From a virus, in the IMG/VR virus record IMGVR_UViG_3300027741_000022, positions 123,645 to 187,644 of that record: a stretch of 64,000 nucleotides of DNA, one strand, 5' to 3'. Position 1 is the first letter of the stretch, and each line of letters begins with the position of its first letter. The position numbers and the translations under genes are program-made. Shown here piece by piece: positions 1 through 64,000 of the stretch. Below the pieces are notes generated by a model, which saw only the letters and a program-made list of their open reading frames with translations, did no database searches and had not been told where the DNA came from.

Positions 1-445
1 ACTACTACTTGATGAAGTTAAAGAAGAAATAAATTCGCTTAAGAATGCAAGTTTTTATAATCAAGAAGAAACTATTGAGGTTAATGTAACCTACACAATA
101 AAGAATTTTAAAATTCTTTACAGGGATTTGTTTGATTCAGATATATCATCTGTTGGTCAGTGTAAAGTAGAAATTAAACAAAAGCTAGGTTTGGGTTTGG
201 GCATACAAGAAGAAGTTAAAAACACAATTGAAAATAATTTTGACGACCACAGGGTGTTTGAGTGGATTGGAATAAATTCAAAAGAACAAATTGGATGTAT
301 TTCTTCCAATACAAAGAAATTTATTGAAATGCATGAAAATTGTAGGCAAGATTTAATCAAAAAAGCATCTTCTATTGGGAAGAAGTTAGGATTAACTACA
401 GATGTAGTAAACAGGCTTCTAAAAAGTTATCTGGGGAGTGGATAA
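1..445 (+). CDS. Partial hypothetical protein, 5' end outside window
   Basis: The reading frame that ends at the TAA at 443-445 is open from base 2, so the gene starts before the window. About 147 residues are visible. The N-terminal visible part is charged and helical-looking (DEVKEEINSLKN) and the C-terminus ends KSYLGSG. A TTG at 128 could serve as an internal start, but continuous coding upstream makes truncation the better reading. I do not recognise the family. Confidence 0.75.
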   Translation, partial: LLLDEVKEEINSLKNASFYNQEETIEVNVTYTIKNFKILYRDLFDSDISSVGQCKVEIKQKLGLGLGIQEEVKNTIENNFDDHRVFEWIGINSKEQIGCISSNTKKFIEMHENCRQDLIKKASSIGKKLGLTTDVVNRLLKSYLGSG

Positions 446-490
446 ATGCAACTATAAACCGTAACTGATGATGCGGTTAGAGAATTTTAG
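446..490 (+). pseudogene. Remnant resembling the start of the gene at 1741
   Basis: Read from the ATG at 446 this gives MQL, a stop, then TVTDDAVREF and a stop. The intact gene at 1741 begins MKLYTVTDNNIVIEF. The match in order and spacing (M-x-L-stop/Y-T-V-T-D, then E-F at the same place) suggests a decayed duplicate of that gene's 5' end. It is only 15 codons, so chance is not excluded. Confidence 0.4.
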
Positions 491-524
491 AGAATGTTTC
501 AATCAAAACCAGTAGGAGAATAAA

Positions 525-926
525 ATGACTGATAAAATTTTTGAAGAATTAGATCACATTTGTCATATTGCAGCAAATAAATTAAAGAGTAGACTTGGAG
601 GAGGCAGAGATTTTACTGCTGCTGTTACATTTCGTAATTCTTTTCAAGATTTGAGTGGACAGACCCCTCTTTGGTCAATAACAATGCCAGACATTGATGG
701 TAGAGAAATACTATTTAAAAAGCCAAATTATGATGAATTGATTGAAGAGTATAACGGAGAAAAAATAGAAGGTGGATACTACAATCATATTACATTAGAC
801 TTAACCGTATTTGGCGACAGTTATTCTGAGTGTTTTGAAGAATTCAAGCAAAAGATCAACAATCTCCCAGAAGATGATAGCAGTTACCCAGATTTCAATA
901 GTGGCGACATTATTCAATCTTTTTAA
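525..926 (+). CDS. Hypothetical acidic protein
   Basis: 133 residues, no recognised domain. An AGGAG lies 9 bases before the ATG and supports this start. The protein is acidic, with a C-terminal stretch NNLPEDDSSYPDFNSGDIIQSF. It is followed after 11 bases by the next gene, so the two are probably co-transcribed. Confidence 0.75.
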   Translation: MTDKIFEELDHICHIAANKLKSRLGGGRDFTAAVTFRNSFQDLSGQTPLWSITMPDIDGREILFKKPNYDELIEEYNGEKIEGGYYNHITLDLTVFGDSYSECFEEFKQKINNLPEDDSSYPDFNSGDIIQSF

Positions 927-937
927 GGAATTTATTA

Positions 938-1189
938 GTGGATATCATTGAAATTGAAAACTTTGTTAAAGATAAAAGAAAAGTTGTAAAAGAATTTTTT
1001 GAAAATAATCCCGAAGAAAATGTTTTTACTGTTCTGTTTGAGCTTGTGGACAAGAACCTAGATATTATCAACAAGTTCAAAAATGATTGTGAAAAATCTG
1101 GCGATGAGAAAGAAAAGGATCAGTTGAAGGATATGATCAAAAAAATGATGGACAGTGTTGTAAACAGTCTATCTGTTACCGTAGAATAG
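938..1189 (+). CDS. Small charged helical protein
   Basis: 83 residues starting at GTG, with AAGGAA 8-9 bases upstream. Composition is Lys/Glu/Asp rich with regular hydrophobics (FELVDKNLDIINKFKNDCEK), consistent with an all-helical, possibly coiled-coil protein. No family recognised. It sits in the + strand run of small genes and ends 10 bases before the next start. Confidence 0.65.
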   Translation: MDIIEIENFVKDKRKVVKEFFENNPEENVFTVLFELVDKNLDIINKFKNDCEKSGDEKEKDQLKDMIKKMMDSVVNSLSVTVE

Positions 1190-1199
1190 AAAGTTAAAA

Positions 1200-1739
1200 A
1201 TGACCACAAAAGAAACCATCAGAAATAAGATTCCTTTGCCTAACCATTCTTTGAGTGATTTGGCTGATTCTTTGGCGACAGCATCAAATATTGCCAAAGG
1301 ACTAGGAATAGACATTTCGCAAATGGGTGCTTGGAGAAGGGTCATTATCTCCAATACTTTGGGACATAGCCCAGTTACTGGTTCTGGTGAATCGCTGCTT
1401 GATGCTACCAAAGATGGAGTAAATTACTCTTATTTGTCGTCTCATTATGGAAAAAGAGCACAGATTTATATGGGAGCATCAACATTATCAGCACCAAGAA
1501 AAGATGTAACATTTATTTTGGCTTTTTTCTCAGATCACGATTCTTCCAAAATTCTTTCAATGTGGAGTTGTGATTCTGATACTATTTGGAAAGAAGTAGA
1601 AGAACAAGCAGCTAGAAAAGCTAGAAAAGCTAAATCTAAAACCAAGCCAAAATCACAGTTGGCTTATTTTTCTGAGGCATGGCTTCGATCTAAGAAGGGC
1701 AAAGGCGCAGAATTAATTTTCAAAAACGAGAATCTTTAA
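1200..1739 (+). CDS. Hypothetical protein
   Basis: 179 residues, unrecognised. The N-terminal half is neutral. The C-terminal part carries a basic repeat (ARKARKAKSKTKPKS, about residues 141-155), which could contact nucleic acid. The stop TAA is followed one base later by the ATG of the next gene, so translation is likely coupled. Confidence 0.75.
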   Translation: MTTKETIRNKIPLPNHSLSDLADSLATASNIAKGLGIDISQMGAWRRVIISNTLGHSPVTGSGESLLDATKDGVNYSYLSSHYGKRAQIYMGASTLSAPRKDVTFILAFFSDHDSSKILSMWSCDSDTIWKEVEEQAARKARKAKSKTKPKSQLAYFSEAWLRSKKGKGAELIFKNENL

Positions 1740-1740
1740 A

Positions 1741-2028
1741 ATGAAACTATACACCGTAACAGATAACAATATTGTGATTGAGTTTCTGAGTATTCAGCTA
1801 ACTGATAAGCTTGAAGAAAAGGCAGAAATTATTGCTGCAAAAGGGTGGAAATTTTTCTTCAAAGAACAAGATAGTCTCACCGTTGTGGCATCTATGAAAG
1901 ATGGTGTTGAGATTGGCGATAAATATCTTGGTTCCACAAGGATTGTAAAAAAAGATGGCAATGTTCGCAAAGAAATCATACTGCTGGTGAATGAGACATT
2001 TCACGCAGTTGAAAATTCAGAGGATTAA
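1741..2028 (+). CDS. Hypothetical protein (MKLYTVTD family)
   Basis: 95 residues starting MKLYTVTDNNIVIEF. No domain recognised. The start directly follows the previous stop. A decayed copy of its 5' end appears to lie at 446-490, which suggests the gene was once duplicated. Predicted mixed alpha/beta from the alternating hydrophobics. Confidence 0.7.
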   Translation: MKLYTVTDNNIVIEFLSIQLTDKLEEKAEIIAAKGWKFFFKEQDSLTVVASMKDGVEIGDKYLGSTRIVKKDGNVRKEIILLVNETFHAVENSED

Positions 2029-2035
2029 AAGACAT

Positions 2036-2788
2036 ATGCCCACAACCAAAACTAAAACCAAAACCAAACTTATAACCTTTGCAAATTTAGTAAATAATAA
2101 GCGTTACGCCACCATTCTTGCCAATTTAATTGAAGGTAAGATTTCCAAAGAAGAGTTTTTGAGCAAAGAAATTTATACAAGTATTAAAAAATCAATTCTT
2201 CTTGGAAGTTTTGAAGAAGAAAATGATGATCTCAAGCAAATTTCATCAAAGTTTCTTGAAGTCCTTAAAATAAAAGACAAAGATTCTCTCAAAAAGTTTA
2301 CTGACAGTGTTAATGATGAATATTTTAGAGAGAACGCAACTGTTGAGAATGCTTTGATAACTTTTCTGAAAAGCGTTATTGGTACCGACTTTGCCACTCA
2401 CAAAGACTCAAGACTCTTTAAGCCTCAAAAGTTTTTAACAAAGTTATTAGGTGATAAAGAATTTATTGAACAAGTGGAAAAAGATAAAAAGCATATAGTT
2501 TCATTTCAAAAATTTCTCCAAGAAATTCCATCTAACTTTAAAAGGTTTGTGAACATTGGTTGGTGGGATGACACGTATCTAAACGGAGATTATAATGCGT
2601 TAAAAAAACTTCTTGATAATGCTTTGAAAGACTGCGACAAATGGATTGAAGAGGAAAAAAATGGACTAAACCTAGCCTCTGTAGACTCAGAGTGTATTAG
2701 TATTTCTGGCTCTACTGGACAAAGCGATAGCTGGGAAGAATGGAAGTATATTTTCCCAAATACTTACAAGTATCTTTATGACGTTTAA
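2036..2788 (+). CDS. Hypothetical protein with LLGSFEEE motif
   Basis: 250 residues from the ATG at 2036; an upstream in-frame ATG at 1991 would overlap the previous gene by 38 bases and is less likely. The N-terminus is a Lys/Thr repeat (MPTTKTKTKTK). The segment ILLGSFEEENDD is one version of the short LLxSF motif found in many small proteins here. The C-terminus (C-x2-WI-x-E-x-K, then FPxTxxYLY) resembles the end of the next gene's product, so the two are probably distant paralogues. Confidence 0.75.
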   Translation: MPTTKTKTKTKLITFANLVNNKRYATILANLIEGKISKEEFLSKEIYTSIKKSILLGSFEEENDDLKQISSKFLEVLKIKDKDSLKKFTDSVNDEYFRENATVENALITFLKSVIGTDFATHKDSRLFKPQKFLTKLLGDKEFIEQVEKDKKHIVSFQKFLQEIPSNFKRFVNIGWWDDTYLNGDYNALKKLLDNALKDCDKWIEEEKNGLNLASVDSECISISGSTGQSDSWEEWKYIFPNTYKYLYDV

Positions 2789-2810
2789 AACCTAGGATAA
2801 GCAATAAGCA

Positions 2811-3419
2811 ATGACTACTACAACAATTAATCTCCCAAGTTGGTTCAAATATACTCTCGATGACTTTACTAATAAAAATAGTGAAGTTTGGTTTCATATA
2901 AAAAACGAACTTGAATTCGATGAAATAGTCGATCTGTATGCCAGCTGTAAATCAGACAAAGAAATAACTGATAGCTTGATTGAAGTTCTTTATGAAGAAT
3001 TTCCCAAGTATGAAGACGATATAAATAATTTTGTCGGCACAGATAAGCACCTTCTTCTTTCTTTCGACAAAGAAACAAGTGAATTTATTAATCATTGTAT
3101 CACAAGAAACAACCTGGGACAGGTTGTAAAAGAAGACTTTAGGACTTTTAATGAAGTCGAGGAATCATTAAAAAATTGCATAGAAGTTTGCAAAAAAGTC
3201 AAAATTAACCTTGAAGGCATTGTTGATTTTGAATTCTTCACCAAAGCAAAAGAGTGTGGCGAGCTTTGGATCAAAGAGAAAAAGATATTTGATTCCGGTG
3301 ATATTTCCGGTGATTATGAAGTGAATAAATTAATGAATCTTTTTCCAAAAACATTCGAATATGTTATGAAACATAAATTGGGTTGGGATTTGGGCGGTTG
3401 GTCTGGTGGATACGAATGA
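2811..3419 (+). CDS. Hypothetical protein, paralogue-like to the preceding gene
   Basis: 202 residues. The C-terminal ELWIKEKK and LFPKTFEYVM echo KWIEEEK and FPNTYKYLYD in the preceding protein. It contains HLLLSFDKET, another LLxSF-type motif. No enzymatic motif seen. The stop overlaps the next start in an ATGA arrangement. Confidence 0.75.
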   Translation: MTTTTINLPSWFKYTLDDFTNKNSEVWFHIKNELEFDEIVDLYASCKSDKEITDSLIEVLYEEFPKYEDDINNFVGTDKHLLLSFDKETSEFINHCITRNNLGQVVKEDFRTFNEVEESLKNCIEVCKKVKINLEGIVDFEFFTKAKECGELWIKEKKIFDSGDISGDYEVNKLMNLFPKTFEYVMKHKLGWDLGGWSGGYE

Positions 3420-3748
3420 AAATCAAACTCTTAGTTTGGTGTGAAGGCATTTTGCCAGAGCAATTTGAAGAAACTGATGACTTCACGGTAAGTGAGAATT
3501 TCGATGATTTTGTTGTCAGAGAAGTAAACAACAACAATCTTCTTCAAAGTTTTGAAAAAGATAGTCCATTAAACAAAATGAAATCTATCGAGTTTGAAGT
3601 TCCAGACGATCTTGATAGGCAGTTAATCTTTAATATTTGCTGGGGAAAGGCATGTGATATGTGGTTTGATCACCAAATAGATGTTTATCAAGATTACTTG
3701 CTGAATTGGACTTTTGTGGAAAAAGATGGAAAGTGGGAGAAATTTTAA
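3416..3748 (+). CDS. Hypothetical protein with internal LLQSFEKD motif
   Basis: 110 residues from the ATG at 3416, which overlaps the previous stop by four bases; an in-frame start at 3383 is unlikely. It carries NNNLLQSFEKDSPLNK around residues 40-55, the LLxSF motif. The remainder is Trp-rich near the C-terminus (DMWFDHQIDVYQDYLLNWTFVEKD). Family unknown. Confidence 0.7.
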   Translation: MKIKLLVWCEGILPEQFEETDDFTVSENFDDFVVREVNNNNLLQSFEKDSPLNKMKSIEFEVPDDLDRQLIFNICWGKACDMWFDHQIDVYQDYLLNWTFVEKDGKWEKF

Positions 3749-4155
3749 TGTACATGATTTTTAAAGAAACTTATGACGGCTGTGAAGATCGTGTGCATTT
3801 GCATCATTATGAGTATCTATCGAACCATCAAGATAGGAATGCTTTTAGCAATGCTGGTCTTTGGGCTTCCGTAGAAGAAGCTGCCGTTAATATGTTTCTG
3901 AGTGGAAGTTTGGAGCGAAGAAGGTTTGATATGTTTGCTGATTTGCAAGAGGCAACAAACATTTTGAATGTTTTCCAAAATCAATTGATTGAAGAATATA
4001 GAGAAACCCTTCCAGAAGCAAGAGAAGAAATAAACTTCTACGTTGTCAGGATCAATACCAGAGATGTTGTTAAGGTTGTTCCTAATGAGTTTGTTGAAAT
4101 TTCTGCACGGACAGAAAACGCAAATTGGGAAGATATTCCTTATGATGGAGTTTAA
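3748..4155 (+). CDS. Hypothetical protein
   Basis: 135 residues starting MYMIFKETYDGCEDRVHLHHYEYLS; the ATG overlaps the preceding TAA. It contains no recognised motif. The stop TAA is followed at once by the ATG of the next gene, showing tight operon packing. Confidence 0.7.
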   Translation: MYMIFKETYDGCEDRVHLHHYEYLSNHQDRNAFSNAGLWASVEEAAVNMFLSGSLERRRFDMFADLQEATNILNVFQNQLIEEYRETLPEAREEINFYVVRINTRDVVKVVPNEFVEISARTENANWEDIPYDGV

Positions 4156-4560
4156 ATGACACCCGAACTAACTGACAAGCTAATATCAAAATACCCAGAT
4201 CAGTTTAAAAACCTCAAGGGTATTGAGTGTGATGATGGTTGGTATAAAATACTAGACAAGCTGTTTTATATTGTAACTAATCGTCTTGACTATAAAAACA
4301 GACTAAATGAACCTTTGGATTTTGGTTGGACTCAGCTTAAAGAAAAATTTGGTTCTTTAAGAGCTTATTGCCATGGCTCTGATGATTATATCAAAGGAGC
4401 AATTGAAATGGCAGAAAGCGTGAGTTGCATGACTTGCGAAGTTACTGGAGAAAAGGGTAAACTTCGCAAGAAAAAGATTGACGAGGCTGGTGAAATTGTC
4501 CCAGCTTGGTTAAAAACTCTTTGCGATAGTGAAGCACAAAAGCAAGGTTATGTTTTATGA
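4156..4560 (+). CDS. Conserved phage-type hypothetical protein (KEKFGSLRAY)
   Basis: 134 residues. The pattern DDGWYKILDKL, QLKEKFGSLRAYCHG, then a Cys pair (CMTCEVTGEKGKLR) and an LC-rich end is one I associate with small conserved hypothetical proteins seen in many phages and bacteria; their function is unknown to me. The C-x2-C plus a later Cys may bind zinc. The stop overlaps the next ATG. Confidence 0.75.
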   Translation: MTPELTDKLISKYPDQFKNLKGIECDDGWYKILDKLFYIVTNRLDYKNRLNEPLDFGWTQLKEKFGSLRAYCHGSDDYIKGAIEMAESVSCMTCEVTGEKGKLRKKKIDEAGEIVPAWLKTLCDSEAQKQGYVL

Positions 4561-4829
4561 AAGATCTCCACAAACATCTTTTGACGATCATTCAAAAACT
4601 CCCCACAGATTATAAGCCTTGGGGAAGTGTCGAAAGATGGGAATATGACGATCAAAGTTACCCAGATTGTTCAAGTGGCTGCAAACACTACTTGATTTTA
4701 GAGGGCGACTTAGGCTATGATTGGGGTGTTTGCAGCAATAAAAATTCGCCCCGAGCTGGTCTTTTAACTTTTGAGCATCAAGCAGGATATGGATGCTTTG
4801 AACAAGAAAAAGACGAAGAAACAGCTTAA
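4557..4829 (+). CDS. Conserved hypothetical protein (DWGVC/GLLTFEHQ signature)
   Basis: 90 residues. The block YPDCSSGCKHYLILEGDLG then YDWGVCSNKNSPRAGLLTFEHQ is a strongly conserved bacterial hypothetical-protein signature. Three Cys in CSSGC and GVC could form a metal site. Function is unknown. ATGA overlap with the gene upstream indicates translational coupling. Confidence 0.75.
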   Translation: MKDLHKHLLTIIQKLPTDYKPWGSVERWEYDDQSYPDCSSGCKHYLILEGDLGYDWGVCSNKNSPRAGLLTFEHQAGYGCFEQEKDEETA

Positions 4830-4882
4830 AAATTTATCTTTTGCACACTAAATAAGATGCAACGTTTTAGAAAGGTGTGGCA

Positions 4883-5506
4883 ATGGTAAATTTTTACGAA
4901 ATGTCTCTTTTACTTGAAGGTAAATTTCTTTATACAAATGATGCTGAGAAAATACAAAAAATATTATCCTCGGTCTTTCGTGATTTATCATCTTTATATC
5001 ATGCTCATTACCATTTTGATGTGCTAGATTCAGACACAAGGAAAACACTAGCGGATTATGAGGATGTTAAAAATCATGGAGATCGCTTAAGGAGTTATAC
5101 CCCAGATGCGCATGACATGATAGAAAAAGATTTACTAGACAAATTCGGTGCAGAAAAATTATCTCGGGTGAGAAATTTTAAACCTCAAGCCTTAAAGTAT
5201 AAAAATGTTCCTTTTGCCAACCCACCAGATTTTAAAAATAATTCACACAAGGTGATTGAATATACAAATAGTGAACTTAAACAAATGAATTCTGGATTCG
5301 CATTAGAAATACTAAAGTCGGAAGGTTTTGCTAGTCAAGCAATAGATTTCATAATCAATCCATCAAATGTATCAAGTTTGCTCCAAAAAGAAGATTTCGA
5401 CACACTGTTGAATACTATCAAGCAAGCAGAACAAGATTTGATCAAATATGTAAACCAAAATGGTGGACATTTATATTCACAAATAAAAGATCAAAGATCC
5501 CACTGA
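4883..5506 (+). CDS. Possible virion-packaged protein with CTS-like leader
   Basis: 207 residues from ATG 4883 (a GTG two codons upstream is possible). The N-terminus MVNFYEMSLLLEGKFLY resembles the MNFYxxYxLLNE leaders of the long late proteins between 50 and 61 kb, and LLE-G fits the (L/I)-x-E cleavage rule of T4-type prohead proteases. The upstream CTAAATAAGATG may be a late promoter element. Function otherwise unknown; packaging is inference. Confidence 0.65.
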   Translation: MVNFYEMSLLLEGKFLYTNDAEKIQKILSSVFRDLSSLYHAHYHFDVLDSDTRKTLADYEDVKNHGDRLRSYTPDAHDMIEKDLLDKFGAEKLSRVRNFKPQALKYKNVPFANPPDFKNNSHKVIEYTNSELKQMNSGFALEILKSEGFASQAIDFIINPSNVSSLLQKEDFDTLLNTIKQAEQDLIKYVNQNGGHLYSQIKDQRSH

Positions 5507-5512
5507 TTTTGC

Positions 5513-5812
5513 ATGAATATTTCTAATAAGAAACTTCTCGATAGTTTTGTAAACTATCGAATAGTTCGTAAAGAAGGAAGACTTATTAAAGCTGGTGATC
5601 TTCTTTTTAAAGATGGCTGGTGGTTGAGTCAACACAAAATGAAAATTAATCGATTGCCACTCGACTTAGACAAGGATTGGCAAACGGTTCGTAGAACTGT
5701 TCACTCATATTACGCCGATGGTTCTACAGATGTTGATTTATTTTTTGATTTTGGAACTGTTCAAATTAATGGTCAAAATTGGTATGATGTGAAAGAGCTT
5801 TGTGAAAACTAA
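5513..5812 (+). CDS. Small protein with N-terminal NKKLLDSF motif
   Basis: 99 residues beginning MNISNKKLLDSFVNYRIVRKEGR. The first 12 residues carry the shared LLxSF motif; the rest (KDGWWLSQHKM, DWQTVRRTVHSYY, VQINGQNWYDVKELCEN) matches nothing I know and looks like a small beta-rich domain. Overlaps the next start by 11 bases. Confidence 0.7.
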   Translation: MNISNKKLLDSFVNYRIVRKEGRLIKAGDLLFKDGWWLSQHKMKINRLPLDLDKDWQTVRRTVHSYYADGSTDVDLFFDFGTVQINGQNWYDVKELCEN

Positions 5813-6119
5813 AAACAAAAAACTTCTTGGTGCATTTGTAGATATCTCAGATAATTTTCGCAAATGGGTTTTGGAAAACATTTGCTATCACTATAGTCAT
5901 TCCGATGAAGAAGCTCTTTTTAGAACGCTTGCTAAAAACACTGAAGATGAGGATTATTTTTTGTATGTATCTGGGCGACTTTATTTTGGCAACAAAAATA
6001 AGATTGAGAAAGCCCTTAATAAAAAAATTAACGAGTTTTCTCAATACAACTTTTTTATTTATGATCTTAAAAAAGACAAACAAGTCTGCACCAAATTAGC
6101 AATTGTGGAGTCAACTTAG
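5802..6119 (+). CDS. Small protein with N-terminal NKKLLGAF motif
   Basis: 105 residues starting at GTG 5802 (MKTKNKKLLGAFVDISDNF). The N-terminal motif is nearly identical to that of its neighbour and of the genes at 18274, 18522 and 18862, but the remainder is unrelated. No domain recognised. Confidence 0.7.
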   Translation: MKTKNKKLLGAFVDISDNFRKWVLENICYHYSHSDEEALFRTLAKNTEDEDYFLYVSGRLYFGNKNKIEKALNKKINEFSQYNFFIYDLKKDKQVCTKLAIVEST

Positions 6120-6121
6120 AA

Positions 6122-6355
6122 ATGAGTTTACTCGACAGCTTTGATAATAATAAAAAGCGTTGCAGAGATTGCGGAGAATATTTTGATGCTACCATAAGCA
6201 AGATAAACACGATGATTGGTCTTTGTGGCAGGTGCTTTAAGAAGGTTTTCTCAGAATTTAAAAAGCCAATTGATAAAAAATACGAATTAAACAAAAAGGC
6301 TAATTTGTTAAACAAGTATTCTTACTATAATTACAAGTGGTTTAAAAATGAGTGA
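6122..6355 (+). CDS. Small zinc-binding protein with LLDSFD start
   Basis: 77 residues: MSLLDSFDNNKK then CRDCGEYFDA and GLCGRCFKKVF. The two C-x2-C pairs (about residues 14-17 and 37-40) suggest a single treble-clef or rubredoxin-like zinc site. The second pair (CGRCFKKVF) resembles CGECFDKMF in the gene at 11265. The role may be protein or nucleic-acid binding; unknown. Confidence 0.7.
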   Translation: MSLLDSFDNNKKRCRDCGEYFDATISKINTMIGLCGRCFKKVFSEFKKPIDKKYELNKKANLLNKYSYYNYKWFKNE

Positions 6356-6497
6356 ATACACCAAAGCCAGTATTGTTAAAATTCTGCAGGATGATCGTCA
6401 AAGAATATACGACGAATATATTGAACTAAAGTCTAAATTGGATGAGATAGACTCTCTAATTGTGTCTTTTTTACCTATTTGCGAAGAAGAAGATTAA
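6348..6497 (+). CDS. Small helical protein
   Basis: 49 residues (MSEYTKASIVKILQDDRQRI...), overlapping the end of the previous gene by eight bases. The heptad-like pattern IYDEYIELKSKLDEIDSLIV suggests one amphipathic or coiled-coil helix. No family recognised. Confidence 0.6.
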   Translation: MSEYTKASIVKILQDDRQRIYDEYIELKSKLDEIDSLIVSFLPICEEED

Positions 6498-6539
6498 TAT
6501 ACTATATTAAGTTGGTAATTTGCAACAAAAGGAGTTGTA

Positions 6540-6911
6540 ATGCTAACTTATGGTCATTTGTTCAAATATATTGCTGAAAATCTCGATAGCAAAAGCGGAC
6601 TATACATAGGCAACTTTTATTTTACAGAAACTTTTTGTAAAGAAAATGGTCTTGACAGCCAGAGAATAGTTCTTATCCTCTATGACTTTGGCGGTCACAA
6701 CGATGTTGAAATTATACACAATGTGGTGGGAAAAATCCGTCCCGAAATAGAATTAGACGCCGAAGTTGAAACACCTGTTGAATATGCACTTAGAAACAGT
6801 CTTTATTGCAGATGGCATGAAGGAATGTGGGTGCGTTGCAAAAAAGGCGATAAGGGCGCAAAAGCAGATTTAAACTTGGCTCACATAAGAATGTTCGGAA
6901 AAAATGGATAA
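6540..6911 (+). CDS. Hypothetical protein
   Basis: 123 residues with GGAGT 7-11 bases before the ATG. Features seen: LYDFGGHNDVEIIHNVVGKI and a basic C-terminal part RCKKGDKGAKADLNLAHIRMFGKNG. Not recognised. Overlaps the next gene by eight bases. Confidence 0.7.
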   Translation: MLTYGHLFKYIAENLDSKSGLYIGNFYFTETFCKENGLDSQRIVLILYDFGGHNDVEIIHNVVGKIRPEIELDAEVETPVEYALRNSLYCRWHEGMWVRCKKGDKGAKADLNLAHIRMFGKNG

Positions 6912-7293
6912 AAAGCTTCTTGATTCTTTTGTAGAACCAGAAACTCTTATCAAAGATGCCGCAGAAAAAGACTGCATAAAAATTCAGAAATTTCTTAAAC
7001 AAAGAATTCGTGTGTTAGACGGCTGTAGGCTTGACAGAAAAGAAATCAAATGTTTAAGAAACACACTCAAATCTCTTGAAGTTATGATTGAAAATCCCTC
7101 AGCTGTGACCAAAAACAAATGGTATATGTTTGCTGCAGGCTGTGACTTGGATGTTCAGACTTTTAGAGGATTTTTAAGAGAGTTTGCATTTGAAACTACT
7201 GAAGCTCTTGTGAACCAAAAAATTACGGTTGAATGTCGAACTGGGTCTGATGAGGATGCCGACAACTCATTAATAGTTGAATGTGCAAGGTAG
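6904..7293 (+). CDS. Small protein with N-terminal DKKLLDSFVEP motif
   Basis: 129 residues. Starts MDKKLLDSFVEPETLIKDA, the LLxSF motif at the extreme N-terminus, then a helical, Cys-containing body of unknown family. Its stop codon TAG lies inside the first bases of a GGTACGCT promoter-like element, marking the end of a transcription unit. Confidence 0.7.
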   Translation: MDKKLLDSFVEPETLIKDAAEKDCIKIQKFLKQRIRVLDGCRLDRKEIKCLRNTLKSLEVMIENPSAVTKNKWYMFAAGCDLDVQTFRGFLREFAFETTEALVNQKITVECRTGSDEDADNSLIVECAR

Positions 7294-7310
7294 TTTCTTC
7301 CTGGTACGCT
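7292..7310 (+). promoter_or_regulatory. GGTACGCT element, class A (copy 1)
   Basis: AGTTTCTTCCTGGTACGCT. The same element recurs at 12142, 13736, 20759, 21718, 27607, 30268 and 33346, always on the + strand and 30-90 bases before an ATG with a good Shine-Dalgarno. It is likely a phage-specific promoter (TG-G-TACGCT could act as an extended -10) but could also be an RNA element. Confidence 0.75.
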
Positions 7311-7356
7311 GTTGTGGTGTAGGGATTCTGTATTCACCAAGGAAAAGGAGACAAAA

Positions 7357-7515
7357 ATGTCTATTGATAATCAGATGGGTGTTATTGTTGCCGGCGGCGG
7401 CATCAATGTTGATGCTTGGGTTGCTATGATGAAGAATGAGCCGAAGGCTAAGGTTGGCAGTCCTATTACCGTTGAGAACGGTGTTCAGATTGTTCCTATT
7501 GTTAAGGCTAACTGA
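7357..7515 (+). CDS. Small, probably highly expressed protein
   Basis: 52 residues (MSIDNQMGVIVAGGGINVDAW...). The ATG at 7357 has AAGGAG 7 bases upstream and lies 46 bases after a GGTACGCT element. Codons are strikingly GTT/GCT/GGC/GGT/AAG rich compared with neighbours, as expected for strong expression. No known family. Confidence 0.75.
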   Translation: MSIDNQMGVIVAGGGINVDAWVAMMKNEPKAKVGSPITVENGVQIVPIVKAN

Positions 7516-7526
7516 TTAAGGTTTAT

Positions 7527-7871
7527 ATGACAAGCGAGAATGTTGTTGTAATTTCTTGGTATGGCGGTGTTGTTGAACAGGTTTTCTTTGAATCAAGGGA
7601 AGATGCTATCAAGCGTTGTTTGTCTCACAATATGAGTGAGCTTCATTATTCTGACCAACTTGATGATGAAACCAAGGAAGTCATAAATAAAATCTTGGAA
7701 TTGATGAAGTCTGATAAGTGGGACGAAGCTAATAGTTTGTGGCATGATGAGAATATGTGGGAATTGGATTATCAGTATTCTCATCAAATGGAATGGCGTC
7801 CTATTGACAAGCCGGAGAGTCTCGAAACAGCTTTGGCTTGGCTAAAGACTGATCAGGTTAAAAGCACATGA
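7527..7871 (+). CDS. Hypothetical protein
   Basis: 114 residues. Contains a Trp/Glu/His-rich helical middle (MKSDKWDEANSLWHDENMWELDYQYSHQMEWRP, described in pieces) suggestive of a compact helical domain. Shares the transcription unit that begins at the 7292 element. Overlaps the next start by four bases. Confidence 0.7.
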   Translation: MTSENVVVISWYGGVVEQVFFESREDAIKRCLSHNMSELHYSDQLDDETKEVINKILELMKSDKWDEANSLWHDENMWELDYQYSHQMEWRPIDKPESLETALAWLKTDQVKST

Positions 7872-8077
7872 CTTCCATCGTAGTTAAAAACGGCATGAGG
7901 TTGTGTCAAGACAATCTGCTTCGTAAGTTTGCAAACTTTGGGACATTTCCTGAGTGTGTTAAGATTTACAAAAGCTATGGTTGGGCTGAAAAAGCTGCCA
8001 ATAAGATTGGTGGCGAGATTGTGATTCTTGACGCAGAAAGCTATATGGACGCCAGTGGCGATGTAATTAAGGTTTGA
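7868..8077 (+). CDS. Small hypothetical protein
   Basis: 69 residues (MTSIVVKNGMRLCQDNLLRKF...). ATGA overlap with the upstream gene. The middle KIYKSYGWAEKAANKIGGEIVILDAESYM looks like a small alpha/beta unit. Not recognised. Confidence 0.65.
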   Translation: MTSIVVKNGMRLCQDNLLRKFANFGTFPECVKIYKSYGWAEKAANKIGGEIVILDAESYMDASGDVIKV

Positions 8078-8095
8078 AAAGAAAGTTTTTAAAAA

Positions 8096-8302
8096 ATGAA
8101 TTGGCTTGGTACACAACTTGATCTTAAGACTGACGATGGTGAATTGAATGAGACTCGATACGGCGAGTTGATGAACAACCTAAATCCCAGTAGTTTGTGT
8201 GAGTTTTTTCGTGAAATTGGACTCACCGCTAATGAAACTAAGAGTCTTTTGATTAAAACTCTTTATGAAGTTGAGACTAATTCTGGTGATTTCGGTACTT
8301 GA
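8096..8302 (+). CDS. Small hypothetical protein
   Basis: 68 residues (MNWLGTQLDLKTDDGELNETRYGEL...). Contains SLCEFFREIGLTANETKSLLIKTLYE, likely two helices. No Shine-Dalgarno is obvious (AAAGAAAG 10-17 bases upstream is weak). Family unknown. Confidence 0.6.
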   Translation: MNWLGTQLDLKTDDGELNETRYGELMNNLNPSSLCEFFREIGLTANETKSLLIKTLYEVETNSGDFGT

Positions 8303-8313
8303 AGGCACTTAAA

Positions 8314-8625
8314 ATGGAATGGCTAAGTTATTTTGGTTATCGCCGTCCTATTAATGGACAAAAGATTTTCTATTATGGCGAACATATTGGGGTTTGGCGT
8401 GGAACATATAGCTATGATCCAAATGATCCAGTTAGCCCTCATCGCATGATTTGCAGTGAAAGAGATAAGGAAACTGATGAAGTCCTTTCTCAATACGGTT
8501 TATCTAATCTGACTATGATTGTGGATCGTAGCGATTGTCCTTGGTGGATGGCTGATGATGGTCAAGAAAAACCATTAAAGCCTAGTGAGCCTTATCCAAA
8601 GGATTATCCTTCACAAAAGAATTAA
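8314..8625 (+). CDS. Hypothetical protein
   Basis: 103 residues from ATG 8314; a TTG at 8299 overlapping the upstream stop is the alternative. Aromatic- and Pro-rich (EWLSYFGYRRPINGQKIFYYGEHIGVWRG, PWWMADDGQ, KPSEPYPKDYPSQ). Probably a small beta-rich domain; not recognised. Confidence 0.65.
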   Translation: MEWLSYFGYRRPINGQKIFYYGEHIGVWRGTYSYDPNDPVSPHRMICSERDKETDEVLSQYGLSNLTMIVDRSDCPWWMADDGQEKPLKPSEPYPKDYPSQKN

Positions 8626-8640
8626 ACAGAAAGGTTAAAA

Positions 8641-9054
8641 ATGACTATTAAATCTAAAGAGTTGGGTATTATTTCGGTAGATGCTGGTGATGTGGTTTGT
8701 TTTAGTATGGACCGTTGTCTGGATATTGCCAAACGTCTTAACATGAGCGTTGATAATTTTATTGGAAACTTTAGTGGCGTAAAGTGCGAGTTTAGTTCAG
8801 ACGGTGTTTATGGTGTGAATAAAGTAACTGCCGTAGATCTCGTCGGTTCGACTTGCGACATGGTGTTAATTGGTGGTGCTGTAACCAAAAATCTTCGTAG
8901 GTTCCTGAAAGAAGGTGAGCAGGATTTCAATGAGTTCATGGATTCTCATCCTCGAAACGGAGAGATTGGTTTCGGCAAGGAATTCAATAGGGAACTGTTT
9001 GCTGAAATTGCATATGAACATCGTCGGCAACTGCTTGATAATCCGTCCTGTTAA
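8641..9054 (+). CDS. Hypothetical protein
   Basis: 137 residues (MTIKSKELGIISVDAGDVVCFSMDRCLDIAKRL...). A hydrophobic alpha/beta-like first half with two Cys near residues 20-26, and a Glu/Phe-rich second half (RRFLKEGEQDFNEFMDSHPRNGEIGFGKEFNRELF). No known family. Confidence 0.7.
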   Translation: MTIKSKELGIISVDAGDVVCFSMDRCLDIAKRLNMSVDNFIGNFSGVKCEFSSDGVYGVNKVTAVDLVGSTCDMVLIGGAVTKNLRRFLKEGEQDFNEFMDSHPRNGEIGFGKEFNRELFAEIAYEHRRQLLDNPSC

Positions 9055-9102
9055 ATCTTGATACCAATTTTGATCAAATGATAAAGATCGAGAAGTTACA
9101 TC

Positions 9103-9474
9103 ATGAAAATCGTTGAACAACAAATGATGGATGCTGTTGTTAATAAACACAGCGTTCGTCTTGGAACCACCCATGTAAATTATGAAGGTGGTGTTTCCAA
9201 GGTTTATTTTTACGGCACTCAAATTGCCGAAGTCACAGATAAAACTGTGAGGATTAGGAATTGTGGACACACAACTTCTACAACAAAAAGTAGACTCAAC
9301 GCTATTCTTTTGAGTCTTGTTGATGATAAGTGGATTTATCAAAAAAATAATGTTTGGTATATCTCTGGCAATCCCGGCTATCGTTTTGATAGTGCTTTTC
9401 TCAAAGGAGTTGAAGGCGAGTGGATTGAATTTTCAAATGATTTTCTTTTAAAATCATTTGTTCAACAGGATTGA
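9103..9474 (+). CDS. Hypothetical protein with C-terminal LLKSF motif
   Basis: 123 residues. Middle region looks like a small beta barrel (TTHVNYEGGVSKVYFYGTQIAEV). The very C-terminus is NDFLLKSFVQQD, placing the LLxSF motif at the opposite end from most other carriers. Its stop is followed by the promoter at 9471. Confidence 0.7.
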   Translation: MKIVEQQMMDAVVNKHSVRLGTTHVNYEGGVSKVYFYGTQIAEVTDKTVRIRNCGHTTSTTKSRLNAILLSLVDDKWIYQKNNVWYISGNPGYRFDSAFLKGVEGEWIEFSNDFLLKSFVQQD

Positions 9475-9498
9475 TTTAATTTTGCCTTCAGCTATAAT
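9471..9498 (+). promoter_or_regulatory. Sigma70-like promoter for a leaderless gene
   Basis: TTGATT at 9471-9476, 16-base spacer, TATAAT at 9493-9498. The ATG of the next gene begins seven bases after the -10 box, so transcription would start at or next to the start codon. The same TATAAT-N6-ATG arrangement occurs at 27128 and 36040. Confidence 0.65.
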
Positions 9499-9504
9499 AT
9501 TGGC

Positions 9505-9813
9505 ATGAAAGCAATTTTAATTGATCCTCACGAAAATACCGTTGATATCGTTGAATACAACGGAGATCATCGCCACCTAAACAATTTGGTAGACAGTGAC
9601 AGATTCACAAAGGTGAAGCTGGAGAATAAAGATGTTCTCTATGTCAATTGTCGCCCTGTAATCAACAAATACACAAGATACTTTTCGATAGAAGGAAAAG
9701 AGTTTGCAGGACTAGGACTGATACTTGGCGATAAAGAATCTGATGTTGTTCATACTGTTGACTATTATAAAAAAGCAGTAAGTATGCACAGCAAAATATT
9801 CCAAATGAAGTAA
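9505..9813 (+). CDS. Hypothetical protein, probably leaderless message
   Basis: 102 residues (MKAILIDPHENTVDIVEYNGDHRHL...). No Shine-Dalgarno; a perfect TATAAT ends six bases before the ATG. The N-terminus MKAILIDPHExTVxxVEYNGD is of a type common in small phage proteins, and the later GKEFAGLGLILG is beta-like. Function unknown. Confidence 0.75.
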   Translation: MKAILIDPHENTVDIVEYNGDHRHLNNLVDSDRFTKVKLENKDVLYVNCRPVINKYTRYFSIEGKEFAGLGLILGDKESDVVHTVDYYKKAVSMHSKIFQMK

Positions 9814-9827
9814 ACAAGGAGGTTTAT

Positions 9828-10010
9828 ATGTATGTTCTTGTGACAACTGATGATCTCGATAAGGTTAATTATTACGGACCTTTTAACGATCCAGAAGAAG
9901 CGTTTGAGTGGGGAGTTAATAAATTTGATACTTCTCACACGCTTTCTACTCATTTCATTAATCCTCCATCAAAGAAGGATTATTTCGTTTATAACCCGGA
10001 GCTTAACTAA
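9828..10010 (+). CDS. Small hypothetical protein
   Basis: 60 residues (MYVLVTTDDLDKVNYYGPFNDPEEAFEWG...), with a strong AAGGAGG eight bases before the ATG. The DPEEAFEWG segment resembles proteins that handle a bacterial 'FxxxEEA' helix, but no family is assigned. Confidence 0.7.
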   Translation: MYVLVTTDDLDKVNYYGPFNDPEEAFEWGVNKFDTSHTLSTHFINPPSKKDYFVYNPELN

Positions 10011-10011
10011 C

Positions 10012-10203
10012 ATGAAATTTCAAGATCTTCAAAGGTTTTGTCTTGAGCGTGGATATACTGTTAAGCGTATTGAAAAGCATTATGAGTGGAAGCGAAATAT
10101 GGATTCCACAATTGGTATTGCTGATACATTGATTGAAACTCAGAAAGAAATTCTTAAAGATATAGAGCACATTAAAAATCATGACGTTTGCCAAGCTAAT
10201 TAA
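10012..10203 (+). CDS. First of three tandem FC-GY paralogues
   Basis: 63 residues: MKFQDLQRFCLERGYTVKRI at the start and NHDVCQAN at the end. The pattern M-x-F-x-x-L-x-x-FC-x3-GY-x-V-x-R is shared with the next two genes. Its last codons are read in another frame from the same DNA that encodes the start of the next copy. Confidence 0.65.
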   Translation: MKFQDLQRFCLERGYTVKRIEKHYEWKRNMDSTIGIADTLIETQKEILKDIEHIKNHDVCQAN

Positions 10204-10405
10204 GTTTTGTGACAAGAATGGATACGAAGTAGAGAGATCAAATAGAGAATGGTGGTGCGGTAGTCATTCAAAGTATTTTTATAAATGGACTAGTAAAAAA
10301 ACAGGCTATAGCGAATCTCATGATTCAATAGCAGAAGCGTTTGATGCCATACTAGGCGATATAGAGGACGAGGACGAAAATCATGACATTTGCCAAGCTA
10401 ATTAA
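10181..10405 (+). CDS. Second tandem FC-GY paralogue
   Basis: 74 residues starting MTFAKLIKFCDKNGYEVER and ending ENHDICQAN. It overlaps the first copy by 23 bases and the third by 23 bases. The first 15 residues are identical to those of the third copy. SEAFDAILGDIE-type acidic helix near the end. Unknown function. Confidence 0.7.
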   Translation: MTFAKLIKFCDKNGYEVERSNREWWCGSHSKYFYKWTSKKTGYSESHDSIAEAFDAILGDIEDEDENHDICQAN

Positions 10406-10598
10406 GTTTTGTGACAAGAATGGATACGAAATAGACCGAACGCCAGGAGGCGAATACTTCCATTCAAAATACGATTATAATTGGCGTAAAAAAGATGATG
10501 AAGATCTTAATTTCAATTGCTCAGACACCATACCAGAAGCATTTAGCGATATACTAAAAGATATTGAAGAACGAAAGAGAGAACAAATTGAAACCTGA
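10383..10598 (+). CDS. Third tandem FC-GY paralogue
   Basis: 71 residues starting MTFAKLIKFCDKNGYEIDR. Body HSKYDYNWRKKD and PEAFSDILKDIEER align with HSKYFYKWTSKK and AEAFDAILGDIED of the second copy. It lacks the NHDICQAN tail, because no fourth copy follows to supply it. Confidence 0.7.
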   Translation: MTFAKLIKFCDKNGYEIDRTPGGEYFHSKYDYNWRKKDDEDLNFNCSDTIPEAFSDILKDIEERKREQIET

Positions 10599-10833
10599 AG
10601 TTGGTAAAAGAGTTCGTCTTTTGTCCAAGATGACAAACCCAGATTCAAAGTATATGCCAGAAGAAGATTTGGCAGTTGGATCGGTTGGTACAATTACCAG
10701 AATTCACACTGAAAGTCGCCCTGAATTTCATGTTATTGAAGTTAAATGGGATTGCGGCAGAGGATTAAGCCTTCTTCCTTATATTGATAAGTTCGAAGTT
10801 TTTGATAAAGAAGAAAAGAAAAATGAAAACTAA
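10588..10833 (+). CDS. DUF4314-like SH3-type protein
   Basis: 81 residues if started at TTG 10588; TTG 10564 is the alternative. KPEVGKRVRLLSKMTNPDSKYMPEEDLAVGSVGTITRI, then VIEVKWDCGRGLSLLPYIDKFEV (quoted in part) follow the DUF4314 plan: G-x-RVxL, GxxGTVxxI, VxWDxGRSL, VDxFEV. The fold is a small SH3-like barrel; molecular role unknown. Confidence 0.6.
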   Translation: MKPEVGKRVRLLSKMTNPDSKYMPEEDLAVGSVGTITRIHTESRPEFHVIEVKWDCGRGLSLLPYIDKFEVFDKEEKKNEN

Positions 10834-11197
10834 AATCACACTAAAAAATTATTTGAGCAGCGTCAACTATTCAATTAGTTCTGCATGTGAGTTTCTTTGG
10901 GATTGTTATGGTGACAATGCCTTTAAACTTGACTACGACAAGAAAAGAGGCAGCAAATTTGTTTATTCTACCGGCATAGTTTTTGACTCCGATAAGCAAA
11001 CTGTTTATGAAATGACTGTTTGGGATTACAAAAAAGAAAAAGAATATCGTTGGATACATCCAAGGTATACGAAGAAGTATGAAGCAGAATCAATTAAAAG
11101 AGGCATCAGACCAGAACAGTCAATTGATGACCGAAACTTCTATGCAGTCTCAGCACAAACACTGCTATCTAAAATAAGAGAATTATCACGCAAATAA
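10823..11197 (+). CDS. Hypothetical basic protein
   Basis: 124 residues from ATG 10823, overlapping the previous stop by 11 bases. Rich in Lys/Tyr (YDKKRGSKFVYST, VWDYKKEKEYRWIHPRYTKKYEAE). The fragment STGIVFDSDKQTVYEMTVWD looks like a beta meander. Not recognised. Confidence 0.7.
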   Translation: MKTKITLKNYLSSVNYSISSACEFLWDCYGDNAFKLDYDKKRGSKFVYSTGIVFDSDKQTVYEMTVWDYKKEKEYRWIHPRYTKKYEAESIKRGIRPEQSIDDRNFYAVSAQTLLSKIRELSRK

Positions 11198-11264
11198 ATG
11201 AGACTAGTGAATATTATATTCCAAAAGAATACATTGAAACTGTTTTGCTAAACAGAAAGATGAC

Positions 11265-11471
11265 TTGAAAAAAATCCAAAGAACTTGTAGACTCTGCGGC
11301 AAGCTAGTTGAAATGCTTGTTAATTCAAAAGATTTGTCTGACTGGAAAAGCGAAAAAAAATATATCCAAGATGCTATGCCATATCTTAGCGATAGCGAAA
11401 GAGAAATCTTAATCAGCAAAACATGCGGTGAATGTTTTGACAAAATGTTCCCACCAAATCCAGAAGAATAA
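11265..11471 (+). CDS. Small zinc-binding protein
   Basis: 68 residues from a TTG start. CRLCGKLVEML near residue 8 and KTCGECFDKMFPP near the C-terminus provide two C-x2-C pairs for one zinc. The second pair resembles CGRCFKKVF of the gene at 6122. The preceding 60 bases contain a short open stretch without a start codon that may be a gene remnant. Confidence 0.65.
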   Translation: MKKIQRTCRLCGKLVEMLVNSKDLSDWKSEKKYIQDAMPYLSDSEREILISKTCGECFDKMFPPNPEE

Positions 11472-11485
11472 ACAAGGAGGTTTTT

Positions 11486-11701
11486 GTGCGGCAGAAAATC
11501 AAGGATGTTATTGCAAAAGAACTTGGTTTGGTTGATATAGATGATAATGCAAGCATAAAGTTGCTTGGTGAAGATAGTATTGGAAGAATTGAATTGCTTT
11601 TTGCTGTAGAAACTGCTCTTGGTAAAAAGCTAACAGAGAGTGATATTCTTCAAATTGATACTGTTAACGATCTTGTGAGAGTTTTTGAAAAGAAAGATTA
11701 A
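11486..11701 (+). CDS. Acyl carrier protein
   Basis: 71 residues, GTG start with AAGGAGG seven bases upstream. The sequence LGEDSIGRIELLFAVE has the canonical D-S-(L/I)-x-x-x-E-L phosphopantetheine-attachment motif at residues 30-37, Ser31 being the expected attachment site. Length and four-helix pattern fit the ACP family (70-80 residues). ACPs carry acyl or peptidyl groups for fatty-acid, polyketide or lipoyl chemistry, and also bind other proteins. No partner synthase is visible, so it may serve or sequester a host enzyme. Confidence 0.85.
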   Translation: MRQKIKDVIAKELGLVDIDDNASIKLLGEDSIGRIELLFAVETALGKKLTESDILQIDTVNDLVRVFEKKD

Positions 11702-11788
11702 ATGGAATTTATCTTGCTTGTTGCTATTTCTTTTTTGTGTTTTGCCTTCAGTTTGATTCTATTCAACTTACTACCATATCATGTCTAA
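11702..11788 (+). CDS. Tiny membrane peptide
   Basis: 28 residues, almost entirely hydrophobic (MEFILLVAISFLCFAFSLIL then FNLLPYHV), one predicted membrane helix. It starts one base after the ACP stop and overlaps the next gene by eight bases, which favours real translation. A membrane-modifying or anchoring role is possible but not shown. Confidence 0.5.
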   Translation: MEFILLVAISFLCFAFSLILFNLLPYHV

Positions 11789-12131
11789 GAAAAAAGCCAA
11801 AAAGAAAACAATTCAAAAGAAAATATCCTACAAAAACTTTAGTGACTGGTGGGATAAAGTTGGTTCAAAAGAAGTTGATAAGATTGAAAAAGCTTGGCTT
11901 AAAAACAATGAACCAAATGATGATGAAGATGAAGGCGGTGGCGATCATTGGCATGTGAATCAAATGATGCACAATGGCGATGCTCACGAAATGACCTATG
12001 AAAATGCAAATAATGCATATGAAAAAGGTTTGGGTGGTGAACAAATGGATCAAGGAGATAGTTTGTATTGTGAATTAGATGATGTAATTTACAAAGCATA
12101 TGAAATAGGGAAAAAGTTGAAGAAGAAATAG
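11781..12131 (+). CDS. Hypothetical protein with basic N-terminus and acidic His-rich middle
   Basis: 116 residues: a Lys-rich start (MSKKKAKKKTIQKK), NFSDWWDKVGSKEVDKIEKAW, an acidic/Gly stretch DDEDEGGGDHWHVNQMMHNGDAHEM, then helical ENANNAYEKGLGG. It ends ten bases before the next GGTACGCT element. Confidence 0.7.
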   Translation: MSKKKAKKKTIQKKISYKNFSDWWDKVGSKEVDKIEKAWLKNNEPNDDEDEGGGDHWHVNQMMHNGDAHEMTYENANNAYEKGLGGEQMDQGDSLYCELDDVIYKAYEIGKKLKKK

Positions 12132-12132
12132 C

Positions 12133-12160
12133 TTGACAAATAGTTTCTTCCCGGTACGCT
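12133..12160 (+). promoter_or_regulatory. GGTACGCT element, class A (copy 2), with a TTGACA upstream
   Basis: AGTTTCTTCCCGGTACGCT at 12142-12160. In this copy alone a perfect TTGACA (12133-12138) lies 16 bases before TACGCT, as a -35 would. This supports reading TACGCT as a -10 element. It drives the TilS-like gene. Confidence 0.7.
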
Positions 12161-12212
12161 ACACAGACGAGCAGAGAGTGTAGACGCATATTTTATTTCC
12201 GAGATAAGCGGA

Positions 12213-12860
12213 ATGATTAAGATTATCAAAGAAATAGCTCCGCTGGATAAGCCTTGCTACTTTGCCGTTAGTATGGGCGTTGATAGCGTCTCAGCGTATC
12301 TGTGGATGGTGAACAAGGGCTATAAAGTAACCCCAATTCATTTCAATCACGGTCTAAGGGTTCAAAACGATTTGATGGAAGCAAAGTTTGTTGAGCTTTG
12401 TGAAGCTACCAACAAAAAGCCCATCATTGGCAATGGCAATAATCTTGTAACAGAAGCAGAGTGCCGACAAGCTCGCTTAAATTTCTATAAAGAAGCTGTT
12501 GAGTATGATGGTGTGATTCTAACTGCACACCATCTTAATGATTGTGTTGAAAGCTATCTTCTCAATTGTTTTAGAGGAAAGCCGACTCATAACTTCTTTG
12601 AACTTGTGAGTGAATTTCCTGATTATAAGATTGCCCATCCCTTTTTGATCTCACGCAAAAAGGACTTTGCTCAATACGTTGAGCGAAACAACTATTCCAG
12701 GTTTATTGTAGAAGATGAAACAAACAATGTTGTGAAGGGCAGCCGTCGCAACTGGATTAGAACTACCATTGTTCCGGAAATGAATAGTCAGAAGTTGAGT
12801 CTGGAAAAGTATTGTCTTGAAAGAATCGAAAACATGATCGAAAACTTTATTGGAGTATAA
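12213..12860 (+). CDS. tilS: TilS-like tRNA(Ile)-lysidine synthetase
   Basis: 215 residues. TilS uses ATP and lysine to convert C34 of tRNA-Ile(CAU) to lysidine so it reads AUA. Motifs: PP-loop SMGVDS (20-25, Gly to Met against SGGxDS), NHGLR (45-49), EAECRQARLNFYKEA (81-95), TAHHLNDCVESYLLNCFRG (104-122), HPFLISRKKDF (142-152) and EDETNNVVKGSRRNWIR (167-183). Only the N-terminal catalytic domain is present; cellular enzymes are typically longer. It follows a GGTACGCT element. A CAU tRNA lies 11.5 kb downstream and is a plausible substrate. The Met in the PP-loop could mean altered specificity. Confidence 0.85.
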   Translation: MIKIIKEIAPLDKPCYFAVSMGVDSVSAYLWMVNKGYKVTPIHFNHGLRVQNDLMEAKFVELCEATNKKPIIGNGNNLVTEAECRQARLNFYKEAVEYDGVILTAHHLNDCVESYLLNCFRGKPTHNFFELVSEFPDYKIAHPFLISRKKDFAQYVERNNYSRFIVEDETNNVVKGSRRNWIRTTIVPEMNSQKLSLEKYCLERIENMIENFIGV

Positions 12861-12863
12861 AGA

Positions 12864-13052
12864 ATGGTTATTACTAAAGTTGCTGCATTAAAAACTGGTG
12901 ATAGGGTGGTTGTTGGTAATGAAGTTTTTGTTGTAACAGGATCGCATCAAACAGGACTTCATGATTTGCAAGTTTACATGAAAAGTGATTTGCATGAGTA
13001 TGAAATTAAACTTCCTTTGTTTGCTGGCGATAAAGTCCAGTTGGGGTGTTGA
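12864..13052 (+). CDS. Small SH3/KOW-like protein
   Basis: 62 residues: LKTGDRVVVGNEVFVVTGSHQTG, then HEYEIKLPLFAGDKVQLGC. The two GD-(R/K)-V turns and alternating hydrophobics suggest a small beta barrel of the KOW/SH3 kind. It is three bases after the TilS-like gene and shares its message. Confidence 0.65.
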   Translation: MVITKVAALKTGDRVVVGNEVFVVTGSHQTGLHDLQVYMKSDLHEYEIKLPLFAGDKVQLGC

Positions 13053-13054
13053 AA

Positions 13055-13360
13055 ATGAAAAATAAAAGTAAAGATTTGCTTGAAAGTTTCGATGATGAAA
13101 TTGAAAAAGGCTATACGCAATATCATTTCACAGTAACTGGTGGTTTTCATGTAAAAAATACTTGGAAACCTGCATTTGATTGTAATAACGAAATTTGTGG
13201 TTTTGAAAAATCAGACGGCACTATCATTGATCTTGCTGTTTGTCTCCTTATGCAGAACGACAAAGGCGAGAGGGTGATTTTTAGCGATAAGCAATTGGAA
13301 AAAATTGGGTTTGAAAGTTTAGAATACGATACGGCAAATTTTGTAGAAATACACGAATGA
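13055..13360 (+). CDS. Small protein with N-terminal KDLLESFDDE motif
   Basis: 101 residues from ATG 13055 (MKNKSKDLLESFDDEIEKGYTQ). The shared LLESFD motif is at residues 8-13. The body (HFTVTGGFHVKNTWKPAFDCNNEICGFEKSDG, quoted in part) is beta-like and unrecognised. ATGA overlap with the next gene. Confidence 0.7.
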   Translation: MKNKSKDLLESFDDEIEKGYTQYHFTVTGGFHVKNTWKPAFDCNNEICGFEKSDGTIIDLAVCLLMQNDKGERVIFSDKQLEKIGFESLEYDTANFVEIHE

Positions 13361-13563
13361 ACATCGAAGAATACAAAGCAAAAGTTATTTGGTATTTGAC
13401 TGAAGAATATATGATCGCTGATCTTGAAGATATGAGCAGAGGAAGCGATGAATTGAGCGATGAGGTTGACAATCTTATTGAGAGTGCTTACAAAAAAAAG
13501 AAAAGCATTATGGTAGCAGCAAGAAGGCTGAAAGCTATTATTGATATGTTTACTGAGAAGTAA
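13357..13563 (+). CDS. Small helical protein
   Basis: 68 residues (MNIEEYKAKVIWYLTEEYMIADLEDM...). Highly charged and helical; the C-terminal half is basic (YKKKKSIMVAARRLKAII). Translationally coupled to the preceding gene. Unknown. Confidence 0.65.
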   Translation: MNIEEYKAKVIWYLTEEYMIADLEDMSRGSDELSDEVDNLIESAYKKKKSIMVAARRLKAIIDMFTEK

Positions 13564-13582
13564 CTAACCAGGAGACTGAGCG

Positions 13583-13723
13583 ATGGAAAAAAAGTTATGC
13601 GAACTCAGTGAAAAAATTGCTAAACTCATGGAAGAATACAAAATGAGAGTTTATGACTTAGAATTCATCAACGAACTGATTGAAAAAACTATTGAACGTG
13701 ATGAAAAAGAGTGTTCGTATTAA
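13583..13723 (+). CDS. Tiny coiled-coil-like protein
   Basis: 46 residues (MEKKLCELSEKIAKLMEEYK...), with GGAG 9-12 bases before ATG. The Leu/Ile spacing (L-x2-L-x2-K-I-x-K-L-M) fits a short coiled coil that could oligomerise. Ends 12 bases before the next GGTACGCT element. Confidence 0.6.
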   Translation: MEKKLCELSEKIAKLMEEYKMRVYDLEFINELIEKTIERDEKECSY

Positions 13724-13735
13724 ATCATTCTAGCA

Positions 13736-13754
13736 AGTTTCCTCCTGGTACGCT
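13736..13754 (+). promoter_or_regulatory. GGTACGCT element, class A (copy 3)
   Basis: AGTTTCCTCCTGGTACGCT, 51 bases before the ATG at 13805. It follows the stop of an unrelated short gene and begins a new unit. Confidence 0.75.
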
Positions 13755-13804
13755 CTGCTGTTGTCGGATAGAGACACTATACACACTAGAAAAGGAACTA
13801 TAAA

Positions 13805-14254
13805 ATGGCTTGGCATATCGTTGCGAATGAGTCTGGTGAGTCCATCGAAAGCAAGAAGGTTTATTATCCCGTTAAGGACGAAGCTGGCGAGGTTAAGTAT
13901 CGTCGTAATGGCAAGCTGAATCTTGAGTGTCATTTCAAGCACGATGCTGTTGGCATGGATCAGGCTTGGAAGATTACTTATGCTTTGCGTAAGCGTAAGA
14001 ATAACGAAGGCGAATATAAGTATACTCATAACTTCAATATCCACGCACCGGATCGTAAGGTTCCCCGTAGGGCTCATAAGCTGGACGATGTTATGATTGT
14101 TGTGAAGAACGCTATTTTCAATGGTAGAAACACAACCGGCAGTCTTAACCTCAATAGTTTCAAGCGGAAGATGACTGAAATTGTCAACAAGGATTTTGCT
14201 GACTCTGTGGCAAATGAGTTTGTTGCTAAGATTAAGGAAGCGGTCGCAGGATGA
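13805..14254 (+). CDS. Probably highly expressed basic protein
   Basis: 149 residues (MAWHIVANESGESIESKKVYYPVKD...). Basic, with ALRKRKNNEGEYKYTHNF and HAPDRKVPRRAHKLDDV in the middle and a helical C-terminus. AAGGAAC 8 bases before ATG. Codons are GGC/CGT/AAG/GCT rich, unlike the AT-rich neighbours, as in other promoter-proximal genes here. Nucleic-acid binding is plausible from charge only. Confidence 0.75.
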   Translation: MAWHIVANESGESIESKKVYYPVKDEAGEVKYRRNGKLNLECHFKHDAVGMDQAWKITYALRKRKNNEGEYKYTHNFNIHAPDRKVPRRAHKLDDVMIVVKNAIFNGRNTTGSLNLNSFKRKMTEIVNKDFADSVANEFVAKIKEAVAG

Positions 14255-14496
14255 AACTAAACACTAAAATTTCTGCAAAACTTGTTGATGTTAGGGGCGA
14301 TGTTTGTGAATACGCCGATATGATTGGTTGTTCTGGCACTTTGTATTTGAGTGAGGACAACGAAAATAATTGGTTTAATCCTGGTGGTGGTGAAACACTT
14401 GGGTTTTATCGTAAGCGAACAACCCAAAAGGATAATTTGATTCGAGTATCAACCCGTGCTGGTAATACCTTTGTGTTTGATGTAAATGAAAACTGA
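14251..14496 (+). CDS. Small hypothetical protein
   Basis: 81 residues (MKLNTKISAKLVDVRGDVCEYADMIG...), starting in an ATGA overlap. Beta-rich with GDV and NTFVFDVNEN strands. Not recognised. Overlaps the methyltransferase start by 11 bases. Confidence 0.65.
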   Translation: MKLNTKISAKLVDVRGDVCEYADMIGCSGTLYLSEDNENNWFNPGGGETLGFYRKRTTQKDNLIRVSTRAGNTFVFDVNEN

Positions 14497-15088
14497 ACTC
14501 TGTGAGCTTTTTGAAAAATATTACTCTGATAAGTGTCCACAATTAGGACTACATTCCTATTCACCCGTTTATTATGAATATCTGAGTGAATATAAAGAAA
14601 CCTTTTCAGATATTATTGAAATAGGTGTTGGCAATAAAGAGTTGATGGGTAAGTATTTTGGAGAAAATTATCAGATAGGAGCAAGTTTAAAAGCCTGGCG
14701 GGACTTTTTTGTAAATGCAAACATATATGGTTTGGATATTCGCAAAGATGTTCTTTTCAAAGAAGATAGACTAGCTTGCTTTTACACAGATCAGGGTTCA
14801 GAAATTGAATTAGAAAATGCTATTAGAGAAATCAAAAAATACAAAGGTGATGAAAATCTTTTGTTTGATTTGATAGTTGATGATGGAAGTCATAGATTTG
14901 ATCATATAATCACATCATTCAACTGTTTTTCTAAGTACGTTAAATCAGGTGGGTTTTATATTATCGAAGATGTTTTAACAAAAAACGTTGATTTGTTAAG
15001 AGAAAGACTAAACCAAAAAGATTTTGAGTTAGTGAAAATTTACGCAGGATCTAATTTTGATGGTTTTGTTTTGTGTAGAAAGAAATAA
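14486..15088 (+). CDS. SAM-dependent methyltransferase (class I)
   Basis: 200 residues. Motif I is IEIGVG (44-49), followed by ASLKAWRDFFVNANIYGLDIR (66-86), which holds the ribose-binding acidic residue, then DQGS (102-105), FDLIVDDGSHRFDH (127-140) and GGFYIIEDVL (155-164). This order matches class I methyltransferases of the demethylmacrocin/cephalosporin-hydroxylase-like group, which methylate small molecules or sugars using S-adenosylmethionine. The substrate is not evident. It could alter phage DNA, glycans or a host metabolite. Confidence 0.8.
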   Translation: MKTELCELFEKYYSDKCPQLGLHSYSPVYYEYLSEYKETFSDIIEIGVGNKELMGKYFGENYQIGASLKAWRDFFVNANIYGLDIRKDVLFKEDRLACFYTDQGSEIELENAIREIKKYKGDENLLFDLIVDDGSHRFDHIITSFNCFSKYVKSGGFYIIEDVLTKNVDLLRERLNQKDFELVKIYAGSNFDGFVLCRKK

Positions 15089-15100
15089 AGGAGCTATAAA

Positions 15101-15136
15101 ATGACTAAGATTAAGATGTTGGAAACTCAGGGTTGA
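15101..15136 (+). CDS. Possible leader peptide
   Basis: Encodes MTKIKMLETQG and stop, preceded by a strong AAGGAGCTATAAA. It ends six bases before the next gene's ATG. Such a short, well-initiated ORF may couple ribosomes to the next start or be a decayed 5' end. Only 11 residues, so support is the initiation region alone. Confidence 0.35.
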   Translation: MTKIKMLETQG

Positions 15137-15141
15137 ATCAT

Positions 15142-15411
15142 ATGGCTAATAAAGAAGATAAAATCTACGTTGAATGTTCTTGTGGAAGTCCCGAGCATTT
15201 GCTCCAATTTGATCGAGACGAGGATTTTGTTTACGTTTACGTTCTTTTGAATAATGAAAATTTCTTCAAAAGAATTTGGCTCGGACTAAAGTATATTTTT
15301 GGTTACAAGTGTCGTTACGGAAACTTTGATGAGATTCTTCTCAGCAGAGAATCTGTAAAGAGTCTTGCTGAGTATTTGAATGAATCTGTAAAGAGTCTTA
15401 CTGAATATTGA
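15142..15411 (+). CDS. Conserved phage-type hypothetical protein (ECSCGSPEH)
   Basis: 89 residues from ATG 15142. The pattern YVECSCGSPEHLLQFDRDED, then NFFKRIWLGLKYIFGYKC and FDEILLS, matches a hypothetical family common in phages. The CxCGS-EH segment may bind metal. The C-terminus carries an internal repeat: ESVKSLAEYLN, ESVKSLTEY. Confidence 0.7.
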   Translation: MANKEDKIYVECSCGSPEHLLQFDRDEDFVYVYVLLNNENFFKRIWLGLKYIFGYKCRYGNFDEILLSRESVKSLAEYLNESVKSLTEY

Positions 15412-15438
15412 GTGTCTGATTTTTCAAAGGAGAAAATG

Positions 15439-15714
15439 ATGAAGAAGATTGTTGTTGCTCTTGTTTTGATTGTTGCTTGTGGCTCGGCTGCCAATTGTGT
15501 TTATGCTGATGGTGCTACCAAGATTGATGATAATGAAATCAATAAGATTTTGAAGGCAAAGGAAATTGTGAGGGGAATGGTTAATTTCCCCGACACCCTT
15601 GTGTTTCATGAGTTTGCCACAAAGGTTAATGGTAATACTGTGACGCTTAAGTTTACTGCAAAGAACGCTTTCGGAGTACCTGAAACCCACGTTAAGGATA
15701 TTAAGGTTAATTGA
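15439..15714 (+). CDS. Exported small protein or lipoprotein
   Basis: 91 residues from ATG 15439; ATG 15436 is nearly as good (AAAGGAG just upstream). A signal peptide MKKIVVALVLIVACGSAANC is clear. I-V-A-C fits a lipobox (Cys14), and VYA-DG is a possible alternative signal peptidase I site. The mature part is a small alpha/beta domain (IVRGMVNFPDTLVFHEFATKV). Phage-encoded lipoproteins often act in superinfection exclusion; that is speculation here. A terminator follows. Confidence 0.7.
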   Translation: MKKIVVALVLIVACGSAANCVYADGATKIDDNEINKILKAKEIVRGMVNFPDTLVFHEFATKVNGNTVTLKFTAKNAFGVPETHVKDIKVN

Positions 15715-15721
15715 TCTATCG

Positions 15722-15763
15722 CCACCGCCTAGAGTAAAATCTAGCCGGTGGTTGTTTTACTAA
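15722..15763 (+). terminator. Rho-independent terminator
   Basis: CCACCG-C-CTAGA paired with TCTAG-C-CGGTGG, an 11 bp stem with one C/C mismatch and a GTAAAA loop, followed by TTGTTTTA. It ends the unit containing the exported protein. Confidence 0.75.
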
Positions 15764-15787
15764 TTACTAAAACTAAAAGGAAAGAAA

Positions 15788-15967
15788 ATGAAGCTTAAAA
15801 ATTTGGACAAGAATGATTTTACTCAGGTTGAGCAATACGCTGATGCGCAGGTTGCTGAAATGATTGCGGCTTGCACCAAGGGCGGCGAATTAGATACCGT
15901 TATGTTGATGGATCTTTTAAAGGATCATATCATACACAATATTAATCCTGACTTTTTCCCTGCTTGA
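15788..15967 (+). CDS. Small hypothetical protein
   Basis: 59 residues (MKLKNLDKNDFTQVEQYADAQVAEM...), AAGGAAAG 6-12 bases before ATG. Two predicted helices and a C-terminal HNINPDFFPA. Codons are richer in GCG/GGC than its neighbours. Unknown. Confidence 0.65.
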   Translation: MKLKNLDKNDFTQVEQYADAQVAEMIAACTKGGELDTVMLMDLLKDHIIHNINPDFFPA

Positions 15968-15979
15968 AAAGAATTACTA

Positions 15980-16168
15980 ATGAAATTTTTAGTCGAAATT
16001 ACAACAGATATTGATCTGGACGAGGAACAAATTATTGATTTTATGATCGGCTTGAATAGCGGCATGGAGGAAAAGATTTATCCTGGGTCAAATTGGGTAA
16101 GTCAAACTTTTAGTTGTGATCACGAAACTAGCGCTAAATTTGTTGGCATCATAAAAGGAGATAACTGA
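15980..16168 (+). CDS. Small hypothetical protein
   Basis: 62 residues: MKFLVEITTDIDLDEEQIIDFMIGLNSG... An acidic alpha/beta protein resembling other small phage proteins with a KFLVEI first strand. Its stop overlaps the next ATG by one base. Confidence 0.65.
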   Translation: MKFLVEITTDIDLDEEQIIDFMIGLNSGMEEKIYPGSNWVSQTFSCDHETSAKFVGIIKGDN

Positions 16169-16440
16169 TGGAAAAATTTACAAATCAACAACCAAAAAAG
16201 GGACAAATAATTTGCACCTGTGGTCATGAAGCTAAAAATTACCATTGGTACAAAAGCGAAGGAATTAAAATTCAAGTTCCTAAAGAAAATGACCTGACCT
16301 TGGTAAGTGTCGCCTACTGGATCGAACTATGTCCAAATTGCCACAAAAAGTACCGCTCAAATCCACATAAAGCAATAAAAACTCACTACTTTTGGCAAAA
16401 AGAAAAACCACATGTCACGACAGATGAACAAACCCAATAG
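16168..16440 (+). CDS. Small zinc-ribbon-like protein
   Basis: 90 residues. CTCGHEAKNYHWYK (residues 17-30) and CPNCHKKYRSNPHKA (about 55-69) supply two C-x-C/C-x2-C pairs plus His, fitting one zinc ribbon. ATG follows TAACTG directly with AAAGGAG upstream. Function unknown. Confidence 0.7.
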   Translation: MEKFTNQQPKKGQIICTCGHEAKNYHWYKSEGIKIQVPKENDLTLVSVAYWIELCPNCHKKYRSNPHKAIKTHYFWQKEKPHVTTDEQTQ

Positions 16441-16460
16441 ATTGCCTTAAGAAAGAAAAA

Positions 16461-16760
16461 ATGTACGGATTTTATTCTGCCGATGCAGAAGAAAGATATG
16501 GTTACGCAATTTATTCAAGCCAAGACGGTAGAGAATTAAAAGTTACATTTGCAACATCAGATCCTTCAATTGTAGATGAACATTATCATTTTGAAGATAA
16601 ATTATTTGTTGGACAGCTTGGTGATTTTATAAATTCATATCCCAAAAATCAAGGCAGAAAATGGGATGCTGTTTGGATGAAAAAAGGAAGAGAGCAGGAA
16701 GGAATCGTTGTTAATTTTATTCTTTGCAAAAAAAGCAGACTTAGAAGAGAAAGATTTTAA
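16461..16760 (+). CDS. Hypothetical protein
   Basis: 99 residues (MYGFYSADAEERYGYAIYSSQDGREL...). The C-terminus is basic (LCKKSRLRRERF). No family recognised. The stop is followed immediately by the next ATG. Confidence 0.65.
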   Translation: MYGFYSADAEERYGYAIYSSQDGRELKVTFATSDPSIVDEHYHFEDKLFVGQLGDFINSYPKNQGRKWDAVWMKKGREQEGIVVNFILCKKSRLRRERF

Positions 16761-17105
16761 ATGGAAAAGTGCTACAGTGTCACGATTGAACAGACTCTAA
16801 AGAGAACCTTGACTTTGCCAATTCCAAAGTCTGGACTGTCTCAAAAAGAAATCGAAGAAGTTTTGAGCAGAATGACATTCGGTAGTTATTTTGAACCTGA
16901 ATCTGGATATGAAACTTGTTACGGCGACATTCTCAAAACCGAATCTGAAAAATACGAAGTTAAGATTGAAGAAGATGAAAATGAGACTTATCAAATTGAA
17001 GATGGCTATGAAAATGATGAAGATGTAGATTTTTGTAACGAGTTTGAAGAAATAGTGTGCGAAGAAATTCTTCCAAAGCAACCAAATCAGTCCAGTGGAT
17101 TGTAA
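16761..17105 (+). CDS. Acidic hypothetical protein
   Basis: 114 residues; N-terminus is beta-like (CYSVTIEQTLKRTLTLPI) and the C-terminal half is strongly acidic (EEDENETYQIEDGYENDEDVDF). Acidic tails of this kind can mimic DNA, but nothing more specific is visible. Confidence 0.65.
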   Translation: MEKCYSVTIEQTLKRTLTLPIPKSGLSQKEIEEVLSRMTFGSYFEPESGYETCYGDILKTESEKYEVKIEEDENETYQIEDGYENDEDVDFCNEFEEIVCEEILPKQPNQSSGL

Positions 17106-17106
17106 A

Positions 17107-17406
17107 ATGAATAATAAACCTAAAAAGCTACTTAAAACATTCACCAACAAATCATTTTTTAAAGTTGCTATTACTCGCACTCAAATCCAAACCCAGTTTT
17201 TTCATGTAGAGGCTTCAAGTCGAACTGATTTGGAAAATACTCTTGAAGAACTTGATTTTAATCATATTGATGAACGATTTGATGAAGCTGAAGTTCAATC
17301 TATTGATTATGAGGTCGGAAATATCAATAAAATTGACAAGCCTGTCAGCAAGAGTTTTGCAGATGAAGATTTGCAGCTAATGCTGAATGACTGTGACAAT
17401 GTCTAA
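17107..17406 (+). CDS. Small protein with N-terminal KKLLKTF motif
   Basis: 99 residues from ATG 17107 (MNNKPKKLLKTFTNKSFFKVAI). The LLxSF-type motif is at residues 8-12. The following segment, FKVAITRTQIQTQFFHVEAS, resembles the body of the gene at 18274 (KYVVSVCRIAYGHNEIEVEA), suggesting the two are related small alpha/beta proteins. Confidence 0.7.
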   Translation: MNNKPKKLLKTFTNKSFFKVAITRTQIQTQFFHVEASSRTDLENTLEELDFNHIDERFDEAEVQSIDYEVGNINKIDKPVSKSFADEDLQLMLNDCDNV

Positions 17407-17435
17407 TGAAATCAGAAAAATGTGGAATATATTAA

Positions 17436-17777
17436 ATGACTACTAAAATTGATATTAGCTCGCTTGATGAAGCAACAAAGAACAAGATTGTTGATCTTAA
17501 AAAAAGATGCTCTGAGTTAGGTGTCGGAGAAGAGGTTGTTGTTAACCTGCCTATTACAATCACATATGGCTGGTATGAAGGACACAGTGGCGTTGTTCAC
17601 GAATGGGGTAATTATCCTAAGTCTGAAATTAATTGGGAAATAGTCAAACAACACGAAAAAGAAATTCAGCAGAAACTTGATGCTGAAGTCAAGAGTATTC
17701 TAGACTTTGCAAACAGTGTAGCCGATCAACTTGGCGTTGATCGAGATGAGTTTTGGAATCAGTATTTTTTGCCTTAA
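17436..17777 (+). CDS. Hypothetical protein
   Basis: 113 residues (MTTKIDISSLDEATKNKIVDLKKR...). Contains ITYGWYEGHSGVVHEWGNYPKSEINWE in the centre and a helical end DQLGVDRDEFWNQYFLP. Unrecognised. Confidence 0.65.
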   Translation: MTTKIDISSLDEATKNKIVDLKKRCSELGVGEEVVVNLPITITYGWYEGHSGVVHEWGNYPKSEINWEIVKQHEKEIQQKLDAEVKSILDFANSVADQLGVDRDEFWNQYFLP

Positions 17778-17793
17778 AAGAAAGGGGTATTAT

Positions 17794-18042
17794 ATGGGAT
17801 GGGTTAAAAAATTAAAGAGCGGATTGTCTTTGAGAAAGTCTGTAGATAACGATGACATCGAATCTACCATTAAGTCTCTTGTTTTGGTTTGGAAAGAAAT
17901 CGACACCAGCCTAGCAAAAGCAGAAGTTAAAAGACTTGAAAAGAAAATCGAGTCTGGATCATTTACTGAAAGCTATGTCAACAAGAAGTTAGCTCAGCTT
18001 TACAATTATTGTGATTCTATGGGCTACTGGATAGAAGTTTAA
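17794..18042 (+). CDS. Small helical protein
   Basis: 82 residues from ATG 17794, AAAGGGG 7-13 bases upstream. MGWVKKLKSGLSLRKSV then long charged helices (AEVKRLEKKIESGSFTESYVNKKLAQLYNYCD). The amphipathic N-terminus may associate with membrane; unproven. Confidence 0.65.
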   Translation: MGWVKKLKSGLSLRKSVDNDDIESTIKSLVLVWKEIDTSLAKAEVKRLEKKIESGSFTESYVNKKLAQLYNYCDSMGYWIEV

Positions 18043-18051
18043 GGAGCAAAA

Positions 18052-18270
18052 ATGAAGACAATTTCGATGATCCCCAGAGGCATTGCTTTTAAAAACGAAA
18101 AGTGTGTTGCGGTAGGATGCTGCACTGATTTGTATAGGGGAAAACCAAACGTCAAAACGATGGTTATTGATTTTCCAACTGACCATTATGATTTTTTTGG
18201 ACCAATTAATCCTCATGGTTTGACGTTAGCTGAAATCAATCAGAAAATTGCCGAATATATTGAAAAGTAA
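18052..18270 (+). CDS. Small hypothetical protein
   Basis: 72 residues with an AAGGAG 6-11 bases before ATG. MKTISMIPRGIAFKNEKCVAVGCCTDLYRGKP..., containing C-V-A-V-G-C-C. Likely alpha/beta; not recognised. Confidence 0.65.
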   Translation: MKTISMIPRGIAFKNEKCVAVGCCTDLYRGKPNVKTMVIDFPTDHYDFFGPINPHGLTLAEINQKIAEYIEK

Positions 18271-18273
18271 CAA

Positions 18274-18495
18274 ATGGCTACCAAAAACAAAAAGTTGCTT
18301 GAAACATTCGCCACTAAAACCAAATATGTTGTTAGCGTGTGTCGGATTGCTTATGGACACAATGAAATTGAGGTAGAAGCTGATAGCCCTGAACAGGCAG
18401 AAGAAAAAGCATTAGACAAGGCAGGAGACTATCTCTACAATGAACATACAAGCGAGTATGAAGTGACTGGCGTTACGCGGAATGATGAAGATTAA
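18274..18495 (+). CDS. Small protein with N-terminal KNKKLLETF motif
   Basis: 73 residues (MATKNKKLLETFATKTKYVVSVCR...). The first 12 residues are almost identical to those of the next two genes, while the body (EIEVEADSPEQAEEKALDKAGDY) is unrelated to them. That body resembles small beta-alpha domains of the type V-x-V-x-A-x-s-x-E-x-A. Confidence 0.7.
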   Translation: MATKNKKLLETFATKTKYVVSVCRIAYGHNEIEVEADSPEQAEEKALDKAGDYLYNEHTSEYEVTGVTRNDED

Positions 18496-18521
18496 CCGCC
18501 CTGTAATTTGAAGGGAAGTAA

Positions 18522-18851
18522 ATGAATACTAAAAACAAAAAGTTGCTTGAAACATTCGATAGCAATTGTCGTATCATCAATGATGCAGAAGATTTTAACA
18601 ATGTGTTTGTTAATTTTGACTGGATGGTTAATGCCACGCTTAGAACAATTATTTGTGGTATTATTGAAAAAGGTGGATATGCTTTAGTGAAATCTTCTAT
18701 CAATCCCGAAGAATCACTGTGGGATGGATTACTCACAATTCATTTTGCAACTCCTGCTTCTGCCCAAAAAATAGTCAACTTGATTAAAGCTGCAGGGGCG
18801 GATGATTTTGGAATGGAAGATGATAAAACTTTATGTCTTTGGTGGGACTGA
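18522..18851 (+). CDS. KNKKLLETFD protein, tandem copy 1
   Basis: 109 residues (MNTKNKKLLETFDSNCRIINDAEDFNN...). About three quarters identical to the next protein. GGAAGTAA directly before ATG. The C-terminus is FGMEDDKTLCLWWD. The shared 20-residue N-terminus extends to the gene at 18274. Function unknown. Confidence 0.75.
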   Translation: MNTKNKKLLETFDSNCRIINDAEDFNNVFVNFDWMVNATLRTIICGIIEKGGYALVKSSINPEESLWDGLLTIHFATPASAQKIVNLIKAAGADDFGMEDDKTLCLWWD

Positions 18852-18861
18852 AAGGAAGTAA

Positions 18862-19203
18862 ATGAATACTAAAACTAAAAAGTTGCTTGAAACATTCGAT
18901 AGCAATTATCGTATCATTAACGACACAGAAGATTTTAACAATGTGTTTGTTTGTTTTGACTGGATAGTTAATGCCACGCTTAGAACAATTATTTGTGATA
19001 TTATTGAAAAAGGTGGATATACTTTAGTGAACTCTTCTACCGATCCCGAAGAATCACTATGGGATAAATCACTCACAATTCATTATGCAACCCCTCCTTC
19101 TGCCCAAGAAACAGTCAAGTTGATTAAAGCCGCAGGTGGCGGGATGCTAGCCGTCGATTTTGGAATGGAAGATGATAAAACTTTGTATCTTTGGTGGGAC
19201 TGA
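18862..19203 (+). CDS. KTKKLLETFD protein, tandem copy 2
   Basis: 113 residues, a duplicate of the gene at 18522 with a four-residue insert (GGMLAV region) before VDFGMEDDKTLYLWWD. The DNA including the GAAAGGAAGTAA ribosome site is duplicated, so the unit is about 340 bp. Confidence 0.75.
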   Translation: MNTKTKKLLETFDSNYRIINDTEDFNNVFVCFDWIVNATLRTIICDIIEKGGYTLVNSSTDPEESLWDKSLTIHYATPPSAQETVKLIKAAGGGMLAVDFGMEDDKTLYLWWD

Positions 19204-19217
19204 AAGAGAGTAAAATT

Positions 19218-19433
19218 ATGTCAGACGAATTGACCAACGAAGATTATATTACTATGGAGCAAATATACCTGGAGTATTGTGCATTTCAAACGTCTAGGGG
19301 CGAGCCATTTAAAACAAGAGTTGAATTTGGAAATTCAATTATGGAAATGGGTGATCTCAGTGGAAACAGCACAGTGTTCATTAAAGGTTTGATTCGTGAT
19401 TACAAAATGAAGAAAAACTGCGAGCTTAACTAA
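19218..19433 (+). CDS. Small hypothetical protein
   Basis: 71 residues from ATG 19218 (MSDELTNEDYITMEQIYLEYCAFQTSRGEPFKTRVEF, quoted in part). The RGEPFKTRVEFGNSIMEMGDLSG region suggests an amphipathic helix-turn-helix layout, but there is no convincing DNA-binding match. Confidence 0.6.
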   Translation: MSDELTNEDYITMEQIYLEYCAFQTSRGEPFKTRVEFGNSIMEMGDLSGNSTVFIKGLIRDYKMKKNCELN

Positions 19434-19434
19434 C

Positions 19435-20391
19435 ATGGAAATTTTTGATATTGCCGCCAACGGTATGCTAGAACGTATTTTCGACAACACTGCCAGCAAG
19501 ATTATTTGCAATCAATGGGATATTGCTGATCCAAATGATTCTTGCAGCAATGATATAAAAGCACAAAATGAAATTGCAGATCGCATCAATCCGCTTATTA
19601 AAAAGGATTGGTATGATCTGCTAGAAAAGTATGATATCCAATGTGTTCCTATTAAAATCTTCAAGAGGATCTTCTATAAAGACAAGCATTTCATGTTGGA
19701 TTCATTTGCCAGCAAATTGTCGTGCGAAGAACTTTCCTTGGATGAAATTTATAACCAACATTTGAAGTACGATGATAAGGTTGCTGTGTTGAGTGAAGAT
19801 GCGGCAGGAATTCAAGATTGGGATTATAACAAGCCTGGAGGCTACCCAGTGTTTTTACTGAGTCAAGAAACTTTTGCAAAAATTGCTAAGGGTTATGATG
19901 TTTTGGAGAAAGAAGATCCAGACATTAGCGATAGATCAGTAACCATTTCTAAAGCAATTGAGGCGGCTGGCGATTATTCTTATGAAGTGGTAAAGACTGA
20001 TATCAAGTATGAAGATTTGCCTGTTTTACGTCAAATTATAATCGATAAGATCGAAACAGCAATTACCAAGACTGATAAGTATTATTTTTATAGCACAAAC
20101 GAACATGAAAGAATGGTTTCGTTTTTGCAAGATCATAATATTGAGCTGATTTATGAAATTGCACTAACCAAAAATTTCAATACGGATGAATGGATGCTTA
20201 AAGATGAACATATTGAACAATATTGTTTCTTCAAGAATCTTCATCTTTTGAATTTGGAAAGAAATTCCAGGGATGTGATTGTACGTCCACCTGCTGGTTC
20301 TCTGTGTTTTAATTACAAACAAGGAATGTATTTTATTGTTCCCAAGGATTTAGCAGCAGCTTGGTTGAAGGAAAGTTTGGTTAACGCTTAA
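19435..20391 (+). CDS. Hypothetical protein with HFMLDSF motif
   Basis: 318 residues, the longest gene of the left region. HFMLDSFASKLS near residue 85 is an internal version of the LLxSF motif. Later parts include EDPDISDRSVTISKAIEAAGDYS and RPPAGSLCFNYKQGMYFIVPKDLAAAWL. I cannot place it in a family. Confidence 0.75.
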   Translation: MEIFDIAANGMLERIFDNTASKIICNQWDIADPNDSCSNDIKAQNEIADRINPLIKKDWYDLLEKYDIQCVPIKIFKRIFYKDKHFMLDSFASKLSCEELSLDEIYNQHLKYDDKVAVLSEDAAGIQDWDYNKPGGYPVFLLSQETFAKIAKGYDVLEKEDPDISDRSVTISKAIEAAGDYSYEVVKTDIKYEDLPVLRQIIIDKIETAITKTDKYYFYSTNEHERMVSFLQDHNIELIYEIALTKNFNTDEWMLKDEHIEQYCFFKNLHLLNLERNSRDVIVRPPAGSLCFNYKQGMYFIVPKDLAAAWLKESLVNA

Positions 20392-20401
20392 AAGGAAACA
20401 T

Positions 20402-20743
20402 ATGAAGAAATATATAATCGTTTGTCAAACTACCGGGGTTTACAATCTAGATACAGACAAAGATACGTTTCAACATTTGTCTGAATGGGGAGAAAAAGAA
20501 AATTGGAGTAGTGTGGATCAGACTGAATGCAACCACAGATATGCTGTTGAGGGTTATTTAGAAGATCTTGTCCGTGGGCAAGAATCTTGTAAGATTTTTT
20601 ACTTTGACTCTGAAAATGAAGCAAAAAACGCAATGAATATCATTAAGGGGAAATCACCCATGCTGATATCGACAAAATTTAATTTTAACGTTGTGGAAAT
20701 TAATCTTAGATTGCAAGCTCATCACTACACAGTTTTTCTCTGA
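20402..20743 (+). CDS. Hypothetical protein
   Basis: 113 residues with AAAAGGAAA before ATG. MKKYIIVCQTTGVYNLDTDKDTFQHL..., mixed alpha/beta, ending NVVEINLRLQAHHYTVFL. Ends 15 bases before the next GGTACGCT element. Confidence 0.65.
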   Translation: MKKYIIVCQTTGVYNLDTDKDTFQHLSEWGEKENWSSVDQTECNHRYAVEGYLEDLVRGQESCKIFYFDSENEAKNAMNIIKGKSPMLISTKFNFNVVEINLRLQAHHYTVFL

Positions 20744-20758
20744 AAACTGACAACAAGA

Positions 20759-20777
20759 AGTTTCCTCCCGGTACGCT
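20759..20777 (+). promoter_or_regulatory. GGTACGCT element, class A (copy 4)
   Basis: AGTTTCCTCCCGGTACGCT. Together with about 11 bases upstream and 4 downstream it is identical to the copy at 21718, pointing to recent duplication of this element between genes. Confidence 0.75.
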
Positions 20778-20825
20778 CTGATTTCAGTAATTAAAGGCAG
20801 GTGGGAAGAAGCAGAACCCTACATA

Positions 20826-20984
20826 ATGAATTCCCCGAGACTTATTCTTCCTTATGCCAAAGAGGTCATTAAAGGTCGCTGGTATGAGGCAGAAAGGTGT
20901 TTGGCAGATTACAGTGATCTTTCAAAACAATATGTCAAGGAAATGATCAAACTTCAAATCCCGATTCTTTCTTTCGTGGAATGA
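20826..20984 (+). CDS. VIKGRW-repeat protein, possibly truncated
   Basis: 52 residues from ATG 20826: PYAKEVIKGRWYEAERCLADY. The frame is also open upstream to the CTG at 20778 and reads LISVIKGRWEEAEPYIM, an additional copy of the same repeat unit. Proteins made of repeated VIKGRWxEAExxI units are familiar in phages and bacteria; function unknown. The gene either starts at a non-ATG codon or lost its 5' end when the promoter element arrived. Confidence 0.6.
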   Translation: MNSPRLILPYAKEVIKGRWYEAERCLADYSDLSKQYVKEMIKLQIPILSFVE

Positions 20985-21589
20985 AAATGAAACTTAAATT
21001 AGATCTTGAACTAGACGATAAACTTTATCTTCGTAGTCACTTGGTTAGAAATGTTCTTCCCTACTTTAAGGAAGAAATCAAAAGAACTCAAGAACTTGAT
21101 AATTATTTTTGTACTAGCCCAGCACTTGCTTTTAAGTATCTAAAAGTGTTTCTTGAAAAAGGAGATAAGGCATCTCCTGAGATCGAAAAGGTTCTAAGCA
21201 AAAATACCCATTATCTTTTTGTTTATCTAAAGCACACTGGGAACCATAAAGTTCAAGACCCAAAACTACAGAAAAGATTTGAGAAAAAAGTCTACAGTGA
21301 TCCATACCTTTCATACTGGTACGCTTATTATGTTCTAAAATCTAGACTGCCAGAAGAACATGAAGTTGTTTTCCTCAAAAACTACGACTTTGCGTATCGC
21401 TATGCTTGCGAAGTCATTGGGGATAAATTCCCAGATAATATTCACAAAATGCTCGTTCTTTCAAGTTTTGAAGAAAAAGAAGATAAGCATGGACTTAAAA
21501 GCTATATCGAGTGCTGTGAGAAAAAAGAATTCAAATATATCTTTAAAAATTCGACGCCCCCCCCTGGCCCTATCACAAAAAATTGGTAG
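20981..21589 (+). CDS. Repeat-type hypothetical protein
   Basis: 202 residues, ATGA overlap with the preceding gene. SDPYLSYWYAYYVLKSRLPEEHEV and NYDFAYRYACEVIGDKFPD (about residues 107-150) are degenerate versions of the DPxxAYxYAxxVIKGRxPExE repeat, so it belongs with the preceding short gene. VLSSFEEKED is an LLxSF-like motif. The end, STPPPGPITKNW, is encoded across a run of eight C at 21557-21564 and may be a frameshifted terminus. Confidence 0.7.
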   Translation: MKMKLKLDLELDDKLYLRSHLVRNVLPYFKEEIKRTQELDNYFCTSPALAFKYLKVFLEKGDKASPEIEKVLSKNTHYLFVYLKHTGNHKVQDPKLQKRFEKKVYSDPYLSYWYAYYVLKSRLPEEHEVVFLKNYDFAYRYACEVIGDKFPDNIHKMLVLSSFEEKEDKHGLKSYIECCEKKEFKYIFKNSTPPPGPITKNW

Positions 21590-21717
21590 GACAGAAATCC
21601 ATTCTAATTCAACAAAGAAAACTTAGGCTTTTCGTCCTTGTAGCTTTCAAAATCATGTTTGTCGGTATAAGCGTTAGTTGTTATCACACTCATGGCGACT
21701 AGCTTATTACAACAAGA

Positions 21718-21736
21718 AGTTTCCTCCCGGTACGCT
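21718..21736 (+). promoter_or_regulatory. GGTACGCT element, class A (copy 5)
   Basis: AGTTTCCTCCCGGTACGCT, 52 bases before ATG 21788. The 130 bases between the previous stop (21589) and this element hold no gene that I can support. Confidence 0.75.
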
Positions 21737-21787
21737 CTGATGGTAGCGGGACAAACATACGGTTGGTCATTATAACTTGGGGGACTG

Positions 21788-22054
21788 ATGCAAACTAAAA
21801 ATGTTCACACAAAAATGACCATGACTAAGATTTATACGGATAAGCCTGAATATAGGTATTTTTTAACTGTTGAACACGACGAGCTTAGTAATCTTTTCCA
21901 TATCACCTATCATGGTGATAGTGAAGAACTTGTTGCCGGTAAGTATAGAACATCAAAACAGCAGATCATAACTGTTAGTGTAGAAGAAGGCGTTCTTCTA
22001 GCCAACGCTATTTTGAAATTCAGGAAAGACAAAAATGACTATCAGCAAGGATAA
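21788..22054 (+). CDS. Small hypothetical protein
   Basis: 88 residues (MQTKNVHTKMTMTKIYTDKPEYRYF...); a later Met at residue 10 or 12 could be used. GGGGGA 4-9 bases before the ATG. Contains HDELSNLFHITYHGDSEELVAGKYRT, a beta-meander-like stretch. Overlaps the next gene by 20 bases. Confidence 0.65.
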   Translation: MQTKNVHTKMTMTKIYTDKPEYRYFLTVEHDELSNLFHITYHGDSEELVAGKYRTSKQQIITVSVEEGVLLANAILKFRKDKNDYQQG

Positions 22055-22487
22055 GCTGTTGATTGCTCTTGAAAAAGATATTGATCTTATCAAGAAGCAA
22101 CAGTCTTTAACCAAAGAGTATATCAAAGCAGGTTGCGGACAATTTCTTAATGTAGGAAATGACGCATACTGTGGCAATCATGAAGAAGTTGTAAATCTTT
22201 TTAATGATATGCTCAAGTGGGCAAATAAACTATCTGTAAAGTTAAACGCTTTAAAGGTAGAACCAAAACATGTAGTTGATGTAGAAATTGACTGCATAAA
22301 AAAGAAAATTAAATATAATCCGCCAAAAACAAGTGGATACATTGATTTTATTTACGATTTCTTTCAGTCTACATTTGATAGTAGTGAATCGCTCGTTTTT
22401 CTTAACGAAATTAATGTAAATCCGATGGATAGCGACCATCACACACTTTTCCCTAATCTTGCAAAAGTAATGAAGGATCAAAAATGA
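22035..22487 (+). CDS. Hypothetical helical protein
   Basis: 150 residues (MTISKDKLLIALEKDIDLIKKQQSL...). Mostly Lys/Leu/Asn helical. No motif identified. Overlaps the next ATG by four bases. Confidence 0.65.
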   Translation: MTISKDKLLIALEKDIDLIKKQQSLTKEYIKAGCGQFLNVGNDAYCGNHEEVVNLFNDMLKWANKLSVKLNALKVEPKHVVDVEIDCIKKKIKYNPPKTSGYIDFIYDFFQSTFDSSESLVFLNEINVNPMDSDHHTLFPNLAKVMKDQK

Positions 22488-23140
22488 ACCGAGTTATCAA
22501 GAATCTGCCAAAGCAATCCAAAGAGTCTCAGTCTTTTTTCAAGATGTGGGATAAAAATTGGAAGAAGCTAATCGACAATCCATATTACCGTCTTGTTGAT
22601 AATCTTGATATTGATTTATCAGAATTATTTGTAGTTTTGGATAATTATGTTTGCTACTTTTATCAAGAATCTGACGGTGAGCATCGTAGAAATGAATGGA
22701 CAAGTATCGAAGAAGCTGTTTCAAAACACTACCGGGGAGATCAGTTGAAGTTGGTGTTGTTCGCTTACAAGGGATATGCAGATTATATCAACTCGTATCT
22801 TGACAAGCACAATATTCAGCTAATCAATACTGAACGAGATGAATGGAAGACAATGCGATTTATAAGTCACTTTTTGAGCGACTTCAAAAGTGACAAGGTA
22901 GTGTTTTGGCATGAGAGAAGCGATAACGAAAGCGGCGAATTTGTTCAGTGCGATTTGTCTTTCGTTAAGAAGTGTTTAAAGCACGGAAAGATGCCTGAGC
23001 TGCCTAAAGTCAAAATTCCAAATGAATGGAAAAAGATTGTAAAGGCTTGTAAAATTGAAGAGGACGCTAAAAGCGAAAGCGTTATGAGCGAGGCGAATAA
23101 AATTCTTGAAAGCTTAAATAAGGAACATAATAATGCCTAG
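22484..23140 (+). CDS. Hypothetical protein with EANKILESL tail
   Basis: 218 residues. The C-terminus SVMSEANKILESLNKEHNNA resembles the ends of three helix-turn-helix proteins (31232, 33442, 34745), whose last residues are EANDILKEL, EANAILDEL and EANKIVETL. The rest is an unrecognised alpha/beta protein rich in Trp and Lys. The tail may be an interaction tag. Confidence 0.7.
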   Translation: MNRVIKNLPKQSKESQSFFKMWDKNWKKLIDNPYYRLVDNLDIDLSELFVVLDNYVCYFYQESDGEHRRNEWTSIEEAVSKHYRGDQLKLVLFAYKGYADYINSYLDKHNIQLINTERDEWKTMRFISHFLSDFKSDKVVFWHERSDNESGEFVQCDLSFVKKCLKHGKMPELPKVKIPNEWKKIVKACKIEEDAKSESVMSEANKILESLNKEHNNA

Positions 23141-23357
23141 AGTGTATGATAGTGCCAATGAGCCTATTGATTATTGTCGTTATTGCTTCCACTGGATTGA
23201 AAGGGTAGCTGAAGAACTTCATAAATTTCCTGTTTTGTCCACCGCTAATGATGGACGAGGCTGCTGTTTTAGCGTTGGTTGTGAACACCCTCCTTATGAT
23301 GAGTGGGATTATAAGTGTGCAAAATGCGGTGATGCTCTAGGCGAAAGCGATTACTAA
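23133..23357 (+). CDS. Small zinc-binding protein
   Basis: 74 residues. CRYCFHWIERV, GRGCCFSVGCEH and CAKCGDALGESDY give C-x2-C near both ends and more Cys/His in the middle, enough for two zinc sites. Start overlaps the previous stop by eight bases. Function unknown. Confidence 0.7.
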   Translation: MPRVYDSANEPIDYCRYCFHWIERVAEELHKFPVLSTANDGRGCCFSVGCEHPPYDEWDYKCAKCGDALGESDY

Positions 23358-23358
23358 A

Positions 23359-23763
23359 ATGACTGAAAACAACTTTTGCTTTAGCAATATTGAAGATTTT
23401 TTAGATTGTTATAATCAACCAAAATTCATGAATAAAAACCCAGTAGATTACTGGAAAAATGACGAGTGTAAATATTTCTTAGAGCAAGCAGTCAAGTTGT
23501 TGGAAAAAGTAGTAGAGAAGAACAAATTGCTTTCATCGTTTGAAGATAATGAGAGCATGAAGATACTTAGCGTTGAGGAAGTTTGTGGCATGATTGGTGC
23601 TAACGCAAAGGATTTGATTCATTGCAGCGGAAAAGATATTGTAAGAATGGCAAGACTTGATGGTGTTGAGTTAAAATACCTGGGTGATTCTTTGTGGGAG
23701 CTTGTAGAAGCAGCGAAGGGAGCAAATGGCAAAAAACAATATTGTTCGCTACAATCCATCTAA
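23359..23763 (+). CDS. Hypothetical protein with internal NKLLSSFEDNE motif
   Basis: 134 residues. KNKLLSSFEDNESMK around residue 55 is the LLxSF motif, sitting between an N-terminal aromatic-rich segment and a C-terminal segment (EEVCGMIGANAKDLIHCSGKDIVRMAR) that looks like a small helical, possibly DNA-binding, domain. Confidence 0.7.
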   Translation: MTENNFCFSNIEDFLDCYNQPKFMNKNPVDYWKNDECKYFLEQAVKLLEKVVEKNKLLSSFEDNESMKILSVEEVCGMIGANAKDLIHCSGKDIVRMARLDGVELKYLGDSLWELVEAAKGANGKKQYCSLQSI

Positions 23764-23929
23764 CCATGACCTTCATCCGAACCTAAAAATAGTGTTGGGT
23801 GGAAGAAAAATATGGAAAGAAAAGGTTACTAATCCGGGTTATGAGAACGAAATTATCACTTGGACTTTTGCAGATGGCACTGTAGAGTCTTATAAACAGG
23901 ATGAAAACAACATTTTCGTCAGAGTTTAA
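23726..23929 (+). CDS. Small hypothetical protein
   Basis: 67 residues (MAKNNIVRYNPSNHDLHPNLKIVLGG...), overlapping the previous gene by 38 bases with GGGAG 6-10 bases before the ATG. Beta-rich (WTFADGTVESYKQDENNIFVRV). Not recognised. Confidence 0.65.
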   Translation: MAKNNIVRYNPSNHDLHPNLKIVLGGRKIWKEKVTNPGYENEIITWTFADGTVESYKQDENNIFVRV

Positions 23930-23939
23930 AGGGAGTTGT

Positions 23940-24095
23940 ATGAAAGAATACGTTGTAAAATACACTTGGAATAAAAACCCCCATGAAACTTATATGTTTC
24001 TCTGCGAGGCAAATGATGTTGAAGATGCTTCAAATCAATGTGTAAAAGATTATCCAGATTGTGAAGTTGTTTCGGTGGATGAAAGGGATTTTTAA
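23940..24095 (+). CDS. Small hypothetical protein
   Basis: 51 residues from ATG 23940 with AGGGAG 6-11 bases before. MKEYVVKYTWNKNPHETYMFLCEANDVEDASNQ..., a beta-alpha-beta pattern (V-x-Y, EANDVEDA, CEVVSVDE) typical of very small phage proteins. Confidence 0.65.
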   Translation: MKEYVVKYTWNKNPHETYMFLCEANDVEDASNQCVKDYPDCEVVSVDERDF

Positions 24096-24254
24096 ATGCT
24101 AAAGACTAAACTGTTTATTTATAAAAAAGATCATATGTTTGAAGAAGAAATCAATAGCTGGCTTGAAGAAAATCAGAATATAACAGTAATTTCCACCAAT
24201 TCATTTGCCACTGTTGGTGGTTGGGGATACATTATTCTTTATAAAGAGATTTAG
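24096..24254 (+). CDS. Small hypothetical protein
   Basis: 52 residues (MLKTKLFIYKKDHMFEEEINSWL...), start directly after the previous TAA. One strand-helix-strand unit with a Gly-rich turn (FATVGGWGYIILYKE). Unknown. It is the last protein gene before the tRNA region. Confidence 0.65.
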   Translation: MLKTKLFIYKKDHMFEEEINSWLEENQNITVISTNSFATVGGWGYIILYKEI

Positions 24255-24284
24255 TTCTACTAAAAAAATAAATAAGATTTGGAC

Positions 24285-24313
24285 TTGAAAAGGAATTCAG
24301 ATTAGTGTAAGAT
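24285..24313 (+). promoter_or_regulatory. Sigma70-like promoter for the tRNA unit
   Basis: TTGAAA at 24285-24290, 17-base spacer, TAAGAT at 24308-24313. It lies 32 bases before the first tRNA exon. Confidence 0.6.
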
Positions 24314-24345
24314 AAAAGGAGTCGATAAGAGTATTTGAAAATTAT

Positions 24346-24640
24346 TCGAAGGTAGCAAAACGGTTAATGCAACAAACTCATAAAATGTTTAAGAAGATGT
24401 GAAAACACCGTCTTAAATTTGTGCCATACGATTGGAAACTTCGTATGGGATGTCGTCAAATTCGGTGAAACCTAAATGCGTGAGCATATGGCAATGCCGA
24501 GCGAAGCCCGTAAGGGAACGTGTAGAGACTTAACGGCGACCACCTAAATCGTAAGATATGGTGAAGACAAAGTCCAAGGAGTGGTGAAAATCACACAAAC
24601 TTGAATTTGTAGACTGTGGGTTCGAATCCCACCCTTCGAA
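24346..24640 (+). tRNA. tRNA with CAU anticodon, interrupted by a group I intron
   Basis: Exon 1 is 24346-24381 and exon 2 is 24604-24640. Joined, they give a 73-base tRNA: acceptor TCGAAGG/CCTTCGA, D arm GCA/TGC, anticodon stem ACAAA/TTTGT, loop CT-CAT-AA, T arm GTGGG-TTCGAAT-CCCAC, discriminator A; CCA is not encoded. The T1-A72 pair and lack of GGG in the anticodon stem argue against an initiator, leaving elongator Met or tRNA-Ile2. The TilS-like gene at 12213 makes Ile2 (lysidine-modified) attractive. The identity depends on the inferred splice sites. Confidence 0.8.
24382..24603 (+). ncRNA. Group I self-splicing intron
   Basis: 222 bases inside the anticodon loop. Core boxes are recognisable: AATGCCGAGCGAAGCC (24493-24508, Q/P4-P6 side), GTGTAGAGACTTA (24520-24532, R) and AAGACAAAGTCC (24564-24575, S). 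The 5' exon end UCAU can pair with GUGA at 24399-24402, giving the expected U-G wobble at the splice site, and the last intron base is G. There is no ORF inside. The 5' pairing is short, so the 5' boundary is inferred. Confidence 0.8.
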
Positions 24641-24685
24641 TTATTTTCAAATACTTTTTTGTTGATTTTGGTAATATTATTATAT

Positions 24686-24757
24686 GCCTCTGTGGTGAAA
24701 TAGATATCACAACTCTCTTCTAAAGAGTTATTCCTCGTGCGATTCGAGGCAGAGGTA
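24686..24757 (+). tRNA. tRNA-Arg(UCU)
   Basis: 72 bases: acceptor GCCTCTG/CAGAGGT (first pair G-U), D stem GTGA/TCAC, anticodon stem ACTCT/AGAGT with loop CTTCTAA (anticodon TCT), T arm CCTCG-TGCGATT-CGAGG, discriminator A, no encoded CCA. It decodes AGA, which is common in this AT-rich DNA, so it would help phage translation. Its 3' half overlaps the end of the convergent HNH gene. Confidence 0.9.
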
Positions 24758-25306
24758 CTTTTCAATTTTCTTTTTATTTTCTGCTGATAGTAGGTTGTTG
24801 TCAAATTCCCAATGATGATTTTTGCATAGAGCAATTAGATTTTTTAAATCATTTATTTCCTTAATTAAAGATTCATTTGGAAATGAAGAAATATCTTTAA
24901 CATGACATATATCTATGTGTGTTGAATATTCACATAGTATGCAGCTTTTTGGAAGATTTGATTTTAAATACTTTTTTCTTGCATGACCTCTTATTCTTGA
25001 ATTTTTTTGATATTTTGTAATGCCTTTCAATTCTCCATAGGTTTTATCATCAATTAAACCTATCTGGTAGCAATTTGAACAGTATGTCAAAAATTTATGT
25101 GTAGGCTTTCCACATTTACACAAACCTTCCATCTTTCTTTTTGGATATTGGCGGTTATTTGTTTTTGCTGCACAAGACCTAGAGCAATACATTTTACCGC
25201 TTTTGCTTCTTTTTACTTCTGTTATTGTTTTCTTTGCTTGTTGCCCACAACTGTTGCAAACGATATATTTGAAACTCATACTCTTATATAGTGTAAAGAG
25301 TTTCAT
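24728..25306 (-). CDS. HNH homing-type endonuclease
   Basis: 192 residues, start at 25306 with AAAAGGAATCG before ATG. Zinc-type Cys clusters CNSC (17-20), CSRSC (41-45), CKCGK and CSNC (63-79) precede an HNH core: CILC (122-125), HIDICHVKDIS (130-140) and NLIALCKNHHWEFD (156-169). Such enzymes nick or cut DNA and mobilise introns or themselves. It is 90 bases from the group I intron on the opposite strand, and its last ten codons or so lie inside tRNA-Arg, suggesting insertion next to the tRNA. Confidence 0.85.
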   Translation of the reverse strand: MKLFTLYKSMSFKYIVCNSCGQQAKKTITEVKRSKSGKMYCSRSCAAKTNNRQYPKRKMEGLCKCGKPTHKFLTYCSNCYQIGLIDDKTYGELKGITKYQKNSRIRGHARKKYLKSNLPKSCILCEYSTHIDICHVKDISSFPNESLIKEINDLKNLIALCKNHHWEFDNNLLSAENKKKIEKYLCLESHEE

Positions 25307-25320
25307 TTTCGATTCCTTTT

Positions 25321-25357
25321 AAAAGAATTGCATATTAATGGTGCAATTCTTTTTTTA
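25321..25357 (+). terminator. Rho-independent terminator downstream of the tRNAs
   Basis: AAAAGAATTGCA paired with TGCAATTCTTTT (12 bp) followed by a T run. On the + strand it would end read-through from the tRNA unit. The HNH gene's start is just upstream on the other strand. Confidence 0.65.
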
Positions 25358-25382
25358 TTCCCACTGACATATATACTTTACT

Positions 25383-26144
25383 ATGTCAAGCTACAACATT
25401 AAACTCACCCCCAATTTTATTGATCCAACCACAGAAGGAAGTCTTGATTCTTCCATATTAAACGGCAAAAGCCTTCAACGTACATTTAATATGTATGAAG
25501 TAGATAATTATGGCGCCAGAAAGATGATTTCCGTTAAAGACGGCGATACATTCAACAATACAACATTTGAAAACAGCACTGCAACTGGCACTTTTGAAGC
25601 TGGATTAACATTCACAGCAAGTCAAATATTAGACGCAGACGGTCCTTATGATGCAACTGGATTCGTTGGAATTGGTGCTATTATTGAACTAACGCCAGAA
25701 CAAACAAACACTCTCAACAGCTACGGTTATCCATCTTTATTTTTTAATGCAATTTGGGCAGCCGGAAGTGAAAACACAAATGCTGGTGTATACATTTTTG
25801 CTATCAATGGCATGAGCTACAATGACACCTTTACAGATATTGCTGCAATCACTCCATTCAACACTGAAAACATGGTTCCATATTGTAATGGCGACCCAAG
25901 ATGGAATATGCCAGTAACAATCACAGGCTTTATTGAGGGGGATAATAATAATGGTCCAGGATTCATGGAAAGAACATCTGATCCTCATATAATTCAGAAA
26001 CTCTTCAAACAAGTTATTGCCCAACAAGAAATTGATCTTGAAGGTAAAACACCACAAGAAAAAGCTGATGCGGTTAGAGTTATGCTTGAAAATCTAAATG
26101 ACGATCACCCACTTGTTGCTAATATGAGAAATAGACAATCATGA
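25383..26144 (+). CDS. Probable late structural-type protein
   Basis: 253 residues (MSSYNIKLTPNFIDPTTEGSLDSSIL...). Beta-rich, Asn/Thr-rich composition and absence of Shine-Dalgarno, with CATATATACTTTACT directly before ATG, resemble the late genes in the right half. ENSTATGTFEAGLTFTASQ and PYCNGDPRWNMPVTITGFIEG are notable. No family recognised. Stop overlaps the next ATG. Confidence 0.7.
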   Translation: MSSYNIKLTPNFIDPTTEGSLDSSILNGKSLQRTFNMYEVDNYGARKMISVKDGDTFNNTTFENSTATGTFEAGLTFTASQILDADGPYDATGFVGIGAIIELTPEQTNTLNSYGYPSLFFNAIWAAGSENTNAGVYIFAINGMSYNDTFTDIAAITPFNTENMVPYCNGDPRWNMPVTITGFIEGDNNNGPGFMERTSDPHIIQKLFKQVIAQQEIDLEGKTPQEKADAVRVMLENLNDDHPLVANMRNRQS

Positions 26145-26653
26145 GATCATTCCAACAATATTTAGAAGATAATATGCTGGGTCAAAAACCAGTTGATCTT
26201 GTGGGCGCCGCCAAGGAAATAGGAAAAGATGTTGCAATTGATGCTATTCCATACGCTAGTTTAGCTAGAACTATATTAAAAGCTGTTATGGGTACGCAAG
26301 ACGTAGTATCTCAAAATATGCAAAACAGCAACGCTTTAAATAAAGCCAAACAAACAATAAGACAAAATATAGAACAAGATATTCGTAGTGGTAAAGCAGG
26401 TAATAAAGCACTCAGACCAGGACATCTTGAAGCTGAAATAGAATCTAGAACTGGCTCAACCCCTGAATCTCAAGCTTGTTTAACTGTAGAAGAAAAACAG
26501 AGAGTTATAAGCTTAATAATTCAGGCTGTTGACAATAATACGATAGTTCCTGGCTTTGCACAAGCACTAGTAAACGAAATAATAAAACAAAAAATAAGTA
26601 AAATGCAGGAAGCTCTACAGAAAAGTCCTGTGAAGAGGATTGCGATCAGCTGA
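26141..26653 (+). CDS. Hypothetical protein with CTS-like N-terminus
   Basis: 170 residues starting MRSFQQYLEDNMLG, the M-(K/R)-x-F-x-x-(F/Y)-L-x-(E/D) pattern seen on packaged T4 internal proteins. The body is helical with a neutral stretch AIPYASLARTILKAVMG. Co-transcribed with 25383 (ATGA overlap). Convergent with the next gene, seven bases apart. Confidence 0.7.
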   Translation: MRSFQQYLEDNMLGQKPVDLVGAAKEIGKDVAIDAIPYASLARTILKAVMGTQDVVSQNMQNSNALNKAKQTIRQNIEQDIRSGKAGNKALRPGHLEAEIESRTGSTPESQACLTVEEKQRVISLIIQAVDNNTIVPGFAQALVNEIIKQKISKMQEALQKSPVKRIAIS

Positions 26654-26659
26654 TAAAAA

Positions 26660-27073
26660 CTAAGCCAAAACATCTCTTAAAACAGAGAGTAATTTTGCTG
26701 TTAATCTCATCAAGTCCATCACCATTCTCTCACCGTTTGGAATATGATCAAAACCATGAGGTGTCATTGCATCGGCGGTTTTTGACATTTTTTCGGCTAA
26801 CCTTAGTGGATTTCCGTATTCAGCATAAATGTCTTTGGCTTTGCTGCTGTCCTTGATCAAACTCATAAGTGCAAATTGTGTCTTACCGTTATATTCTCTA
26901 AGAGTTGCTAACATTGTGCTTGGAAATTTTTGTAAAATTTCATGAATTTGTTGTGTTATATTCAAAGCTTGTTTTAAAGCAGTTGATTTTGTTGCTGCTG
27001 CTTGAGCATCTTTAAAAACATCGTGTGTATACATTGACTCTTTAATCGAAACAAATTCATTGAAACTTTTCAT
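26660..27073 (-). CDS. Hypothetical helical protein with CTS-like N-terminus
   Basis: 137 residues starting MKSFNEFVSIKES, another CTS-like leader with I-K-E then S, which fits the (L/I)-x-E prohead cleavage rule. The body is wholly helical (AAATKSTALKQALNITQQIHEIL). Upstream on its strand lies CATATATATTAAAAAGGAATAAAA before ATG. Packaging is inference. Confidence 0.7.
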   Translation of the reverse strand: MKSFNEFVSIKESMYTHDVFKDAQAAATKSTALKQALNITQQIHEILQKFPSTMLATLREYNGKTQFALMSLIKDSSKAKDIYAEYGNPLRLAEKMSKTADAMTPHGFDHIPNGERMVMDLMRLTAKLLSVLRDVLA

Positions 27074-27104
27074 TTTTATTCCTTTTTAATATATATGAGC
27101 TAAT

Positions 27105-27133
27105 TTGAAAAAATTTCAGTGTTTCGCTATAAT
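27105..27133 (+). promoter_or_regulatory. Sigma70-like promoter for a leaderless gene
   Basis: TTGAAA (27105-27110), 17-base spacer, TATAAT (27128-27133), then six bases and ATG at 27140. This is one of three identical TATAAT-N6-ATG arrangements in the window. Confidence 0.7.
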
Positions 27134-27139
27134 CGGATC

Positions 27140-27292
27140 ATGGAAAACAAAAACGCAAAACCGCTCGACCATCTGTTTTATTGCTTAAACAACAACATCA
27201 AGCCAGAAAAATTTGATGTAAATAATGCTGCCGATGAACTTAAAAGACTCAGACAACAACTGAAAGACTGCCAGAAAAATGTCACTACTTAA
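27140..27292 (+). CDS. Small protein, probably leaderless message
   Basis: 50 residues (MENKNAKPLDHLFYCLNNNIKPEKF...), ending in a charged helix DELKRLRQQLKDCQKN. No Shine-Dalgarno; a consensus promoter sits directly upstream. It overlaps the next gene by 14 bases. Unknown function. Confidence 0.65.
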   Translation: MENKNAKPLDHLFYCLNNNIKPEKFDVNNAADELKRLRQQLKDCQKNVTT

Positions 27293-27599
27293 CGCTTTTG
27301 ATGACGAATACAAGCGGCTTGAATTTCACACAGATTTTTACAAAGATCTGCCTGATGATATCAAGCAAAACCTTTACGATTATGTTGTTCTGCGGAAACC
27401 GCTAAATGATTTTCTTAGGGGCATTTGCACCAATGATTTGCAATATACCTTGAGATACTCTTATGATGAAAAAGATAAACTCATTAGGAAAATATTTCTT
27501 TGGTTTTGGAATGTATGTCCAGCCACCATGTATGGACTCAAGAACTACCAGGAATTTGAAACAGAATATATTTACGGCAAATCTTCTGATTACGCTTAA
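27279..27599 (+). CDS. Small protein with N-terminal SLLNAFDDE motif
   Basis: 106 residues (MSLLNAFDDEYKRLEFHTDFYKDL...). LLxAFD at residues 3-7 is the shared motif. The body is aromatic-rich (KIFLWFWNVCPATMYGLKNYQEFE). Ends seven bases before a GGTACGCT element. Confidence 0.7.
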   Translation: MSLLNAFDDEYKRLEFHTDFYKDLPDDIKQNLYDYVVLRKPLNDFLRGICTNDLQYTLRYSYDEKDKLIRKIFLWFWNVCPATMYGLKNYQEFETEYIYGKSSDYA

Positions 27600-27606
27600 A
27601 CTCGGT

Positions 27607-27625
27607 AGTTTCCTCCCGGTACGCT
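27607..27625 (+). promoter_or_regulatory. GGTACGCT element, class A (copy 6)
   Basis: AGTTTCCTCCCGGTACGCT followed by GTTTCTGTGGGCAG. It lies 52 bases before the PcfJ-like gene. A TGTGGG about 6-9 bases after the element recurs at 30268 and 62776. Confidence 0.75.
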
Positions 27626-27677
27626 GTTTCTGTGGGCAGAAATACTACAGCCGAGATATTTACAGGAATACATTATC

Positions 27678-29135
27678 ATGCAAATTAAGGATGATAGCGG
27701 GAAAGTTATTGCCAACATTGATCTTCAAGATGGCATCTCAATTCAAGAGCTTGTAAAAAGTCTTTCAAGCAAGAAGGGCTACAAGTCTGTTAATACATTG
27801 GTTTCTATCGAGGAAAGCTCTGATAAGAAGCAGATTGTTTTCAAGTTTAAGGATGGATCGATTTTTTATGATCTGCCCAGCAAGACTTTTGTTCGTGAGA
27901 ATGGAGTCAAGATTGGCGAACATTCTTTCAGGAACATCAAGCTTGAAATTAAGAACAAAGTAGCAAATGTAAACTTCAGGGATAACGACAATTTTTGGCT
28001 TTGTTTAGTTGAAAAGACTGATGTTGTTTGGATCAAGGTTTTCTTCAAGATGCTTGATATTTGGGCAAACAACAAGGCTACTGAAAATTGGATGAGTGCC
28101 AGAGACAGGAGCTTTAGAAACAAAGTTCAACGAATGATGGATGATAAAAAGTTTTTTGATTCTGTCGAAAGTTTTGCCAAGATTCCGCAGATTCAACAGC
28201 TTGATGATGCTGGCTTGAAAGGTTTCTATTTGGGCGTGCATAAAATCAGCGATAAAATCAACAAAGAAACTAAGGAAAAGGGTTTGATCAACAGAATTTG
28301 CATTAATGTTGGCAAGTCCAAAATGGATAATTGGTTTATGTTGAACATTGGCAAAGAAGTTTCTGATGTTTATGTAAATGATCGTTATCTTTCAAATTAT
28401 ATTGGAGACTACATCAAGTGTGGTGATAATAATATCAAAGATCTTTTTCAATATGTTTTTGAAACTTATCGTGGCGTAATTACTTTTTATCAGATTGAAA
28501 AGATTAAGGATTTGATTAAATTTGGTTATGAGCCAAAGAGGCTTATGGACTATCTTTACCGTGATATTTACAACCAGGGTGAAGAACTTGAGCTTGAATC
28601 AACTTGGGGCAACTGTGGTGCTTTGGGTGATTTTTACGATTATGTAAAAATGAACCGAGAAATGAAGCGCGATTTTGAAAAATATCCTCGTTATCTTGCC
28701 ACAATGCACAATATCACGCTCAAGAATTACGAGCTTGCGGAAGATAAGATTGTTGAAGAAAAGTTTGCTGAACGGGTTAAAAATCTCAAATCTATGAAGC
28801 TCGAATATATTGGCGATGATCATTGTGTTATTTTGCCAAAAAATTCAAAGGATTTGATTAACGAAGGTCAAAGTCTTAGTCATTGTGTTGCCAGCTATTA
28901 TAAGCGTATGGCTAGTGGCGAAACCAACATTGTTTTTCTGAGAAAGAAAAATAATATCAAAGAAAGCCTTGTGACCATCGAAGTTAATATTGACGAAAAT
29001 TCAAATCATAGTATAGTTCAAGCCAAGGGCAAGAACAACTCTGCTCCTCAGAAGGCTGAATATGATTTTATCAAAAAGTATTTGGATCATTTGAATAAGG
29101 AAGTTCAAAATGTCGATTTGTCCAACAACTGCTAA
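27678..29135 (+). CDS. PcfJ-like protein
   Basis: 485 residues. The C-terminal 90 residues match the PcfJ pattern: LINEGQSLSHCVASYYKRM (His-Cys at about 402-403), GETNIVFLRKK, SLVTIEVN, IVQAKGKNNSAP and FIKKYLDHLNK. PcfJ-like domains occur in plasmids and phages; biochemical activity is not established. The N-terminal 110 residues have two beta-rich repeats (KVIANIDLQDG; QIVFKFKDGS). It is the early counterpart of the long late proteins at 43-60 kb that carry related Cys motifs. Transcribed from the element at 27607. Confidence 0.75.
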   Translation: MQIKDDSGKVIANIDLQDGISIQELVKSLSSKKGYKSVNTLVSIEESSDKKQIVFKFKDGSIFYDLPSKTFVRENGVKIGEHSFRNIKLEIKNKVANVNFRDNDNFWLCLVEKTDVVWIKVFFKMLDIWANNKATENWMSARDRSFRNKVQRMMDDKKFFDSVESFAKIPQIQQLDDAGLKGFYLGVHKISDKINKETKEKGLINRICINVGKSKMDNWFMLNIGKEVSDVYVNDRYLSNYIGDYIKCGDNNIKDLFQYVFETYRGVITFYQIEKIKDLIKFGYEPKRLMDYLYRDIYNQGEELELESTWGNCGALGDFYDYVKMNREMKRDFEKYPRYLATMHNITLKNYELAEDKIVEEKFAERVKNLKSMKLEYIGDDHCVILPKNSKDLINEGQSLSHCVASYYKRMASGETNIVFLRKKNNIKESLVTIEVNIDENSNHSIVQAKGKNNSAPQKAEYDFIKKYLDHLNKEVQNVDLSNNC

Positions 29136-29304
29136 GACTCAATACGCAACAGAAAAAGATGCCTTAGCAGGGCTTGATCGTATGCTCAAGATTCGTCCTG
29201 AGTATGATGGAGAGCCATATTACTGCATGTATTGTAATAGTTATCACTTTGGCAAAAAGCAAGACAAACCTGCTAAAAAAGCTCGGAAAAGAACAGGTGC
29301 TTGA
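29110..29304 (+). CDS. Small zinc-binding phage-type protein
   Basis: 64 residues, overlapping the previous gene by 26 bases. YYCMYCNSYHFGKKQ (residues 37-51) is the C-x2-C-x3-H core common in small phage proteins (K-x2-Y-x-T, A, then Y-x-C-x2-C-x2-(W/Y)-H-x-G). The C-terminus is very basic (KPAKKARKRTG). Possible nucleic-acid contact. Confidence 0.7.
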   Translation: MSICPTTAKTQYATEKDALAGLDRMLKIRPEYDGEPYYCMYCNSYHFGKKQDKPAKKARKRTGA

Positions 29305-29363
29305 GTTTTAGAAAAAAATTAAAAATCGAGCTTATTAATGTAAACAATAGAGCAAATAGTAGC

Positions 29364-29392
29364 TGGACAAGAATTTTATTTTCTGTTATACT
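29364..29392 (+). promoter_or_regulatory. Sigma70-like promoter
   Basis: TGGACA (29364-29369), 17-base spacer, TATACT (29387-29392). It precedes ATG 29428 by 35 bases, with GGGAGGG as the ribosome site. Confidence 0.6.
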
Positions 29393-29427
29393 TCGCCTCG
29401 CCAATTACGGCTTACAGGGGAGGGAAA

Positions 29428-29625
29428 ATGGAAAAGATATTTATTGTTCTGGGTACAGAGAATGGAATTGCGACTGTAAAACATAAGTGTTGGTTTTGTA
29501 AAAGAAAACACACGCTTCGTTATCCCTTAGATGATGTTGGAATGGAAACCAAAGTTAAACAACTTTGCAAAAAATGTGACAGTGAGTTAGAAAAATTTAA
29601 GAAGAATAATCCAGAACTTTGTTGA
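29428..29625 (+). CDS. Small zinc-binding protein
   Basis: 65 residues: HKCWFCKRKHTLRYPLDD and VKQLCKKCDSELEKF form two C-x2-C pairs of a zinc ribbon. The GGGAGGG upstream selects this start. A competing reading in another frame (29301-29486) lacks a ribosome site and is rejected. Confidence 0.7.
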   Translation: MEKIFIVLGTENGIATVKHKCWFCKRKHTLRYPLDDVGMETKVKQLCKKCDSELEKFKKNNPELC

Positions 29626-29638
29626 AAGGATTCATGTC

Positions 29639-29830
29639 ATGGAAGACAGAGTTGAATATAAAATAAGTTTGCCCAAGGAAGGTGAGCAAAAAAGTTTCAA
29701 GATAATAACTTCTGACGATGACTTCAAAGGTTCTGTTTATGTAACTGGCGATTCTATTTACATAAATTTTGTTGGACTAACTTTGGTTCCAACTGCTGAA
29801 AAACGTAGATTCAAGGAAGTAAACTACTGA
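29639..29830 (+). CDS. Small hypothetical protein
   Basis: 63 residues (MEDRVEYKISLPKEGEQKSFKIITSD...), all beta-like. GAAAGGATTC upstream. Its stop TGA overlaps the next ATG by one base. Confidence 0.65.
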   Translation: MEDRVEYKISLPKEGEQKSFKIITSDDDFKGSVYVTGDSIYINFVGLTLVPTAEKRRFKEVNY

Positions 29831-30090
29831 TGTTGCTAAAAATCAATGGAAAGATTGCTGCTAAGACTTTAAAGGGAATGAACAACAAGTATATTGTTTG
29901 TGTAAATAGCAGCTTCTTTGAAAACGCTCCTAAGTTTTTCAAATTCGATTACGATTGCTACGGGCAGCTTACAGATGTTGTTGAAACTGGGCTTATCGAA
30001 GGGCTTAAAGTGGAAAGAATAGTCCTAGACTGGCTAAAAGAAGAACAAAAAAGAATTGTGAGCGGCAAACTTGTTCTTCAAGGGACTTAA
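29830..30090 (+). CDS. Small hypothetical protein
   Basis: 86 residues (MLLKINGKIAAKTLKGMNNKYIVCVNS...). Contains VVETGLIEGLKVERIVLDWLKEEQKR, a helical C-terminal half. Unrecognised. Confidence 0.65.
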   Translation: MLLKINGKIAAKTLKGMNNKYIVCVNSSFFENAPKFFKFDYDCYGQLTDVVETGLIEGLKVERIVLDWLKEEQKRIVSGKLVLQGT

Positions 30091-30248
30091 TGATGTGGGT
30101 GGTTATTATCGTTTGCGTTCTTTATTCATACTTTTTGATGACTTGCGACCAAATTAGGGACAATCTTTTGCAAAAAGTGGCGGAAAATCCCGACGTTTTA
30201 AGTGAAAAGAACCAAAAATCCCACGGATTTTCACCAATATTTTTTTAA
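30090..30248 (+). CDS. Small membrane-anchored protein
   Basis: 52 residues; ATG 30090 overlaps the previous stop, ATG 30093 is equally possible. The N-terminal MMWVVIIVCVLYSYFLM is a membrane helix, followed by a hydrophilic cytoplasmic or periplasmic tail. Unknown. Confidence 0.55.
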   Translation: MMWVVIIVCVLYSYFLMTCDQIRDNLLQKVAENPDVLSEKNQKSHGFSPIFF

Positions 30249-30267
30249 TATTCTCTTTTACAGATAC

Positions 30268-30287
30268 AGGTTTCTTTCTGGTACGCT
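30268..30287 (+). promoter_or_regulatory. GGTACGCT element, class A (copy 7)
   Basis: AGGTTTCTTTCTGGTACGCT, then AATGTTGTGGGCAGG. It is 65 bases before ATG 30353. Confidence 0.75.
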
Positions 30288-30352
30288 AATGTTGTGGGCA
30301 GGAAAAGCCCGTTTGATGGATAGATAAGCATACCCATTTTGGAGGATGATAT

Positions 30353-30514
30353 ATGGTCGGATACAACAAGTTGGTAGCTATTATCATGCAGAACTATCGT
30401 GACAATGGCAAGACTATCAGTATGTCTGAGGCTCGTAAGCTCGCTGATAAGGTAGGCAAGAAGGTTGATCTTAACAATGACGATCAGATTCTTATTGCCG
30501 CTAAGAAGGCTTAA
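30353..30514 (+). CDS. Small, probably highly expressed helical protein
   Basis: 53 residues: MVGYNKLVAIIMQNYRDNGK then MSEARKLADKVGKKVDLNNDD. GGAGG 8-12 bases before ATG, and codons such as GGC/CGT/CTC/AAG that differ from neighbours. The layout (helix, short loop, ISMSEARKLADKVG helix) resembles a minimal helix-turn-helix but is too short to be sure. Confidence 0.7.
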   Translation: MVGYNKLVAIIMQNYRDNGKTISMSEARKLADKVGKKVDLNNDDQILIAAKKA

Positions 30515-30520
30515 TCCTCC

Positions 30521-30781
30521 ATGTCAACAGAACTACTATCATCTTTTGATGATGCTCTCAATCAGTATAAAACTGCTTTGAGCAATCACGATTGGTACTA
30601 TAGCTGGTCTGATGATAACATTGTTTATGTTGCCGGGAGAAACAACCTTAGTCGTCTGCATAAACTTGCAGAAGAAAATGGAATTGCTTTTAAAATTGCG
30701 TATAACGAAGAACACGCAAAGCATTTTAATAACGAAACCTTTAATGGTGATCGTGATTATGTTTCTCCTTTTGAAGTTTAA
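30521..30781 (+). CDS. Small protein with N-terminal TELLSSFDDA motif
   Basis: 86 residues (MSTELLSSFDDALNQYKTALSNHDWYYS...). The LLxSFD motif is at residues 5-9. The body ends SRLHKLAEENGIAFKIAYNEEHAKHFN. Its start resembles MTTELLATFED of the gene at 63480. Confidence 0.7.
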   Translation: MSTELLSSFDDALNQYKTALSNHDWYYSWSDDNIVYVAGRNNLSRLHKLAEENGIAFKIAYNEEHAKHFNNETFNGDRDYVSPFEV

Positions 30782-30876
30782 TTGATCCACCCGCAAGGGG
30801 CGACAAAACTCAATACAAATCGCCCGTCAGCAAAACAACCCTCACGCTGAAAACCGGATAATCCCCCTTATTCGGG

Positions 30877-30917
30877 CGGCACATATCTTATATTCTTAGG
30901 ATATGTGCCGTTTTTAT
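30877..30917 (+). terminator. Rho-independent terminator
   Basis: CGGCACATATC paired with GATATGTGCCG around a 12-base loop, then TTTTTATTT. It ends the 30268 transcription unit. Confidence 0.8.
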
Positions 30918-30930
30918 TTAACATATAAAA

Positions 30931-31167
30931 ATGAAATACGGAAATTGTTTGATTGGTGCCTTGGTTTTACTTTATATTGAACGGCACAATAATCCAAAAT
31001 TTATTGTTCGTTCAAGACCACAAACATTTGTTCCTCATTTTATGGTGTGGTCAAATACTGGTTTGCATCACTACAAAACAAAAAAAGACTTATTGCCCTT
31101 TCCTTTTTGTTACTTTATTTTTAACGGCGAGTTTAAAACAACCAATAGAAAATTGAATAAAGTATGA
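30931..31167 (+). CDS. Hypothetical protein
   Basis: 78 residues (MKYGNCLIGALVLLYIERHNNPKF...). Hydrophobic first 17 residues may be a membrane or core segment; the rest is His/Phe-rich and basic. No Shine-Dalgarno; ATTTAACATATAAAA lies directly before ATG, so it might be leaderless. A second frame in the same region is judged a shadow. Confidence 0.5.
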   Translation: MKYGNCLIGALVLLYIERHNNPKFIVRSRPQTFVPHFMVWSNTGLHHYKTKKDLLPFPFCYFIFNGEFKTTNRKLNKV

Positions 31168-31171
31168 CAGA

Positions 31172-31187
31172 CTGTTCGTGGTACGCT
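31172..31187 (+). promoter_or_regulatory. GGTACGCT element, class B (copy 8)
   Basis: CTGTTCGTGGTACGCT. Class B keeps GGTACGCT but replaces TTTCCTCCC by CTGTTCGT. Copies at 34708 and 62776 are identical over 16 bases. It lies 44 bases before ATG 31232. Confidence 0.75.
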
Positions 31188-31231
31188 CTCAGGGTGTTGG
31201 GACACAATTCTTTCACAGAGAGGTTTTAGAT

Positions 31232-31654
31232 ATGTTTTTCGATATTTACCGCGATCATTTGGACTACGATAAGCCGGTTGATTCTACTCGCAGCTACAAC
31301 GAGCGTAATTTCTACGCCCCCAAAAAGCGTGTGAGCAAGCTGCATATCCGCCACAAGAAGTTCGTTGATACCATTAAGGACGTTTTTGCTCGTGGCGGCA
31401 ATTATGCCGACGTTGCAAACGAGTTGATGATTACGCCAAGTGCGGTGTATAGTAGGGTTAAGAAACTCAAGGCGGCTGGTGATACAAGCCTTCCTGCAAT
31501 TAGCGTTAGGAGTCGTGATACTGCTGATGAGGCGGTTTCGATTCTTGGTGAGCTGGGGCTTGAGGTTGATTATGCTCCGGTTGATATGCCTGAAATGAAC
31601 GCAAGTGTTGTTGGTGAAGCTAACGACATTCTTAAAGAACTTGGTTTGGGTTAA
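31232..31654 (+). CDS. Helix-turn-helix protein with EAN-IL-EL tails
   Basis: 140 residues from ATG 31232. The core FVDTIKDVFARGGNYADVANELMITPSAVYSRVKKLKAAG (about residues 46-85, quoted here only to mark limits at FVDT and KAAG) is a helix-turn-helix of the GG-x3-DVAxxLxITPxAVxxRxKKL type, shared with 33442 and 34745. The C-terminus has two similar units, TADEAVSILGELGL and VVGEANDILKELGLG. Probably a DNA-binding regulator; autoregulation via the adjacent element is possible. Confidence 0.75.
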   Translation: MFFDIYRDHLDYDKPVDSTRSYNERNFYAPKKRVSKLHIRHKKFVDTIKDVFARGGNYADVANELMITPSAVYSRVKKLKAAGDTSLPAISVRSRDTADEAVSILGELGLEVDYAPVDMPEMNASVVGEANDILKELGLG

Positions 31655-31660
31655 GTTTTT

Positions 31661-31708
31661 ACTCCCCGCCCATTTAATCGTAATGGGCGGGGAGTAAATC
31701 TTCTTCTT
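31661..31708 (+). terminator. Strong rho-independent terminator
   Basis: ACTCCCCGCCCATT pairs with AATGGGCGGGGAGT around TAATCGT, followed by AAATCTTCTTCTTT. Makes the preceding HTH gene monocistronic. Confidence 0.8.
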
Positions 31709-31709
31709 T

Positions 31710-32087
31710 ATGTATACAGTTATTGTTATCAAAGACGATAAAAACGAACTCGAATTTGGTAAACAATTTTGTGTTGAAGTTGAAGTTGAAGTAGACTATT
31801 CGTTCCCAAGTTATGACGAATGGGAGTCTAATTCTGATTTAATAATCAATGAAACCCTGGTGAACTATCTTTTTTTGACTCCATTAAATCCAAACAAAAA
31901 ACTTCTTCAAAGTTTTGAAAACAATGAAGAAGATATTTGGGAAAATCTTGAAAAGGAAAAACAAGAAAAGATTTATTCTTGGGTCGCAGAGAAGATTAAG
32001 ACCAAAGAAATTAAAGATGAACTTATCGAAGATGCCGTTGACGAATATGTAAATTATCAAGAAAGAAAAGCAGAGGGAGAATACTAA
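31710..32087 (+). CDS. Acidic protein with KKLLQSFE motif, tandem copy 1
   Basis: 125 residues. First of three related proteins: a beta-rich N-terminus with VEVEVEVDYSFPSY, then NKKLLQSFENNEE, then a helix ending KQEKIYSWVAEKI and an acidic tail. The LLxSF motif joins the two halves. Start ATG directly follows a terminator, with TTCTTCTTT before it. Confidence 0.7.
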   Translation: MYTVIVIKDDKNELEFGKQFCVEVEVEVDYSFPSYDEWESNSDLIINETLVNYLFLTPLNPNKKLLQSFENNEEDIWENLEKEKQEKIYSWVAEKIKTKEIKDELIEDAVDEYVNYQERKAEGEY

Positions 32088-32512
32088 TGGCTCAGATTAG
32101 TCTTATTGATGAGAATGGCGATTTGGGGTTTGGCGAAGAATTTAATGTTGAATTTGAAGTAGAGGTTGAGTATACGGTTGAACCCTATATTCCCGAAAGT
32201 TATTATGGCCCAGCAGAAGGTGGTAATTTAGAAATCAATGGATATGATTTTAAAATGAAAATCACCCCTGCTGATAATTCGGACAAGAATAAAATGCTTG
32301 AATCTTTTTTCAATTATGATACTCTGAACGAGGAAAAGAAAAAAGAAATTAATGACTGGATTTCAAATAAACTGGCTGGCGATTGGGTGAGAGACAAGTT
32401 GATTGACCATGCTGAAAGTATGGCTCAGGATTATGATGACTCAGAACGGGATGATTATGATGAAGGTGGTAGTTGCCATATTTATGAAAATGATGGAGAT
32501 GATTACCTATGA
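32087..32512 (+). CDS. Acidic protein with KMLESF motif, tandem copy 2
   Basis: 141 residues: VEFEVEVEYTVEPYIPESYYGPAEGG, FKMKITPADNSDKNKMLESFFNYD, EEKKKEINDWISNKL, and an Asp/Tyr-rich tail DYDDSERDDYDEGG. Same plan as its neighbours. One-base overlap with copy 1, four-base overlap with copy 3. Confidence 0.7.
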   Translation: MAQISLIDENGDLGFGEEFNVEFEVEVEYTVEPYIPESYYGPAEGGNLEINGYDFKMKITPADNSDKNKMLESFFNYDTLNEEKKKEINDWISNKLAGDWVRDKLIDHAESMAQDYDDSERDDYDEGGSCHIYENDGDDYL

Positions 32513-32877
32513 GCGAAGTTATTATTGAAAGCGATGAAGGTGCATTGTTTGGTGATCTTACTGCAAGTTTTATTTGCGATGTAGATTACACCTATGTTCC
32601 TTATGAGCCGGAAACTGAATACTCCCCAGAAGAAGGTGGTTATACTCAAGTTGATGGTTTTACTTTTAAAATGACTGTTGAAAGTGAAAATGAAAAAAAT
32701 AATTTGCTTGGAAGTTTTATTCGATTTGAAGATTTGAGTGAAGAAAAGCAAAAAGAAATCACTCAATGGGTTTCTAAATATCTTGAGTCTTATTTTGAAA
32801 GTGAAGATAAAAGAGACTATTGCCAAGACTATGACGATAGTGAAAGATATTCAGAAAGATATTATGATGACTATTGA
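32509..32877 (+). CDS. Acidic protein with NLLGSF motif, tandem copy 3
   Basis: 122 residues: VDYTYVPYEPETEYSPEEGG, FKMTVESENEKNNLLGSFIRFED, EEKQKEITQWVSKYL, acidic tail QDYDDSERYSERYYDDY. Closest to copy 2. The DYDDSER element is common to the tails of both. Confidence 0.7.
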   Translation: MSEVIIESDEGALFGDLTASFICDVDYTYVPYEPETEYSPEEGGYTQVDGFTFKMTVESENEKNNLLGSFIRFEDLSEEKQKEITQWVSKYLESYFESEDKRDYCQDYDDSERYSERYYDDY

Positions 32878-33043
32878 TTTCAAGGAATTTGCAAGACAGG
32901 TTAAACTTTACTATATGTTGGAGTATGATATTGCTCCAATGTGGAGTAATAAAACGGTTAAAGATTTTGTCTTGAATTCTTTTAAAATGGACGAAACTGT
33001 TCAGGCTTGTTGCGGTACTTTGTATAATACTATTATTCACTAA
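32864..33043 (+). CDS. Small hypothetical protein
   Basis: 59 residues from ATG 32864 (or 32867), overlapping the previous gene. TIDFKEFARQVKLYYMLEYDIAPMW then VKDFVLNSFKMDETVQACC; the LNSFKMDE is similar to the LLxSFD motif. No Shine-Dalgarno inside the overlap. Confidence 0.6.
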   Translation: MMTIDFKEFARQVKLYYMLEYDIAPMWSNKTVKDFVLNSFKMDETVQACCGTLYNTIIH

Positions 33044-33052
33044 GGAGAAGAT

Positions 33053-33367
33053 ATGACCACTGTTAAGGAACTTCGTCAGAGCGGATATAAGGTTAGGGTT
33101 TTGCACCATAGGAATTACAAGACTTACAGGGTTGCAAACAATCCAAATCAATTTGTTCAAAGGGGTATTCATAACCTTGGTGGACGAACTGAAGTCATTA
33201 TTGACAGCCCAACCGGGGAGCATTACGAAGGTGTTGCAATTTGTTCTAAGACTGACAATTATAACAAAAAACTTGGAGTAAAAATTGCACTTGGACGGGC
33301 ATTGTTTGGAAAAAATAACGAACTTTGTTGCGAGTATATTGAAAAAGGTTTCCTTGCGGTACGCTAG
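33053..33367 (+). CDS. Hypothetical protein
   Basis: 104 residues with AAGGAG 6-11 bases before ATG. Basic first half (LRQSGYKVRVLHHRNYKTYRVA), then EVIIDSPTGEHYEGVAICSKTD. Its last six codons (GFLAVR) are encoded by the GGTACGCT element that drives the next gene. Function unknown. Confidence 0.7.
   Translation: MTTVKELRQSGYKVRVLHHRNYKTYRVANNPNQFVQRGIHNLGGRTEVIIDSPTGEHYEGVAICSKTDNYNKKLGVKIALGRALFGKNNELCCEYIEKGFLAVR
33346..33365 (+). promoter_or_regulatory. GGTACGCT element, class A (copy 8 of 8), inside a coding region
   Basis: AGGTTTCCTTGCGGTACGCT, fully within the 3' end of the preceding gene, 76 bases before ATG 33442. A GCGACGGGCAAAACAGTTTTGCCCGG hairpin lies between the element and the start codon. 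Confidence 0.7.
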
Positions 33368-33441
33368 TATTTTGTGCGACGGGCAAAACAGTTTTGCCCG
33401 GCACAATAATTTGGTTGGTTTTTATAAATGAGGTTGTAATT

Positions 33442-33690
33442 ATGGCTGGTCGTTATCAGGGTCAGGTCGCGGTTCCGCTCAAGACGTTTATTACGGTTTG
33501 TGTCAATACGATTAAGGCTGGCGGCACTGTTAGTGCTGCTGCTACCGAGCTTAATCTGACTCCCGCCGCTGTTTCGGCTCGTATCAAGAGCCTGCGTGAG
33601 AAGGGTGTCAATTTTCCTTCTTTTGCTTCTGCCCGCAGCGGTAATGTCGCTGATGAAGCCAATGCGATTCTTGATGAGCTGATGGGTTGA
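33442..33690 (+). CDS. Helix-turn-helix protein with EANAILDEL tail
   Basis: 82 residues from ATG 33442. Core TFITVCVNTIKAGGTVSAAA then TELNLTPAAVSARIKSLREK (about residues 14-53) is the same helix-turn-helix as in 31232 and 34745. GVNFPSF links to the C-terminal VADEANAILDELMG. Codons are strongly GCT/CGT/GGC biased, suggesting high expression. Probably a phage DNA-binding regulator. Confidence 0.75.
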   Translation: MAGRYQGQVAVPLKTFITVCVNTIKAGGTVSAAATELNLTPAAVSARIKSLREKGVNFPSFASARSGNVADEANAILDELMG

Positions 33691-33698
33691 TTTTAAGG

Positions 33699-33741
33699 GC
33701 AGGGGGAGCGTAAAAAACTCCCCCTGCTCACTATTTTTTTG
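33699..33741 (+). terminator. Rho-independent terminator
   Basis: GCAGGGGGAG paired with CTCCCCCTGC around CGTAAAAAA, then TCACTATTTTTTT. Ends the HTH gene's message. Confidence 0.8.
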
Positions 33742-33772
33742 TTATGAACTAATTTTCATTAAGGAGTTTGTT

Positions 33773-34042
33773 ATGTCCACCGTACAAAAAACTGTCAAGT
33801 CTATACTTGAGTATTTTGCCAGCAAGCCTCATCACACTCAAAATGATTTTGAGCGCATGGCTATTTTTAATGATAATTTCATGCACGAAAAGATTAAAGA
33901 ATTGCGTGAGGCTTCTGAAAGGTTTAACGCTACTGGCGAGTATTCTGAATATCTTGCTATTGCTCGTAATTTTGAAGATGCAACCAAGTATATGAACGCC
34001 AGGGATTCTTATATTACTCACAATCCTGACAGGAATTATTGA
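33773..34042 (+). CDS. Hypothetical helical protein
   Basis: 89 residues with AAGGAG before ATG (MSTVQKTVKSILEYFASKPHHTQND...). Mostly helical, charged. ERMAIFNDNFMHEKIKELREASERF may form a coiled coil. Overlaps the next start by four bases. Confidence 0.7.
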   Translation: MSTVQKTVKSILEYFASKPHHTQNDFERMAIFNDNFMHEKIKELREASERFNATGEYSEYLAIARNFEDATKYMNARDSYITHNPDRNY

Positions 34043-34338
34043 TTGTGGACTCAATCAAACTTCTTCGTGAATTGGAAGATAGCATCAAGGCTAAGGACAA
34101 GCGAATCAGCGATTTGTGTGAGCGTGTTCATTCTTTGATTAAGGTTGTTGCAACGGTTCGTCAAGGTCTTGAAAGGGGAGTTAAAACCCCAGCCTTGCTT
34201 AACAAGGCTGTATATGATAGCGTTGATTTGTGCCGAGCTAGTTATGCTTACATGGATTATTCATCGGGTCTTAACAAAATTGATCCGCCTTTGACTGAGG
34301 CTGAAAAGACTTTGCCTGAATTTAAAAAGGAAGTTTAA
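34039..34338 (+). CDS. Hypothetical helical protein
   Basis: 99 residues from TTG 34039; GTG 34045 (VDSIKLL...) is equally possible. Coiled-coil-like N-terminus (LRELEDSIKAKDKRISDLCERVHSL). Stop abuts the next ATG. Unknown. Confidence 0.6.
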   Translation: MIVDSIKLLRELEDSIKAKDKRISDLCERVHSLIKVVATVRQGLERGVKTPALLNKAVYDSVDLCRASYAYMDYSSGLNKIDPPLTEAEKTLPEFKKEV

Positions 34339-34581
34339 ATGAAAATTTGCAAAGATTGTGGCATGGTTATCAAGAGTAATTTTGAGCTTTGTGCTATTTG
34401 TCACCAAGATAGACACGACAAAAGAATTGCAAGTATTAAAGTCAATAGCGTTGATTTTAACGTTATTCAAGATGCACTTGACTTTGCAATGAACCACCAT
34501 CCTAATCAGGATGTTAAAGAGTTTGAGCGTGTTTGGAAAATTTGGCTTAACAACTATAATTGTTTCGAGGAAGTTGCATGA
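34339..34581 (+). CDS. Small zinc-binding protein
   Basis: 80 residues. MKICKDCGMVIKSNFELCAICHQDRH begins with C-x2-C ... C-x2-C, a zinc ribbon or knuckle, followed by a helical domain. Stop overlaps the next ATG. Confidence 0.7.
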   Translation: MKICKDCGMVIKSNFELCAICHQDRHDKRIASIKVNSVDFNVIQDALDFAMNHHPNQDVKEFERVWKIWLNNYNCFEEVA

Positions 34582-34748
34582 AAAATATAACAAAAATTAA
34601 AGAGCTTATTGAAATTAGAGAACGGCTAAAAGAAATTGCAAGAACAGTTGAATACTTAGCCGGATCTATTGAAGTGGTTGCTAAAGAAATTTATGACGAT
34701 CAACAACCTGTTCGTGGTACGCTAGTTGGTAGAGAGGGAAACCAATGA
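34578..34748 (+). CDS. Small helical protein
   Basis: 56 residues from ATG 34578 (MKNITKIKELIEIRERLKEIARTVE...). A single long helix, then PVRGTLVGREGNQ encoded by the class B promoter element. Overlaps the next ATG by four bases. Confidence 0.6.
   Translation: MKNITKIKELIEIRERLKEIARTVEYLAGSIEVVAKEIYDDQQPVRGTLVGREGNQ
34708..34723 (+). promoter_or_regulatory. GGTACGCT element, class B, inside a coding region
   Basis: CTGTTCGTGGTACGCT, only 21 bases before ATG 34745, inside the end of the preceding small gene. Shortest element-to-start distance in the set. Confidence 0.7.
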
Positions 34749-35092
34749 CTACAGACACAATGATTGACAATTCAAACGATTTAATGGACGCTTCAATTGA
34801 AAACAAGGACGATGAAATGTTTGATTTTCTCGGTGCAATTTTTGGTCTTGGCGATGAGCCAAAGAGTAAGGGTGTTCGCATCCCGCTTCAAGTTTTCTTG
34901 AAGTCGTATGTTGATGTTGCTCGTAAGGGCGGCAATAGCGTTGATGTTGCGAATGATTTGGGCATTAGCCCCCAAGCTGTTCGTCAGCGTGCTGGTAAGC
35001 TGATTCGTCAGGGTGTTAAGCTGCCTAAATTAGGTAATATCTGCCGTAGTGATTTGGTGGCAGAAGCAAATAAAATCGTTGAAACTCTTTGA
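34745..35092 (+). CDS. Helix-turn-helix protein with EANKIVETL tail
   Basis: 115 residues. An acidic N-terminal 40 residues is followed by VFLKSYVDVARKGGNSVDVA then NDLGISPQAVRQRAGKLIRQ (about 50-90), the same helix-turn-helix as in 31232 and 33442. It ends SDLVAEANKIVETL. Probably a DNA-binding regulator of this small family. A terminator follows directly. Confidence 0.75.
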   Translation: MTTDTMIDNSNDLMDASIENKDDEMFDFLGAIFGLGDEPKSKGVRIPLQVFLKSYVDVARKGGNSVDVANDLGISPQAVRQRAGKLIRQGVKLPKLGNICRSDLVAEANKIVETL

Positions 35093-35103
35093 GTTTTATT
35101 TAT

Positions 35104-35148
35104 AATCCCCAAGTGGTTAATTCCACTCTGGGGATTTTCTATTTTAAG
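35104..35148 (+). terminator. Rho-independent terminator
   Basis: AATCCCCA-AGTGG pairs with CCACT-CTGGGGATT around TTAATT, followed by TTCTATTTT. Third HTH gene with its own terminator. Confidence 0.75.
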
Positions 35149-35157
35149 AAAAAAATA

Positions 35158-35415
35158 ATGAAAATTTTTAAGGAAGAACTTTTAAAAGTTGTCGGAGACA
35201 TTCTTTGTGATGTTTGCAACAAGTCTTGCAAGCATGAAATGAACTTTGAATCTGCAAGGCTGGCTGTAAATTGGGGCTATGAATCAAAAAACGACGGCGA
35301 TGCCTATTATGTTGATTTGTGCGAAGATTGTTTTGAACGCACACTTCAATACTTAAAAAGCATCGCCGTCGATCCAGAAAGGCTAAAGCCTAGAAACGAT
35401 TTCAGGTCAGAATAG
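35158..35415 (+). CDS. Conserved small zinc-type protein
   Basis: 85 residues from ATG 35158. ILCDVCNKSCKHEMNFESARLAVNWGYESKNDGD (quoted in part) then VDLCEDCFERTLQYL: the C-x2-C, WGYxS-KDG and C-x2-CF pattern is a widespread bacterial/phage hypothetical family. Likely one zinc. Its C-terminus overlaps the convergent GroES-like gene by 14 bases. Confidence 0.7.
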   Translation: MKIFKEELLKVVGDILCDVCNKSCKHEMNFESARLAVNWGYESKNDGDAYYVDLCEDCFERTLQYLKSIAVDPERLKPRNDFRSE

Positions 35416-35692
35416 CTTTGATAGACTGTGGCTCCATAAGAACCTTGTCTCTTTCACTTGAATCGTAATTTGGTACAGGAACACCGTTACCAGATAGTAA
35501 AACCCTATCGCCTACTTTTAGTCCATAATTTTCGCTAACCAAGGAACCTAAAGCTAAGATAACTGCTTGAAATTCCTTCATTGTCTTTGATTCGTTGCTG
35601 AGGATAAGTTTAGTTCCAAGCATTTCTTGAGCGGTTAAAAGTTCAAGTAGTATTTGGTTTCCAATTGGGGTACACTTAGTCACTGGTTTCAT
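35402..35692 (-). CDS. groES: GroES-like co-chaperonin
   Basis: 96 residues. PIGNQILLELLTAQEMLGTKLILS matches the first strands and mobile loop of GroES; SKTMKEFQAVILALGSLVSENYG and LKVGDRVLLSGNGVPVPNYD match the GEVVAVG and (V)KVGDxVLF strands; KVLMEPQSIKAIL matches the C-terminal strand. The length equals that of Cpn10. T4 encodes gp31 for folding its capsid protein with host GroEL; a similar role is likely. A divergent promoter (TTGACA 35746-35751, -10 TATGTT 35722-35727, spacer 18) lies upstream on the minus strand. Confidence 0.85.
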   Translation of the reverse strand: MKPVTKCTPIGNQILLELLTAQEMLGTKLILSNESKTMKEFQAVILALGSLVSENYGLKVGDRVLLSGNGVPVPNYDSSERDKVLMEPQSIKAILT

Positions 35693-35721
35693 GTTTTTCT
35701 TTCTGTTTTAAAGGTCATTCT

Positions 35722-35751
35722 AACATAGTTAAAAGGATTTAAAAATGTCAA
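35722..35751 (-). promoter_or_regulatory. Sigma70-like promoter for the GroES-like gene
   Basis: On the minus strand: TTGACA (35751-35746), 18-base spacer, TATGTT (35727-35722), 30 bases before the start codon. Its -35 overlaps the first codons of the divergent gene at 35745. Confidence 0.6.
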
Positions 35752-35951
35752 AGTTCTTTTTCAATATTTTGCTTTGGATTGTTGGTGTTATTGGCGGCGA
35801 AGAAACAACAAGCAAAGAGTTTTCTGACATTCAAGCTAGGGGCAAGTGTCGGCAGATTATTGTGGAAAATAACACTGTTAAGATTAAGTTTCTTAGCAAG
35901 GAAGATGCTGATATTTTTGCCAAAGATCTTAAAAGTTTAATTAATAATTAA
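35745..35951 (+). CDS. Small membrane-anchored protein
   Basis: 68 residues: MSKFFFNILLWIVGVIGG is a membrane helix or signal anchor, followed by a small alpha/beta tail (CRQIIVENNTVKIKFLSKEDADIFAKDL). AAAAGGATTT upstream. Unknown. Confidence 0.65.
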   Translation: MSKFFFNILLWIVGVIGGEETTSKEFSDIQARGKCRQIIVENNTVKIKFLSKEDADIFAKDLKSLINN

Positions 35952-35980
35952 CACATAATCTAAAATCAAAACAAACTTTG

Positions 35981-36016
35981 AACCCCACTTAGGCTTGTCT
36001 TAAGTGGGGTTTTTTG
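35981..36016 (+). terminator. Rho-independent terminator
   Basis: AACCCCACTTA pairs with TAAGTGGGGTT, nine-base loop, then TTTTT. The downstream promoter at 36017 begins immediately after. Confidence 0.8.
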
Positions 36017-36045
36017 TTGAATTTTTGCTTAAAATTGTTTATAAT
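36017..36045 (+). promoter_or_regulatory. Sigma70-like promoter for a leaderless gene
   Basis: TTGAAT (36017-36022), 17-base spacer, TATAAT (36040-36045), then six bases (ATGAGA) and ATG at 36052. The spacing is the same as at 9493 and 27128. Confidence 0.7.
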
Positions 36046-36051
36046 ATGAGA

Positions 36052-36603
36052 ATGACACTTATATTAAACTTTTTTGGCGGTCCTGGTTCTGGTAAAAGCA
36101 CACTTGCTGCTGGTGTGTTTTATAAATTGAAAACAAACATGTATAATGTTGAACTTGTTACTGAGTTTGCCAAAGATTTAGTATGGGAAAAAAGAAGCAG
36201 TGCGTTAAAATGTCAGCCGTTTGTATTTGGGCAACAACTTCACAAAATTGAAAAAATAGTAGGACAAGCAGATATTATAGTCACAGATTCGCCCATACTA
36301 TTGAGCACAATATATAGTCAGAATTATCCAATATCATTTCTTCACTCTGTTGTTGATATATTTCAGACATTCAACAACCTAAACTACTTTATTGAACGTG
36401 GAGAAAACAATTACGATCCAATTGGTAGAAATGAAAGCTTAGAACAAGCAGCAAGTATTGATGAAAAAATCAAAGTGTTTCTTAATGCAAACAATATACG
36501 GTATTCCACCGTGAACAAAAGAGACAAAGACAACGTGGAACAAGTGTATGGCAGGGCTATAGAACTCTTGCCAAGCGTAGGAGGCGAGACTATAATGGTA
36601 TAA
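36052..36603 (+). CDS. P-loop ATPase/kinase of the AAA_28 (NadR-like) type
   Basis: 183 residues from ATG 36052; ATG 36046 would start before the expected transcript. MTLILNFFGGPGSGKSTLAAG holds Walker A (GGPGSGKST, 9-17). VELVTEFAKDLVWE and ADIIVTDSPILLS (Walker B-like) follow, then YFIERGENNYDPIGRNESLEQA. Proteins with this layout are common in phages and are annotated as AAA ATPases or nucleotide kinases; the substrate is unknown. Confidence 0.8.
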   Translation: MTLILNFFGGPGSGKSTLAAGVFYKLKTNMYNVELVTEFAKDLVWEKRSSALKCQPFVFGQQLHKIEKIVGQADIIVTDSPILLSTIYSQNYPISFLHSVVDIFQTFNNLNYFIERGENNYDPIGRNESLEQAASIDEKIKVFLNANNIRYSTVNKRDKDNVEQVYGRAIELLPSVGGETIMV

Positions 36604-36666
36604 GGCAGCCCAGTCCACAGGGCAAAGGTTGTGGAATTGCTTGTATGTCTACTTAGAAATCAAATA

Positions 36667-37104
36667 ATGTCTCCGAAATCACTGTCTCTTAACTTTGAAC
36701 AACTTGAAAATAAGATAGCTTTGTCAACACTCTCTGGAATTGCGTATCATGGAAGAAAAGCTTCAATCCCAAAGACAGTTCATCAAAATGCTCAAACACC
36801 AATTACCAAACCAGTTATTGTGCAGAATCAGGTAAATCCAACAATCCCAATAAAATTTGTACAAAACATAGCACCAGATGGCAGTATACGTTGTGTAATC
36901 AATCAATCTGAGAGCCTTCCTATAAATACTCTAAAGGCTGTCCAAACAGTTGAAAATCTTTCAACTGTTTTGCCTTTGATCAATAAACATCCCGGAGCCG
37001 TTATTGTTATTAACTACTCTAATGAATTCACAGTAAACGGCTGTGTTCGGGGATCATCTGGCGAATCTTACTGTTATCGTATTGCTGGTCCCGATGCCAA
37101 TTAA
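36667..37104 (+). CDS. Protein with planctomycete-type secretion signature
   Basis: 145 residues from ATG 36667. The N-terminus MSPKSLSLNFEQLENKIALS resembles the L-x-FExLExRxLLS motif found at the N-terminus of many planctomycete extracellular proteins. The body is Pro/Gln/Ile-rich and then a small domain with two Cys (SIRCVINQSE, NGCVRGSSGESYCYRI). It may be surface-exposed, or reflect acquisition from a host. Convergent terminator shared with the next gene. Confidence 0.6.
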   Translation: MSPKSLSLNFEQLENKIALSTLSGIAYHGRKASIPKTVHQNAQTPITKPVIVQNQVNPTIPIKFVQNIAPDGSIRCVINQSESLPINTLKAVQTVENLSTVLPLINKHPGAVIVINYSNEFTVNGCVRGSSGESYCYRIAGPDAN

Positions 37105-37130
37105 GTTTTAACTTAATTGGCATCGGTCTT
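37091..37130 (+). terminator. Bidirectional hairpin terminator
   Basis: A perfect 15 bp stem (CCGATGCCAATTAAG / CTTAATTGGCATCGG) around TTTTAA, between convergent genes ending at 37104 and 37138. It overlaps the last codons and stop of the upstream gene. The downstream tail TCTTGTATT is only moderately T-rich. Confidence 0.65.
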
Positions 37131-37137
37131 GTATTAA

Positions 37138-39630
37138 CTATTCAGCAGACTCAGGAATATTCAAAATAATTGGCTGCCTATCGGAGTGCTTTCGATTTTC
37201 ACACTTACATAGTAATTCAGGATTTATTATCTGCGATCTTGCTGAACTTGTGGCTGAGCTAATAAAAATTGGGTTGCCTTCACTTGCTCCTGTGGTTCTT
37301 TCTTCCCAGCCAAAATCAACTAACTGCTTAATTGAAAGCAGAGATATAACACGCCTAGCACTAGGCGTAACATTCATTGGATAAGTGCTAACCATCAACT
37401 CATCAGTTAATCCTGGATAAGTGATTATTGAAGGGGCGGAATCACTTCTAAAATTATTCTCCCAATGGGATGAAATTGATCCTGAGCTACCTTCGTTTTC
37501 AACCGGGTATTTAGTTCTTGAAACAGGTACTCCTGATGGCCCAAGAACAGTAATTGAATTATATGCAGCTTGTGCGTTTGTATACACAGCTCCATTTAAG
37601 AAGCTATTGACTGGTGGAGTTCCGCCATAGTATGAATCCCAATATTGACCTATTCCTAATGTATGCCCTAATTCATGTGTAAGTGCAGTTACCCATTGAT
37701 CGGCAGGAGCGTTCTCATACCTAAGGTTGAGTCTTAATTGCATACTTATAGTCGTTTGTCTATTTTTGCCCCCTGATGTATAACCTGCCCATCCAATAGG
37801 ACGAGAATCTGCAATTGTGGTCGAAGTGTTGTCTCTAAACGTCTTAAAGAATGGTATTGTTTGTCCATAAAATCTATCTGTTGGATCGTTTACTAAATAT
37901 GTGCCTGGTTCCAATCTGACGCCCACCCATGGCTCTTGATAATTTGATGCGACTAAACTTGCTATTTGAGATTTGACCAAAGCGTTATATTTAATATACT
38001 TATACCATCTATCTGCTGCGGCATCGAGGCAGTGCCTATAGCTTACTCCATTTGGTGAAACCCCCTCTAAATTAACAGCATCTCTCCAAGAAGATTTATC
38101 GAACAGTTTATTTGATGTTGTTACAGTTACATCTCCCGTTTGAATTGAATTTGATGGTCCAGCACCTGCCTCATTAACAGCTCGTATTGAAAGTGATGTT
38201 GAAACATCACCTAATCCTATCACAACAAGTGTGTTTGGGCTTGTTAGTTTAACTTCACTGAGAGTGAACGGAACTCTTGCTGGAAAGGGGCCAAAATTTT
38301 CAATTGCTTCGACAATATAACTGCTTATTGTTCCTCCTCCGTTATCTGTGGGCGGAGTAAAAGTCAGAGTTACTTCAATATCGTTGATAACAGTCGCAAC
38401 TAAATTAGTAGGAGCGTTCGGTAGAACTACTCCAGGCATTACAGGTTGTGATGCTGGAGAAAATTGATTGCTTCGACCTCTAGAATTTACAGCAGCTATT
38501 CTAAAGACATAGGAAACTCCGTTTGTTAATCCTGTGTTTTCATACGTTGTGCCAGAGCCAGTGTTTATGCTTACATATGCTGTGTCAGCTTGTGAGCTTA
38601 TTTTCCTTTGAATAACATAACCGGTTATTGCAGATCCACCATTGTATGGTGCTGTCCAACTTAATGTTACTTTGCCAAATCCTTTTGTAGCCGTAGGTGC
38701 TGAGGCAGTGGAGGGAGCTACAGAAGGAGTTAATGAACTTGAATTAGCCGAATAATTACCTCTGCCCTTAGAGTTTACAGCCGCCACTCTGAAAACATAT
38801 GAATCACCCAATACCAAAGCTGGATATGAAATTGGGTTTATAGCTGCTGTTGTTACATTGCCCAAGGAAACTAAATCAGTAAAACTTGTGTCTAAACCTG
38901 ATGCTAGTTTTCCTTGGATAACATAATTGGTTATGACAGAACCATTATTTGTTGGTATAGTCCAACTTAAATTTATGAGGCAAGTGTTGGTAAGAGAGTT
39001 AAAAGTAGTGTTTGCCACCGAAATATTTGGTGCACTTGGAGAAGTTGATGGAACTACAACCGCAGAATCAGCGGACCAAACACTTGCTCCTTTTACATTT
39101 ATTGCGGCTACACTATAAACATAGGGAGTTCCATTTGTCAATCCTGTGTTTGTATATGAAGTTGCAGTAGAAACTCCGTCTACTAAACTTGTATAAGTTG
39201 CTTGTCCATTTACCTTTCTTCTAATAGCATAGTCGGTTATTGCAGCACCATTATTTGCTGGTATATTCCAACTTATTGTTACTTGACCATTACCTGAACT
39301 GCAAGTTGGAGCAGCTGGTGCCACTGGAGTAGTAGATGGGGTTACTGCTGCAGAATTAGCTGTATATGCGCCTACGCCAGATGCATTTTTAGCTGCTACT
39401 TTAAAAACATAACTATTACCATTTGTACAAGCTACAGTCGCACCTACAGTTGCTTTGACTGGGTGTGAAACTGCCGTAAAACTAGTGTCTGGCTGACTGG
39501 CTAATTTTATTTGTATAACGTAATCAGTAATAGGAGAGCCACCGTTATTGGTTGGTGCCGCCCAATTTAAAAATACCGATCCGTTTTGTGACAAAACTGT
39601 TAAACCTGTTGGTGCTGCTGGTGCTGGCAT
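37138..39630 (-). CDS. Five FN3 domains fused to a leishmanolysin-like metallopeptidase
   Basis: 830 residues. Residues 3-505 are five fibronectin type III domains (each starting with a Pro/Ala-rich APTxL and containing YVIQxK, ExxGLTNGxxYVFRVAAxN and VTPS). Residues 506-790 form an M8-like zinc peptidase: ALTHELGHTLGIG (HExxH at 652-656), SSHWENNF with the probable third ligand His722, and DELM as Met-turn. Spacing of 66 residues between ligands fits leishmanolysin rather than classical metzincins. TATAAATA at 39643-39650 (minus) is T4-late-like. Likely a virion or secreted adhesin/protease that processes host surface; no signal peptide seen. Confidence 0.85.
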   Translation of the reverse strand: MPAPAAPTGLTVLSQNGSVFLNWAAPTNNGGSPITDYVIQIKLASQPDTSFTAVSHPVKATVGATVACTNGNSYVFKVAAKNASGVGAYTANSAAVTPSTTPVAPAAPTCSSGNGQVTISWNIPANNGAAITDYAIRRKVNGQATYTSLVDGVSTATSYTNTGLTNGTPYVYSVAAINVKGASVWSADSAVVVPSTSPSAPNISVANTTFNSLTNTCLINLSWTIPTNNGSVITNYVIQGKLASGLDTSFTDLVSLGNVTTAAINPISYPALVLGDSYVFRVAAVNSKGRGNYSANSSSLTPSVAPSTASAPTATKGFGKVTLSWTAPYNGGSAITGYVIQRKISSQADTAYVSINTGSGTTYENTGLTNGVSYVFRIAAVNSRGRSNQFSPASQPVMPGVVLPNAPTNLVATVINDIEVTLTFTPPTDNGGGTISSYIVEAIENFGPFPARVPFTLSEVKLTSPNTLVVIGLGDVSTSLSIRAVNEAGAGPSNSIQTGDVTVTTSNKLFDKSSWRDAVNLEGVSPNGVSYRHCLDAAADRWYKYIKYNALVKSQIASLVASNYQEPWVGVRLEPGTYLVNDPTDRFYGQTIPFFKTFRDNTSTTIADSRPIGWAGYTSGGKNRQTTISMQLRLNLRYENAPADQWVTALTHELGHTLGIGQYWDSYYGGTPPVNSFLNGAVYTNAQAAYNSITVLGPSGVPVSRTKYPVENEGSSGSISSHWENNFRSDSAPSIITYPGLTDELMVSTYPMNVTPSARRVISLLSIKQLVDFGWEERTTGASEGNPIFISSATSSARSQIINPELLCKCENRKHSDRQPIILNIPESAE

Positions 39631-39642
39631 AATTTATCTTTC

Positions 39643-39650
39643 TATTTATA
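39643..39650 (-). promoter_or_regulatory. T4-late-like TATAAATA box
   Basis: TATAAATA on the minus strand, 12 bases before ATG 39630, with GAAAGATAAATT between. Matches the T4 late promoter consensus exactly. Confidence 0.6.
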
Positions 39651-39663
39651 AAGTGTTAAGTGT

Positions 39664-42051
39664 CTATTCTGCTGTGCCGCCTGAAGTTGTATTGTCTGAA
39701 GTTGATTCAACATCTACGGTTAAACCAACTGTTCCTATTTGCTGTGGGATAATTTTATTTTTAATCTTATCAAATCCACACTTGTGAACATCGCCTATTT
39801 CTGGAGCTAGCGCAGATGAGTTTAATTTCAAAGTTGGATTACCCTCACTTGCCCCTGGATTTATTTCCTGCCAACCAAAATCTACTAATGTTTTAATTGT
39901 TAATTGTGATATAACAAAAGTAACATTTGGACGAAAATATCCAACCATTATTTCATTTCTAAAACCTGGATATGTTAACCCCAGTGATCCAGGAGCAGTA
40001 GCTGGTCTAAAGCTATCATCCCAATGACCTGAAGCAGTGCCGGCTCCACCTGTATTTTCAAGAGGAATTCTTGATCTGTTTAGACGGGTTATTGAATTAT
40101 AAGCAGCTTGGGCGCCTGCATAAGTATTGCCACTTAAGAAAAATTGAAAAGGAGGAGTGGCGCCTGGAAAATAAACTTCCCAGTCCTGAAAACCTCCCCA
40201 ATAAATACCTATTCCAAGTGCATGACCTAGCTCGTGGGTTAATATATTTATCCAATCTTTTTCTGTATATGTGCCCCAAGCACGCCAAAAATCATTTACC
40301 TCAAGATAAAAAGTTATTGAATTGTATTCCTTGCCACCAAGAGCTTTATATCCAAGCATTTGAGAAGCAGCAAGTTCATTTGATTTTGAATCACTAAACA
40401 AAACAAATTCTGTTAACGCCAAACCATTCCAACCAGAATTTTCAGAAGCTATTGTTGCTCTTGCTGAGGCGCTGTATTTAATATATCTATCCCATCTATC
40501 TGCTGCTTTATTTAACCATGTTCTATATGGCTCTTCAAGAATATTATACCAAGAAGACTTATTGAACAATTTATTTGAAGGAGTGACGCTATTTGATTCG
40601 TTTGAATAAAGTCCGATGCCTGCCACATTTTTAGCAGCTAACATAAATGTATGAGGCTCGTCAGTTAATCCATAAACCAATGTTCCCAATTGATAGTTAC
40701 TATCTATTATGTCCCATTCACCATCAGTGCTTGTCATAACAACATATCCAGTTATTGGAGCACTGCTATATGGTGGTGTGAAAGCCAAACGAACGCTTGA
40801 ATTTCCAACTAAAGATACGCTTAAATTTGTTGGTGCTGCTGGCACATCTATTCTTGGTATTATATAATCTGTCCAAGCACTAAAAGGACCAGCTCCTGCT
40901 GCATTATTTGCACGTATTTTAAATCTATACGAAGCTCCGTTTATCAGATGATCTAATACACGACTTGTGTTGGCTCCTTTTCTCCTTCTTATTGGCTGAG
41001 GAAATGATGTTTGTCCTTTCCAAATCCATTGAACTTCAATATCATAAAAGGTTATTGGGGCTCCACCGTTTGATGGTGCTTGCCAATTTAAAGTTATTTG
41101 TCCATTACCCGGTATTCCAGCTGGGGGATTGATTGCGCCTGGAACTGAACGTGGTGTTACTGGTTTTGATTTAGGACCATATGCACCTGTCCCCATAACA
41201 GTTTTTGCTGCAACTCTAAACACATAAGCCGTTCCATTTGTTAATCCTGTAATGTTTGCTACTTTACGGCTACCATCTGGTACTCCCTTGCCTTCATAAA
41301 CAACAGCAAAACTTGTGTCTGGATCTGTTGCTAATTTACTTTGAACCAAATAGACAGTATTTACAGGATTAGTTCCTCCGCTATATTGTGGCATCCAACT
41401 TAAATGAACATAACCGTTATGTGGTATTGTTAATAAAAATGCCGGGGCTCCTGGCAATGATGCTGGAATACAACCCAAAGAACTATTTGACCAAGGACTT
41501 TGCCCAGATGCATTTACTGCAGCTATTCTAAAATAATAAGTAAATCCGTTTCTAAGATTTAATGCTGTGTATGTTGTGGCAGCAGAAACGCTATCCGGTT
41601 TAGTTGACCAACTATTGGGATTCATTGCAGTAGATTGAATTATGTAATCAGTAATTGCAGATCCACCATCTGCTGGTGCTGTCCAATTTACAATTATTTG
41701 ATTATCACCCGCTATACATGTTGGAGTTGGTGGCTTACTTGGAATTGCTGATGGGGTTATTACCGAAGATATCGAAGAATATTCCCCGGTGCCAAATTCA
41801 TTCCTAGCGGCTACTCTAAAAACATAACCAACACCATTCACGCCATCAATTGTTGCTCCCGGAGCAGATGGTGAATCACTTTTACTTATGGGTTCAACAA
41901 CAGTAAAATTTTCATCTGGTTCATCTGCTAATTTTCTTTGAATAACATAATCAACAATATCAGAATCACTTGAAGGAACGGTCCAATTTAAATATACTGA
42001 TCTATCCTTGGACACTAGTCCTAAAATTGTTGGGGCTGCTGGCGTTGGCAT
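39664..42051 (-). CDS. Second FN3 x5 leishmanolysin-like metallopeptidase
   Basis: 795 residues, paralogue of the neighbouring gene with the same plan: five FN3 domains (about 3-490), then KLFNKSSW and an M8-like domain with ILTHELGHALGIG (606-610), SGHWDDSF (His676) and NEIM. The 66-residue ligand spacing is conserved. The C-terminal tail differs (KCGFDKIKNKIIPQQIG). The FN3 parts have diverged far more than the peptidase core, suggesting distinct targets. AGGAATT precedes ATG. Confidence 0.85.
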   Translation of the reverse strand: MPTPAAPTILGLVSKDRSVYLNWTVPSSDSDIVDYVIQRKLADEPDENFTVVEPISKSDSPSAPGATIDGVNGVGYVFRVAARNEFGTGEYSSISSVITPSAIPSKPPTPTCIAGDNQIIVNWTAPADGGSAITDYIIQSTAMNPNSWSTKPDSVSAATTYTALNLRNGFTYYFRIAAVNASGQSPWSNSSLGCIPASLPGAPAFLLTIPHNGYVHLSWMPQYSGGTNPVNTVYLVQSKLATDPDTSFAVVYEGKGVPDGSRKVANITGLTNGTAYVFRVAAKTVMGTGAYGPKSKPVTPRSVPGAINPPAGIPGNGQITLNWQAPSNGGAPITFYDIEVQWIWKGQTSFPQPIRRRKGANTSRVLDHLINGASYRFKIRANNAAGAGPFSAWTDYIIPRIDVPAAPTNLSVSLVGNSSVRLAFTPPYSSAPITGYVVMTSTDGEWDIIDSNYQLGTLVYGLTDEPHTFMLAAKNVAGIGLYSNESNSVTPSNKLFNKSSWYNILEEPYRTWLNKAADRWDRYIKYSASARATIASENSGWNGLALTEFVLFSDSKSNELAASQMLGYKALGGKEYNSITFYLEVNDFWRAWGTYTEKDWINILTHELGHALGIGIYWGGFQDWEVYFPGATPPFQFFLSGNTYAGAQAAYNSITRLNRSRIPLENTGGAGTASGHWDDSFRPATAPGSLGLTYPGFRNEIMVGYFRPNVTFVISQLTIKTLVDFGWQEINPGASEGNPTLKLNSSALAPEIGDVHKCGFDKIKNKIIPQQIGTVGLTVDVESTSDNTTSGGTAE

Positions 42052-42099
42052 AATTCCTTTCCCTAAGTTGTACCAATATATATTCTTTAAATATAAAAA

Positions 42100-42960
42100 A
42101 TGTTAAGCATAATCATACCTTTTAAAAACGATGACATAACTAGGCTGGAGAACTTATTGAGCCTAATTTCCTATGTAGAAAGATTTTGGACTTATGAGAA
42201 AATTATAGTTGTGGAGATGGATGAAAAACCCACAATATCTAACTTACTATCTGATAATATTGTTTATTTATTTGCAAAAGAAAAGAAAAACGAAATATGG
42301 AGCAGAAGCAAACGAATAAATTTTGCTTTGCCAATAATAAAAAGCCAGATTTTAATGATGTTGGACGCAGACGTGATAGTAGACTTCAACACAATAAAGC
42401 ATATTTGTGAAAAAATAAAGAATAAAGAATTAGATGCAGCAACACCATTCAATAAAGTGTTTCATATGGAAAGAAACATTTTATTGGATGCAATGCAGCA
42501 AAAAGAAATTAATCCAAACGAATTTGCAGAAAAAAACAAGCAACACACACTCAGAGAATTTGTTTCAAATGGAGGTTGTTTTATTTCAGACACTGCAACC
42601 TTTAAACATTTGAGAGGAATGAGCGAATTATTTTATGGATGGGGACTTGAAGACGATGAACTGATATACAGATATATGAAGTTGGGAAAAAAATACGGAA
42701 GGGTTGAAAATATTTGTGCTTTACACATAGAACACAAAAGAACAAATAACGCTATTCCAAACAAAGAGTGTTTCGCAGGAAATATAATCGAAAGACACAG
42801 AATAAAAACTTGGAGTAAAGAAAAGATACAAGAATACTACGGAATAACAGAAGACATTGGCTCTTATTCCATGCTCAATAAGCCGGCAGATCCTGACGAA
42901 GAAGAAAAAATAATAATACAAAATGAAAAGAAATTATATGGAAGGTTTTTTGAAGAATAA
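42100..42960 (+). CDS. Glycosyltransferase (GT2/GT7-C type)
   Basis: 286 residues. SIIIPFKN at the start and LMMLDADVIVDF (DxD at 89-91) are the nucleotide-sugar core of a GT-A fold. SNGGCFISDTATFKHLRGM then FYGWGLEDDELIYRYMKLG match the galactosyltransferase C-terminal (Glyco_transf_7C) pattern. It would transfer a sugar from a nucleotide donor, perhaps onto virion proteins or host glycans. AAATATAAAAA is directly upstream of ATG with no Shine-Dalgarno. Confidence 0.8.
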   Translation: MLSIIIPFKNDDITRLENLLSLISYVERFWTYEKIIVVEMDEKPTISNLLSDNIVYLFAKEKKNEIWSRSKRINFALPIIKSQILMMLDADVIVDFNTIKHICEKIKNKELDAATPFNKVFHMERNILLDAMQQKEINPNEFAEKNKQHTLREFVSNGGCFISDTATFKHLRGMSELFYGWGLEDDELIYRYMKLGKKYGRVENICALHIEHKRTNNAIPNKECFAGNIIERHRIKTWSKEKIQEYYGITEDIGSYSMLNKPADPDEEEKIIIQNEKKLYGRFFEE

Positions 42961-42971
42961 TATATAACAAT

Positions 42972-43046
42972 ATGATATACAGACTAATGAAAATAATAAT
43001 ATTGTTAACAATAGCCGCAGTATTATTTGGTTCTATTTTTAGATAA
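42972..43046 (+). CDS. Possible tiny membrane peptide
   Basis: 24 residues, hydrophobic (MIYRLMKIIILLTIAAVLFG then SIFR), one membrane helix. TATATAACAAT precedes the ATG. Very short, so real translation is uncertain. Confidence 0.3.
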   Translation: MIYRLMKIIILLTIAAVLFGSIFR

Positions 43047-43064
43047 TTTTCGATATATAAAGTT

Positions 43065-44756
43065 ATGATATTTAAAGAGTGGCTGCTGCTAAACGAAAAC
43101 ATAGAAGCCAATATTGATGATTGGCTGGAGGCTATTGTGAAGTATGCAAAGCCTAATGAAAGAGATATGTTATACCATCTTGGTATTTCTCCTGACACTC
43201 CAGAACAATCTCAATCCACGCCGGGTCGTTGGGCTCTTGGCGACATTGTTTATGAGTTCAACAATAGATTAAGTGGATGGAAACATATCATAATAAAAGT
43301 TTTGGGTGAAAAACAACTTGAAAATCTCAATTGGCTGAGTTTTAGCATAGGATACTTAGTAGCTAAAACTTTTCACGAAGAAGATTTAGAGCTAGCAATA
43401 GATGTTACAAAAAGAAGAATAGACAACAGAGAATTACCAAAAAATGAAATTGGACAAAAAGGTTGGATGACAATTGGTAGAGAAGCACAAAGATATGTTA
43501 CTGAATATTTAAGGGCTCAACAAGAACTAAGCAACAGACAAAAACTAAAACTAAAAAAGTCTGGTGATACTCTTGAAGAAGATGAAAATCTAATAAGGTT
43601 AATGGCGGACGAAAACAATCTTAAGCTTTATTATTTGCCTAAGGTAATTAATTTATCAAACGATACTGAGCAAAATTATAATCAGTTAGAAACAAATAAA
43701 ACACAAATAGAAGGTAGAAAAAGAATTCTTTGCAAGTATGGAAAAGGCACAGATTGGTGTACGGCAAATCCAAGCGGAGAATACGATCGATATTACGCAA
43801 GCAATGATATTTATGTTGTTCACGAAAATGATGTTCCAAAATATCAATTTACATCATGTTTAACAGGTGGTAGTCCTCAGTTCATGGATGTTAAAGATAA
43901 CTACGTAAAAGACATAGAGCTTAAAGTAAAAGAATTACTTGAAAAGTATTCTCTAAAAGAAACGCAGTGTTATGACTTTAAAATAATATTTCCAGACATA
44001 GAAAGTTACAAGAAAAATAAAGATCGTAGAGTCAGTGCAAAAAATATAAAAGATTTAATAGCAACTGATGAGTTCAAAAAGCTGCCACCACAAGAAGCTA
44101 AAGAGTTTATTCAAGAAATAGACATAGAGAATATGACAGCTAAAGATACAATGGATTTGATTAAAAGTTTACCAGATAGGGGAGCGGATTATTTTGATGA
44201 TAAAACAATAAATGATTTGATTCTAAGATTTCAATATGGTTATTATGATGAGCTAAATGAAAAACTCAGTGGCGATAGGCTTCAAAAATTCTTGAATAAC
44301 TATAAAAATAATAATTATGATTACCCCAAAGATAGTGAAGATTATATCCAAGGATCACAAGACTCAAGAAAGAAAACAATAAGACAAATCTTGTCTAATG
44401 CTCACAACACTTCTAACTCACTTAGAATATTAAAATTCTTGACTAAAAAGATAAATTTTGGAAGCCAAGAATCATATACAGTTTTTGATACCATAATAGG
44501 GATGATTACTAAGTCTTATAGAGAAGGCATGATTGATAAAAAAGACGTAGTAATTTATTTGTTTAGCGATTTGGCAAGAGATTTGGGCAAAAAAAATATT
44601 AATCAAATAGATTTAAACAGACTTCAGCAAAGAATGAATATAGAGCTAATACCTGAAGATGGTAAATACAGAATAACTATGCCCGAAGAAGATTATAATT
44701 CAGCAAGATATCTAATGGCTCTTTTCCTTAAAAACCACAGCGATAAAATAATATGA
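43065..44756 (+). CDS. CTS-leader protein with WCTA motif
   Basis: 563 residues. N-terminus MIFKEWLLLNEN resembles T4 capsid-targeting leaders, with L-N-E as possible cleavage site. Residues 90-200 hold LELAIDVTK, ELPKNEIGQKGW, SNRQKLKLKKSG. The core RILCKYGKGTDWCTANPSGE (221-239), DIYVVHENDVPKYQF and QFMDVKDN is shared with 50669 and 53552. These Cys motifs recall PcfJ-like domains. C-terminal 250 residues are unique. TATATAAA lies four bases before ATG. Proposed virion-packaged protein; activity unknown. Confidence 0.75.
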   Translation: MIFKEWLLLNENIEANIDDWLEAIVKYAKPNERDMLYHLGISPDTPEQSQSTPGRWALGDIVYEFNNRLSGWKHIIIKVLGEKQLENLNWLSFSIGYLVAKTFHEEDLELAIDVTKRRIDNRELPKNEIGQKGWMTIGREAQRYVTEYLRAQQELSNRQKLKLKKSGDTLEEDENLIRLMADENNLKLYYLPKVINLSNDTEQNYNQLETNKTQIEGRKRILCKYGKGTDWCTANPSGEYDRYYASNDIYVVHENDVPKYQFTSCLTGGSPQFMDVKDNYVKDIELKVKELLEKYSLKETQCYDFKIIFPDIESYKKNKDRRVSAKNIKDLIATDEFKKLPPQEAKEFIQEIDIENMTAKDTMDLIKSLPDRGADYFDDKTINDLILRFQYGYYDELNEKLSGDRLQKFLNNYKNNNYDYPKDSEDYIQGSQDSRKKTIRQILSNAHNTSNSLRILKFLTKKINFGSQESYTVFDTIIGMITKSYREGMIDKKDVVIYLFSDLARDLGKKNINQIDLNRLQQRMNIELIPEDGKYRITMPEEDYNSARYLMALFLKNHSDKII

Positions 44757-44920
44757 ATGAACCAAGAAAAAACATGAAAAGCAGATGGAGCATAAAATAC
44801 AAAAAAAGTATAAACTGCAACCATCCCAAGGGTTTCAGCCAAAAGAATTATTGCAAACGCCAATCTAGAGGCGGGAAGTATATGGAAGGCTTTAAAGAGT
44901 GGCTGAATAAACTATATTAA
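44753..44920 (+). CDS. Small basic phage-type protein (PKGFSQKNYCKRQ)
   Basis: 55 residues: INCNHPKGFSQKNYCKRQSRGG then EGFKEWLNKLY. The C-x3-PKGFSQKxYCxRQxRGG pattern is common in small phage proteins. Two Cys and one His may bind zinc. ATGA overlap with the long gene upstream. Confidence 0.7.
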   Translation: MNEPRKNMKSRWSIKYKKSINCNHPKGFSQKNYCKRQSRGGKYMEGFKEWLNKLY

Positions 44921-44924
44921 AAGT

Positions 44925-45101
44925 ATGCTAGCACCAATAATAGTCATACTTTCCATATCACAGCCTTTAACTGCTACTACAAAACCAAAAGAACCATATA
45001 CAGTCAGATATAATACTTTATCCCAAGAACAGCTCATCAAAGAACAAAATGAAAAAATATTAAAAATGATGTTTAAACAGATGATAAAAGAAAATCAGTG
45101 A
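44925..45101 (+). CDS. Small exported or membrane protein
   Basis: 58 residues: MLAPIIVILSISQPLTAT is a signal peptide or anchor, then PKEPYTVRYNTLSQEQLIKEQNEKILKMMF, a helical tail. Overlaps the convergent gene by seven bases. Confidence 0.55.
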   Translation: MLAPIIVILSISQPLTATTKPKEPYTVRYNTLSQEQLIKEQNEKILKMMFKQMIKENQ

Positions 45102-45478
45102 ATGGCAGCCAACTTTTTGTTTAATCTATAGACAGGCGTGCCGTCCAAACTAAACACAAATGATTCTTCGCCATTCATTGTTGAAAAGTCATGATGAACA
45201 TTATTTATCTCTTCACCAGTAGCATCATTGATTATGTTTATCAATTTTTTTTGGTGACAATCTATCAGGCTTTGTCGAATGTCTTTCACCATCCTGCAAC
45301 CAACATTGGTTGAAATAAGAAGTTTCTCAGCACCAGTTAATAGATTTTGAGATATAATCACTACTATGCTGTTGACTGAGTTGACGCGTATACTTTTTGG
45401 ACCCTTGCCAAAAATTTCTGAATAAAATCTGGAAAATTTTGAACTGATCTGACTTTCTGCTTCACCTTGAGTTTTCAT
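45095..45478 (-). CDS. DUF2294 / MpsC-like protein
   Basis: 127 residues. KTQGEAESQISSKFSRFYSEIFGKGPKSIRV, then VVIISQNLLTGAEKLL, VKDIRQSLIDCHQKKLINII and THDFS-like VHHDFSTMNGEESFVFSLD follow the DUF2294 (MpsC-like) pattern (G-E-A-x-x-I, GKGP, LTxAE, E-I-x-G-x-x-V, D-x-S-T). Bacterial members are linked by name to a sodium-dependent membrane-potential system, but function is poorly defined. A clear sigma70 promoter precedes it. Probably acquired from a host. Confidence 0.75.
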   Translation of the reverse strand: MKTQGEAESQISSKFSRFYSEIFGKGPKSIRVNSVNSIVVIISQNLLTGAEKLLISTNVGCRMVKDIRQSLIDCHQKKLINIINDATGEEINNVHHDFSTMNGEESFVFSLDGTPVYRLNKKLAAIH

Positions 45479-45541
45479 TGCAATACACCTGTTTTCTCCT
45501 CACTTCCTGTGAAACCTCTCCGCCAAACTTACGCAAAAGTA

Positions 45542-45571
45542 ATCTTACGCAACTGTCCACCCCCCTGTCAA
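45542..45571 (-). promoter_or_regulatory. Sigma70-like promoter for the DUF2294 gene
   Basis: Minus strand: TTGACA (45571-45566), 18-base spacer, TAAGAT (45547-45542). CTTACGCAA occurs twice on the + strand around 45526-45552, a possible operator. The reverse of the -35 region happens to contain GGTACGCT. Confidence 0.65.
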
Positions 45572-45611
45572 GGTACGCTATCCGAGGGTTGAAAATTTTT
45601 TGAGATTTTGT

Positions 45612-46013
45612 TCACTTTGGTGCTGGCGGGGTGAACTTCTTGGTGTGATAATTATATTCCCAAGGTCTCCATCTAATCTTTGTACTGACCACAGTTTTAA
45701 TTGGTTCGCCAGTTTTTACGTCTGTATATTTTGCTATAGCCCAGTAATACTCTTCTCCTTTAACAACATCCTCAAGAATCTGGAAGTCTTTTGGATAGCC
45801 TAATTCAGAATGTATTCTGTTTTTGCCCATCCATTTCACATAATTCTCTATTTGTTCATTATATTCAATCGGAAAAAAAATGTGATTTATTGATCTTCTT
45901 ATAACAACAGCCTTTTCTCCAACATATTCTGAATTGCATATGAATCCTATGGCAATACCGACGAATAAAAACAGCCAATGATAGAAAATAGATCGTATAA
46001 TAATCTTGTGCAT
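45612..46013 (-). CDS. Membrane-anchored periplasmic-type protein
   Basis: 133 residues. Residues 7-26 (RSIFYHWLFLFVGIAIGFIC) form one membrane helix or uncleaved signal. The remainder is soluble, with KGEEYYWAIAKYTDVKTGE and IRWRPWEYNYHTKKFTPP. No family recognised. AGGAGG precedes the ATG (minus). Confidence 0.65.
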   Translation of the reverse strand: MHKIIIRSIFYHWLFLFVGIAIGFICNSEYVGEKAVVIRRSINHIFFPIEYNEQIENYVKWMGKNRIHSELGYPKDFQILEDVVKGEEYYWAIAKYTDVKTGEPIKTVVSTKIRWRPWEYNYHTKKFTPPAPK

Positions 46014-46154
46014 AATAACCTCCTAATATAAGATAATTTTATGTAGGCTATTCACAGCAAGAATTTGGCTATTTTCTTAAATGGATATAGCCATATTTTT
46101 TCATGTGATCGTATCGACGAAACATATTGATAATGCTTAAAAATAAAAATGTTA

Positions 46155-46562
46155 TCATTTTGGCTTAAACTTTAAGATAACTGGGTTGTCGGGATCTATT
46201 TTTGTATAAACTGATTTGACTTCTTCGATATCGAAATAAATAGCGTCTTTGATTATCCAAGCAGGAATAGGAAACACAGGAAGGCTAGTTTTATTGTTTT
46301 TAATGCTAGGAAGATATAATTCATTTTCATTTACAAAAACTACTTTGCTGGGTAGATTATCGTTGCCAATATCCAACTCCCAATATACACCAGAATAGCT
46401 AAATCCACTAGAGAATGCAAAGCAACGTTCTATATCTTTTATTTCAAAACCATAAGATAAAAGCAAAAGCGCTGTATCAAAGTGAGTGTCTGGAATCAAA
46501 CAATCAAACTCCATACTTTCGCCTGATGAGCCCTCTTTAAAATATAAACTTTTAGTTTTCAT
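46155..46562 (-). CDS. Hypothetical protein
   Basis: 135 residues (MKTKSLYFKEGSSGESMEFDCLIPDTHFDTALLL, quoted in part). Beta-rich with VKSVYTKIDPDNPVILKFKPK at the end. Not recognised. Region 46014-46154 between genes has no feature I can support. Confidence 0.6.
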   Translation of the reverse strand: MKTKSLYFKEGSSGESMEFDCLIPDTHFDTALLLLSYGFEIKDIERCFAFSSGFSYSGVYWELDIGNDNLPSKVVFVNENELYLPSIKNNKTSLPVFPIPAWIIKDAIYFDIEEVKSVYTKIDPDNPVILKFKPK

Positions 46563-46621
46563 ATAAACTAATTATAACTGCAAAAATGCGTTCGATCAAC
46601 TGTAAATATTAGCTCAACTTC

Positions 46622-46894
46622 TCATGGGCATGAAAAACAAATTGTCCATGTGCCTGGAAATGTTGATCCGCCACATCTAGGTCTTGGTGGGCAAGTTCCG
46701 TCCTCAATTGGACTTGCACAAGTACAATTATTGTAACTATCGCCTTCGCTAAAATTATCAAACCAAAAGTATCCTGTTCCTGGGTTATAAACGCATGTTG
46801 AAACTGCTTTTGCACAAGAGTTATCGCAAGCTCTCGCACTAGCACAATCTTTTGTTGCCAAATTACTATAGATTATATTGTCATCTTCATCCAT
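46622..46894 (-). CDS. YSN-leader Cys-rich protein (copy 1)
   Basis: 90 residues: leader MDEDDNIIYSNLATK, then a tail with 13 Cys (CASARACDNSCAKAVSTC ... CSCP-type). The leader is shared by nine copies in this window. TATATAAG at 46898-46905 lies three bases before ATG (minus), suggesting a late, leaderless message. The tail is probably a disulphide-rich extracellular domain. Confidence 0.75.
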   Translation of the reverse strand: MDEDDNIIYSNLATKDCASARACDNSCAKAVSTCVYNPGTGYFWFDNFSEGDSYNNCTCASPIEDGTCPPRPRCGGSTFPGTWTICFSCP

Positions 46895-46915
46895 AGACTT
46901 ATATAGCTATATGAA

Positions 46916-46954
46916 CAAAAAAACCCCCCATAGAATTAACTATGGGGGGTTTCG
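46916..46954. terminator. Bidirectional hairpin terminator
   Basis: AAACCCCCCATAG pairs with CTATGGGGGGTTT around AATTAA. It lies downstream of the gene at 46973 (minus strand) and before the start of the gene at 46894. Confidence 0.75.
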
Positions 46955-46972
46955 TAACTAACCTTTATATTT

Positions 46973-47266
46973 TCAACGAACAGGCGTAAGGGTGGTACGC
47001 TTAACCTCTCGCTTGATCACCTTACCAAAAAGTGTCTTGCGGCAAGTCTTACGATCCTCAACCTTCTCATTATACACCTGAACCTTGCAGCAGCTATCAC
47101 AACCATCAGCAACACACTTGCTGCAATTGTCACAGCCATCACTGCTCTTGTTGCAGCAATTGCTAACGGCTGGAGCCTCAGTCTTGTTGACTAAAACACT
47201 TTGATACTCACCAGCGTTTGCTACACAACAAACACCCAAAACCATCCATGCACATAAAGTCTTCAT
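46973..47266 (-). CDS. Exported Cys-rich protein
   Basis: 97 residues. Signal peptide MKTLCAWMVLGVCCVANAG (cleavage after ANA-G), then CCNKSSDGCDNCSKCVADGCDSCC, a Cys/Asp cluster, and a basic C-terminus KRTLFGKVIKREVKRTTL. AGGAGA before ATG (minus). Its codons are richer in G and C than its neighbours. May bind metal or be disulphide-bonded outside the cell; unlike the neighbours it has no YSN leader. Confidence 0.7.
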   Translation of the reverse strand: MKTLCAWMVLGVCCVANAGEYQSVLVNKTEAPAVSNCCNKSSDGCDNCSKCVADGCDSCCKVQVYNEKVEDRKTCRKTLFGKVIKREVKRTTLTPVR

Positions 47267-47385
47267 ATCTTCTCCTAATTAGATGATGCAACAATTTGCA
47301 TCACGGGAATCAGTATATCAGGATTTTTCTTTGAGTCAAGTCTGTTTTTGTTATAGAAAAGAAAATGGTAGGATACATAATCTAC

Positions 47386-47592
47386 ATGGAAGAAGTAGTT
47401 TACAGTAACGTTCAAGCAAAGAGTTGTAGCGGGACTTGCAATTATAACTGTAATGGCAGCACTTTTATATTTTCATCAAGTAATTGTAGTTCAGGCTGCT
47501 CTTGCGACATGGGTGATCCTTGGAGAGATGGTTGCAATGGCGGCGAATGTGTGGCACCACCAGAAAATAGTTGCTCAGTACCTTGTATTTAA
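47386..47592 (+). CDS. YSN-leader Cys-rich protein (copy 2)
   Basis: 68 residues from ATG 47386: leader MEEVVYSNVQAKS, then a tail with 13 Cys (CSGTCNYNCNGS, CSSGCSCDMGD, CSVPCI). No Shine-Dalgarno; GATACATAATCTAC directly precedes ATG. An upstream in-frame ATG at 47365 is less likely because all other copies start at this Met. Confidence 0.75.
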   Translation: MEEVVYSNVQAKSCSGTCNYNCNGSTFIFSSSNCSSGCSCDMGDPWRDGCNGGECVAPPENSCSVPCI

Positions 47593-47603
47593 AACATAAA
47601 ACT

Positions 47604-47694
47604 ATGGAAGAAGAAATAGTTTACAGTAACGTTCAAGCAAAAATTTTTAGTGTACAGCGCACTTATTTTTCAATAATTTTATCTACATACATCT
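47604..47694 (+). pseudogene. YSN-leader remnant (copy 3)
   Basis: MEEEIVYSNVQAK is intact, but after it comes a short non-conserved stretch and the frame runs out of register through the next gene (stop at 47813). The copy seems to have lost its tail, leaving leader plus upstream ACATAAAACT. It may be a deletion product or a recombination scar. Confidence 0.6.
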
Positions 47695-48306
47695 ATGGAA
47701 GAAGAAATAATTTACAGCAATATTCAAGCAAAAGGTGGCTGGGAGTGTATGTGCTGCACAGGTCCAAGTGGCATCTCACCTTGCTTTGGTCTGCCCGGCG
47801 TTCCGGATATTAATTACGTGCCGTGTGTGTCGATAGTAGACAGGGGAGATATATATTACCAAGAATGTATGCAGGGATATGGTGATACTTATCCTACTAA
47901 AGCAGATTGTGTAGCCAGCTGTTATCCTGCTCCAACAGCTACACCTGGACCTACACCTACCACTACCCCTCCTTCAACTTCTTTTGTTGATCCGGGACTA
48001 AGACCTACACCTACCAAAACACCTACAGCTACACCTACAGCTACACCTACAGCTACACCCACACCTACACCCACACCTACTAAAACATCTGGACCTACGC
48101 CTACACCCACTAAAACACCTACGCCTACACCTACTAAAATACCATGCATTAATGACCCGACGCTAGTCCCACAAACTCAACCTTGCCTTACTTATTGTGC
48201 TTCGAATTATCATCCCGGTTGGGGTTTCACGTATGATCCTTTATGTGCAAATTGTTTTAATGATTTCTTGATAGACGGAAGTTGTTGCTGTCGATACAAC
48301 ATATAG
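47695..48306 (+). CDS. YSN-leader protein with Pro/Thr-rich stalk (copy 4)
   Basis: 203 residues. Leader MEEEIIYSNIQAKGG, a Cys-rich domain (CMCCTGPSG ... CVASCYP, about 18-80), a low-complexity stalk of TPTPTKTPTATPT type (about 82-155), and a second Cys-rich domain (CLTYCASNYHPG ... CCCRYNI). The architecture suggests an extended, exposed fibre-like protein. The third copy's leader lies 90 bases upstream. Confidence 0.8.
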   Translation: MEEEIIYSNIQAKGGWECMCCTGPSGISPCFGLPGVPDINYVPCVSIVDRGDIYYQECMQGYGDTYPTKADCVASCYPAPTATPGPTPTTTPPSTSFVDPGLRPTPTKTPTATPTATPTATPTPTPTPTKTSGPTPTPTKTPTPTPTKIPCINDPTLVPQTQPCLTYCASNYHPGWGFTYDPLCANCFNDFLIDGSCCCRYNI

Positions 48307-48360
48307 GTTGAGTCATATCTTCTCAGTATAAAAATTCAACAGGATCGTCTACATAAAACT

Positions 48361-48552
48361 ATGGAAGAAGAAATAATTTACAGCAATATTCAAGCAAAAG
48401 GTTGCGGAACTAATTGTGGATGGGATTGCGTAGGTGGAATATTTACAACTTATGGAAACTGTGATACTTGCACTTGTACTTGCAGTTCTTATGAGCCTGG
48501 CGGACAGTGCTCTCCTGGTTATGATGACTCCTGTAGCGGCAGTTGCGCCTAA
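48361..48552 (+). CDS. YSN-leader Cys-rich protein (copy 5)
   Basis: 63 residues: MEEEIIYSNIQAKGCGTNCG then CxTCTCTCSSYEPGG and DDSCSGSCA. The first 39 bases of the gene are identical to copy 4, including the TACATAAAACT upstream element type. Eleven Cys in the tail. Confidence 0.75.
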   Translation: MEEEIIYSNIQAKGCGTNCGWDCVGGIFTTYGNCDTCTCTCSSYEPGGQCSPGYDDSCSGSCA

Positions 48553-48789
48553 ATGGCATATTCATGTGCTCGGGGACTGGATACTGAGCTACAACTAGGG
48601 ACGAAAATATATTTGAACGATAAAGTATTTATTATGAAAATCAGCGGGTTGACGCAAACCTTTGTGAATAAATGACTTAGAGCAAGAGAGAAAAAGACGT
48701 TTGACGTAAGTACTTTATTCACAATGGTTTAAGAATACTGGATATTGCAATGTGGTTATAAACAAAAAATGTATTGTTTATATAAAAAA
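48553..48789. other. Gene-free stretch with a long inverted repeat
   Basis: No gene seen. TTGTGAATAAA (48662-48672) and TTTATTCACAA (48714-48724) form an 11 bp inverted repeat with a 41-base loop. It could be an RNA hairpin between convergent genes; no T run follows. Confidence 0.4.
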
Positions 48790-49086
48790 CTAGTATGTGC
48801 AAAAACTCACTAGCCACTTGGCATAGTTTGAAGCGTCGCATGTCTCTGAGCTTGTTGGACAATCAAAAGAGGTGCAACTACAGCCTCCAGCATCACCAAA
48901 ATCTTGAGTCCATCTCCACAAATAATCATTTGATGTAATTGTTGTCGTAAGACACCTGCTTACCGTTCCACAATGCGATCCTGGCGGTAGAGTTAAATCG
49001 TGTGGCGTATCACTCCAATTAACAGGTTTTATACCGCACGTAAGAGTTTTGGTTTGAATATTGCTGTATATGATTTCATCACTCAT
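48790..49086 (-). CDS. YSN-leader protein (copy 6)
   Basis: 98 residues from ATG 49086: leader MSDEIIYSNIQTKTL, then CGIKPVNWSDTPHDLTLPPG, TISNDYLWRWTQDFGDAGGCSC and SSETCDASNYAKWLVSFC. TATATAAG lies three bases before ATG (minus). It is divergent from copy 7, 47 bases away, so both may use this AT-rich gap. Confidence 0.75.
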   Translation of the reverse strand: MSDEIIYSNIQTKTLTCGIKPVNWSDTPHDLTLPPGSHCGTVSRCLTTTITSNDYLWRWTQDFGDAGGCSCTSFDCPTSSETCDASNYAKWLVSFCTY

Positions 49087-49133
49087 AATCTTATATATGC
49101 ACAAATATTATTTATTGATGTGTAGCTACTTAT

Positions 49134-49345
49134 ATGGATGAAATAGTCTACAGTAATCTAGCAGTAAAGAACACATGCACTAGTTCTAATTGTTGCACTT
49201 ACATGTGTGTTAGTGGATCATCAAGTAATTTAATTATTGGAATCTTACTGATTCTACTTGTGAGGCTCCATACACTTGTGTTGATCCTCTGAATGAACCC
49301 TGCAGCTCAAGTGACACCAAAATAATAAACTGTGTGCCGTCATAG
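49134..49345 (+). pseudogene. YSN-leader protein with frameshift (copy 7)
   Basis: MDEIVYSNLAVKNTCTSSNC then CTYMCVSGSSSN reads from 49134; this frame stops at 49292 after a non-Cys hydrophobic stretch. Shifted by one base from about 49227 the DNA instead encodes NYWNLTDSTCEAPYTCVDPL then NEPCSSSDTKIINCVPS and TAG at 49343-49345, a typical Cys tail. A base was gained or lost near TAATTTAATTATTGG, or a frameshift is programmed, or there is a sequencing error. Confidence 0.6.
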
Positions 49346-49393
49346 ATTGTGTCTAAGTATAATTTTTTATTTATCACTCTGATAAATAAGATT

Positions 49394-49762
49394 ATGCTAC
49401 GCCAACTAAACTATCCTGAACTTGAATTATTTTGTTTAAAAATACGAAGGATAGCTTTTGAATCTACATTAAAAGTTAATGCTAAAAAGAAAAAGAAAAA
49501 GTTCACACCGCCAGCAGAAGAAGTTATTGAAAGCGTAATAACCTTAAAAGAAGTCAAAACACTTCTTATTGACGAGTTTAGTCTTGACACAACAGATGAA
49601 TATGTTGTGTTGGATAACGACGAAGCTGTTTGCGAATTGATGCTTGAGAGTGTGATCAGCAGATTAATTAACAACGAACTCAACATAATGGTTAATGAAG
49701 GCGTTCTGGAATGTTACTTCGACGATGATTCCAATGAATTTCTTTTTAAAATAAAGGAATAA
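49394..49762 (+). CDS. Hypothetical protein
   Basis: 122 residues from ATG 49394. A Lys cluster (NAKKKKKKFTPPAEEV, about 28-43) separates a short N-terminal helix from an acidic helical C-terminal domain. GATAAATAAGATT directly before ATG is late-promoter-like. Function unknown. Confidence 0.65.
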   Translation: MLRQLNYPELELFCLKIRRIAFESTLKVNAKKKKKKFTPPAEEVIESVITLKEVKTLLIDEFSLDTTDEYVVLDNDEAVCELMLESVISRLINNELNIMVNEGVLECYFDDDSNEFLFKIKE

Positions 49763-49778
49763 CTTCTATACTAATTGT

Positions 49779-50057
49779 ATGGAAGAACTTATTTCTGAAT
49801 ATACCCGACTAATTTACATTCGCAAAGGCGGAGACTTAAAAGTATACGCCCAAGAACTTAAAAGATATTACAAGATACTAACAGTATTTAACGGAAACAG
49901 TGCTGTTCATTGCTTTGTTGATAAACACACCGGAGACGTTTATAAACCGGCTACATTTGTCAGCCCTTGTAAAAGCTCCAAGTATAATATTTTTGCGACA
50001 GAAAGTCGGGAATGTTTATTCAAAGAGTGCGAATATTCAGGGAAATATCTGCGATAA
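49779..50057 (+). CDS. Conserved phage-type hypothetical protein
   Basis: 92 residues. NGNSAVHCFVDKHTGDVYKPATF and VSPCKSSKYNIFA match a small phage protein family (VHxFVDxxTGDVYKPAxxxxPxKxxxYNL) of unknown role. TATACT-N6-ATG precedes it, another close promoter-to-start arrangement. Confidence 0.7.
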   Translation: MEELISEYTRLIYIRKGGDLKVYAQELKRYYKILTVFNGNSAVHCFVDKHTGDVYKPATFVSPCKSSKYNIFATESRECLFKECEYSGKYLR

Positions 50058-50061
50058 TTTT

Positions 50062-50484
50062 TTATGGGCAACTTGGCGGGAATGTATAAGCTACATTCAA
50101 TCTATCGCAGTAATCACCTTCGGCAACCGGAGAATATAAGAACATCAAATGACGACAATCACCGTAGCCTGTTCCGTTATAACTCGACAAACTATTTTCA
50201 TTTAAGAATGTTTGTGAAAAACCGAATATATTTCCAATAGTATCACAACAAACAATCACATAAGTATAATCAAAGTCTGAACCAACCTCGGCTGCACTCA
50301 CTTCTGGGCAAGCTAGACCTGTGTTTCCAGCATCTACTTGTCCTGCATTATACTTCCAACAAGTGTTTGTAGGAGTTAATGTGCATAGATTTTGAGGAAC
50401 ACTATCGCAAGTGCCACCACCTCCACAAACTAATAAAGTATCACCCTTAGTCTGAATATTGCTGTATATAATTTCGTCGTCCAT
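50062..50484 (-). CDS. YSN-leader protein (copy 8)
   Basis: 140 residues: leader MDDEIIYSNIQTKGD, then CGGGGTCDSVPQNLCTLTPTNTC and a larger domain with DFDYTYVIVCCDTIGNIFGFSQTFLN and spaced Cys to the C-terminus PPSCP. TATATATATCTTC is directly before ATG (minus). The tail resembles a small globular disulphide-bonded domain. Confidence 0.75.
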   Translation of the reverse strand: MDDEIIYSNIQTKGDTLLVCGGGGTCDSVPQNLCTLTPTNTCWKYNAGQVDAGNTGLACPEVSAAEVGSDFDYTYVIVCCDTIGNIFGFSQTFLNENSLSSYNGTGYGDCRHLMFLYSPVAEGDYCDRLNVAYTFPPSCP

Positions 50485-50525
50485 GAAGATATATATACAG
50501 CAAGGATAATATCATGGAGGGTGTT

Positions 50526-50672
50526 ATGAAAGAAAATGAAAAGCTGGGCGTGTGGCAAATGCTGTTGTGGTTGGAAAAAAACAAAATTTTTGTAAAAGAC
50601 GATGTTGCTAAAAAAAACATGTTTATCATTCACGAATATCAAACTAAATTAAAATTAAAAGAAAAACCATGA
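50526..50672 (+). CDS. Small helical protein
   Basis: 48 residues from ATG 50526 with GGAGGG 5-10 bases before; ATG 50514 is an alternative. KLGVWQMLLWLEKNKIFVKDD then a Lys-rich end. Its stop overlaps the next long gene's start. Confidence 0.55.
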   Translation: MKENEKLGVWQMLLWLEKNKIFVKDDVAKKNMFIIHEYQTKLKLKEKP

Positions 50673-52015
50673 ACTTCTACCAACTCTACAATCTGATCAA
50701 TGAAAATGTCGAAGAGAACTTCGACAATTGGCTGAGCGTGTTGATTAAATATGCTAAAAATCCAAAAGAAAAAGATGTCGTTATTCGCTTTAAAACTTTT
50801 ACAGCCAAATCGGTTGCTGGCGTTGCTAATAACTCAGAAAGAAGAAGAATAATAATAGATGTTCTGAAAGAAAAGAATCTACAAAATCTCAATTGGTTTA
50901 GTTTTTGCGTAGGATATTGGAATAATAAAAATAACTTCAGAAAAGAAGATCTTGAGCTTGCTATCGATGTTACTAAAGGAATGATAGATAGCGGAGAAAT
51001 AACCAAATTAGAAATAGGCAGCAAGGGTTGGCTTGAAATAGGAATTGAATCCAAAGACAATATAGCAAAACATCTGGAGAAACAAAATCAACTTAGTAAT
51101 AGAGAAATTGAAAGAAGGAAAAAAAGAGGAGAAGCAGACTTAGACGAAGAATTTGTAAAGCTAGTGGTTCGGGAAGATAATGTCAAAATATACTATTTGC
51201 CAAGATTAAAAGCAGGAGGCTCAAATCTTTATGTGGATGAAGATGAAGAAGATGATTATGAAGATGAAAAAGTATCTCCGCACTGGATAAAAAAAAATAA
51301 ACAAAAAATAAACAAACGGCACCAAATATTGTGTAATCTTGGAAAAAACACCAAATGGTGTACTGCTCAACCAAGCTGGGACGCTCATGAAGGTTATATT
51401 ACTGATGATATCTATATTATACACGAAAATGATCAAGCAATATATCAGTTTGTAAGCTGTGCAAATAGCAATCCAGACGATAGACAATTTATGGACGTTA
51501 ACGATAATGATATTAAAAGTCTCGAACAACCGATGTTTGGGATATTGAATAAATATCTCAAAAGAGAAACAGGTTGTTATGACTTGAAAGAATTTTTAAC
51601 ATCTGTGGAAGGTATGGAGAATTTATCAGATATACATAATGTTGACTTTATATCAATAAACAGATTGTTTACCAGAAATAGTGGACAGTGGATCAAAAAA
51701 ATTAGTTCATATAAACCATTCCCAGAAAAGTGGGATAGTGAGATTAACACTGTTAAAAGTTATGATCTTATGGCAAAAACTTATGGTTTAGAACAAGAGA
51801 AAAAAAATGAAGAAAACATCCTTGTTCGAATATTTGAAAAGCTATTGAGTTTTATAGATGAAGGATTAAAACAAAACAGAAGTGTTAATCATATAATACA
51901 TACTTTTGAAAACAATTTCTATTCTTCTTTGGCATCTTTAAGCGAAGAAACCTTTGTCCGGCTAGAAGCAGAAATAGAAAAAAGAAAAAAAATAGAATAT
52001 GAGAACATGATATGA
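50669..52015 (+). CDS. CTS-leader protein with WCTA motif
   Basis: 448 residues. Leader MNFYQLYNLINENVEENFDNWL: M-x-F-Y-x-x-Y-x-L-I-N-E fits T4 CTS and (L/I)-x-E cleavage. Then LELAIDVTKGMID, ITKLEIGSKGWLEIG, YYLPRLKAGG and the core HQILCNLGKNTKWCTAQPSWDA (Cys222, Cys231), IYIIHENDQAIYQF, QFMDVNDN. Same domain order as 43065 and 53552; C-termini differ. Overlaps the next gene by four bases. Confidence 0.75.
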   Translation: MNFYQLYNLINENVEENFDNWLSVLIKYAKNPKEKDVVIRFKTFTAKSVAGVANNSERRRIIIDVLKEKNLQNLNWFSFCVGYWNNKNNFRKEDLELAIDVTKGMIDSGEITKLEIGSKGWLEIGIESKDNIAKHLEKQNQLSNREIERRKKRGEADLDEEFVKLVVREDNVKIYYLPRLKAGGSNLYVDEDEEDDYEDEKVSPHWIKKNKQKINKRHQILCNLGKNTKWCTAQPSWDAHEGYITDDIYIIHENDQAIYQFVSCANSNPDDRQFMDVNDNDIKSLEQPMFGILNKYLKRETGCYDLKEFLTSVEGMENLSDIHNVDFISINRLFTRNSGQWIKKISSYKPFPEKWDSEINTVKSYDLMAKTYGLEQEKKNEENILVRIFEKLLSFIDEGLKQNRSVNHIIHTFENNFYSSLASLSEETFVRLEAEIEKRKKIEYENMI

Positions 52016-53496
52016 ACTTTTATGAATTTTACCAACTACTTAATGAAAACACAGTAAGCCAAGAGTTGAAGAAGAGACTGTCTCCAGAAAACTTAAAGTT
52101 GTTAATGGACTTGTTTTATAAACATAGTGAACATCTTAATTTAAGCAAAGCCAGCAAAGACTCACTGATAAAATGGTATATTCATATAAGTCCCTGGCAT
52201 AAAAACAGTATGCAAGTTAGCGCTTATCATGGAAATGATTTTTATGATTGGTGGGCACCATATAATGATTTTCTTGTTGGAATATCACAAAATAACAATG
52301 GAAATTTTCCCGCTTATATCACAAGCAAATTAAACAACCCCAATTTTACTGAGGGTGATTTTATGGCACTGGATCATGAGTACCATGAAAACTTAAAGAA
52401 AAAACAAAGAAATATTTCAGGAGCACCCGGCAAAAATATATTAAGTTTCCCAGATGGTTATAGTTGGGTAGATTTAGGGAAGGGTTATTGTGATATTGAA
52501 AGTAAGGCTATGGGACATTGTGGTAATGCAGGAGCAAAAAATGGTGATACTATTCTTAGTCTCAGAGATAATAAAAATATACCACATCTTACGTTCATAC
52601 TAAACAATGGTGTCTTGGGTGAAATGAAGGGTAGAAGCAATGACAAGCCAAGTAAGAAATATCATTCCCATATAATAGAACTGTTAAAGCTACCAATAAT
52701 AAAAAAAATAGCAGAAGATAGCGGATATTTACCGGAAAATAACTTTAAATTAAGTGACTTAACTCAAGAGCAAGCCAAAGAAGTAGTAAAGGTTAATAAA
52801 AACCTTGAAAAAGATTATCTCATGCTTATTGTTTCTGAGAACACTTGGAAAATTGATGATGATGAATACGGTGAGGCTTTGTATGAAATAATTAAAAAGC
52901 ATCCAGAAATTTTAGAACGATATGATTTAGTGTATAAAATTACAGAAAACGATAAAACACCCCCAGAAGTATTAAAAATTTTATTAGATAAAAAATATCC
53001 TGGGGCATCACAAAATATACAGGACAAACTTACCTTTACTATAAAACTTAACCTTATTGCTAATAAAAACACACCGAAAGAAGTTTTGGACGAATTGGCT
53101 ACTGAAGATGGAACAAATCCACAGCATTATTTAAGTATGATGAATCATTATAATCGATTTATTGGTAGTGGTAAAAATAAAATACCTAGCACTTATTTAA
53201 ACAAAGTAGCTCTTTATATTTTGAATATGCTAAGATATCCAAAATCTGATAATGATGAGTATGGTTTTCCACTACATATTCTCCAACATGTAGCAGAAAA
53301 TCCAAACACTAGTGTTGAAACTTTAAACAAAATTATTGAAAAAATCGAACTAGTGATAAAAGCGGATCTTATCAATGATAGAAAAGATCTTCTTGTGGGA
53401 GACCGCTTAATAGACCGCTTAATAGATAACAACAAAGTGCCAGAAGAAGTTAAAGCTGAATTGATGAAAAAAAGAAAAGAGTTTTACCCAAAGTAA
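52012..53496 (+). CDS. CTS-leader protein with PcfJ-like GHCGN motif
   Basis: 494 residues. Leader MNFYEFYQLLNEN. Core CDIESKAMGHCGNAG (E163, H169, C170), TILSLRDNKNIPHLTFIL and LGEMKGRSNDKPSKKYHSHI follow the PcfJ-like order (E-x6-HC, LR, P-x-(L)T, KGxxNxxP), and place the protein nearest to PcfJ domains among the late genes. The C-terminal 230 residues have ARM/TPR-like repeats (ENPNTSVETLNKI, NKNTPKEVLDELA, NDKTPPEVLKILL). Putative virion-packaged effector. Confidence 0.75.
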   Translation: MNFYEFYQLLNENTVSQELKKRLSPENLKLLMDLFYKHSEHLNLSKASKDSLIKWYIHISPWHKNSMQVSAYHGNDFYDWWAPYNDFLVGISQNNNGNFPAYITSKLNNPNFTEGDFMALDHEYHENLKKKQRNISGAPGKNILSFPDGYSWVDLGKGYCDIESKAMGHCGNAGAKNGDTILSLRDNKNIPHLTFILNNGVLGEMKGRSNDKPSKKYHSHIIELLKLPIIKKIAEDSGYLPENNFKLSDLTQEQAKEVVKVNKNLEKDYLMLIVSENTWKIDDDEYGEALYEIIKKHPEILERYDLVYKITENDKTPPEVLKILLDKKYPGASQNIQDKLTFTIKLNLIANKNTPKEVLDELATEDGTNPQHYLSMMNHYNRFIGSGKNKIPSTYLNKVALYILNMLRYPKSDNDEYGFPLHILQHVAENPNTSVETLNKIIEKIELVIKADLINDRKDLLVGDRLIDRLIDNNKVPEEVKAELMKKRKEFYPK

Positions 53497-53551
53497 AATT
53501 AACATTAGACTGACTTCTGTGTATTTCTAGCTGAGCTTGCTTATATACTTT

Positions 53552-56023
53552 ATGAACTTTTACCAATGGCTTTTATTAAACGAAAACGTAGAAACAAACT
53601 TTGATAAGTGGTTAGAGACATTGTTTCAATATACCAAGAAAAATACTGAAGCCGAAAAAGTTTTAATGAAAATCCCAGGAGTTCCCGCAAGATCTGATCT
53701 TATAGGAGTTGACCCTAAAAATTGGGAAGCCGGAGGAAGAGAACAATTAGGTTATATTATTGACATACGGTCTGCCGTGATCATAAAAACAGTATTAAAA
53801 GAAAAAAATATTGAAAACTTTAATTGGTTTAGTTTTAGTATAGGTTACTACTCAGCTAAACCAGGTTTTTTCAAAGAAGATCTTGAATTAGCTATAGATG
53901 TAACAAAACAAAGAATAGACAGCAGAGAACTTCCTAAAACAGAAATTGGAGCCAAAGGGTGGCTAATAATAGGTTATGAGTCAAAGGACAAAGTTCAAGA
54001 ATATTTACAAAGCCACCAACAAGTTAGCAACCGCCAGATGGAGAAAATGAAAAAAAGTGGAATGTCTTTGGGAGAAAACGAAAATCTTATTAAATTGGCA
54101 GTCAATGAAGGTAACATAAAAATATATCACCTGCCCGCATTAATATCAGGAGGCTTCAAATTCCTGCCAGCTAATCAAGTCAAAGAAATCAAAGAAAGAC
54201 ATTTATTATTGTGCAAATATGGAAAAGGAACTGATTGGTGTACTGCACAACCTAGTTGGGATGCTCACACCGGCTATATTGGCGATACTATTTATATTGT
54301 TCATATAGGTGACAAGCCAGCTTATCAATTTGTAAGTTGTACAGATGGTCGTCACCAACAATTTATGGATACTCAGGATCAAAGCGTGAGAAAATTAAAC
54401 GGTGAAGTTTACGATGCGTTGGTAGCCAATTTAAACGATCAATTTAAATGCTATCAAATAAGAAGAAAAACAGGCTTAAAAGACTTATTGGAGCTAGATA
54501 GCAAAAAGAGAGAAGCAATTTATAACAATCTGAGTGAAGACGATTTTTTTGAATTAATTAGATTAGCAAACACGGAGCAAAAAAACAAAATATTAAAAGA
54601 TGATAAATTGAATTATTTGAAATTTACAAACTTCTCTAATAAGTTGAATGAAATTTTAACCATCACAAGAATAACAAATCTAAGTGAATTTGTGAGAAAT
54701 TTGTCAATACAATCTTTTACACCAAACCGTAATGTAGGAAACATGCCTACAATAAATCTTTCTGAGGATGAGGCTGAAAACTTTATAAACAATAATGTAA
54801 GTTTAATTGTTTGGAAATATTATCGTGAACTACGTTCGTGGTACGCTGATGGAAAAACGGGAGTAGGGAACAATTTGCTTCAAATTTTTGGAAAAGAAAA
54901 TGTTGAAAAAGAATATCCGGCATTAAAAATTATCAGACCAGAAGATTATTTTAAAGATACCTGGCACGCAGATGAAACTGGTAAAAAACCCAGAGTTAAT
55001 GATAGTACAGAAGGAAATGCGCCATCGATTGAAAGAATTTTAAGCTCTCGTGCTTTGTATGATGGTGATAAGACAATATCAAGAATAGAAGCAATGGAAA
55101 AAGTAGGTGTCGAGAATTTAAACTTCCAAAACACTCAAACATCTTTTATGCGTCGTATTTTGTTTGAGGGCAAAGACTTTGATAAAATTTTAAACTATTT
55201 CAAAGAAAAAAATCTCATCAAAAAAGTAGAAGAGTTTGTTGCAAATATGAATGAAATTGATATAAATCACATAACAGAGCGTTATTTTGAAGATGGATTG
55301 ACTGCTACAAACTTAAATGAATTTAGAAAACAAGATTTTTACAAAGTTTTAAAGTATTTACATGAAACAGGTAATGGTTTGGGTAATCTCATGAATAGAA
55401 GGGGAATCGATGGCATAATTAATGATTACGATAACTATAGCCGCTATCCAGAGACATCTGATGGTGTTCTTGAACAAGGTATTTTTGAAATTGTAGGAGA
55501 GGAAAACTTCAAAATTAGTTGGATCAATGACTTTAAAATTGCCAAAAAACTAATTTTCAACAATAAAACAGACTCAAAACTATTTAATTTTATAAAAAAC
55601 AAAGAAACTGTGGCAAAAGATCCAAGAAACAATAGTTATCATAAAGATAATTGGGAATGGCTTTTTGATGATGTCCCAGAAGGAGACACACACACCTTAG
55701 AGCTGCTAGACTTTGTGATTGAAAAAATGCCGGACAATGATAATTTGACAAAGGCTTTCTTAATTCATGGAAATTTAGACAAACGACTCATTGATAAGCA
55801 TGAAGACTTTACAAAAAGAATACTAGAAAAGTATGGAAAAGGTGTTGGAGAAGTAGATGCGAATGGAGTTTTTATATACAAACCCGAAACTAAATATGCC
55901 ACCTTTGTGATCGATCAAGAAAATATAAAGTATGCTTGGAAAAAATATCTGGGTATAACAATAAAAGATTTTAAAGATAAACAAGACAAATCAACTGAAG
56001 ATTTTGACCCAAATATATTATAA
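53552..56023 (+). CDS. Large CTS-leader protein with WCTA motif
   Basis: 823 residues from ATG 53552; TTG 53537 is possible. Leader MNFYQWLLLNENVETNFDKWL. The 1-330 region matches 43065 and 50669: LELAIDVTKQRIDSRELP, EIGAKGWLIIGYES, LLCKYGKGTDWCTAQPSWDA (core Cys221, Cys230), IYIVHIGDKPAYQF and QFMDTQDQ. The remaining 490 residues are unique and helical. A GTTCGTGGTACGCT stretch (54834-54847) occurs inside. Preceded by TATACTTT directly before ATG. Confidence 0.75.
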   Translation: MNFYQWLLLNENVETNFDKWLETLFQYTKKNTEAEKVLMKIPGVPARSDLIGVDPKNWEAGGREQLGYIIDIRSAVIIKTVLKEKNIENFNWFSFSIGYYSAKPGFFKEDLELAIDVTKQRIDSRELPKTEIGAKGWLIIGYESKDKVQEYLQSHQQVSNRQMEKMKKSGMSLGENENLIKLAVNEGNIKIYHLPALISGGFKFLPANQVKEIKERHLLLCKYGKGTDWCTAQPSWDAHTGYIGDTIYIVHIGDKPAYQFVSCTDGRHQQFMDTQDQSVRKLNGEVYDALVANLNDQFKCYQIRRKTGLKDLLELDSKKREAIYNNLSEDDFFELIRLANTEQKNKILKDDKLNYLKFTNFSNKLNEILTITRITNLSEFVRNLSIQSFTPNRNVGNMPTINLSEDEAENFINNNVSLIVWKYYRELRSWYADGKTGVGNNLLQIFGKENVEKEYPALKIIRPEDYFKDTWHADETGKKPRVNDSTEGNAPSIERILSSRALYDGDKTISRIEAMEKVGVENLNFQNTQTSFMRRILFEGKDFDKILNYFKEKNLIKKVEEFVANMNEIDINHITERYFEDGLTATNLNEFRKQDFYKVLKYLHETGNGLGNLMNRRGIDGIINDYDNYSRYPETSDGVLEQGIFEIVGEENFKISWINDFKIAKKLIFNNKTDSKLFNFIKNKETVAKDPRNNSYHKDNWEWLFDDVPEGDTHTLELLDFVIEKMPDNDNLTKAFLIHGNLDKRLIDKHEDFTKRILEKYGKGVGEVDANGVFIYKPETKYATFVIDQENIKYAWKKYLGITIKDFKDKQDKSTEDFDPNIL

Positions 56024-56026
56024 ATA
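56019..56026 (+). promoter_or_regulatory. T4-late-like TATAAATA box
   Basis: TATAAATA overlapping the stop of the previous gene, five bases before ATG 56032. Equivalent position to the box at 59069. Confidence 0.6.
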
Positions 56027-56031
56027 ATGCC

Positions 56032-57420
56032 ATGAACTTCTACCAACTCTACAATTTAATCAATGAATACGGACAGAGTTTAATACAAACTCTAATAGAA
56101 AAGTTCCAAAAAGAAGAACCAGCTTTAACTCCAATCATAATAAAAGATTATATTGATAGATTCGAAAGAATAAAGAACAACTTACCAGAAAAAGACATTA
56201 CCAAGTATAGTTGGAAAGATCTTGAAATCGCAGTAGACAGTTATCAACCAAAACAAAGAATAAAAGCAGGCATCATAGATCCAACTGTTACCGATGCTAA
56301 TTTATTGTATAACAGAGATGGAGTGAGAATATATCTTGGGCTGGACAAAAAAAGCTGCATAAAATACGGAAATGGATACTCTTTCTGCATAAGCTCCAGA
56401 GGTCATAACAACATGTATTCTCACTATCGGGTGAAAAAAAGAGGAACTCCATATTTTATATTTAATGATAATCTGCCAAAAACAAAAGAAAACCCAAATC
56501 ATGTTTTAGTATTATTTGTTTATGATATTCCACCTGATAGTTCATATATGACAAGAAACGAAAGCTCAAGATACACAATCACCAATGCGCTAAACAAAGG
56601 TGAAAAGTATTATAACGCTATAAATTATGTGGTTCGTGATTATCCTTGGCTAAAACCTATAACAAACTTTGTAGATGATGAAAACAAGGGAACTGTGGAC
56701 ATTGATCCTTTGGAAATGATAGAAAATCTTCTTTCTCACGAATTATCTGAAATGAAAGATTATGGTTTTTATCTTAGTGTCAATGCTGGTGGTCATATTG
56801 AAAATATTTTAAAGGAATTGTTTACAAACAGTAGTCCTCAAGAATATAAAGATTTTTTAGATAACAAAAGCGATGTTGCTTTCGTTAGTGTATTTAGCTC
56901 AGGTTATGGTTGGTATGACGATGCAGAAGATGATTTCATGTTATTTTACAAGAGCGCAGATGATATTTTAAAAGAACTCAAAGAAAGATCAACAAAATAT
57001 GTAGGAGAAGATTTTGAAATTGAAGGTTCTTACGAAAAAGTGAAGGAAGACATAATAAATTCATTAAAATTTAAGTTTAGCAATCCCGCCGATGCTTTAA
57101 AAAGACTAGACAATTTTGTTGTTGGAGAAGATGGTGTTTTTGGGGTTTTTGGGAAAAGCAGTTATCGGGACAGTTATTTTGTTAAAATATCTTCTCCAAG
57201 AGAATTTGTAGCCAATATTGTTGATAAAAACAAAGATGAATTAAACAAATTTAATGAATATAAACTCAAATACAATAAAGTTATCAGCTGGATTAAGAGC
57301 CAAAGTAAAGAAAAATTAAAAGAGATAGTGGATACTTATAATTCTGAGAGAACTCGCGAGCCTGGGTTTGCAAAAATAACAGCCGTTATTGATCTAATTA
57401 TTAGTTTTATGAATAAATAA
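56032..57420 (+). CDS. CTS-leader protein with CIKYGNG motif (paralogue 1)
   Basis: 462 residues. Leader MNFYQLYNLINEYGQSLIQTL. The core DKKSCIKYGNGYSFCISSRG (106-123), YFIFNDNLPK and VLVLFVYD is the second type of Cys motif (C-x9-C), parallel to CKYGKGTDWC in the other set. Two close paralogues follow. C-terminal 250 residues diverge. Late promoter box but no Shine-Dalgarno. Putative packaged protein. Confidence 0.75.
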   Translation: MNFYQLYNLINEYGQSLIQTLIEKFQKEEPALTPIIIKDYIDRFERIKNNLPEKDITKYSWKDLEIAVDSYQPKQRIKAGIIDPTVTDANLLYNRDGVRIYLGLDKKSCIKYGNGYSFCISSRGHNNMYSHYRVKKRGTPYFIFNDNLPKTKENPNHVLVLFVYDIPPDSSYMTRNESSRYTITNALNKGEKYYNAINYVVRDYPWLKPITNFVDDENKGTVDIDPLEMIENLLSHELSEMKDYGFYLSVNAGGHIENILKELFTNSSPQEYKDFLDNKSDVAFVSVFSSGYGWYDDAEDDFMLFYKSADDILKELKERSTKYVGEDFEIEGSYEKVKEDIINSLKFKFSNPADALKRLDNFVVGEDGVFGVFGKSSYRDSYFVKISSPREFVANIVDKNKDELNKFNEYKLKYNKVISWIKSQSKEKLKEIVDTYNSERTREPGFAKITAVIDLIISFMNK

Positions 57421-57423
57421 ACT

Positions 57424-58848
57424 ATGAACTTCTACCAATTATACAATTTAATCAACGAATATGGACAAAGTTTAATAGAAACTTTAATAGAGAAATTTCA
57501 GCAGGAAGTTCCAACACTAACTCCCACCATAATAAGAAACTACATTGATCGTTTTGATAGAATAAAGAACAATCTAACAGAAAAAGATATTACCAAATAC
57601 AGTTGGAAAGAGCTAGAAAATACAGTAGACGGTTATCAAACAAAAGACAGAATAAAAGCCGGTAAACTGGATCCAACCGTCAGTGATGCTAATTTATTGT
57701 ATAATCAAGACGGAACAAGAATTTACCTTGGTAAAGACAAAAAAAGCTGCATAAAATACGGAAACGGTTACACTTTTTGCATAAGTGCAAGAGGTGAAAA
57801 TAATATGTATGCACAGTATCGTATAAGAGACAAAGGAACTCCTTATTTTATATTTAACGATAAATTGCCAACAGAGGATAATCGGCATTTAATGGTGTTA
57901 TTTGTGTATCAGCATGGAACTGTACAATACGCAAAAAGATATTCTGTAACATTAGCTACTAATCAACCAGAAGATGAAAAAGAATACGGAACTTTAGCCG
58001 AAATAACAAATCTTTATCCTTGGACAAAACCACTAGAAAACTTTATAGATGATAAAACTAAAGGAACTGTGGATGTTGAACCAATTGAAATACTGGAAGA
58101 TTGGCTAACAGAAAGCTTTAATCACAAAAATTTTAAGTTAAGATTTAGTTTAAAAACCAAAGAAGATTTTGTTCTTCTTGATATTTTAAGCAAAGATGGT
58201 TTTCTAAAAAAATACGAGAAATTGAAAGATATTCTGAGTGATGAGAAAAAGAATTTAATTTATATGAGCATTACCAGAGGGTTTACAGATAAGCATAGGT
58301 ATCGATCTAGTGTGAATACTAATAAATTCGATGAGTATGAAACTTTAGAAAAATTAAAAGATGATATAATAAAAACAACAGAATTGATGAACAAAACAGT
58401 TGTTGAAGAAGGTGGCTATGAATATAAAGATAAAAAGGGCTTAGAAGAATATATTAGAACAAGTGCGGAAATTGAAGGCGTTTTCAATTCTTCTGTTAAT
58501 GATTTTAGTTTATTAAGATATCCAGAAGAAGCTTATGTTATGGGTAGCTCTCCCAGCAAGCGCAAAGATACTTTTGTCATAAGACTGTATGGCAAATATT
58601 ACATTCAACAAATTTTGAAAGAATCACTAGTGATAGAACCACTAGCCGCTTTAAATAAAGAATATTATTCAAATTTGAATTGGTTGAAACAAAGAACACC
58701 AGAAGAAACTAAGACTATGTTGGACGAAATCAACGAACTAAACGCAAAGGCTGATGCTGCTCACAATATTCATCTTTCAAATACAACAGAATTTAGAGGT
58801 TGGAAAATATTTGATGATGCTTTTAATAGCTTTAAGAAACTGTTTTAA
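57424..58848 (+). CDS. CTS-leader protein with CIKYGNG motif (paralogue 2)
   Basis: 474 residues. Leader and first 150 residues are very close to paralogues 1 and 3 (SCIKYGNGYTFCISARGENN, YFIFNDKLP). The last 260 residues are unrelated in sequence to theirs, so the N-terminal module appears to be combined with changing C-terminal domains. AATAAATA lies four bases before ATG. Confidence 0.75.
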   Translation: MNFYQLYNLINEYGQSLIETLIEKFQQEVPTLTPTIIRNYIDRFDRIKNNLTEKDITKYSWKELENTVDGYQTKDRIKAGKLDPTVSDANLLYNQDGTRIYLGKDKKSCIKYGNGYTFCISARGENNMYAQYRIRDKGTPYFIFNDKLPTEDNRHLMVLFVYQHGTVQYAKRYSVTLATNQPEDEKEYGTLAEITNLYPWTKPLENFIDDKTKGTVDVEPIEILEDWLTESFNHKNFKLRFSLKTKEDFVLLDILSKDGFLKKYEKLKDILSDEKKNLIYMSITRGFTDKHRYRSSVNTNKFDEYETLEKLKDDIIKTTELMNKTVVEEGGYEYKDKKGLEEYIRTSAEIEGVFNSSVNDFSLLRYPEEAYVMGSSPSKRKDTFVIRLYGKYYIQQILKESLVIEPLAALNKEYYSNLNWLKQRTPEETKTMLDEINELNAKADAAHNIHLSNTTEFRGWKIFDDAFNSFKKLF

Positions 58849-59096
58849 CTCTTGATAAGCTTGATAATATTTCGTGCTAAGCTGGCACCGCCTATAATTC
58901 GACCGTCTGTGTAGTCATCATAACCAAAGCCGCCTTTTTTGTTTTTCAGTGTCTGTTTATTTATTGCAGCTTCACATAGCTTGATTATCTCAGATAGTTT
59001 ATCTGGTTTGTTCATAAAATATAAACCGAACAAATATATTGTTGTTAACAGAATTATCCAAGCGTTTGTATAAATAAAACTATGAACTTCTACCAA
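58845..59096 (-). CDS. Small membrane protein
   Basis: 83 residues; ATG at 59096 overlaps the next gene's start on the other strand, and Met28 is the alternative start. AWIILLTTIYLFGLYFM (12-28) is a membrane helix. The tail KNKKGGFGYDDYTDGRIIGGA is basic/Gly-rich. Intruding between paralogues on the opposite strand, it may be an inserted gene. Confidence 0.55.
   Translation of the reverse strand: MVEVHSFIYTNAWIILLTTIYLFGLYFMNKPDKLSEIIKLCEAAINKQTLKNKKGGFGYDDYTDGRIIGGASLARNIIKLIKS
59069..59076 (+). promoter_or_regulatory. T4-late-like TATAAATA box
   Basis: TATAAATA followed by AAACT and ATG 59082; five bases between box and start codon. Confidence 0.6.
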
Positions 59097-60506
59097 CTCT
59101 ACAATTTACTTAACGAATACGGACAAAGTTTAATACAAACTTTAACCCAAAAGTTCCAAAAAGAAGTTCCAACACTAACTCCAACTATAATAAGAAACTA
59201 CATAGACCGTTTTGAAAGAATAAAGAATAACTTATCGGAAAAAGACATTACTAAATATAGTTGGAAAGATCTTGAAAATGCAGTAGACAGTTATCAACCA
59301 AAACAAAAGATAAAAGCAGGAATATTAGATCCCACAGTAACTGATGCTAATTTATTATACAACCAGAATAATGTGCGAATATATCTGGGTAAAGACAAAA
59401 AAAGCTGCATAAGATACGGAAATGGATACAGTTTCTGCATAAGCGCCAGAGGTGAAGATAATATGTATGGGCATTATAGAATAGCAAACAAAGGAACTCC
59501 ATACTTCGTATTTAATGATAACTTATCAAAAGATGACCCAGATCACGTTTTAGTGTTGTTTGTATACAATAAATACACTCTAAAATATATTATGCCGCGA
59601 TACACAATTACAAACGCACTAAACAAAGGTGAAAAGCCTTATGAAAATATATATCATATAATTAGTGAATATCCTTGGCTAAAGCCTATAACAAACTTTG
59701 TAGACGATGTAAACAAAGGAGACGTAAAGGCGGAACCATTAGAAGAAATAGAACATCGGCTTAAAAAAGAATGGTCAGCACTCAACTCGTTTGTTTTGAA
59801 TATGGGAGATGAATTTAACAATTTGGCAAAGAAAGGATTGTTACGGAGTTGGGGTGTGATAGATTTATTTGAAGAAAGTTCTGTTCAAGAAACGAAAGAC
59901 TTTTTAAACAATGATTCTGAAATCGCCAGTGTTTTTATGCGGTATGATGGTTATTCTCAGCTTCTTCCAAATAAGCATTTTTATACATTTTACAAAAACA
60001 ACACTGATGATATTTTGAAACAAATAAAAATCCACGCAAGTGAAGCTTTAGAAGAAGATTTTAAATATGAAAAATCTGATTCTGAACTTCAAGAAAAAAT
60101 AGCAAAAGCTTTAAAGTTTAAATTTAAAACAGCAGAGGGCTATTTTAATAATTATACAGGCGAAGGTGATGCGAACAAATATGATGATGGAGAAGCTGCC
60201 AATGTTAAATTTGAAATAGAAAGTAAATATCGCGAGTACTTTTTCGCTAAAGTTGTTAATATATCAAACTTTGTTCGCACAGATGAAAACTTAAAGAAAA
60301 TAGAAAACTTATCTAAATTTAAAATCAAACAAAACAAAATCTTGAATTGGCTAAAGATTCAAAGCAAAGAAACACTAGAGCGGATATTGCTTTATCGTTA
60401 TGAGCAAGAACGGTCTGGTGATGATGGATTTAGTGTGCCAATGGAATTAAAAATGACAACTAATCTGACTGACTTTATAGTGAAGTTTATGGAGATGTAT
60501 CCTTGA
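59082..60506 (+). CDS. CTS-leader protein with CIRYGNG motif (paralogue 3)
   Basis: 474 residues. Leader MNFYQLYNLLNEYGQSLIQ, core KKSCIRYGNGYSFCISARGE, YFVFNDNLSK. The C-terminal part shares spaced similarity with paralogue 1 (FxVDDxNKG, SS-x-QE-x-KDFL, LNWLKIQSKE). Last of the late set; after it comes 500 bases without genes. Confidence 0.75.
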   Translation: MNFYQLYNLLNEYGQSLIQTLTQKFQKEVPTLTPTIIRNYIDRFERIKNNLSEKDITKYSWKDLENAVDSYQPKQKIKAGILDPTVTDANLLYNQNNVRIYLGKDKKSCIRYGNGYSFCISARGEDNMYGHYRIANKGTPYFVFNDNLSKDDPDHVLVLFVYNKYTLKYIMPRYTITNALNKGEKPYENIYHIISEYPWLKPITNFVDDVNKGDVKAEPLEEIEHRLKKEWSALNSFVLNMGDEFNNLAKKGLLRSWGVIDLFEESSVQETKDFLNNDSEIASVFMRYDGYSQLLPNKHFYTFYKNNTDDILKQIKIHASEALEEDFKYEKSDSELQEKIAKALKFKFKTAEGYFNNYTGEGDANKYDDGEAANVKFEIESKYREYFFAKVVNISNFVRTDENLKKIENLSKFKIKQNKILNWLKIQSKETLERILLYRYEQERSGDDGFSVPMELKMTTNLTDFIVKFMEMYP

Positions 60507-61016
60507 TGTTGGTTTGTGGGTTACTTGCCCAATAGAATATTAAAAGATGATTCTAGGTGGGTTCTAGACCCAATTTGAGGCAAAACACCATGTTCGTTAA
60601 AAGTGCCTGGATTTGTAGGGATTCGAAAGAAAAGTAAAATAAACAGAAAGTTAACAGAAAAGTTGGCTCTCGCCCGTCCTTTTAACCGCCTTTAAATCTA
60701 CATGGGTAGTTTCTCAGGGCTTTTTACATTTAATTAATACCAAACCTCACATTTTATTTAACTGCCCTTAAAACGCTCATTAGAGCCTTATACGGCATTT
60801 TACGATTAGCTAATTATTAATTCCGCTGATTATTAACAAAACCCCTCATAATCAGCTTACAAGCCCCTTAGAAATAAATTACAAACGTCTTGTGACCCCG
60901 GAGCGATGAACACAAGTATAGCTGTTTTTTGCAATTATTATTTTTCTATGAACATACGGTTTCACTGCAGATTGTCCCGGGTAATGTGTGCTTGGCACGG
61001 TACAATCATATTTCAC
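60507..61016. other. Gene-free stretch
   Basis: No credible gene or RNA. AT-rich, with several short TTAATTA-type runs and near-palindromes (e.g. GGGTTCTAGACCC around 60559-60571). It separates the last late gene from the convergent YSN-leader gene. Confidence 0.5.
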
Positions 61017-61328
61017 TCATATTGTTGATCCGCTTGCTACACACTCAATTGATCCGCCAATATATCCTGGTGGTCGGCTTGCATCTATCCAAGCTTGAGC
61101 TTCGCCTGATGTTGCATATCCACCAGATACAATACTTACAGCCCAATATTTAGCAGGACTACCATCTGTTCTAATTACAATTGGTAATGTGGGTACAGTG
61201 GTAAAATAAACAACCTCATAATTGGATCCCGCTACTACCCTATTATTAATTGATGTTCGTGCACTACAAACAACATAATAATCCAATCCGCTCTTACTCT
61301 GAACATTACTGTAAATTATTTCTTCCAT
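61017..61328 (-). CDS. YSN-leader protein (copy 9)
   Basis: 103 residues from ATG 61328: leader MEEIIYSNVQSKSG, then LDYYVVCSARTSINNRVVAG, VYFTTVPTLPIVIRTDG and SGEAQAWIDASRPPGYIGGS. Unlike the others the tail has just two or three Cys and a fold-like beta domain. It lies 11 kb from the main cluster. GTATAGATAAAAGC is directly before ATG (minus). Confidence 0.7.
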   Translation of the reverse strand: MEEIIYSNVQSKSGLDYYVVCSARTSINNRVVAGSNYEVVYFTTVPTLPIVIRTDGSPAKYWAVSIVSGGYATSGEAQAWIDASRPPGYIGGSIECVASGSTI

Positions 61329-61519
61329 GCTTTTATCTATACTTCTTCTCGCAAAAACCTGAGAGCCCCTACCCAAATCTGGTAGGGCAATGCAAAAATT
61401 GTATCTTAAAAATAAAGATACATCATCTGATTTCTGGGCTCTTGACCAACTGTGTCAAAGGCATCATTCAAAATTGTATTTTAAAGATAAAGAAACAAGT
61501 TTGTCGTTATTGGGCGGAG

Positions 61520-61634
61520 CTGACGTGCCCTAACCGGCTTATCGTTTAGGGCGGAGTTTTATGATGTCTGACGTGCCCTAACCGGCTTATCGTTAGGGCG
61601 GAGTTATGTCTGACGTGCCCTAACCGGCTTATAA
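61520..61634. repeat. Three tandem 42-48 bp repeats with internal hairpin
   Basis: CTGACGTGCCCTAACCGGCT begins each copy, at 61520, 61568 and 61610 (the last truncated). The first two contain GCCCTAA ... TTAGGGC, a 7 bp stem. They border the larger box array and may be part of the same control region or replication origin. Confidence 0.75.
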
Positions 61635-61650
61635 AAAGAACAACCTGCAC

Positions 61651-62766
61651 AAAACTGTATTTGTATGGTAAAAAGAAAACTATAAGCTGTTTCTGTATAA
61701 TATCCCCTGGGGGTAATATTATAAAATTGCCCCAGAAACTAGATCTGTACAGTAAAGAAAAAAGAAAAAATGCCATTCTTTATAATATCCCGGGGGTAAT
61801 ATATAAAAGTTTTGATGCGAAATTGAGATTTGTACAGTAAAGAAAAAAGAATAAGTGTGTCTGATCCATAATATAATATAAAGTTTTGATGCGAAATTGA
61901 GATTTGTACAGTAAAGAAAAAACTAGAAGTGTGTTTTTATCTCTAATAGTCAACCAACTTGCCTGTTGTTCAAAACTTTGTGATCAAAACTGTTTCTGTA
62001 ACATAAAGAAAAAGATGAATGTTTGTCCTGATCCATAATATAATATAAAGTTCTGATGCGAAATTGAGATTTGTACAGTAAAGAAAAAAGAAAAAATGCC
62101 ATTCTTTATATATTACCCCCGGGGATATAATAAAAATTCAGAAGAAAAACTGTATCTATACGGTAAAGAGAAAAGAATAGTTTGAAAAGTTTTAAAAGCT
62201 CCGGATCTTATTTTAAAGATTTCCAAAGAAAACTAGATTTGTACGATAAAGAGAAAACAAGAAACTTGTTCCGGCTTTGTAGGTTAAAAGTTTTAAACGT
62301 TTTAAAACCGGAAACTAGATCTGTACCATAAAGAAAAAACAAGAAACACTTTTTCCAGATTATCTCCGGATAAAAATAATTTTATATGAAGGCGAAAACT
62401 GTATTTGTACAATAAAGATAAAAAAACATCCCAATATTTCTTGGGTTGTTCCCTGATTTATTTGGGGCTGCAGGTATAGGCGATCTGTGAAAACTGTATC
62501 TGTACGATAAAAAATAAAAATACGATTCGTTCTTCTATTCCCCTGGGGTTATATTATAAAACTGCTCGCGAAACTAGATCTGTACCATAAAGAAAAAAAC
62601 AGAAAATAAAATATATTCTCCGCCCGTAAAAATTTTATTTTATTCTAGCGGGAAACTAGATCTGTACGGTAAAGAAAAAGAAAAAAACGAATTATTTATT
62701 TTTACCCCCAGGGGGTAAAAATAAATATACGATCACGAAACTAGATCTGTACCATAAAGAAAAAGA
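61651..62766. repeat. Array of fourteen 28-30 bp boxes at about 84 bp spacing with variable hairpins between
   Basis: Box consensus GAAACTRGATYTGTACNRTA followed by AAGAAAAA. Copies start near 61651, 61735, 61819, 61893, 61985, 62060, 62145, 62228, 62311, 62394, 62489, 62570, 62652 and 62737; spacings are 74-95, mostly 81-85. Between boxes lie different AT-rich hairpins with GC cores, such as TTTTTACCCCC/GGGGGTAAAAA near 62700. No protein gene fits. The array ends 10 bases before a class B GGTACGCT element. Likely origin, assembly or transcription-control site, or tandem small RNAs. Confidence 0.8.
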
Positions 62767-62775
62767 AATTACGAA

Positions 62776-62791
62776 CTGTTCGTGGTACGCT
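62776..62791 (+). promoter_or_regulatory. GGTACGCT element, class B (copy after the array)
   Basis: CTGTTCGTGGTACGCT followed by ATGCTGCTGTGGGAG; 42 bases before ATG 62834. Confidence 0.75.
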
Positions 62792-62833
62792 ATGCTGCTG
62801 TGGGAGAAACAAATAAGAGTAAGGAGCACCCAG

Positions 62834-63052
62834 ATGGCTACTGTGATTGTTGGCGATAACATTCAAAGGGCTCGTTTGCTGGTTATCAAATCGGGTCTTA
62901 AACTGGAAGCAGTTGGCATGAAGTGCAGGATTAGTGCTGCTCCAATTGCCAGAACGATTCTTGCTAAGGCTGGTGTGTTAAAGCCTGCTCGTAATAAGCA
63001 GCGACTTCTTGAACAGTTTACCGATTATCTTAACAATGGGGGATTGGACTAA
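62834..63052 (+). CDS. Small, possibly DNA-binding protein
   Basis: 72 residues from ATG 62834 with AAGGAG 9-14 bases before. MATVIVGDNIQRARLLVIKS then LEAVGMKCRISAAPIARTIL suggests a short helix-turn-helix. Its position right after a class B element parallels the three HTH genes at 31-35 kb, but it lacks the EAN tail. One-base overlap with the next gene. Confidence 0.65.
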   Translation: MATVIVGDNIQRARLLVIKSGLKLEAVGMKCRISAAPIARTILAKAGVLKPARNKQRLLEQFTDYLNNGGLD

Positions 63053-63357
63053 TGAAACTTTCATTTAGTGCTTATTGTGGAATGAGTTACGATATTAGTG
63101 GTGATGATAGGGCGGCTGCTGCAAGGTTTATTAAGGCTCGTCGTAAAAATGGGCAACGTGTTGTCAAGCTGCGGGCGAATCGTTGGGAATGTCAAGAACC
63201 TGAAAACTGCTCTATGATTCCTGACACTGCTGGTATATTGTGTCTTGACGATGAAGATGATTTCGAGGATGATGACGATGATGATTATTTGGATGAAGCT
63301 GAATACTGGCAAAATGAAAATGAGGATATGAGAGATGACGGCGATGAAGAAGAATAA
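63052..63357 (+). CDS. Protein with basic body and very acidic tail
   Basis: 101 residues. Basic first part (DRAAAARFIKARRKNGQRVVKLRAN), then 40 residues mostly Asp/Glu (LDDEDDFEDDDDDDYLDEAE). The opposite charges could fold back or contact nucleic acid and protein. Not recognised. Confidence 0.65.
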   Translation: MKLSFSAYCGMSYDISGDDRAAAARFIKARRKNGQRVVKLRANRWECQEPENCSMIPDTAGILCLDDEDDFEDDDDDDYLDEAEYWQNENEDMRDDGDEEE

Positions 63358-63490
63358 ATTGCTACGATCATTAAAAAAGAAACTTGACAAAATATGCAAA
63401 ATTGAAGAAATTACGCCGGAACGCTTCAGTCAATTTGTGGAAGTTCTAGCCGAATTTAAAAACTTATTAAGGAACTCACATGACAACTGA
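63344..63490 (+). CDS. Small basic helical protein with NKLLRSL motif
   Basis: 48 residues (MKKNKLLRSLKKKLDKICKIEEITPER...). The N-terminus is like the LLxSF motif with Leu for Phe. Overlaps neighbours by 14 and 11 bases. Unknown. Confidence 0.6.
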   Translation: MKKNKLLRSLKKKLDKICKIEEITPERFSQFVEVLAEFKNLLRNSHDN

Positions 63491-63791
63491 ATTACTCGCT
63501 ACATTTGAAGATGTTCAAAACATTATTGTTGTTGGACGGCGTTGGTTTGAAAAGACTAATGGCAACACTTACCATAGTGCTGAAATCTATGTGAACGGGC
63601 GTATGGTTCATAAGATTGGATTTACTTATGGCTATGGAGCGCAGTATGAATGGAACGCTTTTGAATGGCTTATGAAGAACGGTTATATCAAGACTCTTCC
63701 TTATAGATGTTGCCCTAGCACTTACTGTAGGCATCACGGTATTGTTTGGAACACAACCGTAACTGATGTTAAGAGAAAGAAGGATCTATGA
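63480..63791 (+). CDS. Small protein with N-terminal TELLATFED motif
   Basis: 103 residues. After MTTELLATFEDVQN comes a conserved-looking domain: GRRWFEKTNGNTYHSAEIYV, GFTYGYGAQYEWNAFEWL and CPSTYCRHHGIVW. The RRWFxxxxGNTYHS/YGYGxxY pattern is frequent in phage hypothetical proteins. The C-x4-C-x-H-H may bind metal. The motif appears appended to this conserved domain. Confidence 0.75.
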   Translation: MTTELLATFEDVQNIIVVGRRWFEKTNGNTYHSAEIYVNGRMVHKIGFTYGYGAQYEWNAFEWLMKNGYIKTLPYRCCPSTYCRHHGIVWNTTVTDVKRKKDL

Positions 63792-63967
63792 ATTATTACA
63801 TCGAGAAGCATGATATGGGTAATATTCTGGATGCACTCGAAACATATATTGAGATGTGTGAGAAACAAATTGAGACAAATGCAGGAGGGCGATGCTTACT
63901 TCAGGATATTCTGGGGAATAGCAAAAATCTTAGAGGGCGATTGCTAAAGGAACTCAAAAATGAATGA
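63788..63967 (+). CDS. Small hypothetical protein
   Basis: 59 residues (MNYYIEKHDMGNILDALETYIEM...), helical, ATGA overlap with the previous gene and eight-base overlap with the next. Unrecognised. Confidence 0.65.
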   Translation: MNYYIEKHDMGNILDALETYIEMCEKQIETNAGGRCLLQDILGNSKNLRGRLLKELKNE

Positions 63968-64000
63968 CTTTGATTACAATGCTGATTACTTCTACTACTA
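63960..64000 (+). CDS. Partial gene running off the window
   Basis: ATG at 63960, reading MNDFDYNADYFYY to the end. Overlap with the preceding stop supports a real start. Too short to classify. Confidence 0.5.
   Translation, partial: MNDFDYNADYFYY

Follow-up and report, generated by a model that had tools for sequence, protein, structure and literature searches.

Two adjacent phage genes encode FN3-bearing proteins with a divergent, putative leishmanolysin-type zinc peptidase domain

Introduction

Among the phage enzymes that open a path to the host cell, those best known act on sugars and peptidoglycan, and a locus in the virus record IMGVR_UViG_3300027741_000022 raises the question of whether some phages also carry their own enzymes for cutting proteins. 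The window analysed here, a stretch of 64,000 nucleotides covering positions 123,645 to 187,644 of that record, holds two open reading frames that a preliminary description had read as a pair of FN3-leishmanolysin fusions in a phage. Both frames are present and, because the record is a virus contig of 187,644 bp with a T4-type portal gene, the words "in a phage" are well supported. What has to be asked is whether the two products belong with leishmanolysin (peptidase family M8), how far their relatives share the same features, and what a phage might do with such proteins.

Organisation of the gene pair

The two frames lie next to each other on the (-) strand, at 37138-39630 (P1, 830 aa) and 39664-42051 (P2, 795 aa), with 33 bases between them, and the ORF list agrees with the coordinates given previously for both. 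Five FN3 domains had been described in front of each peptidase, and the Pfam fn3 model indeed recovers five stretches in each protein, at 138 bits in P1 and 145 bits in P2 against a cut-off of 25 (E 1e-40 and 8e-43, respectively). In P1 they span aa 1-96, 97-197, 198-306, 307-402 and 403-506 (38113-39630), and in P2 aa 1-100, 101-198, 199-303, 304-405 and 406-492 (40576-42051). The catalytic halves begin at NKLF in both proteins, and the M8-like domains extend over aa 507-790 of P1 (37261-38112), as delimited by the family alignment, and aa 493-745 of P2 (39817-40575). Each protein then ends in a Cys-bearing tail, at 37141-37260 in P1 (..LLCKCENRKH..) and 39667-39816 in P2 (..HKCGFDKIKN..). 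P1 and P2 are 37% identical over the length of their catalytic parts and 24-50% identical between their FN3 domains. A recent tandem duplication was considered as the origin of the pair and set aside, as the tree gives no supported sister pairing of the two.

The residues expected of a zinc peptidase are present in both proteins. In P1, a motif scan found H652, E653 and H656 in a HELGH zinc/catalytic motif (37663-37677), followed by G659, a putative third zinc ligand, H722, in SHW (37465-37467), and M746 in the Met-turn DELM (37393-37404). The equivalents in P2 are H606, E607 and H610 (HELGH, 40222-40236), G613, H676 in GHW (40024-40026) and M702 in NEIM (39946-39957), all on the (-) strand. 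Both zinc motifs are as they had been described (HExxHxxG, SHW/GHW, DELM/NEIM), and 20,000 shuffles per protein never produced the motif set. The remark that there is no third His at +10 is also correct, given that neither HELGHTLGIGQ nor HELGHALGIGI has a His at the HExxHxxGxxH place of classical metzincins (M10, M12). The count of 66 residues between the ligand histidines needs a small correction: the value is equal in P1 and P2, as stated, but 66 is the offset from the second to the third His, and 65 residues lie between them.

Measured from the motif Gly to the third His, the insert is 62 residues long in both P1 and P2, and an insert of 62 residues from the motif Gly to the last His is also found in Leishmania major leishmanolysin (PMC9321319). 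This equality may be due to chance, since the insert varies within the phage family: the offset from the second to the third His is ~52-88 across the core family. In a more distant set, the viral contigs L140, L149 and L094, the third His follows HExxH at 122-125 residues, which constitutes a different spacing class.

Assignment to the leishmanolysin type

Neither P1 nor P2, searched as whole proteins, reached the gathering score of the Pfam M8 model (PF01457), and the same model gave a weak match in only 7 of 17 domains of the family (best E 1.2e-4). Weak Pfam and NCBIfam matches of the whole proteins to M6, M66 and M57 were judged to reflect similarity at the level of HExxH, and these identities were rejected. 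Searches starting from P2 led to five bacterial proteins, mostly annotated as "leishmanolysin-related zinc metalloendopeptidase", and the bacterial proteins scanned with the Pfam M8 model passed its cut-off in four cases out of four. When the phage-family profile was aligned with a profile of the bacterial M8 proteins, hhalign gave a match of 99.5% (E 2.3e-22) that includes HExxH, PVE..GG.GT..HW, E(L/I)M and a C-terminal S.(L/M)T...L.D.GY. A profile search of the PDB returned matrilysin at E 0.0075, with the alignment confined to the HExxH helix, and leishmanolysin (1LML) at E 0.11. The spacing from the third His to Met is 17-48 residues in the phage branch (mostly 24-26) versus 11-13 among the bacterial M8 proteins compared, and this longer spacing probably contributes to the missed Pfam match. 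As the Pfam cut-off is missed, we describe P1 and P2 as a divergent, phage-specific M8-like branch and not as members of the Pfam family.

Structure models point in the same direction for P2. An AF2 model of its core, built from a 23-row alignment, has pLDDT 94.4 and pTM 0.93, and in a Foldseek search of the PDB, 1LML was the sole match below E 0.001 (E 6.9e-5, probability 1.00, TM 0.52 by query), a result obtained after the model was trimmed and the alignment deepened. The model of the P1 catalytic domain is less confident (pLDDT 81, pTM 0.87), and against the PDB it gave nothing below E 0.29, with weak metzincin matches only; for P1, the M8-like assignment draws on the alignment of relatives, the profile-profile match and the fold match, and for P2 on its own model and its similarity to P1. 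Taken together, the profile match to bacterial M8 proteins and the fold match to 1LML uphold the original M8 call, and they support the reading of P1 and P2 as predicted zinc-protease genes of the leishmanolysin type in a divergent phage branch. The two proteins should work like leishmanolysin, with zinc binding and catalysis predicted from their sequences.

Relatives and domain architecture

We found ~30 distinct relatives, nearly all on viral contigs: one phage record (AP013547) plus contigs of IMG/VR, which are often fragments. Among host genomes, the one that was scanned gave a single distant match. Two alignments, of 17 and 23 relatives with 24-48% identity to the query, show no variation in HExxH, the glycines after it, the third His or the Met. 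In the tree, four bacterial rows and L149 are split from the main phage group (99/90), with L149 clustering with bacterial M8, and relationships within the phage group are poorly resolved. Several records hold two or three M8-like copies that have diverged from one another. In L012 (7167-8885; IMGVR 3300023179_000114), the peptidase reads as a circular permutation in which the half with HW and the Met-turn comes before the HExxH half; the gene is one open frame, the break lies within the loop that links HExxH to the third His, and the arrangement may be genuine or may have arisen in assembly.

The N-terminal modules appear interchangeable among the phage members. The arm of five FN3 domains is found in the window proteins and in L061, and a single FN3 domain in L126, while other members carry RCC1 plus FGE-sulfatase (L007), FGE-sulfatase (L020), a sortilin/BNR-like module (L006) or DUF642 (L012). 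The N-termini of L016, L017 and L019 look Ig-like by eye and have no Pfam match, and other relatives have PT-rich, Ser-rich or D/P-rich linkers. For the FN3 part of P1 and P2, the matching PHROGs are annotated as tail proteins. At the other end, the peptidase of most phage members is followed by a tail with Cys residues (C-x-C or similar), for which anchoring, metal binding or inhibitory switching are possible roles. No clear hydrophobic N-terminal signal was seen in P1, P2 or nearly all phage relatives; L009 has one hydrophobic N-terminal stretch that depends on the start chosen, and a signal or lipoprotein peptide was present in two of the four bacterial M8 examples examined.

Gene neighbourhoods

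In their own phage, P1 and P2 are not adjacent to identified head or tail genes: the T4-type portal gene (11281-13779 in record positions; PHROG portal E 6e-72) is ~147 kb away, and the record is fragment-like. LR756511, a 595-kb phage record that carries no annotation, encodes a portal with 50% identity to this one, and our record may thus derive from part of a very large phage genome. No match to Gp23 capsid or terminase models was found in the record, the Gp23 search having been run without a positive control. The neighbours of the pair are unknown genes and a glycosyltransferase-like gene (42100-42960, + strand; Pfam Glyco_transf_7C, E 3e-10) that is divergent from P2, and thus the window itself says little about a virion location. 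Further genes of the window include a GroES-like Cpn10 gene (35402-35692, - strand; Pfam E 1.6e-5) and a PcfJ-like gene (27678-29135, + strand; E 1.2e-23). The gene at 36631-37104 (+ strand) encodes a protein with the start ..LNFEQLENKIALSTLSG.., which we take to resemble the N-termini of planctomycete surface proteins and which is possibly a hint about the host; a planctomycete host was not adopted, only one protein of the record having this FEQLENKIALS start. The idea of a late promoter was dropped, since the genome shows no enrichment, compared with permuted octamers, of the T4-late-type TATAAATA box that precedes P1. Outside the window, the same phage carries a subtilisin-like gene near the portal gene (L030, G000:C1:17301-18275), whose product is ~41% identical to Bacillus myophage proteases and 51% identical to the subtilisin-like protein of L004. 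In the latter (7626-10676), M8-like, trypsin-like (Pfam E 6e-14) and subtilisin-like (E 8e-50) genes follow one another, giving three protease classes in a row.

The relatives are more informative. In L011, a T4-type portal gene (Pfam E 6e-81) precedes the M8-like gene by ~3.8 kb and five genes, and a head-tail adaptor lies four genes before the M8-like gene (three between) on the same strand. In L014, it stands between a match to a major head protein and tape-measure genes, on one strand throughout. The gene of L012 has a fibre-like gene downstream of it and, upstream, a gene whose product begins, as read from the sequence, like the head protein of L014. The 43-kb podovirus AP013547 has its M8-like gene after a surface-repeat gene, in a late module where it shares an overlap with the beginning of the large terminase gene.

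Proposed role and alternatives

On balance, and by a modest degree, we favour the view that P1 and P2 are M8-type zinc endopeptidases on an FN3 rod, carried by the virion or released at lysis, that would cut proteins of the host surface or its matrix. According to this proposal, both proteins, lacking a signal peptide, would be produced late in the cytoplasm and would get outside as components of the virion, in its tail, baseplate, neck or capsid surface, or else through lysis; the FN3 arm would serve as a mount that holds or presents the enzyme, and the M8 domain, as the cutter, would cleave host-surface or matrix proteins. Since they lack a signal peptide, the two proteins would meet host-surface proteins only as part of a virion or after lysis, and a virion location is favoured because the genes of the relatives sit among head, neck and tail genes. 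It is from these neighbourhoods and the missing signal peptide that we infer a role at adsorption or release. The presence of two diverged copies suggests two substrates or two positions on the virion. Enzyme activity, zinc binding, attachment to the virion, substrate, host and timing are all predictions of the proposal.

A missing signal peptide is also compatible with public enzymes that are not attached to the virion and are freed when the host bursts, where they would digest envelope debris, matrix or proteins that trap the progeny. In L013, L046 and L061, moreover, the M8-like gene is directly upstream of a conserved cassette of five genes (L013:9165-12954, L046:1847-4260 and L061:6561-9157) for small, partly membrane-like proteins and, last, a protein that looks papain-like by motifs read by eye, and this cassette is possibly a module for lysis or release. 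(The papain-like gene of L013 is broken by an intein-like Hint/LAGLIDADG insert, which L046 and L061 seem to lack.) However, the portal, head and tape-measure context in L011, L014 and L012 better suits a part of the virion, and FN3, Ig and RCC1 arms are typical of surface structures, so that we regard free enzymes as rather unlikely.

We consider it improbable that the M8 fold acts solely as a binding module, that is, as an adhesin for which catalysis is dispensable. The basis for such a reading is a second paralogue in L070 (4051-13239; IMGVR 3300034106_006066), a 3063-aa ORF that adjoins an intact M8-like gene and in which HExxH is missing and other portions of the domain are retained; this domain is apparently inactive, and it indicates that an M8-like domain can persist without catalysis. 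It is the one exception to the full zinc motif, though, as HExxHxxG, the third His and the Met are kept in all other distinct full-length phage relatives, at 24-48% identity.

Processing of the phage's own structural proteins during assembly would fit those relatives in which the gene has portal, neck or head genes nearby, but it appears very improbable: known prohead proteases are small and do not bear long arms of the FN3, RCC1 or PT-rich kind, two or three diverged copies of the M8-like gene are often present, and no relative of P1 or P2 is found in LR756511, despite its closely related portal. Least probable of all is a modifier of the infected cell that shaves receptors and blocks superinfection or re-adsorption, as a surface protease could, because P1, P2 and nearly all relatives have no export signal and the protein would not get to the surface before lysis.

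Significance

Virion-borne or lysis-released endopeptidases, the reading that we prefer for P1 and P2, would extend M8 peptidases to tailed phages, with E653 and E607 as the residues for a direct test. A broader and more tentative proposal, which we find slightly harder to believe than to doubt, is that tailed phages of several lineages, from large T4-type phages to a 43-kb podovirus, carry their own leishmanolysin-type branch on the virion as a protein-cutting counterpart of polysaccharide depolymerases. If this is true, passage through protein-rich surfaces would be served by swappable arms that present the enzyme, by tandem paralogues that each suit another substrate and, in some cases, by companion serine or cysteine proteases. 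Should such genes prove to be a recurrent and sequence-diverse family in the late regions of phages, S-layers, surface lipoproteins or a protein matrix would be barriers that phages cut through. The phage branch is apparently undescribed: a search of the open-access literature for leishmanolysin or peptidase M8 together with phage found no report of phage-encoded M8 peptidases, and leishmanolysin is mentioned in neither of the two large-phage papers checked. As the search covered open-access papers, this novelty is provisional.

Comparison with known systems

Among viral proteins, the phage tail proteins of PHROG 6977 and PHROG 31 share FN3 repeats that align with those of P1 and P2 (E 4e-31 and 5e-15), but the match is limited to the FN3 part and leaves the peptidase domain uncovered. 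Metallopeptidase-like proteins of giant viruses (Cafeteria roenbergensis virus, Aureococcus anophagefferens virus and Indivirus) match the P1 model structurally, at E 7e-8 to 2e-5; they differ in belonging to viruses of protists, and identity in the matches is 13-17%. BAQ94410, a hypothetical protein of Nohivirus S31C1 (AP013547), belongs to the phage M8-like family and retains all motifs; it comes from a small podovirus, has a short D/P-rich linker in place of FN3 and bears no peptidase annotation.

Outside viruses, the bacterial leishmanolysin-related zinc metalloendopeptidases (of Deinococcus, Alteromonas, Streptomyces and Rhodobacterales) are joined to the phage family by the profile match and by the common order HExxHxxGxG..W .. 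PVE..GG.GT..HW .. E(L/I)M .. S.(L/M)T...L.D.GY, and are set apart by their shorter distance from the third His to Met, the signal or lipoprotein peptide in half of those examined and their separate place in the tree. Leishmanolysin itself (GP63; MEROPS M8, PDB 1LML) shares with P1 and P2 the fold, HExxHxxG, the insert length found in L. major, the E-x-Met turn and the helix after the Met-turn. Identity in the fold alignment is ~14%, the third His and the Met are 24-26 residues apart in P1 and P2, and their catalytic part is ~250 aa long compared with 465-478 aa for 1LML. Unlike leishmanolysin, P1 and P2 are encoded by a phage, have no secretion signal and carry an FN3 arm in front of the peptidase.
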